A stretch of 51,307 bases of DNA, taken from positions 1-51,307 of the forward strand of contig NZ_JAQWOO010000029.1 in the NCBI RefSeq assembly GCF_029245835.1, written 5' to 3'. The notes beneath the pieces are model-generated. The model had not been told where the DNA came from. It was given only the letters and a program-made list of their open reading frames with translations, and searched no databases. Source of the stretch: Algibacter sp. (GTDB taxonomy: Bacteria > Bacteroidota > Bacteroidia > Flavobacteriales > Flavobacteriaceae). Shown in pieces: positions 1 through 51,307 of this stretch (position 1 is its first letter; each line of letters starts with the position of its first letter). The translations under genes and the position numbers were made by a program.

Positions 1-1
1 C

Positions 2-121
2 AGAAGCTTTGGGAACTTTCTTAGCAACCTGATTTCAGGGCTTATCGCATATAGCTTCTTGCCTAAAAAACCGTCTATTAAATTTCAAACTATAAATTCC
101 AATCAAGTTTGCCTGTTTTAA
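2..121 (+). mobile_element. IS982-family transposase, C-terminal fragment (cut by window edge)
   Basis: An open frame enters from the left edge and stops at a TAA at 119-121. Its 39 residues start RSFGNFLSNLISGLIAYSFL and continue with PKKPSI. I recognise this as the conserved C-terminal end of flavobacterial IS982-type DDE transposases, which use it near the end of the catalytic domain. The rest of the element lies outside the window. About 15 bp after the stop, the minus strand reads AACCTGAGTTCGATTAT at 121-137, which I take as the element's terminal inverted repeat. Directly beyond it, coding similarity to a YHS-domain protein begins, so the element has inserted into that gene. Family assignment rests on remembered family sequence, not a search. 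Confidence 0.75.
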
Positions 122-135
122 TAATCGAACTCAGG

Positions 136-384
136 TTAAAAATATTTAATAAAAACCCTAAAAAGTATATACCACAATACGGCGGCTATTGTGCTTACGC
201 CATTGCTGTTAAAAGCGATAAAGTTTCTATAAACCCCAAAACATTTCAAATTAAAGGTGATAAACTCTATTTATTCTATAACGCTTGGGGCACTAATACA
301 TTAGACTTGTGGAAGAAAGAAAACGAAAACGTATTACGAGAAAAAGCCGATGAAAATTGGAAAAACTTGAGGTTTAAAAAATAA
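136..384 (+). pseudogene. YHS-domain protein, 5'-truncated by an IS element
   Basis: From about 136 the frame reads LKIFNKNPKKYIPQYGGYCA, followed by a conserved tail ending in a KADENW segment. This is the second half of the small secreted YHS-domain proteins of Bacteroidetes, which are normally about 150 residues with a signal peptide and a first YHS half. Here both are missing: upstream is the end of an IS982-type transposase, not the expected domain. A TTG at 109 could give a 91-residue product, but its first nine codons belong to the insertion sequence end. I therefore call it a remnant. The remaining codons carry no internal stop, so the insertion may be recent. The function of YHS proteins is uncertain; metal binding is often suggested. 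Confidence 0.75.
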
Positions 385-473
385 TTGTAAACTTTAGTAA
401 GTTATTGGGAAAAAATACGACTAAAAAAAAGCTAAGAATAAAGAAAAATTAGTTTTTAGTTGGTTGGTTAAAT

Positions 474-504
474 GTAAAGCCTGGGTTTTTCACTCAGGCT
501 TTAC
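474..504. terminator. Hairpin terminator after tyrS
   Basis: Ten-base perfect arms, GTAAAGCCTG and CAGGCTTTAC, enclose an 11-nt loop just beyond the tyrS stop. A T-rich run follows on the plus side (TATTTTT), so it may also end transcripts coming from the left. The minus-side run is weaker. Confidence 0.6.
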
Positions 505-509
505 TATTT

Positions 510-1805
510 TTAAACAATTTGTAATACAAAGTAATTCTTTTTACCTCTTTGTAGTAGTACAAATTTATTGTTTATTAAATCTTTTGAAGTAATACTATAA
601 CCTTCTTTTACCTTCTCTTTATTTACAGAAATAGAATTTTCTTTTAATGCTCTTCTGGCTTCTCCATTAGATTTTAAAAACCCACCTTTTTCAGCTAATG
701 CTGCAATAATATCTAAACCATTTTCAATTTCAGATTCAGCTATTTGTGTTTGTGGTACACCATCAAAAACATCTAAAAATGTTTTTTCATTCAATGCTTT
801 TAAATCTTCGCTTGTAGATTTACCAAAAAGAATATTACTTGCTTTTATAGCATTATCTAATTCGGCTTTAGAATGCACCATAACTGTAATTTCTTCAGCC
901 AAACGCTTCTGTAATACTCTTAAATGAGGTGCTTCTTTATGTTCTGATATCAAACCATTTATAGCATCTTCATTTAAAAAAGTGAAAATTTTAATGTACT
1001 TTTCTGCATCATCATCACTTGAATTTAGCCAATACTGGTAAAATTTATAAGGTGATGTTCTGTTGGCATCTAACCAAACATTCCCGCCTTCAGATTTTCC
1101 GAATTTAGAACCGTCAGATTTTGTAATTAACGGACACGTAATTGCGAAACCTTTTCCGCCAGCAATCCTTCTAATTAATTCGGTTCCAGTTGTAATGTTC
1201 CCCCATTGGTCGCTACCTCCCATTTGAATAGAACAATCACTTGTTTTGTAAAGATGAAGAAAATCATACCCTTGTACCAATTGATAGGTAAACTCTGTAA
1301 AACTCATCCCTTCAGAGGCATCTGAAGAAATTCTATTTTTCACAGAATCCTTCGCCATCATATAATTTACAGTGATGTGTTTACCAACATCGCGAATAAA
1401 TTCAAGAAATGAAATATCTTTCATCCAGTCGTAATTATTCACAAGTTCAGCTGCATTAGCATCACTACTTTCAAAATCTAAAAAATGGGCTAATTGTGCT
1501 TTTATAGCGTCTTGATTATGTCTAAGTGTTTTTTCATCTAACAAATTACGCTCGTTAGATTTCCCTGAAGGATCACCAATCATTCCTGTGGCACCACCAA
1601 CTAATGCTACTGGCTTATGCCCACAACGCTGATAATGCGCCAAAAGCATAATAGGAACCAAGTTACCAATGTGTAAAGAATCTGCCGTAGGATCAAAACC
1701 TACGTAAGCACTTCGCATGCTTTCCATTAAATGTTCTTCAGCTCCTGGCATAACAGTATGTATCATGCCTCTCCAAGTTAATTCTTCAACAAAATTGTTT
1801 ATCAT
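510..1805 (-). CDS. tyrS: Tyrosine--tRNA ligase
   Basis: Charges tRNA-Tyr with tyrosine in the cytoplasm. The 431-residue length is normal for bacterial TyrS. The class I signature HIGN is at residues 45-48, a tyrosine-binding stretch DQWGN is near 199-203, and the KMSKS-type loop reads KFGKS at 234-238. A C-terminal S4 RNA-binding domain occupies about 370-430 ([20 protein letters not shown]). The gene is transcribed alone: a TATCTTTG promoter element lies about 27 bp upstream and a hairpin follows the stop. Divergent to the epimerase gene at 1893. Confident assignment. Confidence 0.97.
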
Positions 1806-1831
1806 TCCTCTTAAATTTTTACAAAACTATG

Positions 1832-1839
1832 CAAAGATA
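1832..1839 (-). promoter_or_regulatory. Bacteroidetes -7 element for tyrS
   Basis: The minus strand reads TATCTTTG, a perfect match to the Bacteroidetes consensus TAnnTTTG. It ends 26 bp before the tyrS ATG. No clear -33 TTTG was found. Confidence 0.6.
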
Positions 1840-1892
1840 AAAATACAGCTATAATTCCTTATGGATTCTGAATAATTCTTTAATTTAGTTGC

Positions 1893-2900
1893 ATGATTTT
1901 AGTAACAGGAGGAACAGGATTAGTTGGATCGCATTTACTTTATAAACTCGTTTTAGAGCATGAAAAAGTAAAAGCAACTTATAGAAATGAAAGTAAAATT
2001 TCTAATACTAAAAATATATTCTCTTGCTATACTGAAGATTTTGACACCTTATTTAATGCGATTGAGTGGATACAGGCAGACCTTGTTGATGTTCCAGCGC
2101 TTTCTAAAGCGTTTCTTGGAGTAACTAAAGTATATCATTGTGCTGCATTTGTTTCTTTTGAACCAGATAAATATCAGCTTTTAAGAAAAACAAATATTGA
2201 AGGTACAGCAAATATTGTAAATCTCTGTATCTCAAATAACATTAAAAAACTTTGTTATGTAAGCTCCATTGCCACTTTAGGTGAGGCTTTGAATAATGAA
2301 CCTATTTCTGAAGAAACGAATTGGAATCCGGAAGACGACAATAGTGTTTATGCCATTACAAAATATGGTGCTGAAATGGAAGTCTGGAGAGGAACACAAG
2401 AAGGTATTGATGCTGTAATTGTAAATCCTGGAGTTATTTTGGGGGCAGGTATTTGGCGTTATGGCACAGGGAGTCTATTTAAAAAAGCTAAAAAAGGCTT
2501 AAAATATTATACTTCTGGAACATTAGGAGTTGTTTCTGTTGACGATGTTATCTCTGTTATGACCATTTTAATGGAAAGTGAAATAACAAACGAACGCTTT
2601 GTTTTAGTTGCTGAAAATTGGACTTACAAAAATTTCCTTCAAGCTTTAGCGAAAGCAGTACATGCAACCCCACCTATAAAAATCGCTAACCATAGCCTTT
2701 TAAGTATCGCTTGGAAATTAGATTGGTTAAAACATAAAATTACTGGTAAAAGAAGACTATTAACTAAGCACATAGTTAAATCTTTAATAACTGAAACACA
2801 TTACAGTAGTGATAAAATAAAAACAGCTTTAAATTATAAATTTAAAGCTGTTGAAGAAACCATTAAAACTACTGGGATTCATTATCTTAATCAGAAATAG
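1893..2900 (+). CDS. NAD(P)-dependent epimerase/dehydratase family protein (extended SDR)
   Basis: A 335-residue extended short-chain dehydrogenase. The Rossmann glycine motif GGTGLVG is at residues 6-12, the catalytic pair YAITK at 153-157, and the active-site serine follows a YVSS motif at 122-125. Such proteins oxidise or epimerise sugar nucleotides, or reduce dihydroflavonol-like or sterol substrates; the substrate here is not evident. Its 3' end overlaps the convergent DUF4296 gene by 14 bp. It is not in an operon with tyrS, which is divergent. Family is secure, specific reaction unknown. Confidence 0.88.
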   Translation: MILVTGGTGLVGSHLLYKLVLEHEKVKATYRNESKISNTKNIFSCYTEDFDTLFNAIEWIQADLVDVPALSKAFLGVTKVYHCAAFVSFEPDKYQLLRKTNIEGTANIVNLCISNNIKKLCYVSSIATLGEALNNEPISEETNWNPEDDNSVYAITKYGAEMEVWRGTQEGIDAVIVNPGVILGAGIWRYGTGSLFKKAKKGLKYYTSGTLGVVSVDDVISVMTILMESEITNERFVLVAENWTYKNFLQALAKAVHATPPIKIANHSLLSIAWKLDWLKHKITGKRRLLTKHIVKSLITETHYSSDKIKTALNYKFKAVEETIKTTGIHYLNQK

Positions 2901-3426
2901 GCTCTACTAAACCTTCTATTTCTTTTATGCTTTCTTCAAGCAATTTTTTATCTATTTGAATAGCATCTTTTTCATTAATAACTTCTAATTTTAAGGAGTC
3001 TTTATTTATCTTTTGTTCTTTAAAAACTTTTGCTAAAGAGTCTGCTTCCCTTTTTGTTTTTTCTTTCCATTCTTCAGCTTCAATAGTTTTGAGTTCAGCT
3101 TTAAGAGCTTCTAAACTATCTGATAACAATGTGTAAATTTCCTCATAATCATCAACATGAAAAGCATAATAACTATTACTTAAAGCAAATTGCAAGCTAT
3201 CAATGTTGTATTTTTCATAGACGTAAGTATTAATATTAAGACTACTATCTCTCATGATAATTTTATTTTTTGAATTTGCTGATGTAATAAGTTTAGCATC
3301 AATTAAAATATTGACCATCTTACCTTTAGAAATTAGATTTTTTGGTTTTTCCGGACCATCTAATTTATTACAAGCTAAAGCAATAAAAATTATTCCAACA
3401 AATAGTATGAGTCTTTTTAAAATCAT
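2887..3426 (-). CDS. DUF4296 domain-containing lipoprotein
   Basis: A 179-residue envelope protein. The N-terminus has a short lipoprotein signal ending in the lipobox ALAC at residues 17-20, so it is probably anchored in a membrane facing the periplasm. A conserved region around residues 38-100 (GKMVNILIDAKLI, then YNIDSLQFALSNSYYA) matches the DUF4296 family seen across Bacteroidetes. The rest is a charged, probably helical tail. The start codon overlaps the pyrC stop by 4 bp, so the two are translationally coupled. Function unknown. Confidence 0.85.
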   Translation of the reverse strand: MILKRLILFVGIIFIALACNKLDGPEKPKNLISKGKMVNILIDAKLITSANSKNKIIMRDSSLNINTYVYEKYNIDSLQFALSNSYYAFHVDDYEEIYTLLSDSLEALKAELKTIEAEEWKEKTKREADSLAKVFKEQKINKDSLKLEVINEKDAIQIDKKLLEESIKEIEGLVEPISD

Positions 3427-4769
3427 CTATTAAAAGTTAATCGTTTTGCTACTTTCACATCACTAAATTTTTTGTTGTGATATGCTAAGCTACCATTTAA
3501 AAAAGTATGTGTGATTCTTGATTTAAAAGTAGCGCCTTCAAAAGGCGACCATCCACATTTATATAAAATATTATCTTTTGTAACAGTCCAAGGATTATTT
3601 AAATCTACTAATACTAAATCGGCAAAATACCCTTCTTTAATATATCCGCGTCTTTCAATTTGAAATAAAATAGCTGGATTATGACACATTTTTTCAACGA
3701 TTTTCTCTAGAGATATTTTTTCTTTATGATACATTTCTAACATGGCTGGTAAAGCATGTTGTACTAACGGGCCTCCTGAAGGCGCACTTGTATAAACGTT
3801 ACTTTTCTCATCCTTAGTATGTGGTGCATGATCTGTAGCTATAACATCAATTCTATCATCTAATAAAGCGTCCCATAATTGATCTCTATCTTTTTTAGTT
3901 TTAACCGCAGGATTCCATTTTATAAGCGTCCCTTTTTTATCATAATCTTCATCAGAAAACCATAAATGATGGATACAAACCTCTGCTGTTATTTTCTTTT
4001 CTTTTAAAGGTATTTTATTAGTGAATAAATTAGTCTCTTTACCTGTTGAAAGGTGAAAAACATGTAATCTTGCACCAGTTTTTTTAGCTAACTTTATGGC
4101 TTGAGAAGATGAAAAATAGCAGGCTTCTTCACTTCTAATAATAGGATGATATTTAATAGGAATATCGTCTCCAAATTTATCAGTATACTGTTTTAAATTC
4201 TTCTTTATTGTACCTTCATCTTCACAATGTACTGAAATTACCATATTGGTGCTTTCAAAAATCTTTTCTAAAACTTTTGGATCATCAACCAACATATTCC
4301 CTGTTGAAGACCCTAAAAATAGTTTTAAACCAGCAACCTGATTCACATCTAGTTTTAAAATTTCATCCAAATTATCATTAGTACCGCCAAACATAAAAGA
4401 ATAGTTTGCAGATGATGTTTTTGCTGCTATTTCAAACTTCTCTTCTAACTTTTCAATAGTTGTTGTTTGCGGATTGGTATTTGGCATTTCAATAAAAGAT
4501 GTTATACCTCCAGCAATAGCCGCTTTAGATTCGGTTTCAATATCAGCTTTTTGCGTTAACCCTGGTTCTCTAAAATGCACTTGATCATCAATAGCTCCTG
4601 GTAAAAGATATTTCCCTTCAGCATCATAAACTAAAACATCTGCAGATTTTGGACTAATAGACGCTGCAATCTCTTTTATGTAATCCCCTTCAATTAATAC
4701 ATCGCCACTAAAAATAGTACCTTCATTAACTATTTTAGCGTTTTTTATAAGTGTCGTTTTTTTAATCAT
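3423..4769 (-). CDS. pyrC: Dihydroorotase (pyrimidine biosynthesis)
   Basis: Cyclises carbamoyl-aspartate to dihydroorotate, the third step of UMP synthesis. At 448 residues it has the length of the class I (AllB-like) type. Visible amidohydrolase motifs are DQVHFREPG at 62-70, VFHLSTG at 237-243 and the metal-binding DHAPHT at 313-318. The usual HxH zinc pair near the N-terminus reads QxH here (Q63-H65); I recall this as typical of Bacteroidetes dihydroorotases, so it does not suggest inactivity. It starts 4 bp after the mannosyltransferase gene and overlaps DUF4296, giving a three-gene minus-strand operon. Confidence 0.93.
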   Translation of the reverse strand: MIKKTTLIKNAKIVNEGTIFSGDVLIEGDYIKEIAASISPKSADVLVYDAEGKYLLPGAIDDQVHFREPGLTQKADIETESKAAIAGGITSFIEMPNTNPQTTTIEKLEEKFEIAAKTSSANYSFMFGGTNDNLDEILKLDVNQVAGLKLFLGSSTGNMLVDDPKVLEKIFESTNMVISVHCEDEGTIKKNLKQYTDKFGDDIPIKYHPIIRSEEACYFSSSQAIKLAKKTGARLHVFHLSTGKETNLFTNKIPLKEKKITAEVCIHHLWFSDEDYDKKGTLIKWNPAVKTKKDRDQLWDALLDDRIDVIATDHAPHTKDEKSNVYTSAPSGGPLVQHALPAMLEMYHKEKISLEKIVEKMCHNPAILFQIERRGYIKEGYFADLVLVDLNNPWTVTKDNILYKCGWSPFEGATFKSRITHTFLNGSLAYHNKKFSDVKVAKRLTFNR

Positions 4770-4773
4770 AATT

Positions 4774-5496
4774 TTACTTATTAAATATACTTTTTAACTT
4801 CATAGAAATAACTCCAAAAATAGCTTCGGAAATAATTCCTGAACTTAATTTAGACTTACCTCGGATTCTATCTGTAAAAATAACGGGAACTTCAACAATT
4901 TTAAACTTTTTTAAATAGGCTTTAAATTTCATTTCAATTTGAAACGCATACCCTATAAACTTAACAGCATCTAAATCAATTGCTTCTAAAACATGCTTTT
5001 TATAACAAACAAAACCTGCAGTAGTATCATGAATTTTCATGCCTGTAATTAAACGCACATATTTTGAAGCGCAGTAAGACATCAGTACTCTACTCATAGG
5101 CCAATTAACCACATTTACACCTGTTTTATATCTAGATCCAATAGCCATATCTGCACCCCCTGTATGGCAAGCATTATAAAGTTTTAGGACATCCTTTGGG
5201 TCATGTGAAAAATCGGCATCCATCTCAAAAATATAATCATAGCCTTTTAACAAACTCCATTTAAAACCATGAATATAAGCAGTACCTAAACCTGATTTCT
5301 CTTTCCGAAGCTCTAAAAACAATCTTTTAGGAAACTCTTTTTGAAGTTCTTGTACCTTTAAAGCTGTTAAATCTGGTGAATTATCATCAACAATAAGAAC
5401 GTGAATATCCTCAGATTGAGAAAATACAGCCTTTATAATAGCTTCAATATTTTCAATCTCATTATATGTTGGAATAATTACAACAGTATTAAGCAT
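4774..5496 (-). CDS. Polyprenol monophosphomannose synthase (GT2)
   Basis: A family 2 glycosyltransferase like dolichyl-phosphate mannose synthase: moves a sugar from a nucleotide donor to polyprenyl phosphate at the inner face of the cytoplasmic membrane. Motifs: TVVIIPTYNE at the N-terminus, VDDNSPD, the metal-binding DADFSHDP, and a late conserved IRGKSKLSSG. No C-terminal membrane domain, as in the short bacterial form. I chose the ATG at 5496 because the protein core begins two residues later; an upstream ATG at 5532 would add 12 residues with no family counterpart. Probably first gene of the operon with pyrC and DUF4296. Confidence 0.88.
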   Translation of the reverse strand: MLNTVVIIPTYNEIENIEAIIKAVFSQSEDIHVLIVDDNSPDLTALKVQELQKEFPKRLFLELRKEKSGLGTAYIHGFKWSLLKGYDYIFEMDADFSHDPKDVLKLYNACHTGGADMAIGSRYKTGVNVVNWPMSRVLMSYCASKYVRLITGMKIHDTTAGFVCYKKHVLEAIDLDAVKFIGYAFQIEMKFKAYLKKFKIVEVPVIFTDRIRGKSKLSSGIISEAIFGVISMKLKSIFNK

Positions 5497-5614
5497 ATTT
5501 CCTTTTATTGAAATTCTTTTTAATTTTAGCAAATGTACACTAATCAGTGTTTATTTATTTTAAATATTTCCTAATAATACATACCTTTCTTAAAAATTAT
5601 AATAATTTTATGCC

Positions 5615-6262
5615 ATGCTTCGTCACATAGTTTCAAACGAGATATTTACCATCTTATTAGTCATAGGCTTAATTATTGTTGCTATAGCAAAATTAGTATC
5701 TCCAAAGCGTTTTGATGATTTTGTTTTAGTTTTAGTAAACGACAAATACCTAAAAATTTACTCCAGAGATCAGAAATTTTTCGACAAGTTTGACGCTTTA
5801 TTATTTATTAATTTAATTTTATCGTTATCTGTATTCTGTTTTATTGCTTACAAGCAGATTACGGAATCTCATACTGTTACTAATAATGCCATGTTTAAAC
5901 TAACTTTTAGTATTGGCGTTTTTATTTTGATAAAAGTACTTATAGAACGTTTAATAGGTAGTCTTTTTGAAATTGATAAATTAATAGATCAGTATATTTT
6001 TCAGAAAATAAGTTTTAAAAATTATTTAGGCATTGTATTATTGCCAATTAATGCACTATTGCTCTTCACTTTTCAACCAACATCTCAAATTATTTATGGC
6101 ATTATTGTAATATTATTAATTGTTAATATTATTGGCTTAATAAGTTCATTTAAAACACATCAAAATCTAATAAAAAATAACTTACTCTATTTTATTTTGT
6201 ATCTTTGCGCTCTTGAAATTGCACCCTACATCATTTTGTATAAGGTGTTTATTCCAAATTAA
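5615..6262 (+). CDS. DUF4271 multi-pass membrane protein
   Basis: A 215-residue integral membrane protein with about six hydrophobic segments, starting with one at residues 8-27 followed by a soluble loop. The family (DUF4271) is found next to uroporphyrinogen-III synthase in many Bacteroidetes, and that is so here: hemD begins 21 bp downstream on the same strand. The co-location suggests a shared transcript rather than a proven heme role. Function unknown. Confidence 0.8.
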   Translation: MLRHIVSNEIFTILLVIGLIIVAIAKLVSPKRFDDFVLVLVNDKYLKIYSRDQKFFDKFDALLFINLILSLSVFCFIAYKQITESHTVTNNAMFKLTFSIGVFILIKVLIERLIGSLFEIDKLIDQYIFQKISFKNYLGIVLLPINALLLFTFQPTSQIIYGIIVILLIVNIIGLISSFKTHQNLIKNNLLYFILYLCALEIAPYIILYKVFIPN

Positions 6263-6283
6263 AAGAAAAAAATACCTGCGCAT

Positions 6284-7033
6284 ATGAAAGTGAAAACCAT
6301 TTTAGTATCTCAACCAGAACCTAAAGTTGAGAACTCGCCTTACTTCGATTTACAAGAAAAACAGCGAGTAAAAATAGATTTCAGACCATTCATTCACGTG
6401 GAAGGTGTTTCTGCTAAAGAAATAAGACATCAAAAGATTGATTTAAGTGACTACACTGCAATTATTTTAACGAGTAGAAATGCTGTTGATCATTTTTTTA
6501 GAATTGCTGAAGAAATGCGTTTTAAAGTTCCAGACTCTATGAAATATTTCTGTCAGTCTGAAGCTGTCGCCTACTATCTTCAAAAATATGTAGTTTATAG
6601 AAAGCGTAAAATTTATGTTGGAAAACGCACTTTTGCTGAGTTATCGCCTTTAATTAAAAAATATAAAGACGAAAAATTTTTGTTGCCAAACACAGACAAA
6701 GTAAAACCAGCTGTTCCAGAGATATTAAATGGTTTAGGTTTAGATTGGAAACAAGCTACTTTTTTCAAAACGGTTGTTAGTGATTTATCTGACTTAGCAA
6801 ATGTTTCCTATGACGTTTTAGTATTTTTTAGTCCTTCTGGAATTGAATCCTTATTTCATAACTTTCCAGATTTTAAACAAAACGAAACGCGTATAGCAGT
6901 ATTTGGAAATACGACTATTAAAGCTGTTGAGGAAAAAGGATTACGTGTAGATATTGCTGCACCAACACCTGAAACACCCTCAATGACTATGGCGTTACAA
7001 AAATACATTGAAAAGGCTAATAAAGGGAAATAA
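6284..7033 (+). CDS. hemD: Uroporphyrinogen-III synthase
   Basis: Closes hydroxymethylbilane into uroporphyrinogen III, the branch point of heme and siroheme synthesis. The 249 residues have the two-lobe HemD layout: TILVSQPEP at the start, IILTSRNAVDHFF near 60, LLPN near 127, VVFFSPSGIESLF near 180, and a final APTPETPSM segment. HemD sequences diverge strongly, and these motifs are the ones that persist. It follows the DUF4271 gene closely and ends before a strong hairpin terminator. A TATCTTTG at 6200-6207, inside the upstream gene, could act as its own promoter. Confidence 0.9.
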   Translation: MKVKTILVSQPEPKVENSPYFDLQEKQRVKIDFRPFIHVEGVSAKEIRHQKIDLSDYTAIILTSRNAVDHFFRIAEEMRFKVPDSMKYFCQSEAVAYYLQKYVVYRKRKIYVGKRTFAELSPLIKKYKDEKFLLPNTDKVKPAVPEILNGLGLDWKQATFFKTVVSDLSDLANVSYDVLVFFSPSGIESLFHNFPDFKQNETRIAVFGNTTIKAVEEKGLRVDIAAPTPETPSMTMALQKYIEKANKGK

Positions 7034-7051
7034 GACATTTATTTACTGATA

Positions 7052-7090
7052 AAAAAAAGGGAATGATTTTTCAAATCATTCCCTTTTTTT
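7052..7090. terminator. Bidirectional terminator between hemD and pckA
   Basis: Perfect 18-bp arms (AAAAAAAGGGAATGATTT and its complement) with a 3-nt loop. The A/T ends give a U-run on either strand, so it serves both convergent genes. Confidence 0.92.
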
Positions 7091-7094
7091 GTTC

Positions 7095-8711
7095 TTAAAA
7101 CGCATATCGTTGCGGCCCCCCGCGTCTAATTTCTTCGCTACAATGTGCTTCAAACTTTTTAAAATTTTCTCTAAACGCATTGGTTAGCTTAAAGGCCGTT
7201 GTATAATAGGCTATATCGTCATTCCAAGTTGCTCTAGGACTTAATACACTTGTTGGTACACCAGGGCACGTTCTTGGTTGCGCCACACCAAATACAGAAT
7301 GAATGTGATAATCATCATAATTATACAACCCTAATTTACCATCTAAAACAGCTTTAATCATAGCACGGGTATATTTTAGTTTCATTCGGGTTCCAACACC
7401 GTAAGGACCTCCCGTCCAACCCGTATTTACTAACCAAACATTCACACCAGCATCTATCATTTTTTTACTTAGCATCTCTGCATATTTAGAAGGATGCAAA
7501 GGCATAAAAGGCGCGCCAAAACATGCCGAAAATGATGGCACTGGTTCTTTAACCCCAGCTTCAGTTCCAGCAACTTTTGCTGTATATCCAGATATGAAAT
7601 GATATGCTGCCTGACTTGGTGTTAACTTAGAAATCGGAGGAATAACTCCAAAAGCATCAGCTGTTAAAAAGAATATGTTTTTTGGATTTTTTCCTATGGA
7701 CGGAACCTGTATGTTTTCAATATGATGAATAGGATAACTTACTCGTGTATTTTGTGTAATTGATTTGTCTTCAAAATCCACATCACCATTATCTTTTAAA
7801 ATTACATTTTCAAGAATGGCACCTTTTTTAATGGCATCATAAATTTCAGGTTCATTATCTCTTGAAAGGTTAATCACTTTTGCATAACAACCACCTTCAA
7901 AATTAAACACCGTGTTTTCATTGGTCCAACCATGTTCGTCATCGCCAATTAAACTTCTATCAGGGTCGGTTGATAATGTTGTTTTTCCAGTGCCTGATAA
8001 ACCAAAGAAAATACTGGTATCTCCATCTTTCCCAACATTTGCGCTACAGTGCATTGGTAGTGTGTTTTTAAACACAGGAAGTATAAAATTTAAAGCAGAA
8101 AAAATCCCTTTTTTAATTTCACCAGTATATCCTGTACCACCAATTAAAGCGATTTTTTTTGTGAAATTTAAAATCGCAAAATTATGTTGACGGGTTCCAT
8201 CTTTCTCAGCATTTGCCATAAAACCTGGTGCATTAACCACCGTCCATTCTGGCTCAAAGTTTTTTAATGCATCATCCGTAGGACGCAAAAACATATTATA
8301 TGCAAATTGGTTACTCCATGGGTATTCATTAATCACTCGAATATTTAGCTTATAATTATCATCTGCACATGCATAGCAATCCCTTACAAACAGCTCTTTT
8401 TCAGATAAATAACCAACAACCTTATCATATAATTTATCGAAGCTTTCAGGCTTAAAAGGAATATTAATATTGCCCCACCAAATGCGATCTTTGGTAATAT
8501 CGTCTTTTACAATAAATCTATCTTTAGGGGAACGCCCAGTAAATTCGCCTGTATTTACCGCTAATGCACCCGAAGACACTTCAACCCCCATCCCTTTTGA
8601 TATCGTAATATCATGAAGCTCATCTGGGGATAATTGATAATTTACTTTCGCATTTTTTATACCATATCCTTCTAACGAAATCGTTTTCGTAACCTGATCA
8701 TAATTTCTCAT
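7095..8711 (-). CDS. pckA: Phosphoenolpyruvate carboxykinase (ATP)
   Basis: Converts oxaloacetate and ATP to phosphoenolpyruvate, the entry step of gluconeogenesis. At 538 residues it is a normal ATP-type PEPCK. Motifs: NTGEFTGRSPKDRFIV near the N-terminus, the kinase-1a P-loop GLSGTGKTTLS with the following metal site (GDDEHGW), and the substrate-binding NTGWTGGPYGVG later. Monocistronic: the DUF423 gene ends 60 bp upstream, and a bidirectional terminator follows. Confidence 0.97.
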   Translation of the reverse strand: MRNYDQVTKTISLEGYGIKNAKVNYQLSPDELHDITISKGMGVEVSSGALAVNTGEFTGRSPKDRFIVKDDITKDRIWWGNINIPFKPESFDKLYDKVVGYLSEKELFVRDCYACADDNYKLNIRVINEYPWSNQFAYNMFLRPTDDALKNFEPEWTVVNAPGFMANAEKDGTRQHNFAILNFTKKIALIGGTGYTGEIKKGIFSALNFILPVFKNTLPMHCSANVGKDGDTSIFFGLSGTGKTTLSTDPDRSLIGDDEHGWTNENTVFNFEGGCYAKVINLSRDNEPEIYDAIKKGAILENVILKDNGDVDFEDKSITQNTRVSYPIHHIENIQVPSIGKNPKNIFFLTADAFGVIPPISKLTPSQAAYHFISGYTAKVAGTEAGVKEPVPSFSACFGAPFMPLHPSKYAEMLSKKMIDAGVNVWLVNTGWTGGPYGVGTRMKLKYTRAMIKAVLDGKLGLYNYDDYHIHSVFGVAQPRTCPGVPTSVLSPRATWNDDIAYYTTAFKLTNAFRENFKKFEAHCSEEIRRGGPQRYAF

Positions 8712-8771
8712 AAATTGACAAAAAATTAATTATCCTACAATATTAAAACAATTATTTTAAGTATCTGGAAA

Positions 8772-9170
8772 TTATATTGGCTTTTTAAACGAAATCTTTA
8801 TGAAATCGATAAAAATAAATAACCATGCAAAAATTAATGATAAACCGCCAATTGGAGTGATGAAACCAATGGTTTTAAAATTGAAAGACGATAATTCATT
8901 GGTTGCCAAACCATAAATTGACCCCGAAAAAAACAAAAGCCCAATAACGACTAAATAATAAATAACTTTTTTAGTTTTAGGTCCAATTAAAGTAGTACTA
9001 CCAACAAATAATAACAAAAGGGCATGATACATCTGGTAACGCACTCCGGTTTCAAAAGTTTGTTGCGATTCAAAAGGTAATAACTCTTTGAGTGCATGTG
9101 CGCCAAAAGCTCCTAGAATGATACTCAAAAGACCTAACACAGACGCGGTAACTAAAATAGTTTTATTCAT
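8772..9170 (-). CDS. DUF423 small membrane protein
   Basis: A 132-residue protein with four predicted membrane helices. It opens with the family signature GLLSIILGAFGAHALK and contains the conserved YQMYHALLLLFVG. The DUF423 family (E. coli YgdD-like) is widespread and has no established biochemical role. It lies upstream of pckA on the same strand with a 60-bp gap, so co-transcription is possible. Confidence 0.88.
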   Translation of the reverse strand: MNKTILVTASVLGLLSIILGAFGAHALKELLPFESQQTFETGVRYQMYHALLLLFVGSTTLIGPKTKKVIYYLVVIGLLFFSGSIYGLATNELSSFNFKTIGFITPIGGLSLIFAWLFIFIDFIKISFKKPI

Positions 9171-9280
9171 TTTCTATAAATTATTCTCAATAAATACTAT
9201 TAATATTTATTAATTTCGTAAAATTAAATACATTTTAAGCATCTCAATAGTTAAAACAAAATTACTCAACAAAAGGCAAT

Positions 9281-10645
9281 ATGCGAAATATTTTAATCAT
9301 TGGTTCTGGAAAATCTACATCATATCTTCTAAAATATCTGTTAGATAAGTCTTCATCCGAAAAATTACAGATAACAGTTGGCGATTTAAATGTAGCACAT
9401 GCTAAAACCTTAATTGACGGCCACCAAAATGCAAAAGCGATTACTTTGGATGTTTTAGATGCATCCTCAAGAACTCCAGCCATTAAAAATACAGATATTG
9501 TGGTTTCCATGCTACCAGCTCACCTGCATATTGAAGTTGCTAAAGATTGTATTACCCATAAAAAGCATATGGTAACGGCATCTTATGTAAGTCCAGAAAT
9601 GCAAGCTTTAGATAATGATGCCAAAACAAACGGACTTATTTTAATGAATGAAATAGGTGTAGATCCAGGAATAGACCATATGAGTGCTATGCAAGTTTTA
9701 GACAGCATACGAGATAAAGGTGGAAAAATTATTTTATTCGAATCCTTTACAGGAGGCTTGGTTGCTCCAGAAAGCGACAACAATCTATGGAATTACAAAT
9801 TCACCTGGAACCCAAGAAATGTAGTCATAGCAGGTCAAGGTGGTGCTGCCAAATTTCTTCAAGAAGGCGCTTATAAATACATCCCTTATAACCGTTTATT
9901 TAGACGAACCGAGTTTTTAGAAATTGATAATTTTGGACGTTTTGAAGTCTACGCCAACAGAGATTCCTTAAAATACCAAAGTGTTTATGGGTTAAACAAT
10001 GTTAAAACCCTTTATCGTGGAACGATGCGTCGCGTAGGTTTTAGTCGCGCTTGGAATATTTTTGTTACACTCGGAATGACGGATGATAGCTACATCATCG
10101 ATGATAGTGAAAATATGAGTTACCGCGATTTTACAAATGCGTTCCTACCTTATAGTCCATCAGATTCTGTTGAGTTAAAACTAAGGCACCAGCTTAAAAT
10201 CGATCAAGATGATGTGGTTTGGGACAAACTCATTGAAATCGATATATTTAATCCCAACAAACCCGTAAAACTCAAAAAAGCAACTCCAGCACAAATACTT
10301 CAAAAAATATTGATGGATAGCTGGACGCTTTCAAAAAACGATAAAGACATGATTGTCATGTACCATAAATTTGGCTACGAACTACACGGAAAAAAACACC
10401 AAATAGACGCCAATATGGTCGTTCTAGGCGAGGACCAAACCTATACCGCCATGGCAAAAACTGTGGGCTTACCAGTGGCTATGGTAACTCTTGCTATTTT
10501 AAACGGTAAAATAACCACTCCCGGAGTTCAAATTCCAATCACCAAAGAAGTATACCAACCTATTTTGAAAGAATTAAAAGCCTATGGCATCCAATTTCAA
10601 GAAAAGGAAATCCCTTATTTAGGCTACAACCCATTAAATAATTAG
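9281..10645 (+). CDS. Saccharopine dehydrogenase family protein
   Basis: A 454-residue NAD(P)-dependent oxidoreductase of the LYS9/saccharopine reductase type. The Rossmann motif reads ILIIGSGKSTSYLL at residues 4-17. A second conserved region MNEIGVDPGIDHMSAMQ at about 124-140 contacts the substrate in the family. Probable role: interconversion of saccharopine and 2-aminoadipate semialdehyde in lysine catabolism; related polyamine or carboxynorspermidine enzymes are alternatives. An Lrp/AsnC regulator follows after a dispersed repeat, which fits amino-acid metabolism. Confidence 0.85.
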   Translation: MRNILIIGSGKSTSYLLKYLLDKSSSEKLQITVGDLNVAHAKTLIDGHQNAKAITLDVLDASSRTPAIKNTDIVVSMLPAHLHIEVAKDCITHKKHMVTASYVSPEMQALDNDAKTNGLILMNEIGVDPGIDHMSAMQVLDSIRDKGGKIILFESFTGGLVAPESDNNLWNYKFTWNPRNVVIAGQGGAAKFLQEGAYKYIPYNRLFRRTEFLEIDNFGRFEVYANRDSLKYQSVYGLNNVKTLYRGTMRRVGFSRAWNIFVTLGMTDDSYIIDDSENMSYRDFTNAFLPYSPSDSVELKLRHQLKIDQDDVVWDKLIEIDIFNPNKPVKLKKATPAQILQKILMDSWTLSKNDKDMIVMYHKFGYELHGKKHQIDANMVVLGEDQTYTAMAKTVGLPVAMVTLAILNGKITTPGVQIPITKEVYQPILKELKAYGIQFQEKEIPYLGYNPLNN

Positions 10646-10650
10646 TATTT

Positions 10651-10776
10651 GGCGTTACCACGCTCATACCTACAAGGTCTTCAAAACCTTTCAGGATCGC
10701 TTAGGTCGGGCTATTCGCTACAAGTCCGCGCACCTCCTTCGTCGGGCTGTGGGCTTTCCACTACTATCCCTAACGC
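10651..10776. repeat. Dispersed palindromic repeat, family B (copy 1)
   Basis: A 126-bp GC-richer island in AT-rich DNA between the saccharopine dehydrogenase and lrp genes. It begins GGCGTTACC and ends ATCCCTAACGC, so GGCGTTA and TAACGC form short terminal inverted repeats. Inside are two GTCGGGCT stretches and ACAAGGTCTTCAAAACC. It has the same ends and core as 47846-47950 and resembles 50597-50740 reversed. No reading frame. Confidence 0.75.
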
Positions 10777-10834
10777 AATTTATAGTTTCAATTTAAAATC
10801 AAATACTTACTTTTATGTTTTAGATTGAAATACT

Positions 10835-11305
10835 ATGAAGCAAAAAAATAAAATTATCACTATAGATGGTATTGATAAAAAAATACTTCGAGCCTTAACC
10901 ACAGATGCCAGAACCCCTATTTTAGAAATTGCCAGAAACGTAGGTATTTCTGGAGCAGCTATTCATCAACGCCTCCGTAAACTTGAAAAATCTAAACTTA
11001 TTTCTGGTTCAAAATTCATAATTAATCATGAGGTTTTAGGTTTTACAACTTTGGCCTTTGTCGGTATTTATCTTGATAAAGCTGCAAATACCGATGATGT
11101 AGTACGTGCCTTAAAACGTATTCCTGAAGTTTTAGAGTGCCACTACACCACAGGAAACTACAGTCTGTTTATAAAACTTTTAAGCAGAGACAATGCCCAT
11201 TTAATGCAATTGCTCCATGAAAAAATTCAAACTATAACAGGTGTACAAAGGACCGAATCACTCATTTCTTTAGACCAACAAATTGATAGACAGGTACATA
11301 TCTAA
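10835..11305 (+). CDS. Lrp/AsnC family transcriptional regulator
   Basis: A 156-residue feast/famine regulator. An N-terminal winged helix-turn-helix (DGIDKKILRALTTDARTPIL, then the recognition helix AAIHQRLRKLEK) occupies about 8-60. The C-terminal RAM ligand-binding domain has the LSRDNAHLMQLLHEKI and TGVQRTES elements. Amino acids are the usual effectors. The neighbouring saccharopine dehydrogenase homologue makes lysine or a related compound a candidate, but this is inference. Confidence 0.92.
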   Translation: MKQKNKIITIDGIDKKILRALTTDARTPILEIARNVGISGAAIHQRLRKLEKSKLISGSKFIINHEVLGFTTLAFVGIYLDKAANTDDVVRALKRIPEVLECHYTTGNYSLFIKLLSRDNAHLMQLLHEKIQTITGVQRTESLISLDQQIDRQVHI

Positions 11306-11398
11306 TTTTATAAGATTTAAACTAAAATAGCGTTTTCATTTCCTACTCTCGGTATAATTATTGATTAATATTGCTTCAAACTTTTCAAATTAAAATTT

Positions 11399-11965
11399 AT
11401 GAAAAATCCTTATCTAGTATTACTTATTACTGCTTTCATTTCAATGTCTATGTTCTCTCAAGAAAATACAGAAAACAAAGAAGCTTCTAAAAACTTCAAT
11501 GAATTAAAAATAAACATGACTAACCTAATAGGCTTTAAATGGTTTGATATAGGTTATGAGCGCACTATAAATGAAGAGTCTTCGTTTGGAGTTGGTGTAC
11601 TAACAAGAATAGGTTCTGATAGAGATGATAGCGATGGTTTAGATGAGTATAGAACATTTTCCATAACACCTTATTACAGACACTTTTTTTCTCAAAAATA
11701 TGCTCAAGGCTTTTTTATTGAAGGCTTTGCTATGGTTCATTCTGGTAAGCATGAAATATATAGTTACAACTCAATAACTCAAAACGGAAGTTACAGCGGA
11801 AATAAATATACAGATTTAGCTATAGGTGTTTCTGCAGGGGCTAAATTTGTTACAAAAAGAGGATTTATTGCAGAAATATATTTAGGTATTGGTAGAGACA
11901 TGCTAGACCAAAGTGATATTGAGGTTGTTGGAAGAGGTGGTGTAGCACTTGGTTATAGGTTATAA
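11399..11965 (+). CDS. Outer-membrane beta-barrel-like protein, uncharacterised
   Basis: A 188-residue protein with a Sec signal peptide (MKNPYLVLLITAFISMSMFS, then Q). The mature part alternates short amphipathic beta strands (IGFKWFDIGYERTI, FSITPYYRHFF, TDLAIGVSAGAKF) and ends in GGVALGYRL, with a hydrophobic last residue in the style of outer-membrane barrels. It resembles the small DUF3575-like proteins of Bacteroidetes. Monocistronic, with a strong hairpin after it. Precise family not assigned. Confidence 0.7.
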   Translation: MKNPYLVLLITAFISMSMFSQENTENKEASKNFNELKINMTNLIGFKWFDIGYERTINEESSFGVGVLTRIGSDRDDSDGLDEYRTFSITPYYRHFFSQKYAQGFFIEGFAMVHSGKHEIYSYNSITQNGSYSGNKYTDLAIGVSAGAKFVTKRGFIAEIYLGIGRDMLDQSDIEVVGRGGVALGYRL

Positions 11966-11975
11966 AAAACTTAAA

Positions 11976-12009
11976 CTAAAAACCCCAAGCTAACGCATGG
12001 GGTTTTTAG
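11976..12009. terminator. Bidirectional terminator, barrel gene / glyS
   Basis: Perfect 12-bp arms CTAAAAACCCCA and TGGGGTTTTTAG around a 10-nt loop, with T-runs in both directions, between convergent genes. Confidence 0.9.
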
Positions 12010-12043
12010 TTTTTTATGAGATTTCTACTTTCGCAGGAATGAG

Positions 12044-13585
12044 TTACATTTTCATCAACCAAGAACGCACATCTACTTCTTGCTTAATAATAGCTCTTAA
12101 ATCTTCAATTTTAACACGTTCTTGCTCCATAGAATCTCTATGACGAATGGTAACCGTGTTATCGTCTAAAGTATCATGATCAACAGTAATACAAAATGGT
12201 GTTCCATTAGCATCTTGCCTTCTATAACGACGTCCAACAGCATCCTTTTCATCATAAATGACATTAAAATCCCATTTCAATTCGTCTACAATTTGTTTTG
12301 CTATTTCTGGCAATCCATCTTTTTTAACTAATGGTAAAATGGCTGCTTTTACAGGCGCTAATACACTTGGCAATTTTAATACCGTTCTTGTTGTTCCATT
12401 TTCAAGTTCCTCTTCTTGTAAAGAGTTTGAGAAAACTGCTAAAAACATACGGTCTAAACCAATAGATGTTTCTAAAACATACGGGGTATAACTCGCATTA
12501 TCTTCATGGTCAAAATATTGCAACTTCTTCCCAGAAAATTCTTCATGGGCTTTTAAATCAAAATCGGTACGTGAATGTATACCTTCCAATTCTTTAAAAC
12601 CAAAAGGGAATTTAAACTCAATATCGGCAGCGGCATCAGCATAATGGGCTAACTTCTCATGGTCATGAAAACGGTAATTATCCGCTCCCATTCCTAAAGA
12701 TAAGTGCCACTTCATTCTATGTTCTTTCCAATACTCATACCATTCTTTTTGAGTGCCTGGTTTTATAAAAAATTGCATTTCCATTTGCTCAAACTCACGC
12801 ATTCTAAAAATAAATTGTCTCGCCACAATTTCATTTCTAAAAGCTTTACCTGTTTGTGCAATTCCAAAAGGAATTTTTTGGCGACTCGTTTTCTGTACAT
12901 TCAAAAAGTTAACAAAAATACCTTGAGCTGTTTCTGGACGTAAATATAAATCCATCGCAGTTTCGGCAGAAGCACCAAGTTTAGTCCCAAACATTAAATT
13001 AAACTGCTTTACATCCGTCCAGTTTTTACTTCCTGTTAACGGGTCTGCAATTTCTAATTCTTCAATAAGCGCTTTTACATCAGCCAAATCTTCATTTTCT
13101 AAAGATTTTGCCATCCGCGAAAGGGTCATATTTATTTTTTCTTGATAACCAACTACACGACCGTTTGTAGATAAAAACTCTTCTTTATTAAAGGCATCGC
13201 CAAATCGTTTAGCCGCTTTTTTTACTTCTTTATCAATTTTAGCTTCAATTTTAGCACAATAATCTTCAATTAAAACATCTGCTCTATAACGCTTTTTAGA
13301 ATCTTTGTTATCAATCAACGGGTCATTAAACGCATCAACGTGACCTGAAGCTTTCCAAGTAGTTGGGTGCATAAAAATAGCAGCATCAATACCAACTATA
13401 TTTTCATTCATTTGCACCATGGCTTTCCACCAGTAGTCACGTATGTTTTTCTTTAATTCTGCTCCGTTTTGCGCATAGTCATATACTGCACTTAAACCGT
13501 CATAAATCTCACTACTCTGAAACACATAGCCGTATTCCTTTGCATGTGAAATTACCTTCTTAAATTGATCATCTTGATTTGCCAT
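12044..13585 (-). CDS. glyS: Glycine--tRNA ligase (homodimeric type)
   Basis: Charges tRNA-Gly. This is the single-chain alpha2 class II enzyme (archaeal/eukaryotic type), not the two-subunit alpha2beta2 enzyme. The 513 residues fit. Motif 2 region FRNEIVARQFIFRMREFEQM and motif 3 region TSIGLDRMFLAVF are clear, and a C-terminal anticodon-binding domain begins with LAPVKAAILPL. A TATTTTTG element at 13591-13598 (minus strand) sits almost against the start codon, so the transcript may be nearly leaderless. Confidence 0.96.
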   Translation of the reverse strand: MANQDDQFKKVISHAKEYGYVFQSSEIYDGLSAVYDYAQNGAELKKNIRDYWWKAMVQMNENIVGIDAAIFMHPTTWKASGHVDAFNDPLIDNKDSKKRYRADVLIEDYCAKIEAKIDKEVKKAAKRFGDAFNKEEFLSTNGRVVGYQEKINMTLSRMAKSLENEDLADVKALIEELEIADPLTGSKNWTDVKQFNLMFGTKLGASAETAMDLYLRPETAQGIFVNFLNVQKTSRQKIPFGIAQTGKAFRNEIVARQFIFRMREFEQMEMQFFIKPGTQKEWYEYWKEHRMKWHLSLGMGADNYRFHDHEKLAHYADAAADIEFKFPFGFKELEGIHSRTDFDLKAHEEFSGKKLQYFDHEDNASYTPYVLETSIGLDRMFLAVFSNSLQEEELENGTTRTVLKLPSVLAPVKAAILPLVKKDGLPEIAKQIVDELKWDFNVIYDEKDAVGRRYRRQDANGTPFCITVDHDTLDDNTVTIRHRDSMEQERVKIEDLRAIIKQEVDVRSWLMKM

Positions 13586-13590
13586 AGGTG

Positions 13591-13598
13591 CAAAAATA
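13591..13598 (-). promoter_or_regulatory. -7 element for glyS
   Basis: Minus-strand TATTTTTG matches TAnnTTTG and ends 5 bp before the glyS ATG, implying a very short or absent leader. Confidence 0.45.
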
Positions 13599-13666
13599 AA
13601 AAACCGCTTAAAACAAACGTCTTTTTATGAAAAATAATTAAGTTTACAACACAACATTTCTATAAA

Positions 13667-14344
13667 ATGGTTAAATCTATCGTTAATTTATTCTTTCCAA
13701 AAGTATGTTATGCTTGTCTTAACTTACTTAACGACAATGAGGATACTATTTGTTTAGACTGCCGGCATGATTTACCTATTACAAATTTTCATTTTGACAA
13801 TAACGATGCTGTAAAAAAAGTACTTTATGGCCGTGCTGAATTAGAACATGGCACTGCGCTGTTTAGATTTGAAAAAAAAGGAAATGTACAACGGCTTATT
13901 CATAATCTTAAATATAAAGACCATGAACATATTGGCTTTGTTTTAGGAAACTGGCTTGGTGGTGAATTAAAAACTCTTGATGCTTATAAAAATATTGATG
14001 CTGTGATTCCAGTGCCGCTTCATAAAAATAAACTAAAAAAAAGAGGCTATAATCAAGTGGCGAAGTTTGGGCAGCAAATTTCTGAAGCTTTGGGCGCTGA
14101 CTATTTAGATGATGTATTAATTAAAATTACAAATACAAAATCGCAAACCACCAAAGCACGTTTTACCCGTTGGATGAACAATGATGAATTATTTGCACTT
14201 AAAAACATGGAATTGATAGACAAGAAACATATATTAGTTGTAGATGACCTGATTACAACTGGCGCCACTCTTGAAGCTTGTATTGGTGTTTTAAATCAGG
14301 CTAAAAATGTAAAAATAAGTATCGCAACAATGGCAATAGCTTAA
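13667..14344 (+). CDS. comF: ComF family protein (phosphoribosyltransferase-like)
   Basis: A 225-residue ComF/GntX-type protein. It has an N-terminal four-cysteine zinc ribbon (CYACLNLLNDNEDTICLDC), then a type I phosphoribosyltransferase domain with the PRPP loop ILVVDDLITTGATLEAC near residues 188-204. In competent bacteria ComF is needed for DNA uptake or handling of incoming strands; in many species its role is unclear. Divergent from glyS. Confidence 0.88.
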   Translation: MVKSIVNLFFPKVCYACLNLLNDNEDTICLDCRHDLPITNFHFDNNDAVKKVLYGRAELEHGTALFRFEKKGNVQRLIHNLKYKDHEHIGFVLGNWLGGELKTLDAYKNIDAVIPVPLHKNKLKKRGYNQVAKFGQQISEALGADYLDDVLIKITNTKSQTTKARFTRWMNNDELFALKNMELIDKKHILVVDDLITTGATLEACIGVLNQAKNVKISIATMAIA

Positions 14345-14510
14345 GTGCAATAAGCGTTATTTTTTAGGAGAATTTATGTAGGCTTCTTTTGAGTAGAACC
14401 AAATTTTGCACTAAAAAAATAGAAAATTTTGTTTCACTTTAGTAACCGCTTTGCTAGCAAATGATTTTTTTCATTCTGTTTTTAAGAATTTCAGAACAAA
14501 AAAATTCATG

Positions 14511-14518
14511 TACTTTTG
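14511..14518 (+). promoter_or_regulatory. -7 element for the Ig-like lipoprotein
   Basis: TACTTTTG, a perfect TAnnTTTG match, lies 20 bp before the ATG at 14539. It supports that start over an in-frame ATG at 14461, which would lie upstream of the promoter. Confidence 0.55.
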
Positions 14519-14538
14519 CTAAAAATTTAAAATTGGTA

Positions 14539-16143
14539 ATGAACAAGACCCTTTCAAATTTTATTTTATCAGCTATTATTGGCTTAGTTTTTATAAATTG
14601 TGCTAATCGTGGAACTCCTGATGGAGGCCCAAAGGACGAAACGCCGCCGAGTATTATTAAGTCTGAACCTGAAAATTATTCCACAAATTTTAAGGGTAAT
14701 GAAATTAGAGTTTATTTTGATGAATATATTAAAATAAAGGACCTCCAAAAGCAGCTTATTATTTCGCCACCCATGAAAACACAACCTGACGTTATGCCTC
14801 TAGGTGGCGCCAGCAAATACATTACTATTAAAATTTACGATACGCTTCAACCAAATACTACTTACGCCTTTAATTTCGGAAATAGCATCACCGACAATAA
14901 CGAAGGTAACCCATACCCTTATTACCGTTATGTGCTTTCAACCGGGGATTATATTGATTCGCTTTCGGTTAACGGAAACATTGTTGATGCCTTAAAAAAA
15001 CAACCAGAAACCTTCGTTAATGTGGCGCTTTACGAAGTAGATTCTACATTTACTGATTCTATCATTTATAAAGAAACTCCAAAATACATCACTAATACCT
15101 TAGATAGCGTAACCACTTTTTCTATTGAAAATCTTAAACCAGGAAAATATCTATTAATGGCTTTAAAAGATGGTAATGGGGATAATAAATTTCAGCAAAA
15201 AACAGATCAATTAGCATTTCATAAAAATTTTATAGAAGTACCAACGGATTCATCATATAGCTTAAGACTTTTTAAAGAAAAGCGAGATTTTAACGCTACA
15301 AGACCTAGATTGATTTCTGGTGAAAAAATCGCATTTGGTTTTGAAGGTAGTTATGAAGGCATGAAAATAGATATTACATCTGATACGCCTCCAGAATTTG
15401 AATACCGCATTACTAAAGACCCAAAAACAGATACTTTAAATTATTGGTACAAACCAAGACTAGAAGTTGATTCTTTGAATTTTAAAGTGTCTAAAAATGA
15501 TTTTGAAAAAGAGTTTACCGCAAGAATCAGTGAACAAAAAAGAGACACTTTATTGATTTCTACTTTCCCTTCTGGTACTATAGGTTACGATGAGGATTTT
15601 AAGATTTCAGCAAATACACCGTTATCAAATTTTGATGTTTCTAAAATATCTTTAATGGATAAAGATTCAACAATTGTAACTTTTAAAACAGATTTTGATT
15701 CGATAAGAAATACATATTTATTTCAATTTGACAAAACGGAGGACAACAATTACGAAATGAAAGTACTTCCTGAAGCCTTTGAAGATTTTTTTGGAGATGA
15801 GAATAAAGACACACTAACTTATACTTTAAAAACGAAAAAGACTTCTGATTTTGGGTATGTAAGATTCACTTTAGTTAACGCAACTTATCCGCTAATTATT
15901 CAATTAACTGATAAACAAGGTGAGGTAAAAGTAGAAAAGAATGCTAAAAATCAAGGCAATATAGATTTCTTAAACCTAGATTCTGGAATGTATTCCATTA
16001 GAGTAATACACGATGTTAATGGCAATAAAAAGTTTGACCCAGGAAACTATTTAAATAAAATTCAACCTGAAAAAGTAAGCCATTTTCAAGACATTGAAAT
16101 CAGAGCAGACTGGGGAATTCAAGAAACACTTCAGTTTAAGTAA
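14539..16143 (+). CDS. Ig-like (SbsA-type) domain lipoprotein
   Basis: A 534-residue exported lipoprotein. The signal peptide runs MNKTLSNFILSAIIGLVFIN to the lipidated Cys, followed by ANRGTPDGGPKDETPP. This Bacteroidetes-typical start (G-T-P-x-G-G-P-K-D-x-x-P-P) leads into an SbsA-like Ig domain (SEPENYSTNFKGNEIRVYFD). A central region carries a prealbumin-like beta fold (LKPGKYLLMALKDGNGDNKF), repeated near the end (LDSGMYSIRVIHDVNGNKKF). Found in gliding and non-gliding Flavobacteria; role unknown. The ATG at 14539 was chosen over 14461 because signal peptide and promoter fit it. Confidence 0.85.
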   Translation: MNKTLSNFILSAIIGLVFINCANRGTPDGGPKDETPPSIIKSEPENYSTNFKGNEIRVYFDEYIKIKDLQKQLIISPPMKTQPDVMPLGGASKYITIKIYDTLQPNTTYAFNFGNSITDNNEGNPYPYYRYVLSTGDYIDSLSVNGNIVDALKKQPETFVNVALYEVDSTFTDSIIYKETPKYITNTLDSVTTFSIENLKPGKYLLMALKDGNGDNKFQQKTDQLAFHKNFIEVPTDSSYSLRLFKEKRDFNATRPRLISGEKIAFGFEGSYEGMKIDITSDTPPEFEYRITKDPKTDTLNYWYKPRLEVDSLNFKVSKNDFEKEFTARISEQKRDTLLISTFPSGTIGYDEDFKISANTPLSNFDVSKISLMDKDSTIVTFKTDFDSIRNTYLFQFDKTEDNNYEMKVLPEAFEDFFGDENKDTLTYTLKTKKTSDFGYVRFTLVNATYPLIIQLTDKQGEVKVEKNAKNQGNIDFLNLDSGMYSIRVIHDVNGNKKFDPGNYLNKIQPEKVSHFQDIEIRADWGIQETLQFK

Positions 16144-16915
16144 AACTGAAAACATCTCTATCATCTAAAAACTTAAGCTTATTCCGATACGCCCTAATAT
16201 GTCTTTTTTCTAAAGTTACAATTTGTATATCTTCTTCATTTGACTTGAATGAAGTCAACTCTTCTCCTAGCACATCATAAACTGCGGAGTGACCAGAATA
16301 CATACTATTCAAACCATCTACACCAACCCTATTTACACCAATACAATAACACATATTTTCTATAGCACGAGCTTTTAACAAAACATCCCAAGCTGAAACT
16401 CTGGGTTTTGGCCAATTGGCAACATAAAGCAAGACATCATAATCTTCAGTATTTCTTGACCAAACCGGAAAACGTAAATCGTAACAAATTAAAGGGCGGA
16501 TTTTCCAGCCTTTATAATGTAAAATTACTTTTTCTTTTCCTGCGGTGTATGTTTTATTCTCGCCAACTAAAGTAAATGTGTGTCGCTTATCATAAGACGA
16601 TATAAACCCTGAAGGCTCAACAAAAAGTAATCTATTATAAAATTTATTGTTTTCTGAAATAACGATACTACCCACTATAGCGGCTTCTGTTTTTAAAGCT
16701 AAATCTTTCATCCAAGAAATAGTTTCTCCATCCATAGTTTCGGCTACTACTTTGGCATTCATTGTAAAGCCTGTGGTAAACATTTCTGGAAGAATAATAA
16801 CATCTACGGCCGCAGATATATTATCGATTTTCTTTTTGAAGTTTACTCGATTTTGCTCTGGGTTTTCCCAAACTAAGTCGGACTGAATTAAAGCTATTTT
16901 GAGTTCGTTTTGCAT
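16136..16915 (-). CDS. Nitrilase-family omega-amidase (YafV/NIT2-like)
   Basis: A 259-residue carbon-nitrogen hydrolase. The triad is visible: Glu in VIILPEMFTTGF (near 44), Lys in SSYDKRHTF (near 115), and Cys in LICYDLRFPVW (near 148). Known YafV/NIT2 proteins hydrolyse 2-oxoglutaramate and 2-oxosuccinamate to the oxoacid and ammonia. The aminotransferase of the type that makes these products is two genes away on the same strand (17561-18703), supporting that role. Its 3' end overlaps the convergent lipoprotein gene by 8 bp. Confidence 0.88.
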   Translation of the reverse strand: MQNELKIALIQSDLVWENPEQNRVNFKKKIDNISAAVDVIILPEMFTTGFTMNAKVVAETMDGETISWMKDLALKTEAAIVGSIVISENNKFYNRLLFVEPSGFISSYDKRHTFTLVGENKTYTAGKEKVILHYKGWKIRPLICYDLRFPVWSRNTEDYDVLLYVANWPKPRVSAWDVLLKARAIENMCYCIGVNRVGVDGLNSMYSGHSAVYDVLGEELTSFKSNEEDIQIVTLEKRHIRAYRNKLKFLDDRDVFSFT

Positions 16916-17011
16916 TTTAATTTTTTTTAAACTGAACCTTAAAATAACGCTTTTAAATTTTATTTCAAAACAGAAAAATGTTAATTCTATTTTAATAAAA
17001 AGTGAAGATTA

Positions 17012-17500
17012 CTATATTTTTTTCTTGGTCTTTTCTGAAGCGTCCTTGTGTTTTCCAATTTTTTCTAACCACTTTTCTTCATCTTGAGGGGATAGCTTGC
17101 CTTTCTTTTTAAGCTTCTCGTACTTCTTTATGGCGTCTTTGTGATTTTTGACGGATTTATCAAAATTAGATTGCGCTTTTTGTCTTTGCTTTAATTCTTT
17201 TTCAGCCTTTTTTTGCTTCTTTTCAGCTTTTTTTTGATCTTTTTCGGCATTTTTTTGTTCTTTTTCAGCTTTTTCTATACGTTTTTGAGTCTCTTCAGCT
17301 TCTTTCACTTGAAGCATTTTTTTATCAAAAGCTGTCATAACTTGTTGCTTTTCCTCTACTGAAAGTGTATCGGTAACGTCCATATCACCTTTGAAAACTC
17401 TATCCTTTTTAATCTCATAAGTTACCCCATTAAAACTTATGCCTTGGGCATTAACCATAAAACCAAAACCTAAAAACATTACTATTATTAGAAATCTCAT
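17012..17500 (-). CDS. Secreted Lys/Glu-rich coiled-coil protein
   Basis: About 162 residues. The likely start is the ATG at 17500, giving the signal peptide MRFLIIVMFLGFGFMVNAQ; the longer frame from 17542 adds 14 residues that do not fit a signal. After a short ordered segment (ISFNGVTYEIKKDRVFKGDM) comes a long heptad-like region, roughly 70-115, of KAEKEQKNAEKDQKKAEKK type, predicted coiled coil. Located between the aminotransferase and the amidase on the same strand. I do not recognise a named family. Confidence 0.7.
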   Translation of the reverse strand: MRFLIIVMFLGFGFMVNAQGISFNGVTYEIKKDRVFKGDMDVTDTLSVEEKQQVMTAFDKKMLQVKEAEETQKRIEKAEKEQKNAEKDQKKAEKKQKKAEKELKQRQKAQSNFDKSVKNHKDAIKKYEKLKKKGKLSPQDEEKWLEKIGKHKDASEKTKKKI

Positions 17501-17560
17501 AATTCTTATTTTAAAAATTTTACATCTAACATTTAGACACAATATTATTTAAAAAGTTAC

Positions 17561-18703
17561 TTAAATATGGTTTAAAATATCTGCTGCTCTTTTTAAGGTA
17601 TCGTCTGTTTTAGCAAAACAAAAACGTAGCACCTTATTATCTAAATTATTTTCGTTGAAAACAGATAATGGAATGGATGCTAAACCTGATTCTTTTGTGA
17701 GTCTTTTTGCAAAATCAACATCGTATTCATCAGTAATTTTAGTATAATCTAACACTTGAAAATAAGTCCCCTTTGAAGGCAGAAACGTAAATCTTGAATC
17801 TTGAATTAGACTTAAAAACAAATCTCTTTTTTTCTGATAAAATGCAGACAAGCCCAAATAATGCTTTGGTTCTTGCATATAATCTGCAATTCCTTTTTGA
17901 GTAGGATGATGCACACAAAACACGCTAAATTGGTGAACTTGCCTAAATAGTTCCATTAATGCTTTTGGTGCGCAGCAATAGCCAATGCGCCATCCGGTAT
18001 TATGAAAGGTTTTGCAAAATGAAGCTACTACAAAACTTCTGGATTTTAAATCTGGAAATAGGCAAGCACTTAGATGTTTTTCACCGTCATAAATTATATG
18101 CTCATAAACCTCATCACTTAAAACGATAATATTTGTGTTTTTCGTAATCTTTTCCAACTGTAACATATCTTCTTTTGAAAAAATAGTACCAGATGGGTTA
18201 TGAGGCGTATTTATAATAATCATTTTAGTACGATTATTAATCTTTTGGCCGACCACATTCCAATCTACACTGAAATTTGGAGCTTGGAGTTGAATAGGAA
18301 TAACTTTACCACCATTAAGTTTTATTCCAGGTTCGTAACTGTCATATGCAGGTTTAAAGATGACAACTTCGTCGTTTGGTTTTACGAATGTAGAAATGAT
18401 TGTTGAAATGGCCTGAGTTGCCCCAGCTGTAATAGTAATTTCACTTTCTGGATGATATGTAGAATTATACAATGTATCCATCTTTTTTGCAATGGCTTCT
18501 CGTAATTCTAAATTTCCAGCCATGGGCGCATATTGATTGTAGCCTGAATTCATAGCTTTACAAACCAAATCAATTAACTTTTGGTCGCTACCAAAATCTG
18601 GAAAACCTTGAGATAAATTTATGGCGTCGTGCTTTCTTGCCAAACTACTCATTATTGAAAAAATCGTGGTTCCTACATCAGGAAGTTTAGATGTGTGCTG
18701 CAT
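17561..18703 (-). CDS. Methionine/glutamine aminotransferase (YbdL-like)
   Basis: A 380-residue fold-type I PLP enzyme. It shows NLSQGFPDF near the N-terminus, NTPHNPSGTIF, VLSDEVYEHI with the PLP-ring Asp, and the Schiff-base lysine in SFCKTFHNTGWRIGYC. This is the YbdL/kynurenine-aminotransferase/glutamine-transaminase K group, which transaminates methionine, glutamine and aromatic amino acids with 2-oxoacids. With the omega-amidase downstream it makes the glutamine transaminase-omega-amidase pair that regenerates methionine from its oxoacid irreversibly. Substrate preference is inferred. Confidence 0.88.
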   Translation of the reverse strand: MQHTSKLPDVGTTIFSIMSSLARKHDAINLSQGFPDFGSDQKLIDLVCKAMNSGYNQYAPMAGNLELREAIAKKMDTLYNSTYHPESEITITAGATQAISTIISTFVKPNDEVVIFKPAYDSYEPGIKLNGGKVIPIQLQAPNFSVDWNVVGQKINNRTKMIIINTPHNPSGTIFSKEDMLQLEKITKNTNIIVLSDEVYEHIIYDGEKHLSACLFPDLKSRSFVVASFCKTFHNTGWRIGYCCAPKALMELFRQVHQFSVFCVHHPTQKGIADYMQEPKHYLGLSAFYQKKRDLFLSLIQDSRFTFLPSKGTYFQVLDYTKITDEYDVDFAKRLTKESGLASIPLSVFNENNLDNKVLRFCFAKTDDTLKRAADILNHI

Positions 18704-18840
18704 AAATGTAAAGATAATGACTTCCGTAAACTTCTTTACGAAATAATGGCTGACTCTTCTAACAGATTACTATATTGATGCCCTTGGATGACGACGACCT
18801 GTAGAATCTAAACTTCTATGAGAATATGTGTTTATAAGAC
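18704..18840. other. Intergenic stretch with a small hairpin
   Basis: No gene seen. A short inverted repeat TTCCGTAAA/TTTACGAAA (18722-18743, one mismatch) lies upstream of the aminotransferase. A minus-strand open stretch of about 24 codons ends at the TAG-like stop near 18770, out of frame with the MutS homologue; not called as a gene. Confidence 0.4.
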
Positions 18841-20613
18841 CTAAACAATATCCATCTTCTTCAATAAAAACGACGCGTTCATATTTTGGCAAATGCCCGC
18901 TTTTAAAGTATAATCAAAGTGAAGTTCGTCTTTAATTATTTCAGCATCAAAATAATAGTTTTTCACCTCGTCGAGTTCTTTTTCTATTTCACATAAACTT
19001 AAATCGTGTGTCGCTATAATCCCTGTAGCATTCGAAGCAACTAATTTTTCAACAAACTTTCTGGAGCCAATAGCCTTATCTGTACTGTTGGTTCCTTTTA
19101 AAATTTCATCTAAAACAATGAAGTAAGGCTCTTTTTGAATGGCATCAACAATAAATTTAAGTCGTTTTAATTCTGAAAAGAAATACGAACTATCATCTGT
19201 TAAAGAATCTGATGTTCGCATACTCGTAATCAATTTTACTGGTGAATATTTACTAGATTTTGCGCAAATTGGTAGCCCAACATTCGCCATGACAATATGT
19301 AAAGACACTGTTCTTAAAAAGGTACTTTTACCCGCCATATTAGCGCCTGTAACAATAAAAAACTGTTCATCTTCTATTGTTACATGACTATCAACACGTT
19401 TTTCTTTATTTAATAATGGATGCCCTAAATGTTCAGCTTTTATAACCGAACCGTTATTTACTATTTCTGGAAATACAAAATCAGGGTGGTTATAGGCATA
19501 ATTTCCTAATGAGTTATAAGCATCAAAAAAAGAAACCACTTCAAACCAATCAGATACCTTATTTCCATATTGTTCAATCCATTTTTCAATTTGATAACTA
19601 TTTTTTATATCCGTTAGAAAATAACCATTGCCGAAAATAGCGCCTATTAAGTTATTCCGGTTATCTAAAGCATCTAAAGCCTTTGAAAATGCTTTAAAAA
19701 TGTCGGAAGCTTTTTTGTCACCAGACTGAATTTGTTTCTGCTTTTCCTTTAATAATTTCGAAGAAAACGTTTCATTTTCAATCAAATCTAACAACGATGC
19801 ATATTGACGAAAGGTATCTCGAATTTTATCTGTATTACTAGCCAATACATTTATTTTTTTAAGATAACGGCCAGTAATACCTAGGCCTAATAACAACCAA
19901 TAACCTATTAAAGTCTGATGTTCAACAACTCCAAAAACAATAAGTAAAAATAAGGTTATTGAAAACAAAGTAAATACCATAGGTATCCACGACATCCCTT
20001 TTGGTAGAAATAATTTATGATTTTGCAACCACGTTAAAATATGTTTTGTAGGAGTTTCAACAACAACTAAATTGGAATTTGCCGAATAATATTGACGCCA
20101 TTCTATTTTTAAGCTCAGTTCTTTAATCGCTTCTTGACGCTTTTCAATATCATTAATATTGTTTGCTTTTAGAGCATTTACTAATGTATGTGTGCCTTCA
20201 TTTATGGTAGTTCTATTCATAAATTGGAAAAACGAACCACGCCCAAACAAATCAATATCTAAACTATAAAAATGACTAGAATCTTGAAACTGAAGCCCTT
20301 CATCTCTATCATGAAAATCTCCTGAGGCTATTTTAATTTCTTCCTCATTAATATGTACCAAGGCCTTATTAAAACTATGTTTTCGTTTAAAATTAGTGTA
20401 TTTTGAAAGTAAGTAAATAAATAAGACCACCCCTAAAACGCCAATGGAAATAGCTATTTGCCACTGCTTAAAAAACATATAAACTCCAAAACCTGTTCCT
20501 AAAAACACCAATAAACGCAAAGTACTAAGCGTTGTCATTTGCTTATACAACTTTTTAGCTTCAGCTTCATAGGCTTTTGAATGCACTTTATAATATTCTA
20601 ACGGGTTTTTCAT
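18841..20613 (-). CDS. MutS-related ATPase with N-terminal membrane segments
   Basis: A 590-residue protein whose C-terminal third is a MutS core ATPase: Walker A GANMAGKSTFLRT, a signature region TSDSLTDDSSYFFSEL, Walker B FIVLDEILKGTNSTDK and an ATHD switch motif. The N-terminus has two hydrophobic helices (about 30-70) and another pair near 205-245, so the protein is probably in the inner membrane. It lacks the mismatch-recognition domain of MutS1 and the Smr tail of MutS2. Function is unknown; mismatch repair should not be assumed. Confidence 0.85.
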   Translation of the reverse strand: MKNPLEYYKVHSKAYEAEAKKLYKQMTTLSTLRLLVFLGTGFGVYMFFKQWQIAISIGVLGVVLFIYLLSKYTNFKRKHSFNKALVHINEEEIKIASGDFHDRDEGLQFQDSSHFYSLDIDLFGRGSFFQFMNRTTINEGTHTLVNALKANNINDIEKRQEAIKELSLKIEWRQYYSANSNLVVVETPTKHILTWLQNHKLFLPKGMSWIPMVFTLFSITLFLLIVFGVVEHQTLIGYWLLLGLGITGRYLKKINVLASNTDKIRDTFRQYASLLDLIENETFSSKLLKEKQKQIQSGDKKASDIFKAFSKALDALDNRNNLIGAIFGNGYFLTDIKNSYQIEKWIEQYGNKVSDWFEVVSFFDAYNSLGNYAYNHPDFVFPEIVNNGSVIKAEHLGHPLLNKEKRVDSHVTIEDEQFFIVTGANMAGKSTFLRTVSLHIVMANVGLPICAKSSKYSPVKLITSMRTSDSLTDDSSYFFSELKRLKFIVDAIQKEPYFIVLDEILKGTNSTDKAIGSRKFVEKLVASNATGIIATHDLSLCEIEKELDEVKNYYFDAEIIKDELHFDYTLKAGICQNMNASFLLKKMDIV

Positions 20614-20641
20614 TTTAAATTTTAATGAATATAAAGAAACA

Positions 20642-20671
20642 AAAAAGCCCTAAAGTAGTTCAGAGCTTTTT
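20642..20671 (-). terminator. Hairpin between zinc peptidase and MutS-like gene
   Basis: Imperfect arms AAAAAGCTCT and AGGGCTTTTT with a minus-strand T-run, directly after the stop of the peptidase gene. Possibly a partial terminator. Confidence 0.5.
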
Positions 20672-20694
20672 AAATTGTATTTATTGAAATAATT

Positions 20695-21390
20695 TTAATC
20701 TCGTCCTCCAAAAACTTGAAATCCCCAATACACTAAATTCGCTAAGGCACCAATGGCAGCAACTAAGTACGTTCTAGCTGCCCATTTAAGAGCATCTTCA
20801 GAACCTGAATATTCTTCTTGCGAAACCATGTTTTTATTTTTCAACCATGCCAATGCACGATTACTAGCATCATACTCTACAGGTAAAGTTATGAAACTAA
20901 ATAAGGTAGCGAACCCCATCATAGCCAAACCTGCAATAGCTATCCAATAACCAAATCCCACTTGAGCGGCAGCGCCTAATACTATTCCGCCAATAACGAC
21001 CCATTGAGACATTCCAGAAGTAACACTAACAACTGGCACTAAAGCAGAACGCATTTTTAACCACTCGTAAGCTTGTGCATGTTGTACAGCATGTCCGCAT
21101 TCATGAGCTGCAACAGCTGCCGCAGCAGCATTACGCTGATTATAAACAGACTCACTTAAATTTACCGTTTTATTTTTTGGGTTATAATGGTCTGTTAATT
21201 GCCCTGGAGTCGAAATCACCTCAACATCTCTAATGCCATGATCTGCTAACATTTTTTCAGCAATTTCAGCACCGCTTAAACCATTACGCAATTGTACTTT
21301 AGAGTATTTAGCAAACTTCTTTTTTAAGGTGCTACTCACTAACCAACTTACTAAGGCTACAGCACCAAGTAATATATAATATCCTAACAT
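20695..21390 (-). CDS. Membrane zinc metallopeptidase (YugP type)
   Basis: About 231 residues. The zinc site AAHECGHAVQHA gives two His ligands and the catalytic Glu. A hydrophobic N-terminal helix (GYYILLGAVALVSWLV) and two or three more around 130-175 place it in the membrane. It matches the DUF/peptidase family of B. subtilis YugP. I chose the ATG at 21390; an earlier ATG at 21438 adds a leucine-rich tail not seen in the family. Substrates are unknown. It follows semiSWEET on the same strand after a 77-bp gap. Confidence 0.87.
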   Translation of the reverse strand: MLGYYILLGAVALVSWLVSSTLKKKFAKYSKVQLRNGLSGAEIAEKMLADHGIRDVEVISTPGQLTDHYNPKNKTVNLSESVYNQRNAAAAAVAAHECGHAVQHAQAYEWLKMRSALVPVVSVTSGMSQWVVIGGIVLGAAAQVGFGYWIAIAGLAMMGFATLFSFITLPVEYDASNRALAWLKNKNMVSQEEYSGSEDALKWAARTYLVAAIGALANLVYWGFQVFGGRD

Positions 21391-21467
21391 TTTTTTTAAT
21401 TTTAAAATTCTAATTAAATATAGCAAAAATAACGCCAATTACAATCAACTGTCATTCCGTCAAAAAA

Positions 21468-21740
21468 CTATTCTTTCTTACTATATTTTATTTTAAGTAA
21501 AATAAGTACAAGTATTAATGATGACGTAATAATATTGGCAATAAGCATCGACAAGCTATTCATGTAAATACCGTAAAGAAGCCACAAAAACACACCTGTA
21601 AACATGACTAAATACATGGTTAGCGATATCGCCTCAACATTTTTTGTTTTCCACGTTTTATATACCTGAGGAACAAACGCCGATGTTGTTAAAAAAGCTG
21701 CTATAAATCCTATAATTTCAATGGCGTCTATTTCAAACAT
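21468..21740 (-). CDS. SemiSWEET sugar transporter
   Basis: A 90-residue three-helix protein of the MtN3/PQ-loop family. The signature is FVPQVYKTWKTKNVEAIS at about 22-39 (PQ motif), with the later LWLLYGIYM. SemiSWEETs dimerise to form a facilitative pathway for small sugars such as sucrose or glucose. Its start overlaps the last base of the leuS stop, so translation is likely coupled to leuS, an odd functional pairing. Confidence 0.9.
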   Translation of the reverse strand: MFEIDAIEIIGFIAAFLTTSAFVPQVYKTWKTKNVEAISLTMYLVMFTGVFLWLLYGIYMNSLSMLIANIITSSLILVLILLKIKYSKKE

Positions 21741-24613
21741 TAGCCTACAATATTTACAATTTTACCAGGAACAACAATCACTTTTTTAGGCGTTCGTCCT
21801 GCTAACTGTTCTTGTGTTTTTTCATGAGCTAAAACCGCTTTTTCAATATCATCCTTACTCAAATCCAAAGGTAATTCCATAGTAAAACGCATTTTACCAT
21901 TAAACGAAATGGGGTAATTCTTGCTGCTCTCCACTAAATGACTCGCATCAAATTCTGGAAATGGCGCTGTGGAAATAGAACCACTATTTGCTAACTGACT
22001 CCATAACTCCTCAGCAATATGTGGCGCATAAGGGGATATTAAAACCAATAAAGGTTCTAATATTTCTTTTGAAGTACATTTTTGAGCCGTTAATTCATTA
22101 GCAGCAATCATAAACGTTGAAACCGATGTATTAAACGAAAAGTTCTCAATATCTTCCTGTACTTTCTTTATGGTTTTATGAAGCGTTTTTAAAGCCTCCC
22201 CTAACTCTTCCGAAGTTGGGGAACTCGAAACGTAAAAAGTTCCATTTTCTCCTTGATGGTATAGTTTCCATAGTTTTTTAAGGAAGTTATGCACTCCTGT
22301 TATACCGGCCGTATTCCAAGGCTTGTATTGCTCTAATGGGCCTAAAAACATTTCGTAGAGACGCAAACTATCTGCACCGTAATCTAAAACAATATCATCG
22401 GGGTTTACGACATTGAATTTAGATTTGGACATTTTTTCTACATCACGCCCTACTTTATAAACACCATTTTCTAAAATGAATTTTGCATCAGTATAATCCT
22501 CTCCAAATTCTGTATCAGATTTTAATCCTTCAATATCTAATTCATCGGAAGCGTTAACATATTTTACTTTAACATGAATTGGCTGAACTTTTTTACCTTC
22601 AATCAATCCTAAGGACAAATAATTATTTGTGCTTTCTTCTCTATAAACAAAAGCACTAGTCCCCAAAATCATCCCTTGGTTAATCAGTTTTTTAGCAAAC
22701 TCATCATGGTTTACATAGCCTTTATCAAACATGAATTTTTGCCAAAAACGCGAGTATAATAAATGTCCTGTGGCATGCTCTGAACCTCCAATATATAAAT
22801 CGACTTGTTGCCAATAATCAATCGCTTCTTTTGAGAAAATAGCATCGCCATTATTAGGGTCCATGTATCGATTAAAATATTGCGAACTTCCTGCCCACCC
22901 TGGCATGGTATTCAGCTCAAGTGCCCCACCTAGCCTCCCCAAAGGAGAGGAGTTTTCAAACTCATCTTTTGAAACGATTTCAGCTTTATCGCCATACTGC
23001 AACCAATGCCATTTTTTTGCGTTTCCTAGCGGCGGTTCTCCGGTTTCAGTTGGTAAGTATTTGTCAACTTCGGGTAATTCTAACGGTAAAAATTTCTCGT
23101 CTATCATTTGCGGCATTCCATGCGCATCATAATACACCGGAAAAGGCTCACCCCAATAACGTTGACGACTAAACACAGCATCACGTAAACGGTAGTTGGT
23201 TTTACCCTCACCTTGCCCAATCTGCTCCAATTCGTAAATAGCACGTTTGGTCGCTTTTTTATAATTCATCCCGTTCAGGAAATCACTATTTCCAATAACG
23301 GTTTTTTCTTTATCTGAAAACGCTTCTTCTGAAATATCAATCCCATCAAAAATATTAGGAATCGGAATATTAAAATACTTTGCAAAATCATAATCACGCT
23401 GGTCACCACATGGCACAGACATCACTGCTCCTGTTCCGTAACCTGCTAAAACATAATCGCCAATCCAAACAGGAATCGGTTCTTTGGTGAATGGATGTTC
23501 CGCATAAGCGCCTGTAAACACACCTGAAATGGTTTTTACATCTGCCATTCTATCGCGCTCGCTGCGTTTTGAAGATGCTATAATATAGGCTTCAACCTCT
23601 TCTTTTTGTTCTGGAGTTGTTATTTTTGATACTAATTCGTGTTCTGGAGCTAAAGTCATAAATGACACTCCAAAAATGGTGTCGGGTCTTGTTGTGAACA
23701 CGTCAATTTTGTGAGATTGCTTCGTTCCACTCGCAATGACTTTAAAAGAGACCGACGCCCCAACCGATTTTCCAATCCAGTTACGCTGACTTTCTTTTAA
23801 AGAATCTGTCCAATCAATGGTATCTAGTCCTTGAAGTAATCGTTCTGCATAAGCCGAAATACGCATACTCCATTGGGTCATCTTCTTTCTAATTACAGGA
23901 TGTCCGCCACGTTCTGAAACACCATTGACTATTTCATCATTGGCTAAAACCGTTCCTAATGCAGGACACCAGTTTACTTCGGTTTCAGCTAAGTATGTTA
24001 ATCTGTATTGTAATAATATTTCTTGTTGTTTTTTGGAATCAAAAGCATTCCAATCATCAGCAGAAAAAGGTTCAATATTTTCATCACAAACCGCATTAAC
24101 TTTTGCATTTCCTTCCGAAGCAAACACCTTTTCTAATTCTGAAATATCTTCAGCTTTGTCAGTATCAATATTAAACCAAGACTCAAACAACTGAATAAAA
24201 ATCCATTGTGTCCATTTGTAATAACTTGGGTCTGATGTTCTCACTTCACGTGACCAATCAAATGAAAAACCAATTTGATCTAGTTGGCGACGATAGGTTT
24301 TAATGTTTTCGGCAGTAGTAATCGCAGGATGCTGACCTGTTTGAATAGCATACTGTTCCGCAGGTAATCCAAAACTATCATACCCTTGTGGATGCAATAC
24401 ATTAAATCCTTGATGACGCTTATATCGTGCATAAATATCTGACGCTATATAACCCAACGGATGCCCAACGTGCAAACCCGCACCACTTGGGTAAGGAAAC
24501 ATATCCAAAACATAATATTTTGGTTTATCGCTACCATTTATGGCTTTGAAAGTTTGATTATCCGCCCAATATTTTTGCCATTTGGCTTCTATGGCGTTGA
24601 AATTGTATTTCAT
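21740..24613 (-). CDS. leuS: Leucine--tRNA ligase carrying two repeat-derived insertions
   Basis: Charges tRNA-Leu and edits mischarged products. At 957 residues it is long. The HIGH motif reads HVGH at 48-51, the KMSKS motif is in VEKMSKSKFNVV, and the CP1 editing domain follows about residue 290, with TTRPDTIFG at 307-315. Two stretches look foreign: residues 292-301 (VIASGTKQSH) and 554-564 (NSSPLGRLGGA). Their DNA matches dispersed repeats found elsewhere in this window. Both are in frame and lie in loops, one at the start of the editing domain and one before LELNTMPGWAG. Catalytic motifs look intact, so I expect a working enzyme. Confidence 0.96.
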   Translation of the reverse strand: MKYNFNAIEAKWQKYWADNQTFKAINGSDKPKYYVLDMFPYPSGAGLHVGHPLGYIASDIYARYKRHQGFNVLHPQGYDSFGLPAEQYAIQTGQHPAITTAENIKTYRRQLDQIGFSFDWSREVRTSDPSYYKWTQWIFIQLFESWFNIDTDKAEDISELEKVFASEGNAKVNAVCDENIEPFSADDWNAFDSKKQQEILLQYRLTYLAETEVNWCPALGTVLANDEIVNGVSERGGHPVIRKKMTQWSMRISAYAERLLQGLDTIDWTDSLKESQRNWIGKSVGASVSFKVIASGTKQSHKIDVFTTRPDTIFGVSFMTLAPEHELVSKITTPEQKEEVEAYIIASSKRSERDRMADVKTISGVFTGAYAEHPFTKEPIPVWIGDYVLAGYGTGAVMSVPCGDQRDYDFAKYFNIPIPNIFDGIDISEEAFSDKEKTVIGNSDFLNGMNYKKATKRAIYELEQIGQGEGKTNYRLRDAVFSRQRYWGEPFPVYYDAHGMPQMIDEKFLPLELPEVDKYLPTETGEPPLGNAKKWHWLQYGDKAEIVSKDEFENSSPLGRLGGALELNTMPGWAGSSQYFNRYMDPNNGDAIFSKEAIDYWQQVDLYIGGSEHATGHLLYSRFWQKFMFDKGYVNHDEFAKKLINQGMILGTSAFVYREESTNNYLSLGLIEGKKVQPIHVKVKYVNASDELDIEGLKSDTEFGEDYTDAKFILENGVYKVGRDVEKMSKSKFNVVNPDDIVLDYGADSLRLYEMFLGPLEQYKPWNTAGITGVHNFLKKLWKLYHQGENGTFYVSSSPTSEELGEALKTLHKTIKKVQEDIENFSFNTSVSTFMIAANELTAQKCTSKEILEPLLVLISPYAPHIAEELWSQLANSGSISTAPFPEFDASHLVESSKNYPISFNGKMRFTMELPLDLSKDDIEKAVLAHEKTQEQLAGRTPKKVIVVPGKIVNIVG
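22919..22955. repeat. Dispersed repeat family C inside leuS
   Basis: The sense strand of leuS reads CTCTCCTTTGGGGAGG followed by CTAGGTGGGGC, a GC-rich palindrome-containing motif common between flavobacterial genes. It is translated as SSPLGRLGGA. A related copy is at 44826-44852. Confidence 0.7.
23711..23740. repeat. Dispersed repeat family A (half copy) inside leuS
   Basis: On the leuS strand this begins GTCATTGCGAGTGGAACGAA and ends GCAATCTCAC. It matches the left arm of the intergenic repeats at 24633-24717 and 41061-41145. It is read in frame as ten residues, VIASGTKQSH. Confidence 0.85.
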
Positions 24614-24632
24614 CTCTTTCTAATATCTGAAT

Positions 24633-24717
24633 GTCATTGCGAAGGAGGTACGACTGTGGCAATCCTTTTAAACATATTTAAATATTTAACAGATTCCCAC
24701 GCTTCGCTCGGAATGAC
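24633..24717. repeat. Dispersed palindromic repeat family A in the leuS leader
   Basis: An 85-bp element starting GTCATTGCGAAGGAGGTACG and ending in CGCTCGGAATGAC; the outer arms pair (GTCATT/AATGAC), and inner GTGGCAATCC pairs partly with GATTCCCAC. It lies 20 bp upstream of leuS, in its probable leader, between leuS and the divergent ftsX. Confidence 0.8.
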
Positions 24718-24830
24718 GAATTTGAAAGCGCAAATTTAAACTTATTATAACAATGTTGAAAGTTTAAACGTTGTAAAGAACAATCAATTAGAATACTTTA
24801 TTATTTTTACGTCGTTAATCCAATAACTTT

Positions 24831-25709
24831 ATGAGTTCATCATTTGAAAAGCATCAAAAACGAAAACTTATTTCTTCATATTTTTCAGTGGTGTTAAGTA
24901 TTGCATTAGTCTTGTTTTTATTAGGATTGTTAGGCATGCTGATTTTAAATGCTAAGAAAGTTTCCGACCATTTTAAGGAGCAAGTTGTTGTAACGATTTA
25001 TCTAAAAGACAGTGCTAAAGATGTTGAAACCAAACAGCTTGAAAAAAGTTTAGCCATGGCAGATTATGTAAAATCTACCGAATATGTATCTAAAGAACAG
25101 GCTGCCGAGTTTATGAAAGTTGAAAATGGTGAAGATTTTATGGACTTTGTAGGATATAATCCGCTGCAAAACTCTATTGATGTGCATTTAAAAGCAGATT
25201 TTGTAACCTCAGAACATCTTGAAAAAATTTCTGCGGAAGCGATAAACAAAAATTTTGTACAAGAAGTAACTTATGATAATGACTTGGTAAACCTTATGAA
25301 CGACAACGTTAAGAAAATCAGTTTTTGGGTACTTATTATTAGTGGCATATTCACTTTAATTGCCGTTTTATTGATTAATAGCTCTATACGTTTGGCTGTT
25401 TATTCTAAGCGATTTACCATTAAAACGATGCAAATGGTTGGAGCAACAAAACAGTTTATTCGTCGCCCATTTGTTTGGAAGAGTGTACGCTTAGGGATGA
25501 TTGGAGCATTTTTAGCGCTAATTGGAATGGCCATTGTTTTATATTATTTAAATAAAACATTTACTGAACTAGAATTACTTAGCAACCCTATTTTATTAGG
25601 CTTATTATTTGTTTTAATATTTGCTTTGGGCATTATAATTACTTGGATAAGCACACATTTTGCAACACAACGTTTCTTGAATTTAAAGACAGATGACTTG
25701 TATTACTAA
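24831..25709 (+). CDS. ftsX: Cell division protein FtsX
   Basis: A 292-residue permease-like component of the FtsEX complex at the division septum, which controls peptidoglycan hydrolases. An N-terminal membrane helix (residues 22-43) is followed by a periplasmic domain to about 165, then three helices in a FtsX/MacB-type C-terminal domain (VLIISGIFTLIAVLLINSSI, and MVGATKQFIRRPF between). The partner ftsE is not adjacent, as is common in Bacteroidetes. It heads a cluster with DUF3098, uppP and truB. Confidence 0.93.
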   Translation: MSSSFEKHQKRKLISSYFSVVLSIALVLFLLGLLGMLILNAKKVSDHFKEQVVVTIYLKDSAKDVETKQLEKSLAMADYVKSTEYVSKEQAAEFMKVENGEDFMDFVGYNPLQNSIDVHLKADFVTSEHLEKISAEAINKNFVQEVTYDNDLVNLMNDNVKKISFWVLIISGIFTLIAVLLINSSIRLAVYSKRFTIKTMQMVGATKQFIRRPFVWKSVRLGMIGAFLALIGMAIVLYYLNKTFTELELLSNPILLGLLFVLIFALGIIITWISTHFATQRFLNLKTDDLYY

Positions 25710-25779
25710 TATTTTATATAAATGTTACGGACCATTTTTCAATAAATGCGTTAATTTGCAATAATATTTCGACAAAGTT

Positions 25780-26034
25780 ATGGGAGAAAAAAAACGAAAA
25801 GAAGCGGCAAAACCTGTTTTTGTATTTGGGAAGAAAAACTATAAATTCATGTTTATAGGTTTAGCCATTATTGCCCTAGGCTTTATTTTGATGGCTGGTG
25901 GTGGTAGTGATAACCCTAATGTTTTTAATCCTGAAATTTTTAGCTGGAGACGTATAAGACTCGCACCAACATTAATTTTAATTGGATTTGGTATTCAGAT
26001 TTATGCTATTCTTTTGAATCCTGATAAAGAATAA
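25780..26034 (+). CDS. DUF3098 small membrane protein
   Basis: An 84-residue protein with a basic N-terminus (MGEKKRKEAAKPVFVFGKKN) and two membrane helices, YKFMFIGLAIIALGFILMAG and LAPTLILIGFGIQIYAIL. This is the DUF3098 family of Bacteroidetes, typically found between ftsX and uppP as here. Function unknown; the context suggests envelope or division work. Confidence 0.87.
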   Translation: MGEKKRKEAAKPVFVFGKKNYKFMFIGLAIIALGFILMAGGGSDNPNVFNPEIFSWRRIRLAPTLILIGFGIQIYAILLNPDKE

Positions 26035-26079
26035 ATCCAAAATAAAACTTCGTTTTATTTTTAAACTACTCAATTTTAG

Positions 26080-26087
26080 TACTTTTG
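26080..26087 (+). promoter_or_regulatory. -7 element for uppP
   Basis: TACTTTTG, a perfect TAnnTTTG, ends 4 bp before the uppP ATG, so an uppP-truB transcript could be almost leaderless. Confidence 0.45.
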
Positions 26088-26091
26088 AATC

Positions 26092-26886
26092 ATGGAAATA
26101 ATTGATGCTGTAATTTTAGGTATTATTCAAGGCTTAACCGAATTTTTACCAGTTTCATCTAGTGGCCATTTAGAAATAGGTAAAGCCATTCTTGGTGATA
26201 ACTCTCTGCCTAAAGAAAGTTTATTATTTACCGTTGTTTTGCATTTTGCAACGGCTTTAAGCACCATGGTGGTTTTTAGAAAAGATATTTTAGATCTGAT
26301 CAAAGGTGCATTAAAATTTAAATGGAACGACGATTTGCAATTCATTTCTAAAATTGCGCTTTCCATGATTCCAGCTGCCTTAATAGGATATACTTTTGAG
26401 TCTGAATTTGCTGAATTGTTTGGAAACAATATTAAACTTGTGGGCTTCATGCTTATTATTACGGCTCTTTTACTCTATCTAGCAGATAAGGCAAAAAGTA
26501 CTGATAAAAAAGTATCATTCTCTAATGCTTTAGTCATTGGTTTTGCGCAAGCCATTGCTATGTTACCGGGAATTTCGCGCTCTGGAGCCACCATTTCAAC
26601 TTCTGTTTTATTAGGAAACGACAAAACTAAAGCAGCTCGTTTTTCGTTTTTAATGGTTGTTCCATTAATTTTTGGAAAAATTGCTAAAGACGTATTGAGT
26701 GGCAATTTAACCTATGACAGTGAAAGTTTCGCCGCCTTATCTATTGGTTTTATTGCCGCGTTTGTAGCTGGATTATTTGCTTGTACTTGGATGATTGCCC
26801 TTGTAAAGAAAAGTAAACTGACTTACTTTGCTATTTACTGTATTATTGTTGGTGTAAGTGCTATTATTTATGCTTCGTTAAATTAA
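26092..26886 (+). CDS. uppP: Undecaprenyl-diphosphatase (BacA type)
   Basis: Removes a phosphate from undecaprenyl diphosphate so that the lipid carrier of cell-wall precursors can be reused. The 264-residue polytopic protein has both signatures: GLTEFLPVSSSGHLEIG near the N-terminus and MLPGISRSGATIS near 155-167. Seven or eight hydrophobic segments. The truB start is 3 bp after its stop, indicating one transcript. Confidence 0.96.
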   Translation: MEIIDAVILGIIQGLTEFLPVSSSGHLEIGKAILGDNSLPKESLLFTVVLHFATALSTMVVFRKDILDLIKGALKFKWNDDLQFISKIALSMIPAALIGYTFESEFAELFGNNIKLVGFMLIITALLLYLADKAKSTDKKVSFSNALVIGFAQAIAMLPGISRSGATISTSVLLGNDKTKAARFSFLMVVPLIFGKIAKDVLSGNLTYDSESFAALSIGFIAAFVAGLFACTWMIALVKKSKLTYFAIYCIIVGVSAIIYASLN

Positions 26887-26889
26887 CAG

Positions 26890-27585
26890 ATGAAAACTGT
26901 AGAAGATTATCTTTCCGGGCAAGTTTTACTAATTGACAAACCACTTAATTGGACGTCTTTTCAAGTAGTTAATAAACTGCGTTGGGAAATTCGTCAAGCC
27001 TTCAAAATAAAAAAAATAAAAGTTGGTCATGCAGGCACCTTAGATCCTTTAGCAACAGGTTTGCTGGTAATTTGTACTGGAAAAATGACCAAACAAATTG
27101 ACACCTTTCAAGGACAAATAAAAGAGTATACGGGCACTTTTGTTTTAGGGAGTACAACACCATCATTTGATTTGGAAACTAAAATCAATGAAACCTTTTC
27201 AACAGAACACATTACTGAGGATTTAATTCAAAAAACAACCAAACAATTCATTGGTAAAATCCAACAATTTCCACCCGTGTTTTCAGCCTTAAAAAAAGAT
27301 GGAAAACGGTTATATGAATTTGCAAGAGCAGGTGAACATGTAGACATTCCATCAAGAACGGTAACTATTTCAGAATTTGAAATCACTAAAATTAATGGCT
27401 TAACTATAGATTTTAGAGTGGTTTGTAGCAAAGGCACTTACATTCGTTCTTTAGCTAACGATTTTGGAAAAGCTTTAAATTCTGGGGCTCACTTATCTGT
27501 TTTACGACGTACAAAAATTGGAGCTTTTGATGTTGCTATTGCCACTTCCATTGAGGACTTTATTAAAAACTTAAGTTCGGAATAA
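26890..27585 (+). CDS. truB: tRNA pseudouridine(55) synthase
   Basis: Makes pseudouridine 55 in the T loop of most tRNAs. Motif I KVGHAGTLDPLATGLL contains the catalytic Asp at residue 52, and motif II is in PPVFSALKKDGKRLYEFAR. At 231 residues it is the short form without a C-terminal PUA-like domain, normal in Bacteroidetes. It follows uppP by 3 bp. Confidence 0.96.
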   Translation: MKTVEDYLSGQVLLIDKPLNWTSFQVVNKLRWEIRQAFKIKKIKVGHAGTLDPLATGLLVICTGKMTKQIDTFQGQIKEYTGTFVLGSTTPSFDLETKINETFSTEHITEDLIQKTTKQFIGKIQQFPPVFSALKKDGKRLYEFARAGEHVDIPSRTVTISEFEITKINGLTIDFRVVCSKGTYIRSLANDFGKALNSGAHLSVLRRTKIGAFDVAIATSIEDFIKNLSSE

Positions 27586-27622
27586 TTGTTGATACATTAC
27601 TTGCTTCATCAAACCAACTCCT

Positions 27623-28171
27623 ATGAAGCGGATGTTTATCTTACTTTATCTATTTTCACTCATTTCTTTGTATTCATTTTCTCAAATAAAAAAAGAAAAA
27701 CCAAATGGTCTTTTTTATAAAGGTTCTTTAGCCACAACCCTAAGCGTGAATGAAGAAAACACTCTCTTTGCTGATGATGATGAACCTTTCTTTAATTTAA
27801 GTGCACTTTTTGTAAATAACACTTTAGGCTATCAATTTGACAAACGTACATCTATTGCTACTAACTTAGAATATAATTGGCATTCTCAACAAGGGCTTCA
27901 CTTTGCACCTGCATATGTAAGTTTGCGTCATAATATTATTGTAGATGATGATAATATATTTGTTAGAGGCGGCTACGGAAGTCTTCTTGGAATAAGTAAA
28001 GACTTTGAAAAAGGTAACATGTATAAACTCGGTTTAGGTTTACAAACTGTTAATTTTGATAATGACAACTCTTTTCTAATTGGGTTAGATTTTACAAGAA
28101 AACGATTCGGTTACAGAACGTTAGAAGGCTTATCAAGTGTCTCAATTTTTATAGAATATATGTTTTTTTAA
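27623..28171 (+). CDS. Secreted beta-rich protein, probable outer-membrane barrel
   Basis: A 182-residue protein with a Sec signal (MKRMFILLYLFSLISLYSFS, then Q). The mature chain is rich in short strands with aromatic girdles (TLGYQFDKRTSIATNLEYNW, YVSLRHNIIV, FVRGGYGSLLG) and ends SIFIEYMFF, with a terminal Phe as in outer-membrane barrels. It follows truB by 37 bp. No named family recognised. Confidence 0.65.
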   Translation: MKRMFILLYLFSLISLYSFSQIKKEKPNGLFYKGSLATTLSVNEENTLFADDDEPFFNLSALFVNNTLGYQFDKRTSIATNLEYNWHSQQGLHFAPAYVSLRHNIIVDDDNIFVRGGYGSLLGISKDFEKGNMYKLGLGLQTVNFDNDNSFLIGLDFTRKRFGYRTLEGLSSVSIFIEYMFF

Positions 28172-28229
28172 TCTTTTTAACGTATTTTGCCGTATATACT
28201 AATACGATTTCCAATTTAAAAAAACCGTA

Positions 28230-28943
28230 TTGAGCCTCAGTAATCAACATAAAGCCCTACTTATTACAATTCTAATTTCTGGAACTGTAGTACTCTCTGT
28301 TTTTAATTTGAGCCTTAAAAAACAGAGCGAATTTGCGTCTGAAAGTTACTATGAAATTGAGCCTGAAAAAGAATTAACTGAAGAAGAAGTTAAAATTCTT
28401 GAAGCATTAGACAAACTTAATAACACTAAGGTAGAAACCAATAAAGCCTTTAACGAAGCTGATCAAAACAAACACTTTGCGCAAGCTTACAAAACTATTG
28501 CACCACCTGAAGACTATGTGCCAAAATCCACTAATACTTCAGAAAATGAGGCTATAGCAAGAAAAGCTTATGCAGTTCCTGAAGATTCTAAATTAAATCA
28601 AGACGAATTATCAAAATTCAGCAAAGTGAATGATTTACTAAAACAACAACAATCAAAAGGAAGCAACGCTAAAAGTTCTATTCGGTTTTCTTTAGTTAAT
28701 AGAAAAAAAATTCACATCCCTATTCCTGTTTATTTATGTGAGGAGGATGGCAAAATAGTAGTAAATATAACAGTAAATTCTGATGGCAGCGTAATAGATG
28801 CTTATGTAAACACCTCTTCAACATCAAATAATGAATGCTTAATTGAGCATGCCATTGACTATTCGAAAAAATCTCAATTTAGCAAAGACACTTCAAAAGA
28901 AACCCAAATAGGCTCCATTACATTCTTCTTTATTGGCAAGTAA
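28230..28943 (+). CDS. TonB-like protein with single membrane anchor
   Basis: A 237-residue protein that starts at a TTG (28230); no ATG precedes it in frame. One hydrophobic helix (ALLITILISGTVVLSVF) is near the N-terminus, then a charged, proline-containing linker (residues 45-150), then a domain resembling the TonB C-terminus (PVYLCEEDGKIVVNITVNSD followed by GSVIDAYVN). This is the layout of Bacteroidetes energy-transducer TonB-like proteins. No exbBD nearby. Overlaps the convergent thioredoxin-like gene by 14 bp. Confidence 0.65.
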   Translation: MSLSNQHKALLITILISGTVVLSVFNLSLKKQSEFASESYYEIEPEKELTEEEVKILEALDKLNNTKVETNKAFNEADQNKHFAQAYKTIAPPEDYVPKSTNTSENEAIARKAYAVPEDSKLNQDELSKFSKVNDLLKQQQSKGSNAKSSIRFSLVNRKKIHIPIPVYLCEEDGKIVVNITVNSDGSVIDAYVNTSSTSNNECLIEHAIDYSKKSQFSKDTSKETQIGSITFFFIGK

Positions 28944-29547
28944 TAGGTTGGAGTTCACAAAGTATTTCAATAATATCTTCAATGACGTTTTGCCCTTTGT
29001 TTTTATTATACCAATGCTGTAAATCTTCTTTAAACTCAGGTGTTAATTGACCGTGTTTAGCCTTAAATCTATTTACATAGCTAGTAGCTTCAGTTGGTCT
29101 AGGCCCATAAGTATTTAAAACTTCTCCTGTTTCATTATCAATCATAATAACTTTAGCTATAGCCCTACCGCCTTTGGTTAAAAACATATCCATAAGTTCT
29201 AAATTATCGTCGCGAAGCACTATTTTAATATCAATATTGGCATTTAATTCTGCAATTTTATTGAGCGCAGGTATTACATGGGCTGCATCACCACACCAAC
29301 TTTCTGTAATAACTAACCACGTTATGGGTTGAGTAAATTCTCTTAATCTTTGTTGATCTTCTTCAGATACTTTTATGGTTTTATCCCAACGCTTCATCCG
29401 TCTATCATTAAGGAATGTATAGTTCGCTAACGCTTCTGTTTTCTCTAATCCTGAATTCGAATTTTCTTCAGCTAATTGCTTTACTAAGACTCTATAATCT
29501 TGATAAGAGATACTACGTTTAATACTTTGTGCAATAATAGGATTCAT
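28930..29547 (-). CDS. Thioredoxin family protein (cytoplasmic)
   Basis: A 205-residue protein with a thioredoxin fold. The active-site stretch is TESWCGDAAHVIPALNKIAE: only the first cysteine of the usual CxxC is present (C-G-D-A), so it is not a standard disulfide oxidoreductase. No signal peptide. The family is common in Firmicutes and Bacteroidetes and its role is unknown. Confidence 0.85.
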   Translation of the reverse strand: MNPIIAQSIKRSISYQDYRVLVKQLAEENSNSGLEKTEALANYTFLNDRRMKRWDKTIKVSEEDQQRLREFTQPITWLVITESWCGDAAHVIPALNKIAELNANIDIKIVLRDDNLELMDMFLTKGGRAIAKVIMIDNETGEVLNTYGPRPTEATSYVNRFKAKHGQLTPEFKEDLQHWYNKNKGQNVIEDIIEILCELQPITCQ

Positions 29548-29679
29548 AATATTTATTTTTTAAAAAAAATCTTCTAAAACAAAATTAATATGTTGAAGTT
29601 TTAATTAAGGTGATATTTGTCATACTTTTACTTTAAACCTTACAACCAGAGTATAATATGTTAATAATTAAAGTGTAAT

Positions 29680-30243
29680 ATGAAAAAACAAAGATGCGGA
29701 TGGTGCGAAGGAGACAATTTGTATGAAGCCTATCATGATATGGAATGGGGCGTCCCTGTTTATGATGATAATACCTTGTTTGAATTTTTAATATTAGAAA
29801 CTTTTCAGGCTGGTTTAAGTTGGATAACGATTTTACGCAAGCGTGAGAATTTCAGAAAAGCATTTGATAATTTTGATTATAAGAAAATAGCCAACTACCA
29901 ACAAAGTAAAATTGATACTTTACTACAAGATGCAGGAATCATCAGAAATAAACTAAAAGTAAATGCAACAGTTAGTAATGCTCAAGCTTTTATGAGGGTT
30001 CAAGAAGAATTTGGTAGTTTTAGCAAATATATCTGGGGCTTTACTGATGGAAAACCAATTAAAAACCAACTAAAAACTTATACAGATGCCCCAGCAAACA
30101 TGCCTCTTAGTGACACTATTAGTAAAGACTTAAAAAAGCGAGGTTTTAAATTTGTAGGTTCCACAGTTGTTTATGCACATATGCAAGCTACTGGTATGGT
30201 AAATGATCATGAAATTAATTGTTTTAGATATGAAGAGGTTTAA
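29680..30243 (+). CDS. tag: DNA-3-methyladenine glycosylase I
   Basis: Removes 3-methyladenine from DNA, starting base excision repair. The 187 residues have the family opening RCGWCEGDNLYEAYHDMEWG and the core ETFQAGLSWITILRKRENF. The zinc ligands known from E. coli Tag correspond to C6, H19, H177 and C181 (last two in NDHEINC). The following gene starts inside its last 14 bases. A second, diverged copy of the 3' end (HNQAIGMVNDCVVGCFRH) lies at 31481-31576, beyond two other genes; see findings. Confidence 0.95.
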   Translation: MKKQRCGWCEGDNLYEAYHDMEWGVPVYDDNTLFEFLILETFQAGLSWITILRKRENFRKAFDNFDYKKIANYQQSKIDTLLQDAGIIRNKLKVNATVSNAQAFMRVQEEFGSFSKYIWGFTDGKPIKNQLKTYTDAPANMPLSDTISKDLKKRGFKFVGSTVVYAHMQATGMVNDHEINCFRYEEV

Positions 30244-30808
30244 TACGTTTATGTTTTGCATGTTTTTCTCATTTTGTTTTTCTCAAAACAAAGATGAATA
30301 TGAAGCGCGTATAAATCTTAAAGAATTTCCAGAAAGGACTAAAAGCTATTTTAATTTTATTTCTTACGATGCTAAGTATTTGAAATTTTACAAAGAAATT
30401 GATAATGAAAAGCAAAGTTTTGAAGCAAAATTCAAAATTAATAAATTGCACTATAGTGTCGAGTTTGATACTCTTGGAAACCTAGAAGACCTGGAAATTG
30501 TTATCAAAAAAAAGTTCATCTCTAAAGAAATATTCAAGCAAATTGATTTTTACTTTAATTCAAATTTTAAGAAAACACGAATTATTAAAATTCAAAAACA
30601 ATATGTAAATTATACTGATAAAAGTGACAAGTATTTTATTCAGCATATTGTAAAAAATCCAAACAATAAACATACTCACTTTGAAATTATTGCTGAAACA
30701 AAAACAGAAAAGAAGCATGAGTTGAGAGAATTTACGTTTGACCGAAACGGTTTATTTCAAAAATCCAGATTAGTAACCTCTTCTTCTTACGAGCATGCGT
30801 TGTATTAA
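30230..30808 (+). CDS. Secreted hypothetical protein
   Basis: A 192-residue protein with a signal peptide MKRFNTFMFCMFFSFCFS ending before Q. I took the ATG at 30230, since an upstream ATG at 30203 would lie within tag and spoil the signal. The mature region is Lys/Phe/Tyr-rich with alternating strands (LHYSVEFDTLGNLEDLEIVI), suggesting a periplasmic beta protein. It overlaps tag and the next gene by 14 bp each, so all three are probably co-translated. No family recognised. Confidence 0.65.
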   Translation: MKRFNTFMFCMFFSFCFSQNKDEYEARINLKEFPERTKSYFNFISYDAKYLKFYKEIDNEKQSFEAKFKINKLHYSVEFDTLGNLEDLEIVIKKKFISKEIFKQIDFYFNSNFKKTRIIKIQKQYVNYTDKSDKYFIQHIVKNPNNKHTHFEIIAETKTEKKHELREFTFDRNGLFQKSRLVTSSSYEHALY

Positions 30809-31475
30809 TTTATTTTTAACACTAGTACTTTGTTTCTCTAGTTTTAATGCTATTTCGCAAATTGATTTTAGCACATTAGGAGAATCTGCCTTATCCATTA
30901 ACCATAAGGTTTCAAAAGAATACAGCATTAATTTTGCTTTTAGAAGTCGGTATTTTTTGTATAATCATAAGACTGTTCAATACCTACAACAGCAAGTTGA
31001 TTTTTATCATTTTTCTACATTTAAATTAAACTATAGCCACAAATTAAGTTTTGGAGTGTATTACAGAAATAGAGATTGGTTTGAAACTGGTAGCGATGAG
31101 TTACGTTTTACACAACAATTTAACTATACAAAACAAAAGCTTGGTGTGCGTTACGGACATCGTTTTAGAGCAGAACAACGCATTTTAGAGAACCTAACTA
31201 TTTTTAGGCAACGCTATCGGTTTGCAGTAGACTTCCCTTTGAATGGAGAAAAACTAGATATTGGCGAAACTTATTTAGTAAGTGCCATTGAAAGTTTATT
31301 AAGTTTAAGTAAAACCGAAAAATTTGAGACCGATATTAGAATTTCTGCACAAATAGGATGGCAAATTACCCAAGACTTAAAACTTCAAACAGGTTTAGAG
31401 CATCGATTAGAAGCTTTTAATTTAATTGCTAAAAATAATTTATTTGTATTAACCTCAGCCATTTTAAAGATTTAA
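30795..31475 (+). CDS. DUF2490 outer-membrane protein
   Basis: A 226-residue protein with a signal peptide (LFLTLVLCFSSFNAISQ). The rest is a run of beta strands with the DUF2490 features: FRSRYFLYNHK, FSFGVYYRNRDW-like repeats, RYGHRFRAEQRI and FRQRYRFAVDFPL. The last strand ends in a hydrophobic Ile. Probably an outer-membrane barrel; function unknown. It overlaps the preceding gene by 14 bp. Directly after its stop comes the duplicated tag 3' end. Confidence 0.8.
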   Translation: MRCINLFLTLVLCFSSFNAISQIDFSTLGESALSINHKVSKEYSINFAFRSRYFLYNHKTVQYLQQQVDFYHFSTFKLNYSHKLSFGVYYRNRDWFETGSDELRFTQQFNYTKQKLGVRYGHRFRAEQRILENLTIFRQRYRFAVDFPLNGEKLDIGETYLVSAIESLLSLSKTEKFETDIRISAQIGWQITQDLKLQTGLEHRLEAFNLIAKNNLFVLTSAILKI

Positions 31476-31480
31476 ACTTA

Positions 31481-31576
31481 GTTTCCTTTGTGCATAATCA
31501 AGCTATTGGTATGGTAAATGATTGTGTAGTTGGATGTTTTAGACACGACAAGAAAAACAAATATATTTTAGGATAA
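31481..31576 (+). pseudogene. Orphan duplicate of the tag 3' end
   Basis: In one frame this reads VSFVHNQAIGMVNDCVVGCF, then RHDKKNKYILG and a TAA at 574-576. It aligns with the last part of tag (VYAHMQATGMVNDHEINCFR) at about 47 of 63 bases, including 16 identical bases (30192-30207 and 31507-31522). There is no start codon or upstream tag sequence, so it is a gene remnant. The zinc-ligand His is a Cys here, but VVGC is closer to the E. coli Tag end (NDHVVGC) than the intact gene's EINC. Confidence 0.8.
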
Positions 31577-31619
31577 TTCCATAAATGCGATTCTTTCACT
31601 TAAAATCTCAAACTAATAA

Positions 31620-32396
31620 TTAAATCTCCTTTTTATAAGGAACTAAATCTAATATTTTCTGCATTGCTTCAAGTCTTGCAGAACTTTTTCTATTGGCTTT
31701 AATAATTATCCAAGGCGAGATTTCTGTATTTGTTTTAGCAAACATTCGATTCTTATAATCTGTATAAGAATCCCAAAGTCTAATGGCTTGCTGATCAACT
31801 TTACTTAATTTCCATTTCTTTATTGGACTTGTTTTAATATCGTCAAAACGTTTTTTTTGTTCAGTTTTTGAAATTGAAAAATAGAATTTTATAACACGTA
31901 TTCCAGATTCGATTATCATACGTTCAAAATCATTTACCTGATTCATGAAAATGTTATATTCTTCTTCGGTACAAAATCCGTTCACTGGTTCTACAACCGC
32001 CCGATTATACCAACTTCTATCAAAAAAGACGATTTTACCTTCTCTTGGTAAATTATTTATGTAACGCTGAAAATACCATTCTCCTTGCTCTTCGTCTGTG
32101 GGTTTTGGCAAGGCTACTACTTTAAATTCACGTGGATTTAGATGTTGTGTAATACGACGAATGGCACCCCCTTTCCCTGCGGCATCGCGTCCTTCAAAAA
32201 TGATTACAACTTTTTCGTTGTTTGTCTCAACCCACTGCTGTAACTTAATGAGCTCGCCTTGTAATTTTTTTAATTTACTTTCGTAGTTCATTATCCGAAC
32301 AGCTTTTACAGGCGTCATCCCATCTTCTAATAAAAAATATTTTAAGCCTTTTTTAGAATTTAGCTGTTTTAAACTTTTATCTGATAATTTTTGCAT
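31620..32396 (-). CDS. ppk2: Polyphosphate kinase 2 family protein (copy 1)
   Basis: A 258-residue PPK2, which transfers phosphate between inorganic polyphosphate and nucleotides. Walker A FEGRDAAGKGGAIRR, the lid-proximal HLNPREFKVVALPKPTDEE, and Walker B FFDRSWYNRAVVEP are all present. One-domain form. It lies 3 bp downstream of a second, related PPK2 gene, so the two are co-transcribed. The direction of the reaction and preferred nucleotide cannot be told from sequence. Confidence 0.92.
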   Translation of the reverse strand: MQKLSDKSLKQLNSKKGLKYFLLEDGMTPVKAVRIMNYESKLKKLQGELIKLQQWVETNNEKVVIIFEGRDAAGKGGAIRRITQHLNPREFKVVALPKPTDEEQGEWYFQRYINNLPREGKIVFFDRSWYNRAVVEPVNGFCTEEEYNIFMNQVNDFERMIIESGIRVIKFYFSISKTEQKKRFDDIKTSPIKKWKLSKVDQQAIRLWDSYTDYKNRMFAKTNTEISPWIIIKANRKSSARLEAMQKILDLVPYKKEI

Positions 32397-32399
32397 GTC

Positions 32400-33248
32400 T
32401 TAATCAATTTGTTTTATCATTCTATGATAGCGTTGAACAACATTTGGATCTGGCAGAATAGTCGTTCCTGAGTTGCCCTTCCCTTCATAATTAAATTTAG
32501 AAAGTACGTGCCTCATGCTTTCTAACCGTGCTTCTTTTTTATTATTGGTTTTAATAATAATCCAAGGGCTAAATGAAGTATGTGTTTTACTATACATTTG
32601 CTCTTTAAAATAGGTGTACTTGTCCCAAAGTATTTGGCCTTGTTTATCTACCTCACTAAATTTCCATTCTTTTAATGGATTTGCCATTCTGGAATTAAAA
32701 CGTCTTTCCTGTTCGTCTTTAGAGATTGAAAACCAAAATTTAATTATAATAACTCCATCTTCATAAAGCATATGCTCAAATTCGGTTACCTGGACCATAA
32801 ACTTATTATACGCTTCTTCATTACAGAAACCCATAACAGGCTCCACAACAGCCCGATTGTACCAACTTCTGTCAAAAAAAACAAGTTCTCCAGGATCTGG
32901 TAATTCTTTAATATATCGTCTAAAATACCATTGACCTCTCTCTACATCGGTTGGTTTTGTAAGTGCAACCACTCGCATGGACCGTGGATTTAAATGCTCT
33001 GTAAATCTACGTATTGCACCACCTTTCCCAGCGGCATCTCGCCCTTCGAATAAAATGCAAACACGCTTATTATGTTTTGCAACCCATTGCTGTAAATCGA
33101 CCAATTCTGCCTGAAGTTTAAGTAGTTCTTTTTCGTAATTAACAGAATACAGAATGCCATTATAGGCTTCTTCTGGTAATTTATCTTTAAGGATTTTTAG
33201 AAATTCTTCTTTATTATTTCCTTTTTGGAAATCGTCTCGTGTAAGCAT
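32400..33248 (-). CDS. ppk2: Polyphosphate kinase 2 family protein (copy 2)
   Basis: A 282-residue PPK2 with the same motifs as the downstream gene: LFEGRDAAGKGGAIRRFTEH, RVVALTKPTDVERGQWYFRR and FFDRSWYNRAVVEPVMGFC. It is longer at both ends; the C-terminal 20 residues (GTTILPDPNVVQRYHRMIKQ) are absent from the other copy. The pair looks like an old tandem duplication followed by divergence. Possibly class I PPK2, but subclass was not tested. Confidence 0.92.
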   Translation of the reverse strand: MLTRDDFQKGNNKEEFLKILKDKLPEEAYNGILYSVNYEKELLKLQAELVDLQQWVAKHNKRVCILFEGRDAAGKGGAIRRFTEHLNPRSMRVVALTKPTDVERGQWYFRRYIKELPDPGELVFFDRSWYNRAVVEPVMGFCNEEAYNKFMVQVTEFEHMLYEDGVIIIKFWFSISKDEQERRFNSRMANPLKEWKFSEVDKQGQILWDKYTYFKEQMYSKTHTSFSPWIIIKTNNKKEARLESMRHVLSKFNYEGKGNSGTTILPDPNVVQRYHRMIKQID

Positions 33249-33306
33249 ATATTTATAAATAAGGCACTAATATCAACAATTTTTTATGCATTTAATATGA
33301 CTTTTA

Positions 33307-33933
33307 TCAATTTATTATGGATAAGAACTCTGCTCTAGAAATCTCCTCAGCTCCCAAACTTTGCAAGTGATTGGTGTAAACCTGACAATCTATAAGTTTG
33401 TAATCCGTATTCTGAACAAACGAAATAAATCCAACTTTACTAGCATTGCTTTCTTTAGTAAACATACTTTCACCACAAAACACACCATTACTTATATCAA
33501 CACCATAAAGCCCTCCAACTAAACTATCATCTTTCCAAACTTCAACAGACTTGGCATAGCCTAATTCATGAAGATTTGTATACGCTTCAATCATCGTATC
33601 TGTAACCCAAGTACTTTCTTGTCCGTTTCGTTTCACAAAAGCACATTCGGAAATTACCGCTTTAAAATCCTTATTTACAGTAATCTTATAATCTCGATTT
33701 CTCATGATTTGTTTCATGCTTTTTGAAACTTTTAGTTTTTCTGGAAACAAAACAAATCGGGGATCTGGAGACCACCACAAAATTGGCTCATCAGTTTCAA
33801 ACCATGGAAAAACCCCCTTTTTATAAGCTAGCAGTAACCGCTCAGTAGACAAATCGCCTCCAACAGCTAATAAGCCTTCTGGAGTAGCTTTATTAACATC
33901 TGGAAACCATATATTTTCATTTAGGTAATGCAT
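33307..33933 (-). CDS. aat: Leucyl/phenylalanyl-tRNA--protein transferase
   Basis: Adds Leu or Phe from charged tRNA to proteins with N-terminal Arg or Lys, marking them for ClpAP. The 208 residues have IWFPDVNKATPEGLLAVGGD at the start, GVFPWFETDEPILWWSPDPR and the later GGLYGVDISNGVFCGESMF. Normal length. A hairpin lies upstream at 33949-33981. Confidence 0.95.
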   Translation of the reverse strand: MHYLNENIWFPDVNKATPEGLLAVGGDLSTERLLLAYKKGVFPWFETDEPILWWSPDPRFVLFPEKLKVSKSMKQIMRNRDYKITVNKDFKAVISECAFVKRNGQESTWVTDTMIEAYTNLHELGYAKSVEVWKDDSLVGGLYGVDISNGVFCGESMFTKESNASKVGFISFVQNTDYKLIDCQVYTNHLQSLGAEEISRAEFLSIIN

Positions 33934-33948
33934 TTGGAGTCAATTTAA

Positions 33949-33981
33949 AAAACCTCAACGTTAAATTAAACATTGAGGTTT
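33949..33981. terminator. Hairpin upstream of aat
   Basis: Arms AAACCTCAA and TTGAGGTTT enclose a 15-nt loop with a TATTTTAT run on the plus side. On the minus side it would end the transcript of the DUF3127 gene. Confidence 0.55.
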
Positions 33982-34053
33982 ATTTTATGAGATTTGTGTT
34001 TTTACGAGAATTACAAAAATTTATATTTTAGATAATTTTCATGACCCCTTCCG

Positions 34054-34079
34054 TCTTTTGATTCCTTAGAATCAAAAGA
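34054..34079. repeat. Palindrome in the aat-DUF3127 spacer
   Basis: Perfect 11-bp arms TCTTTTGATTC and GAATCAAAAGA with a CTTA loop, flanked by CCTTCC and GGAAGG. It looks like a short dispersed repeat rather than a simple terminator. The spacer holds no gene. Confidence 0.6.
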
Positions 34080-34114
34080 CACCTTACCTTAAAAAAGGAA
34101 GGCGTTTTTTTAAA

Positions 34115-34492
34115 TTAAAACGGTAAATCGTCGTGATCTTCTTCTTTTAAATCGCCTGCAGGCTCAAAAGCATCTGCTGGCGGTACTGGGGGCATGTTTT
34201 CGCCTCCTGCCTCAGATTGTAATGCTTCTATTCTCCATCCTTGAATAGAGTTAAAATATTTAGTCTCCCCTTGAGGGTTAACCCATTCTCTACCACGTAA
34301 ATTAATGTTTATTTTAACTTGTTGCCCTACTTTATAGCTGTTTAGCAAATCTGTTTTATCTTGAACAAATTCCACCATGATGTGCTGTGGGTATTGCTCT
34401 TCAGTTGTTACTACAACTTCTCTTTTTCTAAACCCATTACTTCCAAAAGTTTGAGTTTCTCCAACCATTTTTATTCTTCCTTGAACTTCCAT
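34115..34492 (-). CDS. DUF3127 protein (OB-fold-like)
   Basis: A 125-residue cytoplasmic protein. The conserved block is IKMVGETQTFGSNGFRKREV and the later REWVNPQGETKYFNSIQGWR. DUF3127 is a Bacteroidetes family thought to have an OB fold, and its acidic, Pro-rich tail ending EEDHDDLPF is like the protein-interaction tip of single-stranded DNA-binding proteins. A role in nucleic-acid binding is inferred only. Confidence 0.85.
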   Translation of the reverse strand: MEVQGRIKMVGETQTFGSNGFRKREVVVTTEEQYPQHIMVEFVQDKTDLLNSYKVGQQVKININLRGREWVNPQGETKYFNSIQGWRIEALQSEAGGENMPPVPPADAFEPAGDLKEEDHDDLPF

Positions 34493-34554
34493 GTATTCGT
34501 AATTAATTATTTACTTTGTTATTAATTATTCTCTAAAATTATTTTTTAACTACT

Positions 34555-35424
34555 CTAAGATAGTAATATTTTCCATGCACTTTCAATATCTCCAAAACTG
34601 AGATAGTTACGTGCCAGTTTATGTTTTTCTCTATGTGTTGCCGTTTTGATATTTGGATATCTCCCTCCTACTTCTTCAACAAAAGCATTTACACTTTCTT
34701 CATTTGGTAATGCTTTAATATTTGCCAACATTCCTAAATTATTTCCTGTTAAAATCATGCTGTTTTTAACATGGTCTGGAAAAGCATCAACACCAATCCC
34801 TATGGTTGAAAGTGGTTTTGGTATTTCAAAAAAACCTTCTTTAGCACGACTGTAATAACTGCCTCCTGCTCTAGCTACTAAATCTATTTTTTTTTGGTCG
34901 ATAGCCTCATTATCATCAAGTACCTCTTCATCAATATGTAGTTTAACCACTTCACATATAATTAAATTTCCAGCACCTCCCTCAGTTCCTAATTTAATAA
35001 TGTCATTTACTCTACACTCAAACTGCACTGGTGCTTCACCAACTCTAAATGGCTTTACGATATCCGACTTAAGCATAGTTAATCCTGATTTCTCAAACTC
35101 ATTAACCCCCTCAGGATACTCTGTACTACTTAATGACATTTGATGCACCATATCAAAATTCACCACGTTAATAACTACTTCTTTTGTGGCTTCAGCATTT
35201 ATTAAAGTATGCTTAATCGTATTATCTCTTATGCGTCTAGCAGGAGAAAAAATTAGTATTGGTGGATTTGCACTAAATACATTAAAAAAACTAAATGGTG
35301 ACAAGTTTGGGTTTCCATCAGCATCAACTGTACTTGCAAAGGCTATAGGTCTTGGCGCTACAGCACTCAACAAATAACCGTGTAATTTACTGGTTGATAA
35401 GCTTTTTGGATCTAATGACAGCAT
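34555..35424 (-). CDS. Flavin reductase family protein
   Basis: A 289-residue protein with a flavin-reductase-like (split-barrel) FMN-binding domain: the YLLSAVAPRPIAFASTVDAD start, LSPFSFFNVFSANPP and the C-terminal RPF/YHS-type segments. Such proteins reduce or bind FMN, sometimes as partners of oxygenases. Its own substrate is unknown. Divergent from the histidine kinase gene. Confidence 0.9.
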   Translation of the reverse strand: MLSLDPKSLSTSKLHGYLLSAVAPRPIAFASTVDADGNPNLSPFSFFNVFSANPPILIFSPARRIRDNTIKHTLINAEATKEVVINVVNFDMVHQMSLSSTEYPEGVNEFEKSGLTMLKSDIVKPFRVGEAPVQFECRVNDIIKLGTEGGAGNLIICEVVKLHIDEEVLDDNEAIDQKKIDLVARAGGSYYSRAKEGFFEIPKPLSTIGIGVDAFPDHVKNSMILTGNNLGMLANIKALPNEESVNAFVEEVGGRYPNIKTATHREKHKLARNYLSFGDIESAWKILLS

Positions 35425-35549
35425 TCGCCTTTATAATTTTAACAAATGTAATTAATCTATAACGCATCTAAAAACAGACTTACTAACAACTTGGACAATA
35501 ATATTAACAGATTTGCATTATATTACAAGTTAATACCAATTTAGTACAA

Positions 35550-36701
35550 ATGATTTTTACAAAACATAGTAATGCTTTCCGTTGGATAATTATTATTACC
35601 TCCTTTGCCATTGTTTCTCTTATTCTATGGAAAACATATGAGTTTTTTCAGCATTTTAAAGATGAGGAGCGTAACAAAATGGAAAATTGGTCTTTTGCAC
35701 AAACCGAGTTTGTTAATTCTGATACAAACACCAATTTAAATCTTACGCTTAAAATTTTAAACAGTAATACTTCTACGCCTATGATTGTTGTAGATAAAGA
35801 AGGGAATTTAAGTAGCTCAAATAATATTGATGAAAACAAAATTAAAGACGCTTTATATGTTAAAAAACTAATTGAGATATTTAAAGGCGAAAACAAACCT
35901 ATTGAAATAAGATATCAAGGTGAAATTTACTCCACCATATATTACGGAAACTCACCCTTATTAAATAAACTAAAATATTACCCCTTAGCATTAATACTTA
36001 TTGTTGTTTTATTTGGGGCTGTAATTTTCTTTTTTTACAGTAGTAATAAAAATGCTACTCAAAACAAATTATGGTCTGGTATGGCCAAAGAAACAGCACA
36101 TCAAATTGGCACACCTTTATCCTCTTTAATTGGTTGGACTGAACTATTAAAAACGGAACATATAAATCCAGAATATATTACTGAAATGGAAAAAGACGTA
36201 AACCGTTTAAGCACCATTGCAGAACGTTTTAGCAAAATAGGATCTTTGCCTACTTTAGAAAAAGCTGATATTATAAAGGAAACTATAGAGGCTTATGATT
36301 ACTTAAAAACGCGGTCATCAAAACTTATTGATTTTGAACTTATAGTCCCTAAAGGTGAAATTCCAGTAAATCTAAATAAACAATTATACAGTTGGACTAT
36401 TGAAAACCTAGTAAAAAATGCCATTGATGCCATGAAAGGAAGAGGAAAACTTACCGTTGAAATTTCGCAACTTGAAAATGATGTAAAAGTTAGTGTTACA
36501 GATACTGGAAAAGGCATTTTAAAAAAACATTTTAACACCATTTTTGAACCCGGTTATACAACAAAAAAGCGTGGTTGGGGCTTAGGTTTATCTCTATCTA
36601 AACGTATTATTGAAGATTTCCATAACGGAAAGATTAAAGTTTTACAATCTGAAAAAGAAAAAGGTAGTACCTTACAAATAAGTTTAAAACGTGCACTATA
36701 A
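35550..36701 (+). CDS. Sensor histidine kinase (orphan)
   Basis: A 383-residue membrane kinase. Helix 1 is at residues 11-30 and helix 2 at 144-163, with a 110-residue periplasmic sensor region between. The phospho-acceptor is H184 in an unusual H-box AKETAHQIGTPLSSLIGWTE. The ATPase domain has the N box NLVKNAIDAM, G1 DTGKG and G2 GWGLGLSLSKRI. No response regulator gene is nearby. Ligand unknown. Confidence 0.92.
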   Translation: MIFTKHSNAFRWIIIITSFAIVSLILWKTYEFFQHFKDEERNKMENWSFAQTEFVNSDTNTNLNLTLKILNSNTSTPMIVVDKEGNLSSSNNIDENKIKDALYVKKLIEIFKGENKPIEIRYQGEIYSTIYYGNSPLLNKLKYYPLALILIVVLFGAVIFFFYSSNKNATQNKLWSGMAKETAHQIGTPLSSLIGWTELLKTEHINPEYITEMEKDVNRLSTIAERFSKIGSLPTLEKADIIKETIEAYDYLKTRSSKLIDFELIVPKGEIPVNLNKQLYSWTIENLVKNAIDAMKGRGKLTVEISQLENDVKVSVTDTGKGILKKHFNTIFEPGYTTKKRGWGLGLSLSKRIIEDFHNGKIKVLQSEKEKGSTLQISLKRAL

Positions 36702-36819
36702 AGAATTTCTGGTATCCAAATTCTTTATTTAAATTTCCGTTTTTTTCAGGAATAACAATTCCAAAGGAAACCACAAGGCGAAAGATTAGTATGTTTTTTT
36801 TAACTAAACACTAATTTGT

Positions 36820-37170
36820 ATGGATGAAAAACTAATTGATGTTAAAGAAGTGGCACTAAAAAATAATTGTCCGGAGTGTTTTAGTAAAGATGGTTTACGC
36901 TTAACTTTTAAACAAAAAATAAAAGAAACGAAATACTACAAATCGGTAACTTCTGTGATACACCATGAGATTTCTTGTAACACATGTAAATCTGTAATTT
37001 ACCCTGTGCAATGGACGGATGATATTGATCGTGTTTTTGAATATCAGAAAAAGGCTTTCAACCCAAATAAGCCCTCAACATATTTAAAAAAAGTGTCTTG
37101 GATTGCCCTTGGAATAACTACAGCAATAATTATTCTTATAGTATTTTTAATATTTTATATGAATTTATAA
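36820..37170 (+). CDS. Small membrane protein with zinc-ribbon-like cysteines
   Basis: A 116-residue protein with two Cys pairs (NCPEC near 17-21 and SCNTC near 53-57), consistent with a zinc ribbon, and one C-terminal hydrophobic helix (WIALGITTAIIILIVFLIFY). It may be a tail-anchored metal-binding protein. Its end overlaps the convergent HIT gene by 6 bp. No family recognised. Confidence 0.7.
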   Translation: MDEKLIDVKEVALKNNCPECFSKDGLRLTFKQKIKETKYYKSVTSVIHHEISCNTCKSVIYPVQWTDDIDRVFEYQKKAFNPNKPSTYLKKVSWIALGITTAIIILIVFLIFYMNL

Positions 37171-37554
37171 TTGCGCTTTGATAGCTTTTGCTAAAGCCTC
37201 AAATTCTTCTGAAGATAATTTTACTTTCTGAATAAATCGTGCATCATCCATAGAGTGCAATGGAATTAAATGCACGTGTGCATGCGGCACTTCTAAACCA
37301 ATAACGCTTATGCCAATGCGCTTACAAGGCACTACTTTTTTTAAGCCCAAAGCAACCGTTCTTGAAAAACTCATTAAGCCAGTATAAGTGGCTTCATCTA
37401 AATCGAAAATTTTGTCGACTTCTTTTTTTGGAATACAAAGCGTATGTCCTTTAGCATTTGGATTCACATCAAGAAATGCCAAAAAATCGTCAGTCTCTGC
37501 TATTTTATAACAGGGCATTTCGCCGTTTACTATTTTTGTGAATATGGAAGCCAT
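37165..37554 (-). CDS. HIT family protein (nucleotide hydrolase/transferase)
   Basis: A 129-residue HINT-type protein. The histidine triad is HAHVHLIPL near 90-98, with CYKIAETDDFLAFLDVNPNA near the N-terminus. Such enzymes cleave nucleoside phosphoramidates or related AMP conjugates. It follows greA after a palindrome and may share its transcript. Confidence 0.93.
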   Translation of the reverse strand: MASIFTKIVNGEMPCYKIAETDDFLAFLDVNPNAKGHTLCIPKKEVDKIFDLDEATYTGLMSFSRTVALGLKKVVPCKRIGISVIGLEVPHAHVHLIPLHSMDDARFIQKVKLSSEEFEALAKAIKAQL

Positions 37555-37564
37555 ATGTTTTCTG

Positions 37565-37597
37565 AGACCTTTCAGGTTTTTAAAACCTGAAAGGTCT
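37565..37597. repeat. Palindromic repeat between greA and the HIT gene
   Basis: Perfect 16-bp arms AGACCTTTCAGGTTTT and AAAACCTGAAAGGTCT around one T. It also has a T-run on the plus side. A related stretch AAGGTCTTCAAAACC lies in the repeat at 10651-10776. Confidence 0.8.
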
Positions 37598-37604
37598 TTT
37601 TAAT

Positions 37605-38078
37605 TTATCTTGTTATTTCTATAATATCAAATTTCATAGTACCATTAGGCACTTGTATTTCAGCAACATCACCAACTGATTTACCTAATAAGCCTTTTCC
37701 TATTGGAGAATTAACCGATATTTTTCCTGAAGCTAAATCTGCTTCCCCATCCGCAACCAAGGTATAATTCATTTCCATACCATTGGTTTGATTTTTTATT
37801 TTCACTTTCGATAGCACCAATACTTTAGAATTATCTAACTGAGACTCATCAATAATACGAGCACCAGCTAAAGCGTCTTCTAATTTAGAAATACGCATTT
37901 CTAACATCCCTTGGGCTTCTTTAGCAGCATCGTATTCTGCGTTCTCACTTAAATCGCCTTTATCTCTAGCTTCAGCAATAGCTTTTGAGGCCTTTACGCG
38001 CTCTACATCTTTAAGTTGTCTTAACTCGTTTCTTAATTTTTTTAATCCCTCAGGTGTGTAGTATGATACTTTACTCAT
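37605..38078 (-). CDS. greA: Transcription elongation factor GreA
   Basis: Restarts arrested RNA polymerase by stimulating transcript cleavage. At 157 residues it has the N-terminal coiled coil with the conserved acidic tip (EARDKGDLSENAEYDAAKEA) and the C-terminal FKBP-like domain (INSPIGKGLLGKSVGD-like block). A hairpin-forming leader lies upstream at 38106-38144. Confidence 0.96.
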   Translation of the reverse strand: MSKVSYYTPEGLKKLRNELRQLKDVERVKASKAIAEARDKGDLSENAEYDAAKEAQGMLEMRISKLEDALAGARIIDESQLDNSKVLVLSKVKIKNQTNGMEMNYTLVADGEADLASGKISVNSPIGKGLLGKSVGDVAEIQVPNGTMKFDIIEITR

Positions 38079-38105
38079 AACTTCATCGTTTTACTTAATA
38101 AAAGA

Positions 38106-38144
38106 TGCTGAGAAACTTCAAATAACGCATTGAAGCATTCAGCA
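38106..38144. other. Hairpin in the greA leader
   Basis: TGCTGA pairs with TCAGCA, and inside it CTTCAA pairs with TTGAAG, about 28 bp before the greA start. No T-run, so not a simple terminator. Could be a dispersed repeat or a leader structure. Confidence 0.4.
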
Positions 38145-38334
38145 AATAAAAAAATCCCGCATACACGAGATTTTAACAAAAGTACAAAATTTTAGTTAAA
38201 TATGTATTGAAAACATGAATAGACTTTACCTTAAGCCTTATTTAAAATTAAAAACCATTCTAAGAAAATATACAAAATATTTAAATAGGCAATTTGCTTT
38301 TTATTGTAAATTGCATTTAAATTATCATAGACTT

Positions 38335-38766
38335 ATGAAAACATTTTTTAGCCTAATATTATTTACTTTTTTACTGTCTTGCAGCGGTAATTCTAACGAT
38401 GATAGAAACTGTAGATTCTTACTAGATATTGGGGTTAATCGACAAATAGATCTTAATTTATTTCCTTTCACAGAACTTCTTTTTCCTGGTAATTCCGTTT
38501 ATGTCCCAAACGAAGGAAATGCTGGCATTATAATATCTACAACCACCGGTAAAGATTTCTATGCTTGGGATGCTGCAGATCCTAATCATCAACAAAGTAG
38601 TTGCTCAGTTTTGGCTCCTGAGGGGCTTTTTGCAACTTGTGGTTGTGAAGATGCTAATAAATATGAATTGGTTAACGGAACGGCTGTTGGACAAAATGAT
38701 TTAAGATGTGCTTTAAGAAATTATCGTGTTCAACAAACAGGAAACACCCTTTTAATTTTTAACTAA
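38335..38766 (+). CDS. Small lipoprotein with Rieske-like sequence
   Basis: A 143-residue lipoprotein; the start at 38335 gives the signal MKTFFSLILFTFLLSCSGN with lipobox LLSC. An earlier ATG at 38215 adds 40 residues that do not fit. The C-terminal half (SSCSVLAPEGLFATCGCEDA, then NKYELVNG) recalls the two-loop cluster of Rieske proteins but lacks the histidines. Likely a membrane-anchored periplasmic protein. A short hairpin-free spacer separates it from the receptor gene, which is convergent. Confidence 0.65.
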   Translation: MKTFFSLILFTFLLSCSGNSNDDRNCRFLLDIGVNRQIDLNLFPFTELLFPGNSVYVPNEGNAGIIISTTTGKDFYAWDAADPNHQQSSCSVLAPEGLFATCGCEDANKYELVNGTAVGQNDLRCALRNYRVQQTGNTLLIFN

Positions 38767-38817
38767 AAAAGCGCAGTTAATATAATACCAACCACGCTTT
38801 TTCTCCTTTAATATTTC

Positions 38818-40995
38818 TTAAAATTTCAACGTAACACCTACCAAAAAGTTAGTTCTAGCTTGCGGATAATATACATAAAATCCGCCACCATAATCAAAAC
38901 CATTAGCATTATATTCTTCACCCAAAACGTTATTTAACATCCCATTAATTAAAATGGATTTAAAAATTGCTTTAGGTTTAAATTCATAATTCAAATTAAA
39001 ATCAACAACACTATAAGCTTCTAAATTCGAGGCTTTATCTCCTATATTATTCATTAACTGCTCTCCAACATATTTTCCTATAAGTGATAATTGCAAGTCT
39101 TTAATTGGCGTATAATTTAATGCTGAAGTAGTAATAACATCTGGAGAATAGGCTATATCTGTTTCGCCTAATTTATTACCATCTAAAAACTGTCCTTTAT
39201 TCAAATTACGATTTCTACTGATTGTTGCATTAGACTGAACGCTAAAATTATCTGTTACTCCAATAACAGCCTCTAACTCAAAACCTGCTCTATAACCTTC
39301 TCCTGCATTGGCTCTTATTGGCGCTCCTACATCATCAATAGCGCCTGTTAAAACCAACTGATCATTATAATACATTAAGTAAGCATTTGCATTAAACTTT
39401 ATGTTTTTACTTGCATATCTATACCCTAATTCAAAATCATTTAATTGCTCAGGATTAACCTCTGCACTGTTTTCAAAATCTGTTCTACTTGGTTCTCTAT
39501 TTGCTCTTGCATAAGAAGCATACACATTCGTTTGTTCGTTTAAATTGATACTTACTCCAACTTTTGGATTTATAAAATTGTATGTCTCGTCAATTTCAAA
39601 AGGGTTACGTTTAGAGTCTATACCTGTGGTTTTATAATCTACATGTCTATACTGAACATCACCATATAGGCTTACTTTTTCATTGAGTTGATACGTTGCT
39701 TTAGCAAATCCACTAGCATCTCTTTTTATGCCTTGCCCAAAATAATAACGATAATCTTTAGGAATACTTACAGCATATTGAGCCCAAATTACTTCCCCAA
39801 AATGGTCGCCTTCATATAAACTGAAAGAACCTCCAGTGACTAAATCTAAATTTTCATTCTTATAATTTAAGCTTGCATTAGCAACATAGAAGTTGTTATC
39901 TAGCCAGCGTCTTCTGGCATAATCCATACTTTCAACAACATTCCCTTCAACAGTAATAGGATTTAAGCCAATAAAAGAACGCTGAGAATCATCAGAGAAA
40001 AACACATTAGTATAAAAGTAATCATCTATATATTCCTCATAAAACCCTCTTCCGTTGGTATAATTCAATCCAATGTTTAAAGAAAGTGTATTATCAAATC
40101 GTTCATTCCAATGCAATTGATAATGATCTTGCTTATAATTATCTACCTGGTCATCATAAAAGCCTGTAATAATTCCTGCATCATCCATAATGGTTCCTGC
40201 AACATTATATGTTCTGTCAGAATCAATGGTAAATACATCAACACCATACCATGCTTGATAAGTAACTTCTTGTCCGCCAAACGCAAGTGCTTTAATTAAT
40301 CTTTTATCATCTTTATAAGTTCCTTGTAAGAAATACGATTTTAAATCTGAACTTGCTCTATCAATAAACCCATCCGAAGTGATTTTTGATAATCGCCCTG
40401 AAAGTTCAATATGGTCATTCAATAATCCAGTGCTAAACTTCACATTGTGTCTAAGCGAATTAAAACTACCATAACTATTAGAAATTGAAGCCGAAGCTTC
40501 TTTACTAACAGCATCAGTTAAAATATTCACACTTGCTCCAAAAGCACCAGACCCGTTTGTTGATGTTCCTACACCACGTTGTACTTGAAGATTCTCAATA
40601 GATGATGAGAAATCCTGTAAATTTACCCAAAACGTACCTAAGCTCTCAGCATCGTTATAAGGTATTCCGTTTATAGTGATGTTTGTAGACTCACTACTCA
40701 CCCCTCTAATACGAATACCGGTATAGCCTATTCCAGCTCCCGCATCACTTGTGGTGACTACAGAAGGCAAATAGTTTAATAATACAGGAATATCCTGCCC
40801 CAAATTACGCTTTGCAAGTTCTTCCTTAGAAACATTGGAATGTGTAATTGGCGAATCTGCATTTACACGAACAGCATTTACTAAAACTTCATCTAGTTTT
40901 TCTGTTTTAGTTGAATCTTGTGATTTTTGATTTTGTTGTGCATTAGCACTGACTGATAACACGAGTAGTGTTAAAAAAAGAAATAAATTTTTCAT
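38818..40995 (-). CDS. TonB-dependent receptor under TPP riboswitch control (thiamine)
   Basis: A 725-residue outer-membrane receptor. The signal MKNLFLFLTLLVLSVSANAQ fits the ATG at 40995. A plug domain follows (NLGQDIPVLLNYLPSVVTTS), with the GIRIRGV motif and the plug end NLQVQRGVGTSTNGSGAFGA, then a 22-strand-type barrel ending in VGVTLKF. The TPP riboswitch at 41158-41223 lies in its leader, so the substrate is probably thiamine or a thiamine phosphate ester. Confidence 0.9.
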   Translation of the reverse strand: MKNLFLFLTLLVLSVSANAQQNQKSQDSTKTEKLDEVLVNAVRVNADSPITHSNVSKEELAKRNLGQDIPVLLNYLPSVVTTSDAGAGIGYTGIRIRGVSSESTNITINGIPYNDAESLGTFWVNLQDFSSSIENLQVQRGVGTSTNGSGAFGASVNILTDAVSKEASASISNSYGSFNSLRHNVKFSTGLLNDHIELSGRLSKITSDGFIDRASSDLKSYFLQGTYKDDKRLIKALAFGGQEVTYQAWYGVDVFTIDSDRTYNVAGTIMDDAGIITGFYDDQVDNYKQDHYQLHWNERFDNTLSLNIGLNYTNGRGFYEEYIDDYFYTNVFFSDDSQRSFIGLNPITVEGNVVESMDYARRRWLDNNFYVANASLNYKNENLDLVTGGSFSLYEGDHFGEVIWAQYAVSIPKDYRYYFGQGIKRDASGFAKATYQLNEKVSLYGDVQYRHVDYKTTGIDSKRNPFEIDETYNFINPKVGVSINLNEQTNVYASYARANREPSRTDFENSAEVNPEQLNDFELGYRYASKNIKFNANAYLMYYNDQLVLTGAIDDVGAPIRANAGEGYRAGFELEAVIGVTDNFSVQSNATISRNRNLNKGQFLDGNKLGETDIAYSPDVITTSALNYTPIKDLQLSLIGKYVGEQLMNNIGDKASNLEAYSVVDFNLNYEFKPKAIFKSILINGMLNNVLGEEYNANGFDYGGGFYVYYPQARTNFLVGVTLKF

Positions 40996-41060
40996 TACGA
41001 TTATGTTTATAATCGAATAAAAAGAGGTCATTATTCTTTATTGTTAATAATTAGTTTTTT

Positions 41061-41145
41061 GTCATTACGATGAATTTTTACGTCGTGGTAATCTCTTCCT
41101 TTTTAACAGATTGCCACAGTCATTAAAAAATGACTTCGCAATGAC
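41061..41145. repeat. Dispersed palindromic repeat family A in the riboswitch leader
   Basis: Starts GTCATTACGATG and ends TTCGCAATGAC, with inner GTGGTAATCTC and GATTGCCAC. Same architecture as 24633-24717. It lies between the TPP riboswitch and the receptor start. Confidence 0.8.
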
Positions 41146-41157
41146 GGTACATTTTAT

Positions 41158-41223
41158 TTCCTAAACAGCATTACCTGTTCTAGGTTCAATGGGTATGATC
41201 TCAGCCGATAATAGGCACCCCTT
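41158..41223 (-). promoter_or_regulatory. TPP riboswitch (THI box)
   Basis: On the minus strand the conserved elements occur in order: GGGGTGCC, GGCTGAGATCATACCC, TTGAACCTAGAACAGG and TAATGCTGTTTAGGAA. These are the hallmark TPP-aptamer blocks. It precedes the TonB-dependent receptor by about 160 nt. Binding of thiamine pyrophosphate usually lowers expression. Confidence 0.95.
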
Positions 41224-41237
41224 TTTTGAGAACGAGG

Positions 41238-41245
41238 CAAAGATA
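41238..41245 (-). promoter_or_regulatory. -7 element for the riboswitch-receptor transcript
   Basis: Minus-strand TATCTTTG, a perfect TAnnTTTG, about 15 bp before the riboswitch. Confidence 0.6.
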
Positions 41246-41285
41246 TGTTAGATTTCTGAATTTCGATTTACGATTTTCGATTTTT

Positions 41286-41693
41286 TTAGTCGAAATCTGG
41301 TTTTTGTCTATTTGCCTTCTTTTCAGAGTGTTTTCGTTTACTTTTAAGTCGTTTTCTAATCACAGACTTTGGGACTTTTGTTGGGCGACGCCTTTTTGGA
41401 ACTTTTAAAGCATCTTTTATTAAGGCAAAAAAACGTTTTATTATAATGTCTTTGTTTTTATGCTGGCTCCGGCTTTCTCCACATTGTAAAATCAGCAAAC
41501 CTTCTTTTGTTAATCTGTTTTGAAGTTTTCTGAAAAGACGTTCTTTTTGATCGTAATTAAACAATAGCGTGTCTGACAAATTAAACGTTAATTCAACTTT
41601 TGAAGATACTTTATTTACATGTTGCCCACCACTGCCCGAACTTCTTATGGCTTTAAAAGTTAATTCTTTCAGTATGGTTTCCTCATCAAACAT
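41286..41693 (-). CDS. arfB: Alternative ribosome-rescue factor ArfB (peptidyl-tRNA hydrolase)
   Basis: A 135-residue protein that frees stalled ribosomes without a release factor. The catalytic GGQ is at residues 22-24 in RSSGSGGQHVNKVSSKVEL, and the basic C-terminal tail (KRRRPTKVPKSVIRKRLKSK) enters the empty mRNA channel. I chose ATG 41693; an upstream TTG at 41702 is less likely. The start lies 3 bp from the edge of a MITE-like element, which therefore supplies its upstream region. Confidence 0.92.
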   Translation of the reverse strand: MFDEETILKELTFKAIRSSGSGGQHVNKVSSKVELTFNLSDTLLFNYDQKERLFRKLQNRLTKEGLLILQCGESRSQHKNKDIIIKRFFALIKDALKVPKRRRPTKVPKSVIRKRLKSKRKHSEKKANRQKPDFD

Positions 41694-41695
41694 AA

Positions 41696-41857
41696 ATACC
41701 AATTAGGTTTTAAAATAAACTATATAATTCGTTTCTATCTCGCCCATATTTCAATATAAAATAAAATCGTAACTATGGCTATCCTTTAATTTTCTATTTT
41801 ATCTGAAAAAGAAATAATTCAAATTATTTATAGCTCATTTTAAAACCTAATTGGTAT
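41696..41857. mobile_element. MITE-like element with 21-bp terminal inverted repeats
   Basis: A 162-bp element. The left end ATACCAATTAGGTTTTAAAA plus T (41696-41716) is exactly complementary to the right end (41837-41857). The interior is also a loose palindrome (CTATATAATTC... against ...AATTATTTATAG) and has no gene. No clear target duplication was seen. I recall similar sequences with the internal TTTCTATCTCGCCCATATTT in other flavobacterial genomes, but have not checked this. The right end forms the last three codons and stop of the DUF4301 gene. Confidence 0.75.
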
Positions 41858-43406
41858 GGGATACTTGATGCACAGGTTGCAGTAAATCATTTACTGTTTT
41901 TACCGGATTAAACGTTTCAAGAGGTACTTCTACAAAAATGGAATTCCAGTACGCCATACTTCCATTCCATAATCCAGGAAGCTCTAAAGCATCTATATCT
42001 ACTCCATTTTGAGTTTTCGTAGTAATAAAAGCAGCTTCAGAATCCACAAACTTTGTCAAGTCAAATTTTTCGCCTTTATAATTTTTAACGCCACAAACTA
42101 AATCTGTAGGATTAAAATGCGTTGCTTTATAAACAATACTTTGTTGATTTTTTTTGCTAAAATTAATCTGAGCAAACTCAACTATTTGTAACGATATATT
42201 ACCATGCTTATCCTTAACCCAAAACGGACCACCACCAGGTTCCCCTTGGTTTTTAACCATGCCACAAACACGCATAGGTTTATTCAATTTATCTTTTAAA
42301 TATTTTACTTTTTCCTCAGCAGTAAAATCCTCAAAATCAATAGTAATAGGCACATTTAGCCTGTACCTTAAAAATAAAGCCATTACTTTAAAATCTGTAT
42401 CAGTTAAATTTCCAGAATCCAATTTGTGCATGTATTTAAACACCTTTTCTTGGGCTTCAATTAGCACACCTGCTAATAATTTCTTGTAATCAGAAACGCC
42501 AATATTTCTATTTGACACAACAATATTATCAATGTTTTTAATAAAAATTAAGTCATTATTTAAATGATTTAAATTTTCTAAAAGCGCTCCATGTCCAGCA
42601 GGTCTAAATAATATAGATCCATCTTCCTTTCTAAACACCTCATCTTTTTTTGTTAGCGCCACTGTTTCAGTAGCTTCATTTTGATATGAAAAAGACACAT
42701 TAAATATGGTATTTGTTTGCTTTTCTAGCGCTTCTCTTATGCGACTTAACTCATTTGTAAAATATAATTGATGGTCTTTAGAAACCGTAAAATGGAGGTT
42801 TGCTTTTCCGTTAGAAGACGCATATAGTGTGGATTCAAACAAGTGCTCTTCAAAGGCTGTTTTTACTTTTTCTTCATATTTATGAAATGGCAACAAGCCC
42901 TTTGGAAGAAAACTATAGTTAAGTCCGTTTTCATCAAGCATCGTTTTTACAAACTGTAAACATTTTTCATCTTCAGATAAAGTATCAAAATCGGGATTCG
43001 ATTTTTTAATTTTAGACAAAACCTCATCGTAAAACGGAAACTGCTTTAACTCTTCAATAAAAGTAAAAATTAATGCATCATTCTTCCTGTCTGCATACTT
43101 TTCAATACTCTCTTTTGAAGACTTGAAATTTTTTAAAAACTGAAACAAAAATTTAAACATTCTAGTTGCAGCGCCTGAAGCTGGAACAAACTTAATTATA
43201 GAATATTCATTTTGTTTAGCTTCGTACAAGCCTATAAATTCTTGTGTTTCGGTTTCATCATAACGCTCAATTCCCTTTCCAATAGTCGCAGCAGCAACTA
43301 AAGCAGAAAAAGACATACCATCTTTTAATCGTGATACTTGTGCATTTACCTCATCAATTGTAATGCCTTTACTTTTTATTTGTTGAATATCTTTATTTGA
43401 AAACAT
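41847..43406 (-). CDS. DUF4301 protein, possible UDP-sugar-pyrophosphorylase-like nucleotidyltransferase
   Basis: A 519-residue cytoplasmic protein of the DUF4301 family. Near residue 77 it has KFVPASGAATRMFKFL, similar to the nucleotide-binding G-x-(G/A)-x-R-M-x-K loop of sugar nucleotidyltransferases; later it has FRPAGHGALLENL and IKNIDNIV, like the substrate loop and (V/I)DN motif of UDP-sugar pyrophosphorylases, and VCGMVKNQGEPGGGPF. This supports a GT-A fold by inference only. It starts 1 bp after the NadR-like gene, so it is in that operon. Confidence 0.85.
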   Translation of the reverse strand: MFSNKDIQQIKSKGITIDEVNAQVSRLKDGMSFSALVAAATIGKGIERYDETETQEFIGLYEAKQNEYSIIKFVPASGAATRMFKFLFQFLKNFKSSKESIEKYADRKNDALIFTFIEELKQFPFYDEVLSKIKKSNPDFDTLSEDEKCLQFVKTMLDENGLNYSFLPKGLLPFHKYEEKVKTAFEEHLFESTLYASSNGKANLHFTVSKDHQLYFTNELSRIREALEKQTNTIFNVSFSYQNEATETVALTKKDEVFRKEDGSILFRPAGHGALLENLNHLNNDLIFIKNIDNIVVSNRNIGVSDYKKLLAGVLIEAQEKVFKYMHKLDSGNLTDTDFKVMALFLRYRLNVPITIDFEDFTAEEKVKYLKDKLNKPMRVCGMVKNQGEPGGGPFWVKDKHGNISLQIVEFAQINFSKKNQQSIVYKATHFNPTDLVCGVKNYKGEKFDLTKFVDSEAAFITTKTQNGVDIDALELPGLWNGSMAYWNSIFVEVPLETFNPVKTVNDLLQPVHQVSHTN

Positions 43407-43976
43407 TTATACTTTGATATTTAATAGTTTGTCAATATGTTTCACAGCGGTTTCTAAACGCGTTTTTTTATCTCCTTTTAAAAGTACATAAGTTTTTTTA
43501 TATTTTTCTAAAGCGCTTTGAAAAGCTTCAAACATGTCTTTTCTATGCTCTGGCTTATCCCGCAAATCATCAGCTTCCCATGGTGTATCAATATAAGTTA
43601 AAAAATACAAATCGTACGAATTTCCTAATGCATGTTTTTCAAGAATCGGGTCGCAACTTCCCAAATAATATGCCTCAGCATACACTTTGGTTTCTAACAA
43701 ATCGGTATCGCAAATTAAAACAGAATCTGTTTTTTTTGCCAATTCGTTTTCAAGTTTTATTTGTCCTTCAGCAATGGGTAACAAATCATGTGGCTCGCAT
43801 GTTTTACGCTCATCATTCCATTTTTTTTGAAGATATTCACGCGCATATTCTGGTACCCAAACCGAGTTATAATGACGCGCCAATTGACGAGATAGTGTTG
43901 TTTTTCCAGTAGATTCTGGACCAAACAAAACTACTTTTACGCAGTTAGCGGGTTGTTGTTTATACTTTTCTTCCAT
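43407..43976 (-). CDS. NadR-like P-loop kinase/ATPase
   Basis: A 189-residue P-loop protein. The Walker A is GPESTGKTTLSRQL at 19-32 and the region after it (VPEYAREYLQKKW) matches the C-terminal ribosylnicotinamide-kinase domain of NadR (AAA_28). No adenylyltransferase domain. Its start overlaps the PnuC-type permease gene by 40 bp. In a thiamine-uptake locus it might phosphorylate the imported vitamin, as ribosylnicotinamide kinase does for PnuC substrates; that is inference. Confidence 0.85.
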   Translation of the reverse strand: MEEKYKQQPANCVKVVLFGPESTGKTTLSRQLARHYNSVWVPEYAREYLQKKWNDERKTCEPHDLLPIAEGQIKLENELAKKTDSVLICDTDLLETKVYAEAYYLGSCDPILEKHALGNSYDLYFLTYIDTPWEADDLRDKPEHRKDMFEAFQSALEKYKKTYVLLKGDKKTRLETAVKHIDKLLNIKV

Positions 43977-44569
43977 GCAAAATATCCAAAAACGGCAATA
44001 AATGTAAATCCTAAATACTGTAAACTAGTAAATGTAAATCCTTTATAAAAATACAAAGGAATAGAAATAAAGTCTCCAATAATCCAGAAAATCCAGTTTT
44101 CTAGCTTCCGCCTTGCCATTAACCACATACCTACAAAAAATATAGCTGTAGTTATGGTGTCAATATAAGCTACCCAACTCGTCCATTTATCAAACGCTTG
44201 GTAAACTAAGTAAACAAATAGTAAGGTTGCTAAAAAGATGGCTATACTTATTTTTTTTTCGTTGAAAGACATTCTAGAAATTGGAGTAACATGTTCATCA
44301 TCCACTTTTCTTGTCCATATATACCAACCATAAACACTCATTATAAAATAATAAGCATTAATCATCATATCGCCTAACAATTCCCACTTAAGTAATAAAT
44401 ACACAAAAATAATAGTACTTATCATACCCGTGGGAAACACCAAAACCTTGTTCTGTTTTGAAAACCAAACAGAAAGGAAACCAAAAATTACGGCTACAAT
44501 TTCTAGAACAATATCTATAGTTTCATATCCAGCATATTGCCCGAAGAAAAACTCAAAAATGAGGTTCAT
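43937..44569 (-). CDS. pnuT: PnuC-family vitamin permease, probably thiamine-type (PnuT)
   Basis: A 210-residue membrane protein of the PnuC fold, with seven or so helices. Conserved features are the N-terminal IDIVLEIVAVIFGFLSVWFS and the late WIFWIIGDFISIPLYFYKG. PnuC-family proteins are facilitators of vitamin uptake; the PnuT branch takes thiamine. The adjacent thiamine-binding protein and the riboswitch-controlled receptor indicate thiamine, whereas a nicotinamide-riboside role is the alternative. Overlaps the kinase gene. Confidence 0.85.
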   Translation of the reverse strand: MNLIFEFFFGQYAGYETIDIVLEIVAVIFGFLSVWFSKQNKVLVFPTGMISTIIFVYLLLKWELLGDMMINAYYFIMSVYGWYIWTRKVDDEHVTPISRMSFNEKKISIAIFLATLLFVYLVYQAFDKWTSWVAYIDTITTAIFFVGMWLMARRKLENWIFWIIGDFISIPLYFYKGFTFTSLQYLGFTFIAVFGYFAWKKSINNNPLTA

Positions 44570-44813
44570 AATCGTGTCTGTCTGATTTTACAATTTTCAT
44601 ATACAAAAGACCTCTTTCAATTAATTCGAAAGCTTCTTTTATTTCGGTAGTAAGTAGATGCATCACATCATCATAATCACCATAAACTTGAGTGCTTAAT
44701 GGGTTTTCAAGCACTTTTAAGTTTGATGCTCTTAGTTTTTTAATAAAATGAATGATGGCCGGTTCGTAATCGTCATGCAATGGTGTTAAGGTTAATTCTA
44801 CTGATATTTTCAT
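44553..44813 (-). CDS. Thiamine-binding protein (YkoF/MTH1187-like)
   Basis: An 86-residue ferredoxin-like-fold protein. It reads VELTLTPLHDDYEPAIIHFI and later STQVYGDYDDVMHLL, matching small thiamine-binding proteins of the YKOF/MTH1187 group. In YkoF-type proteins the domain binds thiamine. It overlaps the permease gene by 17 bp. It gives the strongest local evidence that the permease handles thiamine. Confidence 0.82.
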   Translation of the reverse strand: MKISVELTLTPLHDDYEPAIIHFIKKLRASNLKVLENPLSTQVYGDYDDVMHLLTTEIKEAFELIERGLLYMKIVKSDRHDYEPHF

Positions 44814-44825
44814 AAGCTCAAAGCC

Positions 44826-44852
44826 CTTCTTAATCTCCCCAAAGGAAAGAAA
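44826..44852. repeat. Dispersed repeat family C (diverged copy)
   Basis: AGCCCTTCTTAATCTCCCC followed by AAAGGAAAGAAACTG; its complement shares TCCTTTGGGGAG with the copy inside leuS. It lies upstream of the thiamine-binding gene. Confidence 0.5.
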
Positions 44853-44935
44853 CTGTTATGTTAAACTTCATTATTTTTTACCACAAATTAAATTTTTTTT
44901 TTCAGTTTTACCCAATTAAATTCGTGCATTAGTGG

Positions 44936-45661
44936 CTATTTTTTTATCTCTTCAAAAAACATTTCATCTTCTTCAAAGGCTGTCCCAATAACAATCAAAT
45001 CTGCCCCAGCATGATAGGCATTTTCTAATTGAGCTTTACTTCTAATACCCCCGCCTACGATTAAAGGAATATCCATTTCTTGTTTAACCCTTTTAATAAT
45101 AGTAGGAGTTAAGGGTTCTTTAGCACCGCTTCCCGCTTCTAAATACATAAGCTTCATTCCTAAAAACTGTCCTGCTTTTGCGGTATCAACTATACTCTGA
45201 ATATGTTCTCTGTGCATTGGCTTAGTACCTGTAACCATTTGTACAGCTGTTTCCTTACCGCTTTCAATTAAAATATAACCTGTTGAAATGACTTCCAAAT
45301 TTGTATTTTCCAATTTTGAAACTGCCTCTACATGTTTCCCAATTAAATAGTCTGAGTTTCTCCCCGAAAGTAAAGATAAAAACAACAATCCATTTGCTTT
45401 ATCGGTTATTTGACTAATATCTCCGGGAAATAAAACAATTGGTAAGGTCGTGTGCTCTTTAATTTCTGAAACTAAACGATCTGTAGCGTCTTCATCAACA
45501 ATACTTCCTCCAATAAAAATATGCGTGGCGATAGATGCATTCACTTTTTCAATAAAACAAGTCGTATTTTTAATTGAAAATTTATCAGGATCAATTAATA
45601 CTGCCAATAATTTTTGATTTTTACTAATAGAATCTTGTATGTTTTTATATATCAAATTCAT
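44936..45661 (-). CDS. pcrB: PcrB/GGGP synthase-like prenylglyceryl phosphate synthase
   Basis: A 241-residue TIM-barrel prenyltransferase. It joins glycerol-1-phosphate and a polyprenyl diphosphate. Motifs LLAVLIDPDKF, YLEAGSGAKEP and PLIVGGGIRSK are diagnostic. In archaea this starts ether-lipid synthesis; in Bacteroidetes its product is unclear. Its ATG (45661) overlaps the last base of the preceding stop codon (TAATG), a coupling that decides the start; an earlier ATG at 45682 is not favoured. Confidence 0.92.
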   Translation of the reverse strand: MNLIYKNIQDSISKNQKLLAVLIDPDKFSIKNTTCFIEKVNASIATHIFIGGSIVDEDATDRLVSEIKEHTTLPIVLFPGDISQITDKANGLLFLSLLSGRNSDYLIGKHVEAVSKLENTNLEVISTGYILIESGKETAVQMVTGTKPMHREHIQSIVDTAKAGQFLGMKLMYLEAGSGAKEPLTPTIIKRVKQEMDIPLIVGGGIRSKAQLENAYHAGADLIVIGTAFEEDEMFFEEIKK

Positions 45662-46287
45662 TAAGCAATTGCGTAAGCACATGTAAATCCTTCAAACTCT
45701 AAAAAGTGAATATTGTAACGGTATTTTTTCGCTTCATAATCAACCCAAGCGATGGTTTCATTATCGTCTTTTGAAAACGGGATGACTAAACAATGCTGTT
45801 TAAAACTCAATCCGGGTGTACAAAAAAGTTTGTAAAGTGATTCTTTAACACACCAAATTGCTGTGAGTGTCTTAATATAATCAGCAGCGTCTTTATTTAA
45901 ATAATCAAACTCATAATCAATAAATTTGTGCGCTATAACACTAATCTTATCACGTTGTTTTTCAATATCAATCCCAACTATCAAATCACTAACAATAACT
46001 GCCGAAAAATTAAACGAATGGGTAATAGAAATCTTTTTACCATCCCTTAAATGCGGTTTTCCGTTTTCATCATAAAACAAATCTGCATCTGTATATCCAA
46101 ATTCTTGCAATAAATGGCGTACACTTAAAAACCCGCGCTGATGCAATTCACTTTTCATCCCTAAAACACGGTCTAAAGCAACTGGCTTCAAACTAACCTT
46201 CTCCATTAAATCCTTATAAGACTCCGCAATCTTCCAGATTTTAACAGTAGTTTGTGAATTTGGAGTAATGGTTTTATATAACGGCAT
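45661..46287 (-). CDS. 4'-phosphopantetheinyl transferase superfamily protein (Sfp type)
   Basis: A 208-residue enzyme that loads the 4'-phosphopantetheine arm on carrier proteins. The motif VGIDIEKQRD binds Mg, and the later AIWCVKESLYKL holds the catalytic Glu and Lys. It is coupled to pcrB by a 1-bp overlap. Target carrier proteins are not in this window. Confidence 0.9.
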   Translation of the reverse strand: MPLYKTITPNSQTTVKIWKIAESYKDLMEKVSLKPVALDRVLGMKSELHQRGFLSVRHLLQEFGYTDADLFYDENGKPHLRDGKKISITHSFNFSAVIVSDLIVGIDIEKQRDKISVIAHKFIDYEFDYLNKDAADYIKTLTAIWCVKESLYKLFCTPGLSFKQHCLVIPFSKDDNETIAWVDYEAKKYRYNIHFLEFEGFTCAYAIA

Positions 46288-46310
46288 TTAATATTCTAAA
46301 AGTTAATAGT

Positions 46311-46318
46311 TATCTTTG
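46311..46318 (+). promoter_or_regulatory. -7 element for ahcY
   Basis: TATCTTTG, a perfect TAnnTTTG, about 100 bp before the ahcY ATG, so ahcY has a roughly 95-nt leader. No known riboswitch motif recognised in that leader. Confidence 0.55.
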
Positions 46319-46419
46319 CAACCTCTAAGCAGAAAAGTGTTTTTTCTAGAAGCGAATTTAAGTATTTTAAGTTCTAAACACAATGAAGCTTAGCATTTAA
46401 AAACAAAAGAAAAATTACT

Positions 46420-47736
46420 ATGAGTACAAAAACAATTCCTTACGTAGCTAGCAAAGTAAAAGATTTATCTCTTGCTGATTGGGGACGAAAAGAAATAGAG
46501 TTAGCTGAAGCTGAAATGCCAGGTCTAATGAGTCTTCGTGAAGAATACAAAAACGAACAACCACTAAAAGGTGCGCGTATTGCTGGATGTTTACACATGA
46601 CTATCCAAACTGCGGTTTTAATTGAAACTTTACAAGCTCTAGGAGCTGAAGTAACTTGGAGTTCTTGTAACATATTCTCAACGCAAGATCAAGCTGCTGC
46701 TGCAATTGCTGCTGCTGGAACTTCTGTTTACGCATGGAAAGACATGACAGAAGAAGAATTTGATTGGTGTATCGAGCAAACCTTATTTTTTGGTGAAGAC
46801 AGAAAACCACTTAATATGATTCTTGATGATGGTGGCGATCTAACCAACATGGTTTTAGATAAATACCCAGAATTATCTGCAGGAATTAAAGGTTTAAGCG
46901 AAGAAACTACAACAGGTGTTCACAGACTTTACGAGCGTGTAAAAAACGGCACATTAACAATGCCTGCCATTAACGTAAATGATTCTGTTACAAAATCTAA
47001 ATTTGATAATAAATACGGCTGTAAAGAAAGTGCTGTAGATGCTATCCGTCGTGCTACTGATACTATGCTTGCTGGAAAACGCGTAACTGTTTGCGGTTAT
47101 GGCGATGTTGGTAAAGGTACAGCAGCCTCTTTTAAAGGCGCAGGAAGTATTGTAACCGTTACAGAAATCGACCCTATTTGTGCACTTCAAGCCGCTATGG
47201 ATGGCTTTGAAGTAAAACGACTAGAAACTGTTATTGCCAATTCAGATATTGTAATTACAACTACAGGAAATAAAGATATCATTCAAAGTCGCCATTTCGA
47301 AGCTTTAAAAGACAAAGCCATCGTTTGTAACATTGGTCATTTTGATAACGAAATTGATATGGCTTGGTTAAATAAAAACTACGGACATACCAAAAACACC
47401 ATCAAACCTCAAGTAGATAAATATACCATCGACGGAAAAGATGTTATTATTCTTGCCGAAGGGCGCTTGGTAAACCTAGGTTGCGCTACAGGCCACCCAA
47501 GTTTTGTAATGAGTAACTCATTTACAAACCAGACTTTAGCACAAATCGAACTTTGGACTAATGCAGATGCTTACCAAAATGATGTGTATATGCTCCCAAA
47601 AGCATTAGACGAAAAAGTAGCAAAATTACACTTAGCAAAAATTGGTGTAGAGCTTACAGAACTTCGTGATGATCAAGCAAGTTACATTGGTGTAACTGTT
47701 GATGGACCATACAAGCCAGAGCATTACAGATATTAA
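46420..47736 (+). CDS. ahcY: Adenosylhomocysteinase
   Basis: Hydrolyses S-adenosylhomocysteine to adenosine and homocysteine, removing a methyltransferase inhibitor. At 438 residues it has the SAHH hallmarks: the adenosine-binding region near the N-terminus, NAD-binding [15 protein letters not shown] near 224, and the C-terminus KPEHYRY. Monocistronic, with its own promoter and a strong terminator. A half repeat (family A) lies after the stop. Confidence 0.97.
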
Positions 47737-47739
47737 AAC

Positions 47740-47773
47740 GTTATTGCAAGGAGTTAGCGACGTGGCAGTCTCA
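47740..47773. repeat. Dispersed repeat family A (diverged half copy)
   Basis: GTTATTGCAAGGAGTTAGCG then ACGTGGCAGTCTCA, a diverged left arm of family A (compare GTCATTGCGAAGGAGGTACG). It lies directly after ahcY. Confidence 0.65.
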
Positions 47774-47799
47774 TTGTTTTAACTAGAATTATAAATTAG

Positions 47800-47835
47800 A
47801 ATCCCAAATCCCGATAGTTATCTGGATTTGGGATT
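47800..47835 (+). terminator. Terminator after ahcY
   Basis: Perfect 12-bp arms AATCCCAAATCC and GGATTTGGGATT with a 12-nt loop, then a run of T. Strong intrinsic terminator. Confidence 0.9.
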
Positions 47836-47845
47836 TTTTTATTTG

Positions 47846-47950
47846 GGCGTTACCCCGAAAAGGGGTCGGGCTTTCGGCAGTCGCTTTTTTGTGTTGCATA
47901 GGTGCAACAACACAAAAAGAGCTTCAACAAATGCCTCAATCCCTAACGTA
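47846..47950. repeat. Dispersed palindromic repeat family B (copy 2)
   Basis: Begins GGCGTTACC and ends ATCCCTAACG, with GGTCGGGCTTTC and an inner hairpin whose arms are GTGTTGCA and TGCAAC(A)ACAC. Same ends as the copy at 10651-10776. No gene in the spacer. Confidence 0.8.
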
Positions 47951-47963
47951 GTATACACAACTT

Positions 47964-48242
47964 CTATTTATCAACCATATCCTCTTCAAAATACCACCAT
48001 AAACTAGATTCTATAGATTGTTGCATTTTATTAATATCAACACCTTCTTTTAAAAATATAGTAATATTTTCACCTACTCGGTTTTGACCAATACTTTCCC
48101 TTATTTCAATAGTTTCTATTTCTTTAAAATGCTCTAAGTGCTTTTTAATTCTTCCATCCAAAGATTCATCACTTAAAAAAATCTTAATGGTTGGTTGTGT
48201 TGGGGAGTTTCTAATTTCAGATCTAAATGGCAGCATAATCAA
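47964..48242 (-). CDS. Small hypothetical protein
   Basis: A 92-residue soluble protein with a central IKIFLSDESLDGRIKKHLEH and a C-terminal WWYFEEDMVDK. No signal, no membrane segment, no recognised domain. The frame is open between a repeat and the start of a divergent gene, and its codon use looks like its neighbours, so I keep it with moderate confidence. Start position is uncertain. Confidence 0.5.
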   Translation of the reverse strand: MIMLPFRSEIRNSPTQPTIKIFLSDESLDGRIKKHLEHFKEIETIEIRESIGQNRVGENITIFLKEGVDINKMQQSIESSLWWYFEEDMVDK

Positions 48243-48331
48243 ATAATTTCAAGTTATACAAATCACAAATTGCGAATGCAATAGCTTAAAGTTAAGAATT
48301 TAATTAATACCTTTTTAAAAAAATTTCATCA

Positions 48332-48808
48332 ATGACAAAAAATCGTATTGAAATACTGAACCAACTCTTATCTCAAATAGAGAAGAACATACCCAATAAA
48401 GGGCTTAAAGATGATACCGTTTCAAAGTCTACTATTGGTTGGCAATTAGATCATGCTTTAAAGGTTTTTAATGCCGTTAGCGAGTGGACTAAAAACTCAA
48501 ATCCAAACGATTATAAATTTAAATTTAGCATTTGGCGCAGTGTTTTATTTCCAATAGGCTATTTCCCTAGAGGCAAAGTAAAAGCACCTAAATATGTATT
48601 GCCTCCAGAAATTATTGAAACTGAAGATTTAAAAAGTCAATTACAATCCGCAAGAGCACATATTAAAAAACTAGAAACACTTCCTGAAAAATCTTATTTC
48701 AAACATTTTATATTTGGGATGCTAACCAAAAAACAAACGCTTCGTTTTTTAGAAATGCACACCAATCATCATTTAAAAATCATCCATGATATTTTAAATA
48801 AAAAATAA
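48332..48808 (+). CDS. DinB-like/DUF1569 protein
   Basis: A 158-residue DinB-superfamily four-helix protein. The potential metal-binding histidines are in GWQLDHALKVFN near residue 38 and EMHTNHHLKIIHDIL near the C-terminus. Members bind a divalent metal and may act in thiol-dependent transfer reactions; function here unknown. It is followed by a palindrome, then umuD. Confidence 0.8.
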   Translation: MTKNRIEILNQLLSQIEKNIPNKGLKDDTVSKSTIGWQLDHALKVFNAVSEWTKNSNPNDYKFKFSIWRSVLFPIGYFPRGKVKAPKYVLPPEIIETEDLKSQLQSARAHIKKLETLPEKSYFKHFIFGMLTKKQTLRFLEMHTNHHLKIIHDILNKK

Positions 48809-48830
48809 GCACACTAAAGAAACTTCAAAA

Positions 48831-48858
48831 TTGTTAATTCTTTATTCAGAATTAACAA
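48831..48858. promoter_or_regulatory. Inverted repeat upstream of umuDC (candidate operator)
   Basis: Perfect 11-bp arms TTGTTAATTCT and AGAATTAACAA with a 6-nt spacer, ending 32 bp before the umuD start. A weak -7-like TATATTTC at 48868-48875 follows, so the palindrome overlaps the expected -33 region. Alternatively it is a weak terminator for the DinB-like gene. Confidence 0.45.
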
Positions 48859-48890
48859 TAATGTATTTATATTTCTTTTAATTTTAATGC

Positions 48891-49256
48891 ATGAAAAGTC
48901 CCCAAGCACATCAAATTAAAAAATCAAAAAAAAACTACAGGGTTGTACGCCCTATACAAACTGGATTTTCTAGTCCTGCAACACACTACACTGAGCCTAG
49001 AATAGATCTTAATGATGTACTGATTGAAAACGCATCTTCAAGTTTTTATGTAAGAGTGATTGATGATTCTTTTTCAGATTTCAACATCTTTAAAAACGAT
49101 GTGCTTATTATCGACAAGGCTTTAACACCAAAAAAAAACCAGTTAGTTATTGTTATTCAAGACGAAGCGTTTAAAATTGTTAGAATAGAACATGGTAGCA
49201 CAACCAAATTGCAAATCTGGGGCGTTATCACTTACATTATTAAATCTGTTTTATAA
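48891..49256 (+). CDS. umuD: UmuD-like protein, catalytic lysine replaced
   Basis: A 121-residue peptidase S24/UmuD homologue; E. coli UmuD has 139. It aligns from [20 protein letters not shown] through [12 protein letters not shown] to the end ([12 protein letters not shown]). The nucleophile Ser is S60 in DDSF (GDSM in most). The catalytic Lys of UmuD (in FTVK) aligns with V97 here (FKIV), with a Lys two positions earlier at K95. The Cys-Gly cleavage pair reads Thr-Gly. Self-cleavage is therefore doubtful. It is 2 bp from umuC, one operon. Confidence 0.88.
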
Positions 49257-49258
49257 CT

Positions 49259-50530
49259 ATGATTGCCCTTGTAGATTGTAATAGTTTTTACGCCTCTTGT
49301 GAGCAGGTTTTTAGGCCTGATTTACAAAATAAACCTGTTGTAGTTTTAAGTAATAACGATGGCTGTATTATTGCTGCAAATAAAGAAGCTAAAGCATTAA
49401 CAGACATTCCTATGTTTCAGCCCATATTTAAAATTAAAAAAGTACTAGATGATAATAACGTGGTATGTTTTTCATCTAACTATACGCTCTATAGTGATAT
49501 GTCTCGTAGAGTTATGGATACTCTAAAAAAGTTTTCTCCATTAATAGAAGAGTATAGCATTGATGAAAGTTTTATAGACCTATCCTATTACAAGAATGAG
49601 GAGTTAGAGGATATCGCTCATAAAATAAAAGACACCATATACAAAAATACAGGAATTCCTGTTGGCGTTGGCGTTGCAAAAACAAAGTCGCTTGCAAAAA
49701 TGGCCAACAAGTTTGCAAAAAAAATCCCTGAAAACAATAATGTTTATGTTATCAATTCGGAAGAAAAACGAAAGCATTTATTAGTAAGTTCTAAAATTAA
49801 AGACATTTGGGGTATTGGCAGAAAACATACGGTTCGCATAGAAAATAAAGGTAAAAAAACAGCGTGGGATTTTGCTAATATGGAAGTCGCCTGGGTGAGA
49901 AAAGAACTAACTGTTATAGGCGAACGCCTTTGGCGAGAACTTAATAATTTACCTTGTTTAGACATGGTTAGGCTACCTAATGCAAAAAAAGGGATTGGTA
50001 CAGCCAAATCTTTTGGATGTAAATTATCTGATTATGGATTAATTGAAGAAGCTTGCAGTTATTATGTGGCTGAAGTTGCCGATTTATTAAGGCAACAAAA
50101 AAGTGCAGCAAACCAAATAGAGGTGTTTTTAGCCACTAATTACTATAGTGATTACGACAAACAATATCACAATAAAATTATTATTACATTAGATAGCCCG
50201 ACAAATAGCACCATTAAATTAACCCAGCAAGCTTTAATGGGTTTGAAAAAAATCTATAAAGCTGGGTATCGGTACAAAAAAGTTGGTGTGAATTTATTTA
50301 ATCTGGTTCCAGAAGACCAAATTCAATTGAGTTTATTTACAGCACCTTCTAAGATTGAAAATAAAAAATTAACCAAAACTATAGACACTTTAAATAGCAA
50401 GTTTGGTAAAAACAAAGTAAAACTTGCCACCGTTGGTAATCGAGAAAAACAATGGGCATTAGTTAAAGAACATCGTAGCCCTAGGTTTACCACACAATGG
50501 AAGGAGCTTCTTACTATAGGCAAAGATTAA
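49259..50530 (+). CDS. umuC: Y-family DNA polymerase V catalytic subunit
   Basis: A 423-residue translesion polymerase. Active-site motifs [11 protein letters not shown] at the start and [11 protein letters not shown] near 100, plus DNA-binding finger and little-finger regions. A beta-clamp-binding motif QLSLF lies near residue 360, as in E. coli UmuC (QLNLF). Copies lesions with low fidelity as part of the mutasome with UmuD. It follows umuD by 2 bp. Confidence 0.96.
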
Positions 50531-50596
50531 ATATTATGATCTAATACGGATTTTCAATATCCTTCCTAAAAAGTTGTTACTGAGTACTAAATTTGC

Positions 50597-50740
50597 AATA
50601 GCGATTGTAGCGGCATCCTTTGTGAGAAGCTTTAATGTTATATATATTCTAACAAACTAAAACTTCCTAAATAATGAGATCCCGAAACAAGTTCGGGACT
50701 GCTTCGCAGAAAGATATAGCGTAAAGCGCGGTGCTTTAGC
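50597..50740. repeat. Dispersed repeat family B (degenerate copy 3, reversed)
   Basis: ATAGCGATTGTAGCGGCATC and later AAAGATATAGCGTAAAGCG resemble the reverse complement of the copies at 10651 and 47846 (TTAGGGATAGTAGTGGAAAG). The outer AACGC ends are lost. Assignment is tentative. Confidence 0.45.
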
Positions 50741-50812
50741 AATTGCCAAAAAAATTCAAGGGATCAAGACTATTTTATAACGCTATTTCAGGACGAGGCA
50801 TTACATAAATTT

Positions 50813-50844
50813 AAAACCCCTCTCTGTAAACAGAAAGGGGTTTT
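50813..50844. terminator. Hairpin terminator after rpmA
   Basis: Arms AAAACCCC and GGGGTTTT, extended by TCTCTG/CAGAAA with one mismatch and a TAAA loop. A/T ends allow termination from both sides. Confidence 0.85.
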
Positions 50845-50867
50845 AAAAATTTCAAGAAAGTAATTTC

Positions 50868-51128
50868 TTAAGCCTCAAAAGGCTCAATAGAAACATAAGA
50901 TTTGTTGTCTCTTTTCTTGGTGAACTTTACCAATCCATCCACTTGAGCGTGAAGGGTGTGGTCTTTTCCAAGGTAAACATTTTCACCTGGGTTGTGAGCC
51001 GTCCCACGTTGACGGATAATGATATTACCTGCACGTGCTGCTTGACCACCAAAAATTTTAACTCCCAAACGTTTCGAGTGTGACTCTCTACCGTTTTTTG
51101 AACTACCTACTCCTTTTTTATGTGCCAT
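50868..51128 (-). CDS. rpmA: 50S ribosomal protein L27
   Basis: An 86-residue protein of the large subunit, near the peptidyl transferase centre. The N-terminus [20 protein letters not shown] is diagnostic. It follows rplU on the same strand by 22 bp, the usual L21-L27 pair. Confidence 0.98.
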
Positions 51129-51150
51129 GATACAATGGTTTTGGATTTAT

Positions 51151-51307
51151 TTATTTAGATAAAGCTGCTATTAAATCTGCTTTTTTCATCGCAGAAATAC
51201 CTTCAACACCTTTTTTCTTAGCTTCTGCTTTTAATTGGGCTACAGTCATTTTGCTGTAATCTGTTGCTTCTACTTTCGGTGCTGCTTTCTTTGCAGCGGG
51301 TTTAGCG
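51151..51307 (-). CDS. rplU: 50S ribosomal protein L21, C-terminal end (cut by window edge)
   Basis: The frame ends at the TAA at 51151-51153 and runs off the right edge. The 51 visible residues are an Ala/Lys-rich linker (AKPAAKKAAPKVEA) and then MTVAQLKAEAKKKGVEGISA, MKKADLIAALSK. This is the helical C-terminal extension found on L21 of Bacteroidetes; the ribosomal core lies outside the window. It resembles a SAP/Rho-N-type helix-extended loop. Identification rests on the extension and the L27 neighbour. Confidence 0.88.
   Translation of the reverse strand, partial: AKPAAKKAAPKVEATDYSKMTVAQLKAEAKKKGVEGISAMKKADLIAALSK

Follow-up and report, generated by a model that had tools for sequence, protein, structure and literature searches.

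A REP-like repeat arm read in frame in leucyl-tRNA synthetase of Algibacter, at a loop probably subject to recurrent replacement in Flavobacteriaceae

The leucyl-tRNA synthetase (LeuRS) gene leuS of Algibacter sp. contained 30 in-frame bases encoding the ten residues VIASGTKQSH (residues 292–301). The bases very probably stem from a REP-like repeat of the CGTC type, one arm of which took the place of a LeuRS loop tip in frame, and the loop was very probably a site of recurrent capture. The whole stretch of DNA analyzed (the window, 51,307 nucleotides) was contig 35 of a 3.36-Mb genome, and its features are listed in Table 1. The in-frame segment had been reported in an earlier note on this DNA, and the finding proved to be real and broader than first stated. 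What is new is the place, namely the leuS loop as a site of recurrent replacement.

Table 1. Features in and next to leuS in the window
Feature	Position	Strand	Basis or remark
leuS, leucyl-tRNA synthetase, host gene	21740..24613	-	ORF of 957 aa and TIGR00396
Site 1: CGTC-REP-like arm GTCATTGCGAGTGGAACGAAGCAATCTCAC, translated as VIASGTKQSH	23711..23740	-	Pattern scans, loop survey
Site 2: hairpin arm GCCCCACCTAGCCTCCCCAAAGGAGAGGAG (+ strand), translated within ENSSPLGRLGGAL	22923..22952	-	Resembles DUF559 cassette arms
Diverged two-armed palindromic element, same general class	24633..24718	+	20 bp upstream of the leuS start codon

The leuS frame was intact over 957 codons and reached 910.9 bits in a profile search with TIGR00396 (cut-off 548.4). 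Compared with the leuS gene of the Algibacter genome G003, dN was 0.092 and dS was 1.376 (dN/dS about 0.07), and leuS is under purifying selection. The intact frame and this ratio ruled out a pseudogene. The site 1 arm lay at the tip of the hairpin that precedes FTTRPDT in the editing domain. In an alignment with Thermus thermophilus LeuRS (1h3n), the segment corresponded to a short turn (VEG----KEVR) directly before the conserved TTRPDT stretch, which has a role in editing. The T. thermophilus loop had the plain length of 15 residues and contained no such repeat.

Scans of the window's own genome showed the arm to be a dispersed short palindromic repeat. A 26-nt pattern (the first 26 nt of the arm, with two free positions) occurred without mismatches at five other places, of which contig 27 carried four, grouped in one array, and contig 93 the fifth. 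Three further places matched with 3 mismatches, and the reversed control pattern gave none. Two patterns allowing up to 3 mismatches were found at 9 and 13 own-genome places, again with none for the control. Because close copies stand elsewhere in the genome, the present letters of the arm derive from the repeat, and the view was upheld that an essential enzyme contains, where its editing domain begins, the translation of a dispersed palindromic repeat. A chance match was rejected, as there was one match at up to 3 mismatches in the window, none in 100 shuffles and none in the genome control. The repeat family of the arm was absent among the 20 largest of the 45 families given by a window-wide repeat finder, and a plasmid search returned 8 distant matches. 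Inverted (head-to-head) dimers were present in the contig 27 array and in the two-armed element at 24633, whose position just upstream of leuS had been given correctly. The kinship proposed between the arm and the repeats at 24633 and 41061 was true in part: with GTCATTGCGA / GTCATTACGA and a CAATC-type end in common but a different middle, they are distant kin only. In the window scan, the 24633 element gave no match to the site 1 pattern at up to 3 mismatches.

Different loop contents were found in eight of nine other Algibacter genomes, and the ninth lacked that part of leuS. Two of them had a 15-residue loop (SVTFKVKDSKAVIDV and similar), four had 19-residue loops of unrelated sequence, one carried the heptamer-like LPITNNQQPTT, and one carried a different repeat, GTCACCCTGAGCGCAGTCGAAGGGTCTC (NVTLSAVEGSH). 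Since these relatives carry differing 15- and 19-residue loops, the arm took the place of the loop tip. The arm is not a clean insertion either: it substitutes the tip of a native loop, which measured 15 aa in most relatives and 19 aa in the window LeuRS. The earlier note had set against a repeat origin the case of relatives that share this segment with unrelated codons. This case holds in part, since the loop does exist with unrelated codons in relatives (KVKDSKAVIDV; VVSNEVKEAPEIEV even at the same length), but the repeat origin of the arm stands. Nor was the replacement confined to the window genome, as had been suggested, for A-type arms stood at the same codon in 16 of 278 loops and other repeats in many more.

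These loops came from a survey of 397 Flavobacteriaceae genomes queried with an 82-residue LeuRS peptide, of which 385 matched. Loops were sought in 282 genomes (276 from the draw and 6 extra Algibacter) and were readable in 278; no loop was obtained from G013, G120, G165, and G374, which were dropped. Of the 278 loops, 143 were plain; a GTC-type arm was present in 51, a long DUF559 insert in 28, a heptamer tandem in 18, and other contents in 38. The thresholds were 13 for arms and 12 for tandems; the highest scores reached in 1250 shuffles were 12 and 9, respectively. Three arm calls (G212, G146, and G373) were borderline with scores of 13–14. The sampling was uneven: it covered all 150 'listed' genomes, all 46 split-hit genomes, and 80 of the 189 genomes of lower similarity. 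The 149 loops of the 'listed' stratum included 36 arm, 10 tandem, 21 other, and 82 plain; the 44 split-hit loops included 11 arm, 5 other, and 28 long; the 79 loops of the sampled rest included 3 arm, 7 tandem, 10 other, and 59 plain; and the extra stratum had 6. Weighted by stratum, the shares of the draw were about 14% arm, 7% tandem, 7% long, 13% other, and 58% plain. The arms belonged to several subfamilies with differing stems (A, 16 rows; C, 22; D, 6; E, 4; F, 3). Copies of the A type (up to 3 mismatches) numbered 361 in 104 of the 397 genomes, and at least 16 of them stand at the site 1 codon of leuS. In genomes G092, G077, and G263, the A arm in leuS was the sole A copy in the genome at up to 3 mismatches, and thus a local donor was not demonstrable for these three.

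The contents of the loop changed often along a LeuRS tree (FastTree, 418 columns, loop left out), although the tree is approximate and may inflate the changes, among which gains and losses are indistinguishable. For its 16 rows, the A type required 14 changes (15.5 on average over 30 shuffles), the C type 20 changes for 22 rows (shuffled mean 21.3), the heptamer tandem 17 changes for 18 rows (17.7), and the long DUF559 inserts 23 changes for 28 rows (27.0). The plain loop required 72 changes versus a shuffled mean of 93.3, and all loop states together required 106 versus a mean of 127.9 and a minimum of 123. These counts indicated that single repeat types were distributed nearly at random on the tree, whereas the loop type over all states was clustered beyond chance and is in part inherited. 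Genomes of the same genus differed in loop contents while their flanks (gapped identity over about 178 residues before the loop and 229–240 after it) remained similar: G326 (A) and G138 (plain) were 97.8 and 95.4% identical, G315 (A) and G118 (heptamer tandem) 94.9 and 94.1%, G208 (other) and G375 (plain) 91.0 and 95.8%, G330 (A) and G142 (DUF559) 89.3 and 90.0%, G328 (A) and G140 (plain) 87.1 and 88.7%, and G092 (A) and G298 (plain) 83.1 and 86.9%. The DNA identity between G326 and G138 was 76 to 97% per 100 nt.

The hairpin of the arms has been kept as DNA through paired changes. When 35 arms of the A and C types were aligned, 92.6% of the cells at the five stem positions were paired, compared with a mean of 68% (maximum 74%) when one side was shuffled and at most 49% when slid, and three or more pair types occurred at three of the five stem positions. 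A purely protein-level origin would give no such pattern. GTC was found at the start of 32 of the 35 aligned leuS arms, and the first stem pair was A-T in 31. The base preceding GTC was T in 19 arms, C in 14, and A in 2; it was A in the window copy and T or C in the copies of the contig 27 array. The predicted fold had a 5-bp stem and a 2-bp inner pair.

CGTC-tagged REPs have been described from five phyla including Bacteroidetes, with intragenic copies and no known dedicated transposase; according to the accessible part of that work, one of their ends carries an unpaired CGTC (often TGTC or CCTC), the stem has 8–9 bp starting from an A-T pair, and the class includes the Rickettsia elements RPE-4 and RPE-6 (PMC3733652). 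The same part of the paper lists intragenic copies in tRNA synthetase genes of three other bacteria, left unspecified and possibly leuS, and one case of REPs at the same site, in recB of two Xanthomonas (PMC3733652). As far as this description reaches, the arms resembled these REPs in the A-T first pair, the short hairpin, the inverted dimers and the intragenic in-frame copies, perhaps also in the GTC-type tag, and the A type was likewise not regularly flanked by a Y1 transposase or DUF559 gene. They differed from the published description in the shorter stem, in the base before GTC, and in the recurrence at the same codon across many genera. Because of the 5 + 2 bp stem, the arm was named CGTC-type or REP-like and was kept outside the four published families. 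The likeness to Rickettsia palindromic elements first pointed out was supported at the level of the class, as the arm resembles the class that holds RPE-4 and RPE-6 in the available account (Di Nocera, 2013), and a translated REP is therefore not new as such.

Copies of the A type were also read in frame in other genes. Context was fetched for 29 A copies, one match per genome from the first-listed genomes and thus a non-random set, and 10 of them lay within conserved long frames, always in the VIA..KQS frame or nearly so. Their hosts were leuS (2), purL (3), an Eco57I/MmeI-like methylase gene (3), and the methylmalonyl-CoA mutase subunit gene mutA (2); Pfam was run on four of the ten. An eleventh copy (L317), located in a long ORF that precedes a trpB-like start, was read in a different frame and was left outside this count. 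The in-frame copies stood in conserved proteins and were missing from close orthologues, as is the case for RPE-type elements. From the descriptions at hand, the two systems are alike in that palindromic repeats are read in frame in housekeeping proteins, but here one protein site gathers unrelated repeat families and a nuclease-like domain.

We propose that in this Algibacter lineage one REP-like arm, a short dispersed hairpin repeat, overwrote in frame the tip of a hairpin loop on the LeuRS surface, and that the same loop has probably been overwritten many times in Flavobacteriaceae by several REP subfamilies, by 7-bp tandem repeats, and by a DUF559 domain with hairpin-arm ends. Such replacements would survive because the loop appears to tolerate changes in length and sequence, with the rest of LeuRS under purifying selection. 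The transfer step may have been ectopic copying or REP transposition. Movement of the A type by a Y1 (RAYT-like) transposase was not supported, as the motif was near 1 of 17 Y1 loci (one truncated), and movement by DUF559 was not supported either, with the exact A start motif flagged near none of 39 DUF559 loci (two truncated). Most likely the arm is an insert that the protein tolerates at a site of recurrent capture, and the peptide VIASGTKQSH itself is most likely without function.

Palindromes that code for protein are known and, in the accessible part of the literature, were reported mostly as insertions at differing sites (PMC3733652). No report of the leuS site or of in-frame DUF559 cassettes was found among the titles and beginnings of abstracts of a mainly open-access body of papers. 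A codon of an essential gene that gathers unrelated repeats throughout a family is a natural experiment on how proteins tolerate new sequence, and leuS shows where selfish DNA can persist within an indispensable enzyme. How REPs that lack a transposase move also becomes testable, in terms of cutting and repair at defined positions. Through its association with hairpin arms, DUF559 becomes a candidate enzyme for one repeat class or more, and a possible role emerges for this domain, whose function is still listed as unknown.

Tolerance of the loop does not by itself account for the meeting of so many unrelated repeats at a single codon. A hot spot made by a nuclease is plausible as a hypothesis. 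DUF559 has been tied to Vsr-like endonucleases in the part of the literature available (PMC12907096). All 28 long leuS inserts aligned with DUF559 (PF04480) proteins; Pfam, run on the insert L231, gave an E-value of 2.3e-35, and family searches matched others. The E-x-D-G..H motif was kept in 23 of the 28 leuS copies and was lost in G396, G011, G121, G276, and G259. In the window genome, an in-frame DUF559 cassette was found in recG on contig 15 (863-aa frame), located between the RecG domains with an E-value of 1.1e-28 for PF04480. In-frame recG cassettes were also found in G003 and G015 and, judged from frame length, perhaps in G069, G133, and G483. Further hosts in the family were metH and fusions to hisD and hemD, and hosts across the phylum were metH, the restriction genes type ISP, HsdR, and HsdM, and leuS site 2 (L537).

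Pyrimidine-armed hairpins lay within 300 nt of DUF559 on both sides at 19 of 37 loci, on one side at 11, and on neither at 7; these loci include in-frame copies, and L273 and L287 were dropped as too short. In comparison, hairpins were found on both sides of 0 and on one side of 1 of 16 Y1 transposase loci, and on both sides of 0 and one side of 8 of 482 random windows around leuS. In the DUF559 tree, the recG copies formed one clade, the hemD copies one clade, and the leuS copies two groups. The grouping by host site required 5 changes for six groups versus a shuffled mean of 24.2, a result drawn from few columns. The alignment omitted nine loci that were leuS duplicates or had broken or short frames (L254, L261, L262, L266, L269, L272, L273, L276, and L287), and the tree also omitted L279 (too short).

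Homing endonucleases and inteins place a nuclease gene at a conserved site of an essential gene, form site-specific subfamilies, and retain degenerate copies. The DUF559 cassettes were similar in being embedded at conserved sites, in forming site-specific groups and in having degenerate copies, and they kept the nuclease-type motif with copies grouped by insertion site, though again on few columns. Unlike inteins, judged from sequence, the DUF559 loops (142–216 aa) apparently stay in the protein, and their flanks are hairpin arms. This length is too short for an additional splicing domain.

It was considered, tentatively, that DUF559 is a non-splicing, homing-endonuclease-like element that cuts conserved codons of leuS, recG, metH, and other genes. 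Repair of the break would either copy the cassette into the site or patch it with an ectopic repeat, with REP arms and heptamers as repair scars. That the DUF559 genes are in-frame, non-splicing mobile cassettes with hairpin ends that home into essential and restriction genes, leaving arms and heptamers as scars, is likewise possible but not the favored account. The presence of DUF559 together with unrelated repeats at both leuS site 1 (28 of 278 loops) and site 2 (L537), its clustering by host site and the retention of its motif are consistent with cutting, as is the finding that close hosts carry different DUF559 types (G211 and G377 are 9% apart in LeuRS and 45% apart in DUF559). However, DUF559 and host LeuRS distances correlate (Mantel r 0.50, with 0 of 2000 permutations as high), and so DUF559 in leuS appeared to be largely vertical. 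Moreover, DUF559 occurred in 4 of 10 Algibacter genomes, yet at the leuS loop in none of the nine readable there; the absence of the A start motif near DUF559 also counts against cutting, no DUF559 came to notice in passing at the purL or mutA sites of the A type, and to our knowledge no cleavage activity or target of DUF559 has been described. On the cassette reading, the targets in Bacteroidota would be leuS at two sites, recG and metH, and restriction genes, and both arms in the window would mark those same cut sites as scars left by repair or as dead ends.

The second site in leuS bears on another explanation, the horizontal import of an arm-bearing leuS segment from another genus such as that of G183, which is unlikely for site 1. 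The site 2 arm was of the CCTCCCC..GGAGAGG kind, like the ends of the recG cassette, and CCTCCCCNAAGGNGAGG occurred at 11 own-genome places at up to 1 mismatch, site 2 included, with none for the control. At 93 LeuRS loci, some from the same genome, site 2 had 26 residues in 72 and more than 30 in 20; by eye, the 20 long loops comprised 7 with this hairpin arm, 8 with a GTC-type arm, and 5 with something else. In all seven hairpin-arm carriers, which belonged to several genera, the arm was accompanied by a similar upstream stretch (WHWLQYGD...FENSSP.GRLGGAL or close), which makes inheritance or import likely at site 2. For site 1, import is favored by G183, which carries an A-type arm there and is 96% identical over the 82-aa region. 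However, the neighboring 100-nt windows of the window genome were 81 and 84% identical to G183 and also 81 and 84% identical to G003, and thus no DNA-identity signal of import was found in the site 1 flanks, where a very short import would stay invisible. The variable core of the arm was uninformative on the donor, as GAGTGGAACG and GAGTGAAACG each occurred in both the window genome and G183.

Still less probable is a single ancient insertion in the ancestor of the family, whose present diversity would come from losses and from gene conversion with genomic repeats. It would account for the same strand and mostly the same phase of the 51 arms (phase 0 for GTCA in 37 of the 42 arms with GTCA, and for TCTC in 28 of 28 readable), but the T. 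thermophilus loop is plain, 143 of 278 loops are plain or nearly so, and contents of unrelated kind and length swap within genera. That the arm is retained because it has a function, be it in the protein loop or as a hairpin of the leuS mRNA, is very improbable. The ten long-frame A copies do share one frame across leuS, purL, a DNA methylase gene, and mutA, but close relatives carry loop contents that bear no relation to each other in sequence or length, and about half of all loops read are plain.

Overwriting of a tolerant loop by dispersed repeats remained the preferred explanation. The AlphaFold model of the window LeuRS (9 rows) had a mean pLDDT of 33.4, too low to be of use, and that of a DUF559-bearing editing region had 49.7 overall, with 65–89 in blocks of residues 121–230. 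A Foldseek search with this weak model gave LeuRS structures among its best 50 matches, a result to which no weight is given here.

The DUF559 domain (PF04480), which is of the Vsr-like nuclease type, was found in frame within, or fused to, conserved proteins across the Bacteroidota, and a Pfam search covered part of the metH, hisD, hemD, restriction-gene and second LeuRS loop (site 2) loci listed below. In these host proteins, arm peptides resembling LPLGEDLGEG frequently adjoined the domain. The recG gene carried an in-frame DUF559 domain together with hairpin arms in the genome of the window (G000), in the A. pectinivorans-like G003 and in G015 (loci L258, L255, and L289, respectively), and the insertion point was immediately ahead of PPH(I/V)LVMTATPIPRTL. 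Some DUF559 domains inside LeuRS had lost the E-x-D-G motif, and their reading frame was still open.

The A-type REP arms, read in the frame VIA..KQS, also occurred in other genes, and within each such gene their position was approximately constant from one genome to another.

In-frame or fused DUF559 domains and in-frame A-type REP arms in host genes
Feature	Genome or position	Loci
DUF559, recG	G000 contig 15:56156-56455	L258
DUF559 without motif, leuS	G396	L414
	G011	L417
	G121	L419
	G259	L423
	G276	L422, L508
DUF559, metH		L274, L279, L526, L531
DUF559, hisD		L263
DUF559, hemD		L265, L270, L271
DUF559, restriction genes		L511, L514, L518, L523
DUF559, leuS site 2		L537
A-type arm (VIA..KQS), purL		L291, L303, L311
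A-type arm (VIA..KQS), Eco57I-like methylase		L299, L300, L318
A-type arm (VIA..KQS), methylmalonyl-CoA mutase		L305, L314

The LeuRS editing-domain loop (site 1) was formed by 7-bp tandem repeats (GAATTCA or GAGTTCA), translated as QNSEFR or QSSEFR, in genomes G201, G047, G170, G118, G096, and G299. An additional variable stretch of LeuRS, lying between SAF (~residue 655) and EKMSKSK (~726), ranged from 67 to 156 residues among 68 loci. A plus-strand ORF at 24461-24739 of the window ended in CHCEGGTTVAIL...DSHASLGM, which is the translation of the palindromic element lying upstream of leuS; this ORF is likely spurious.
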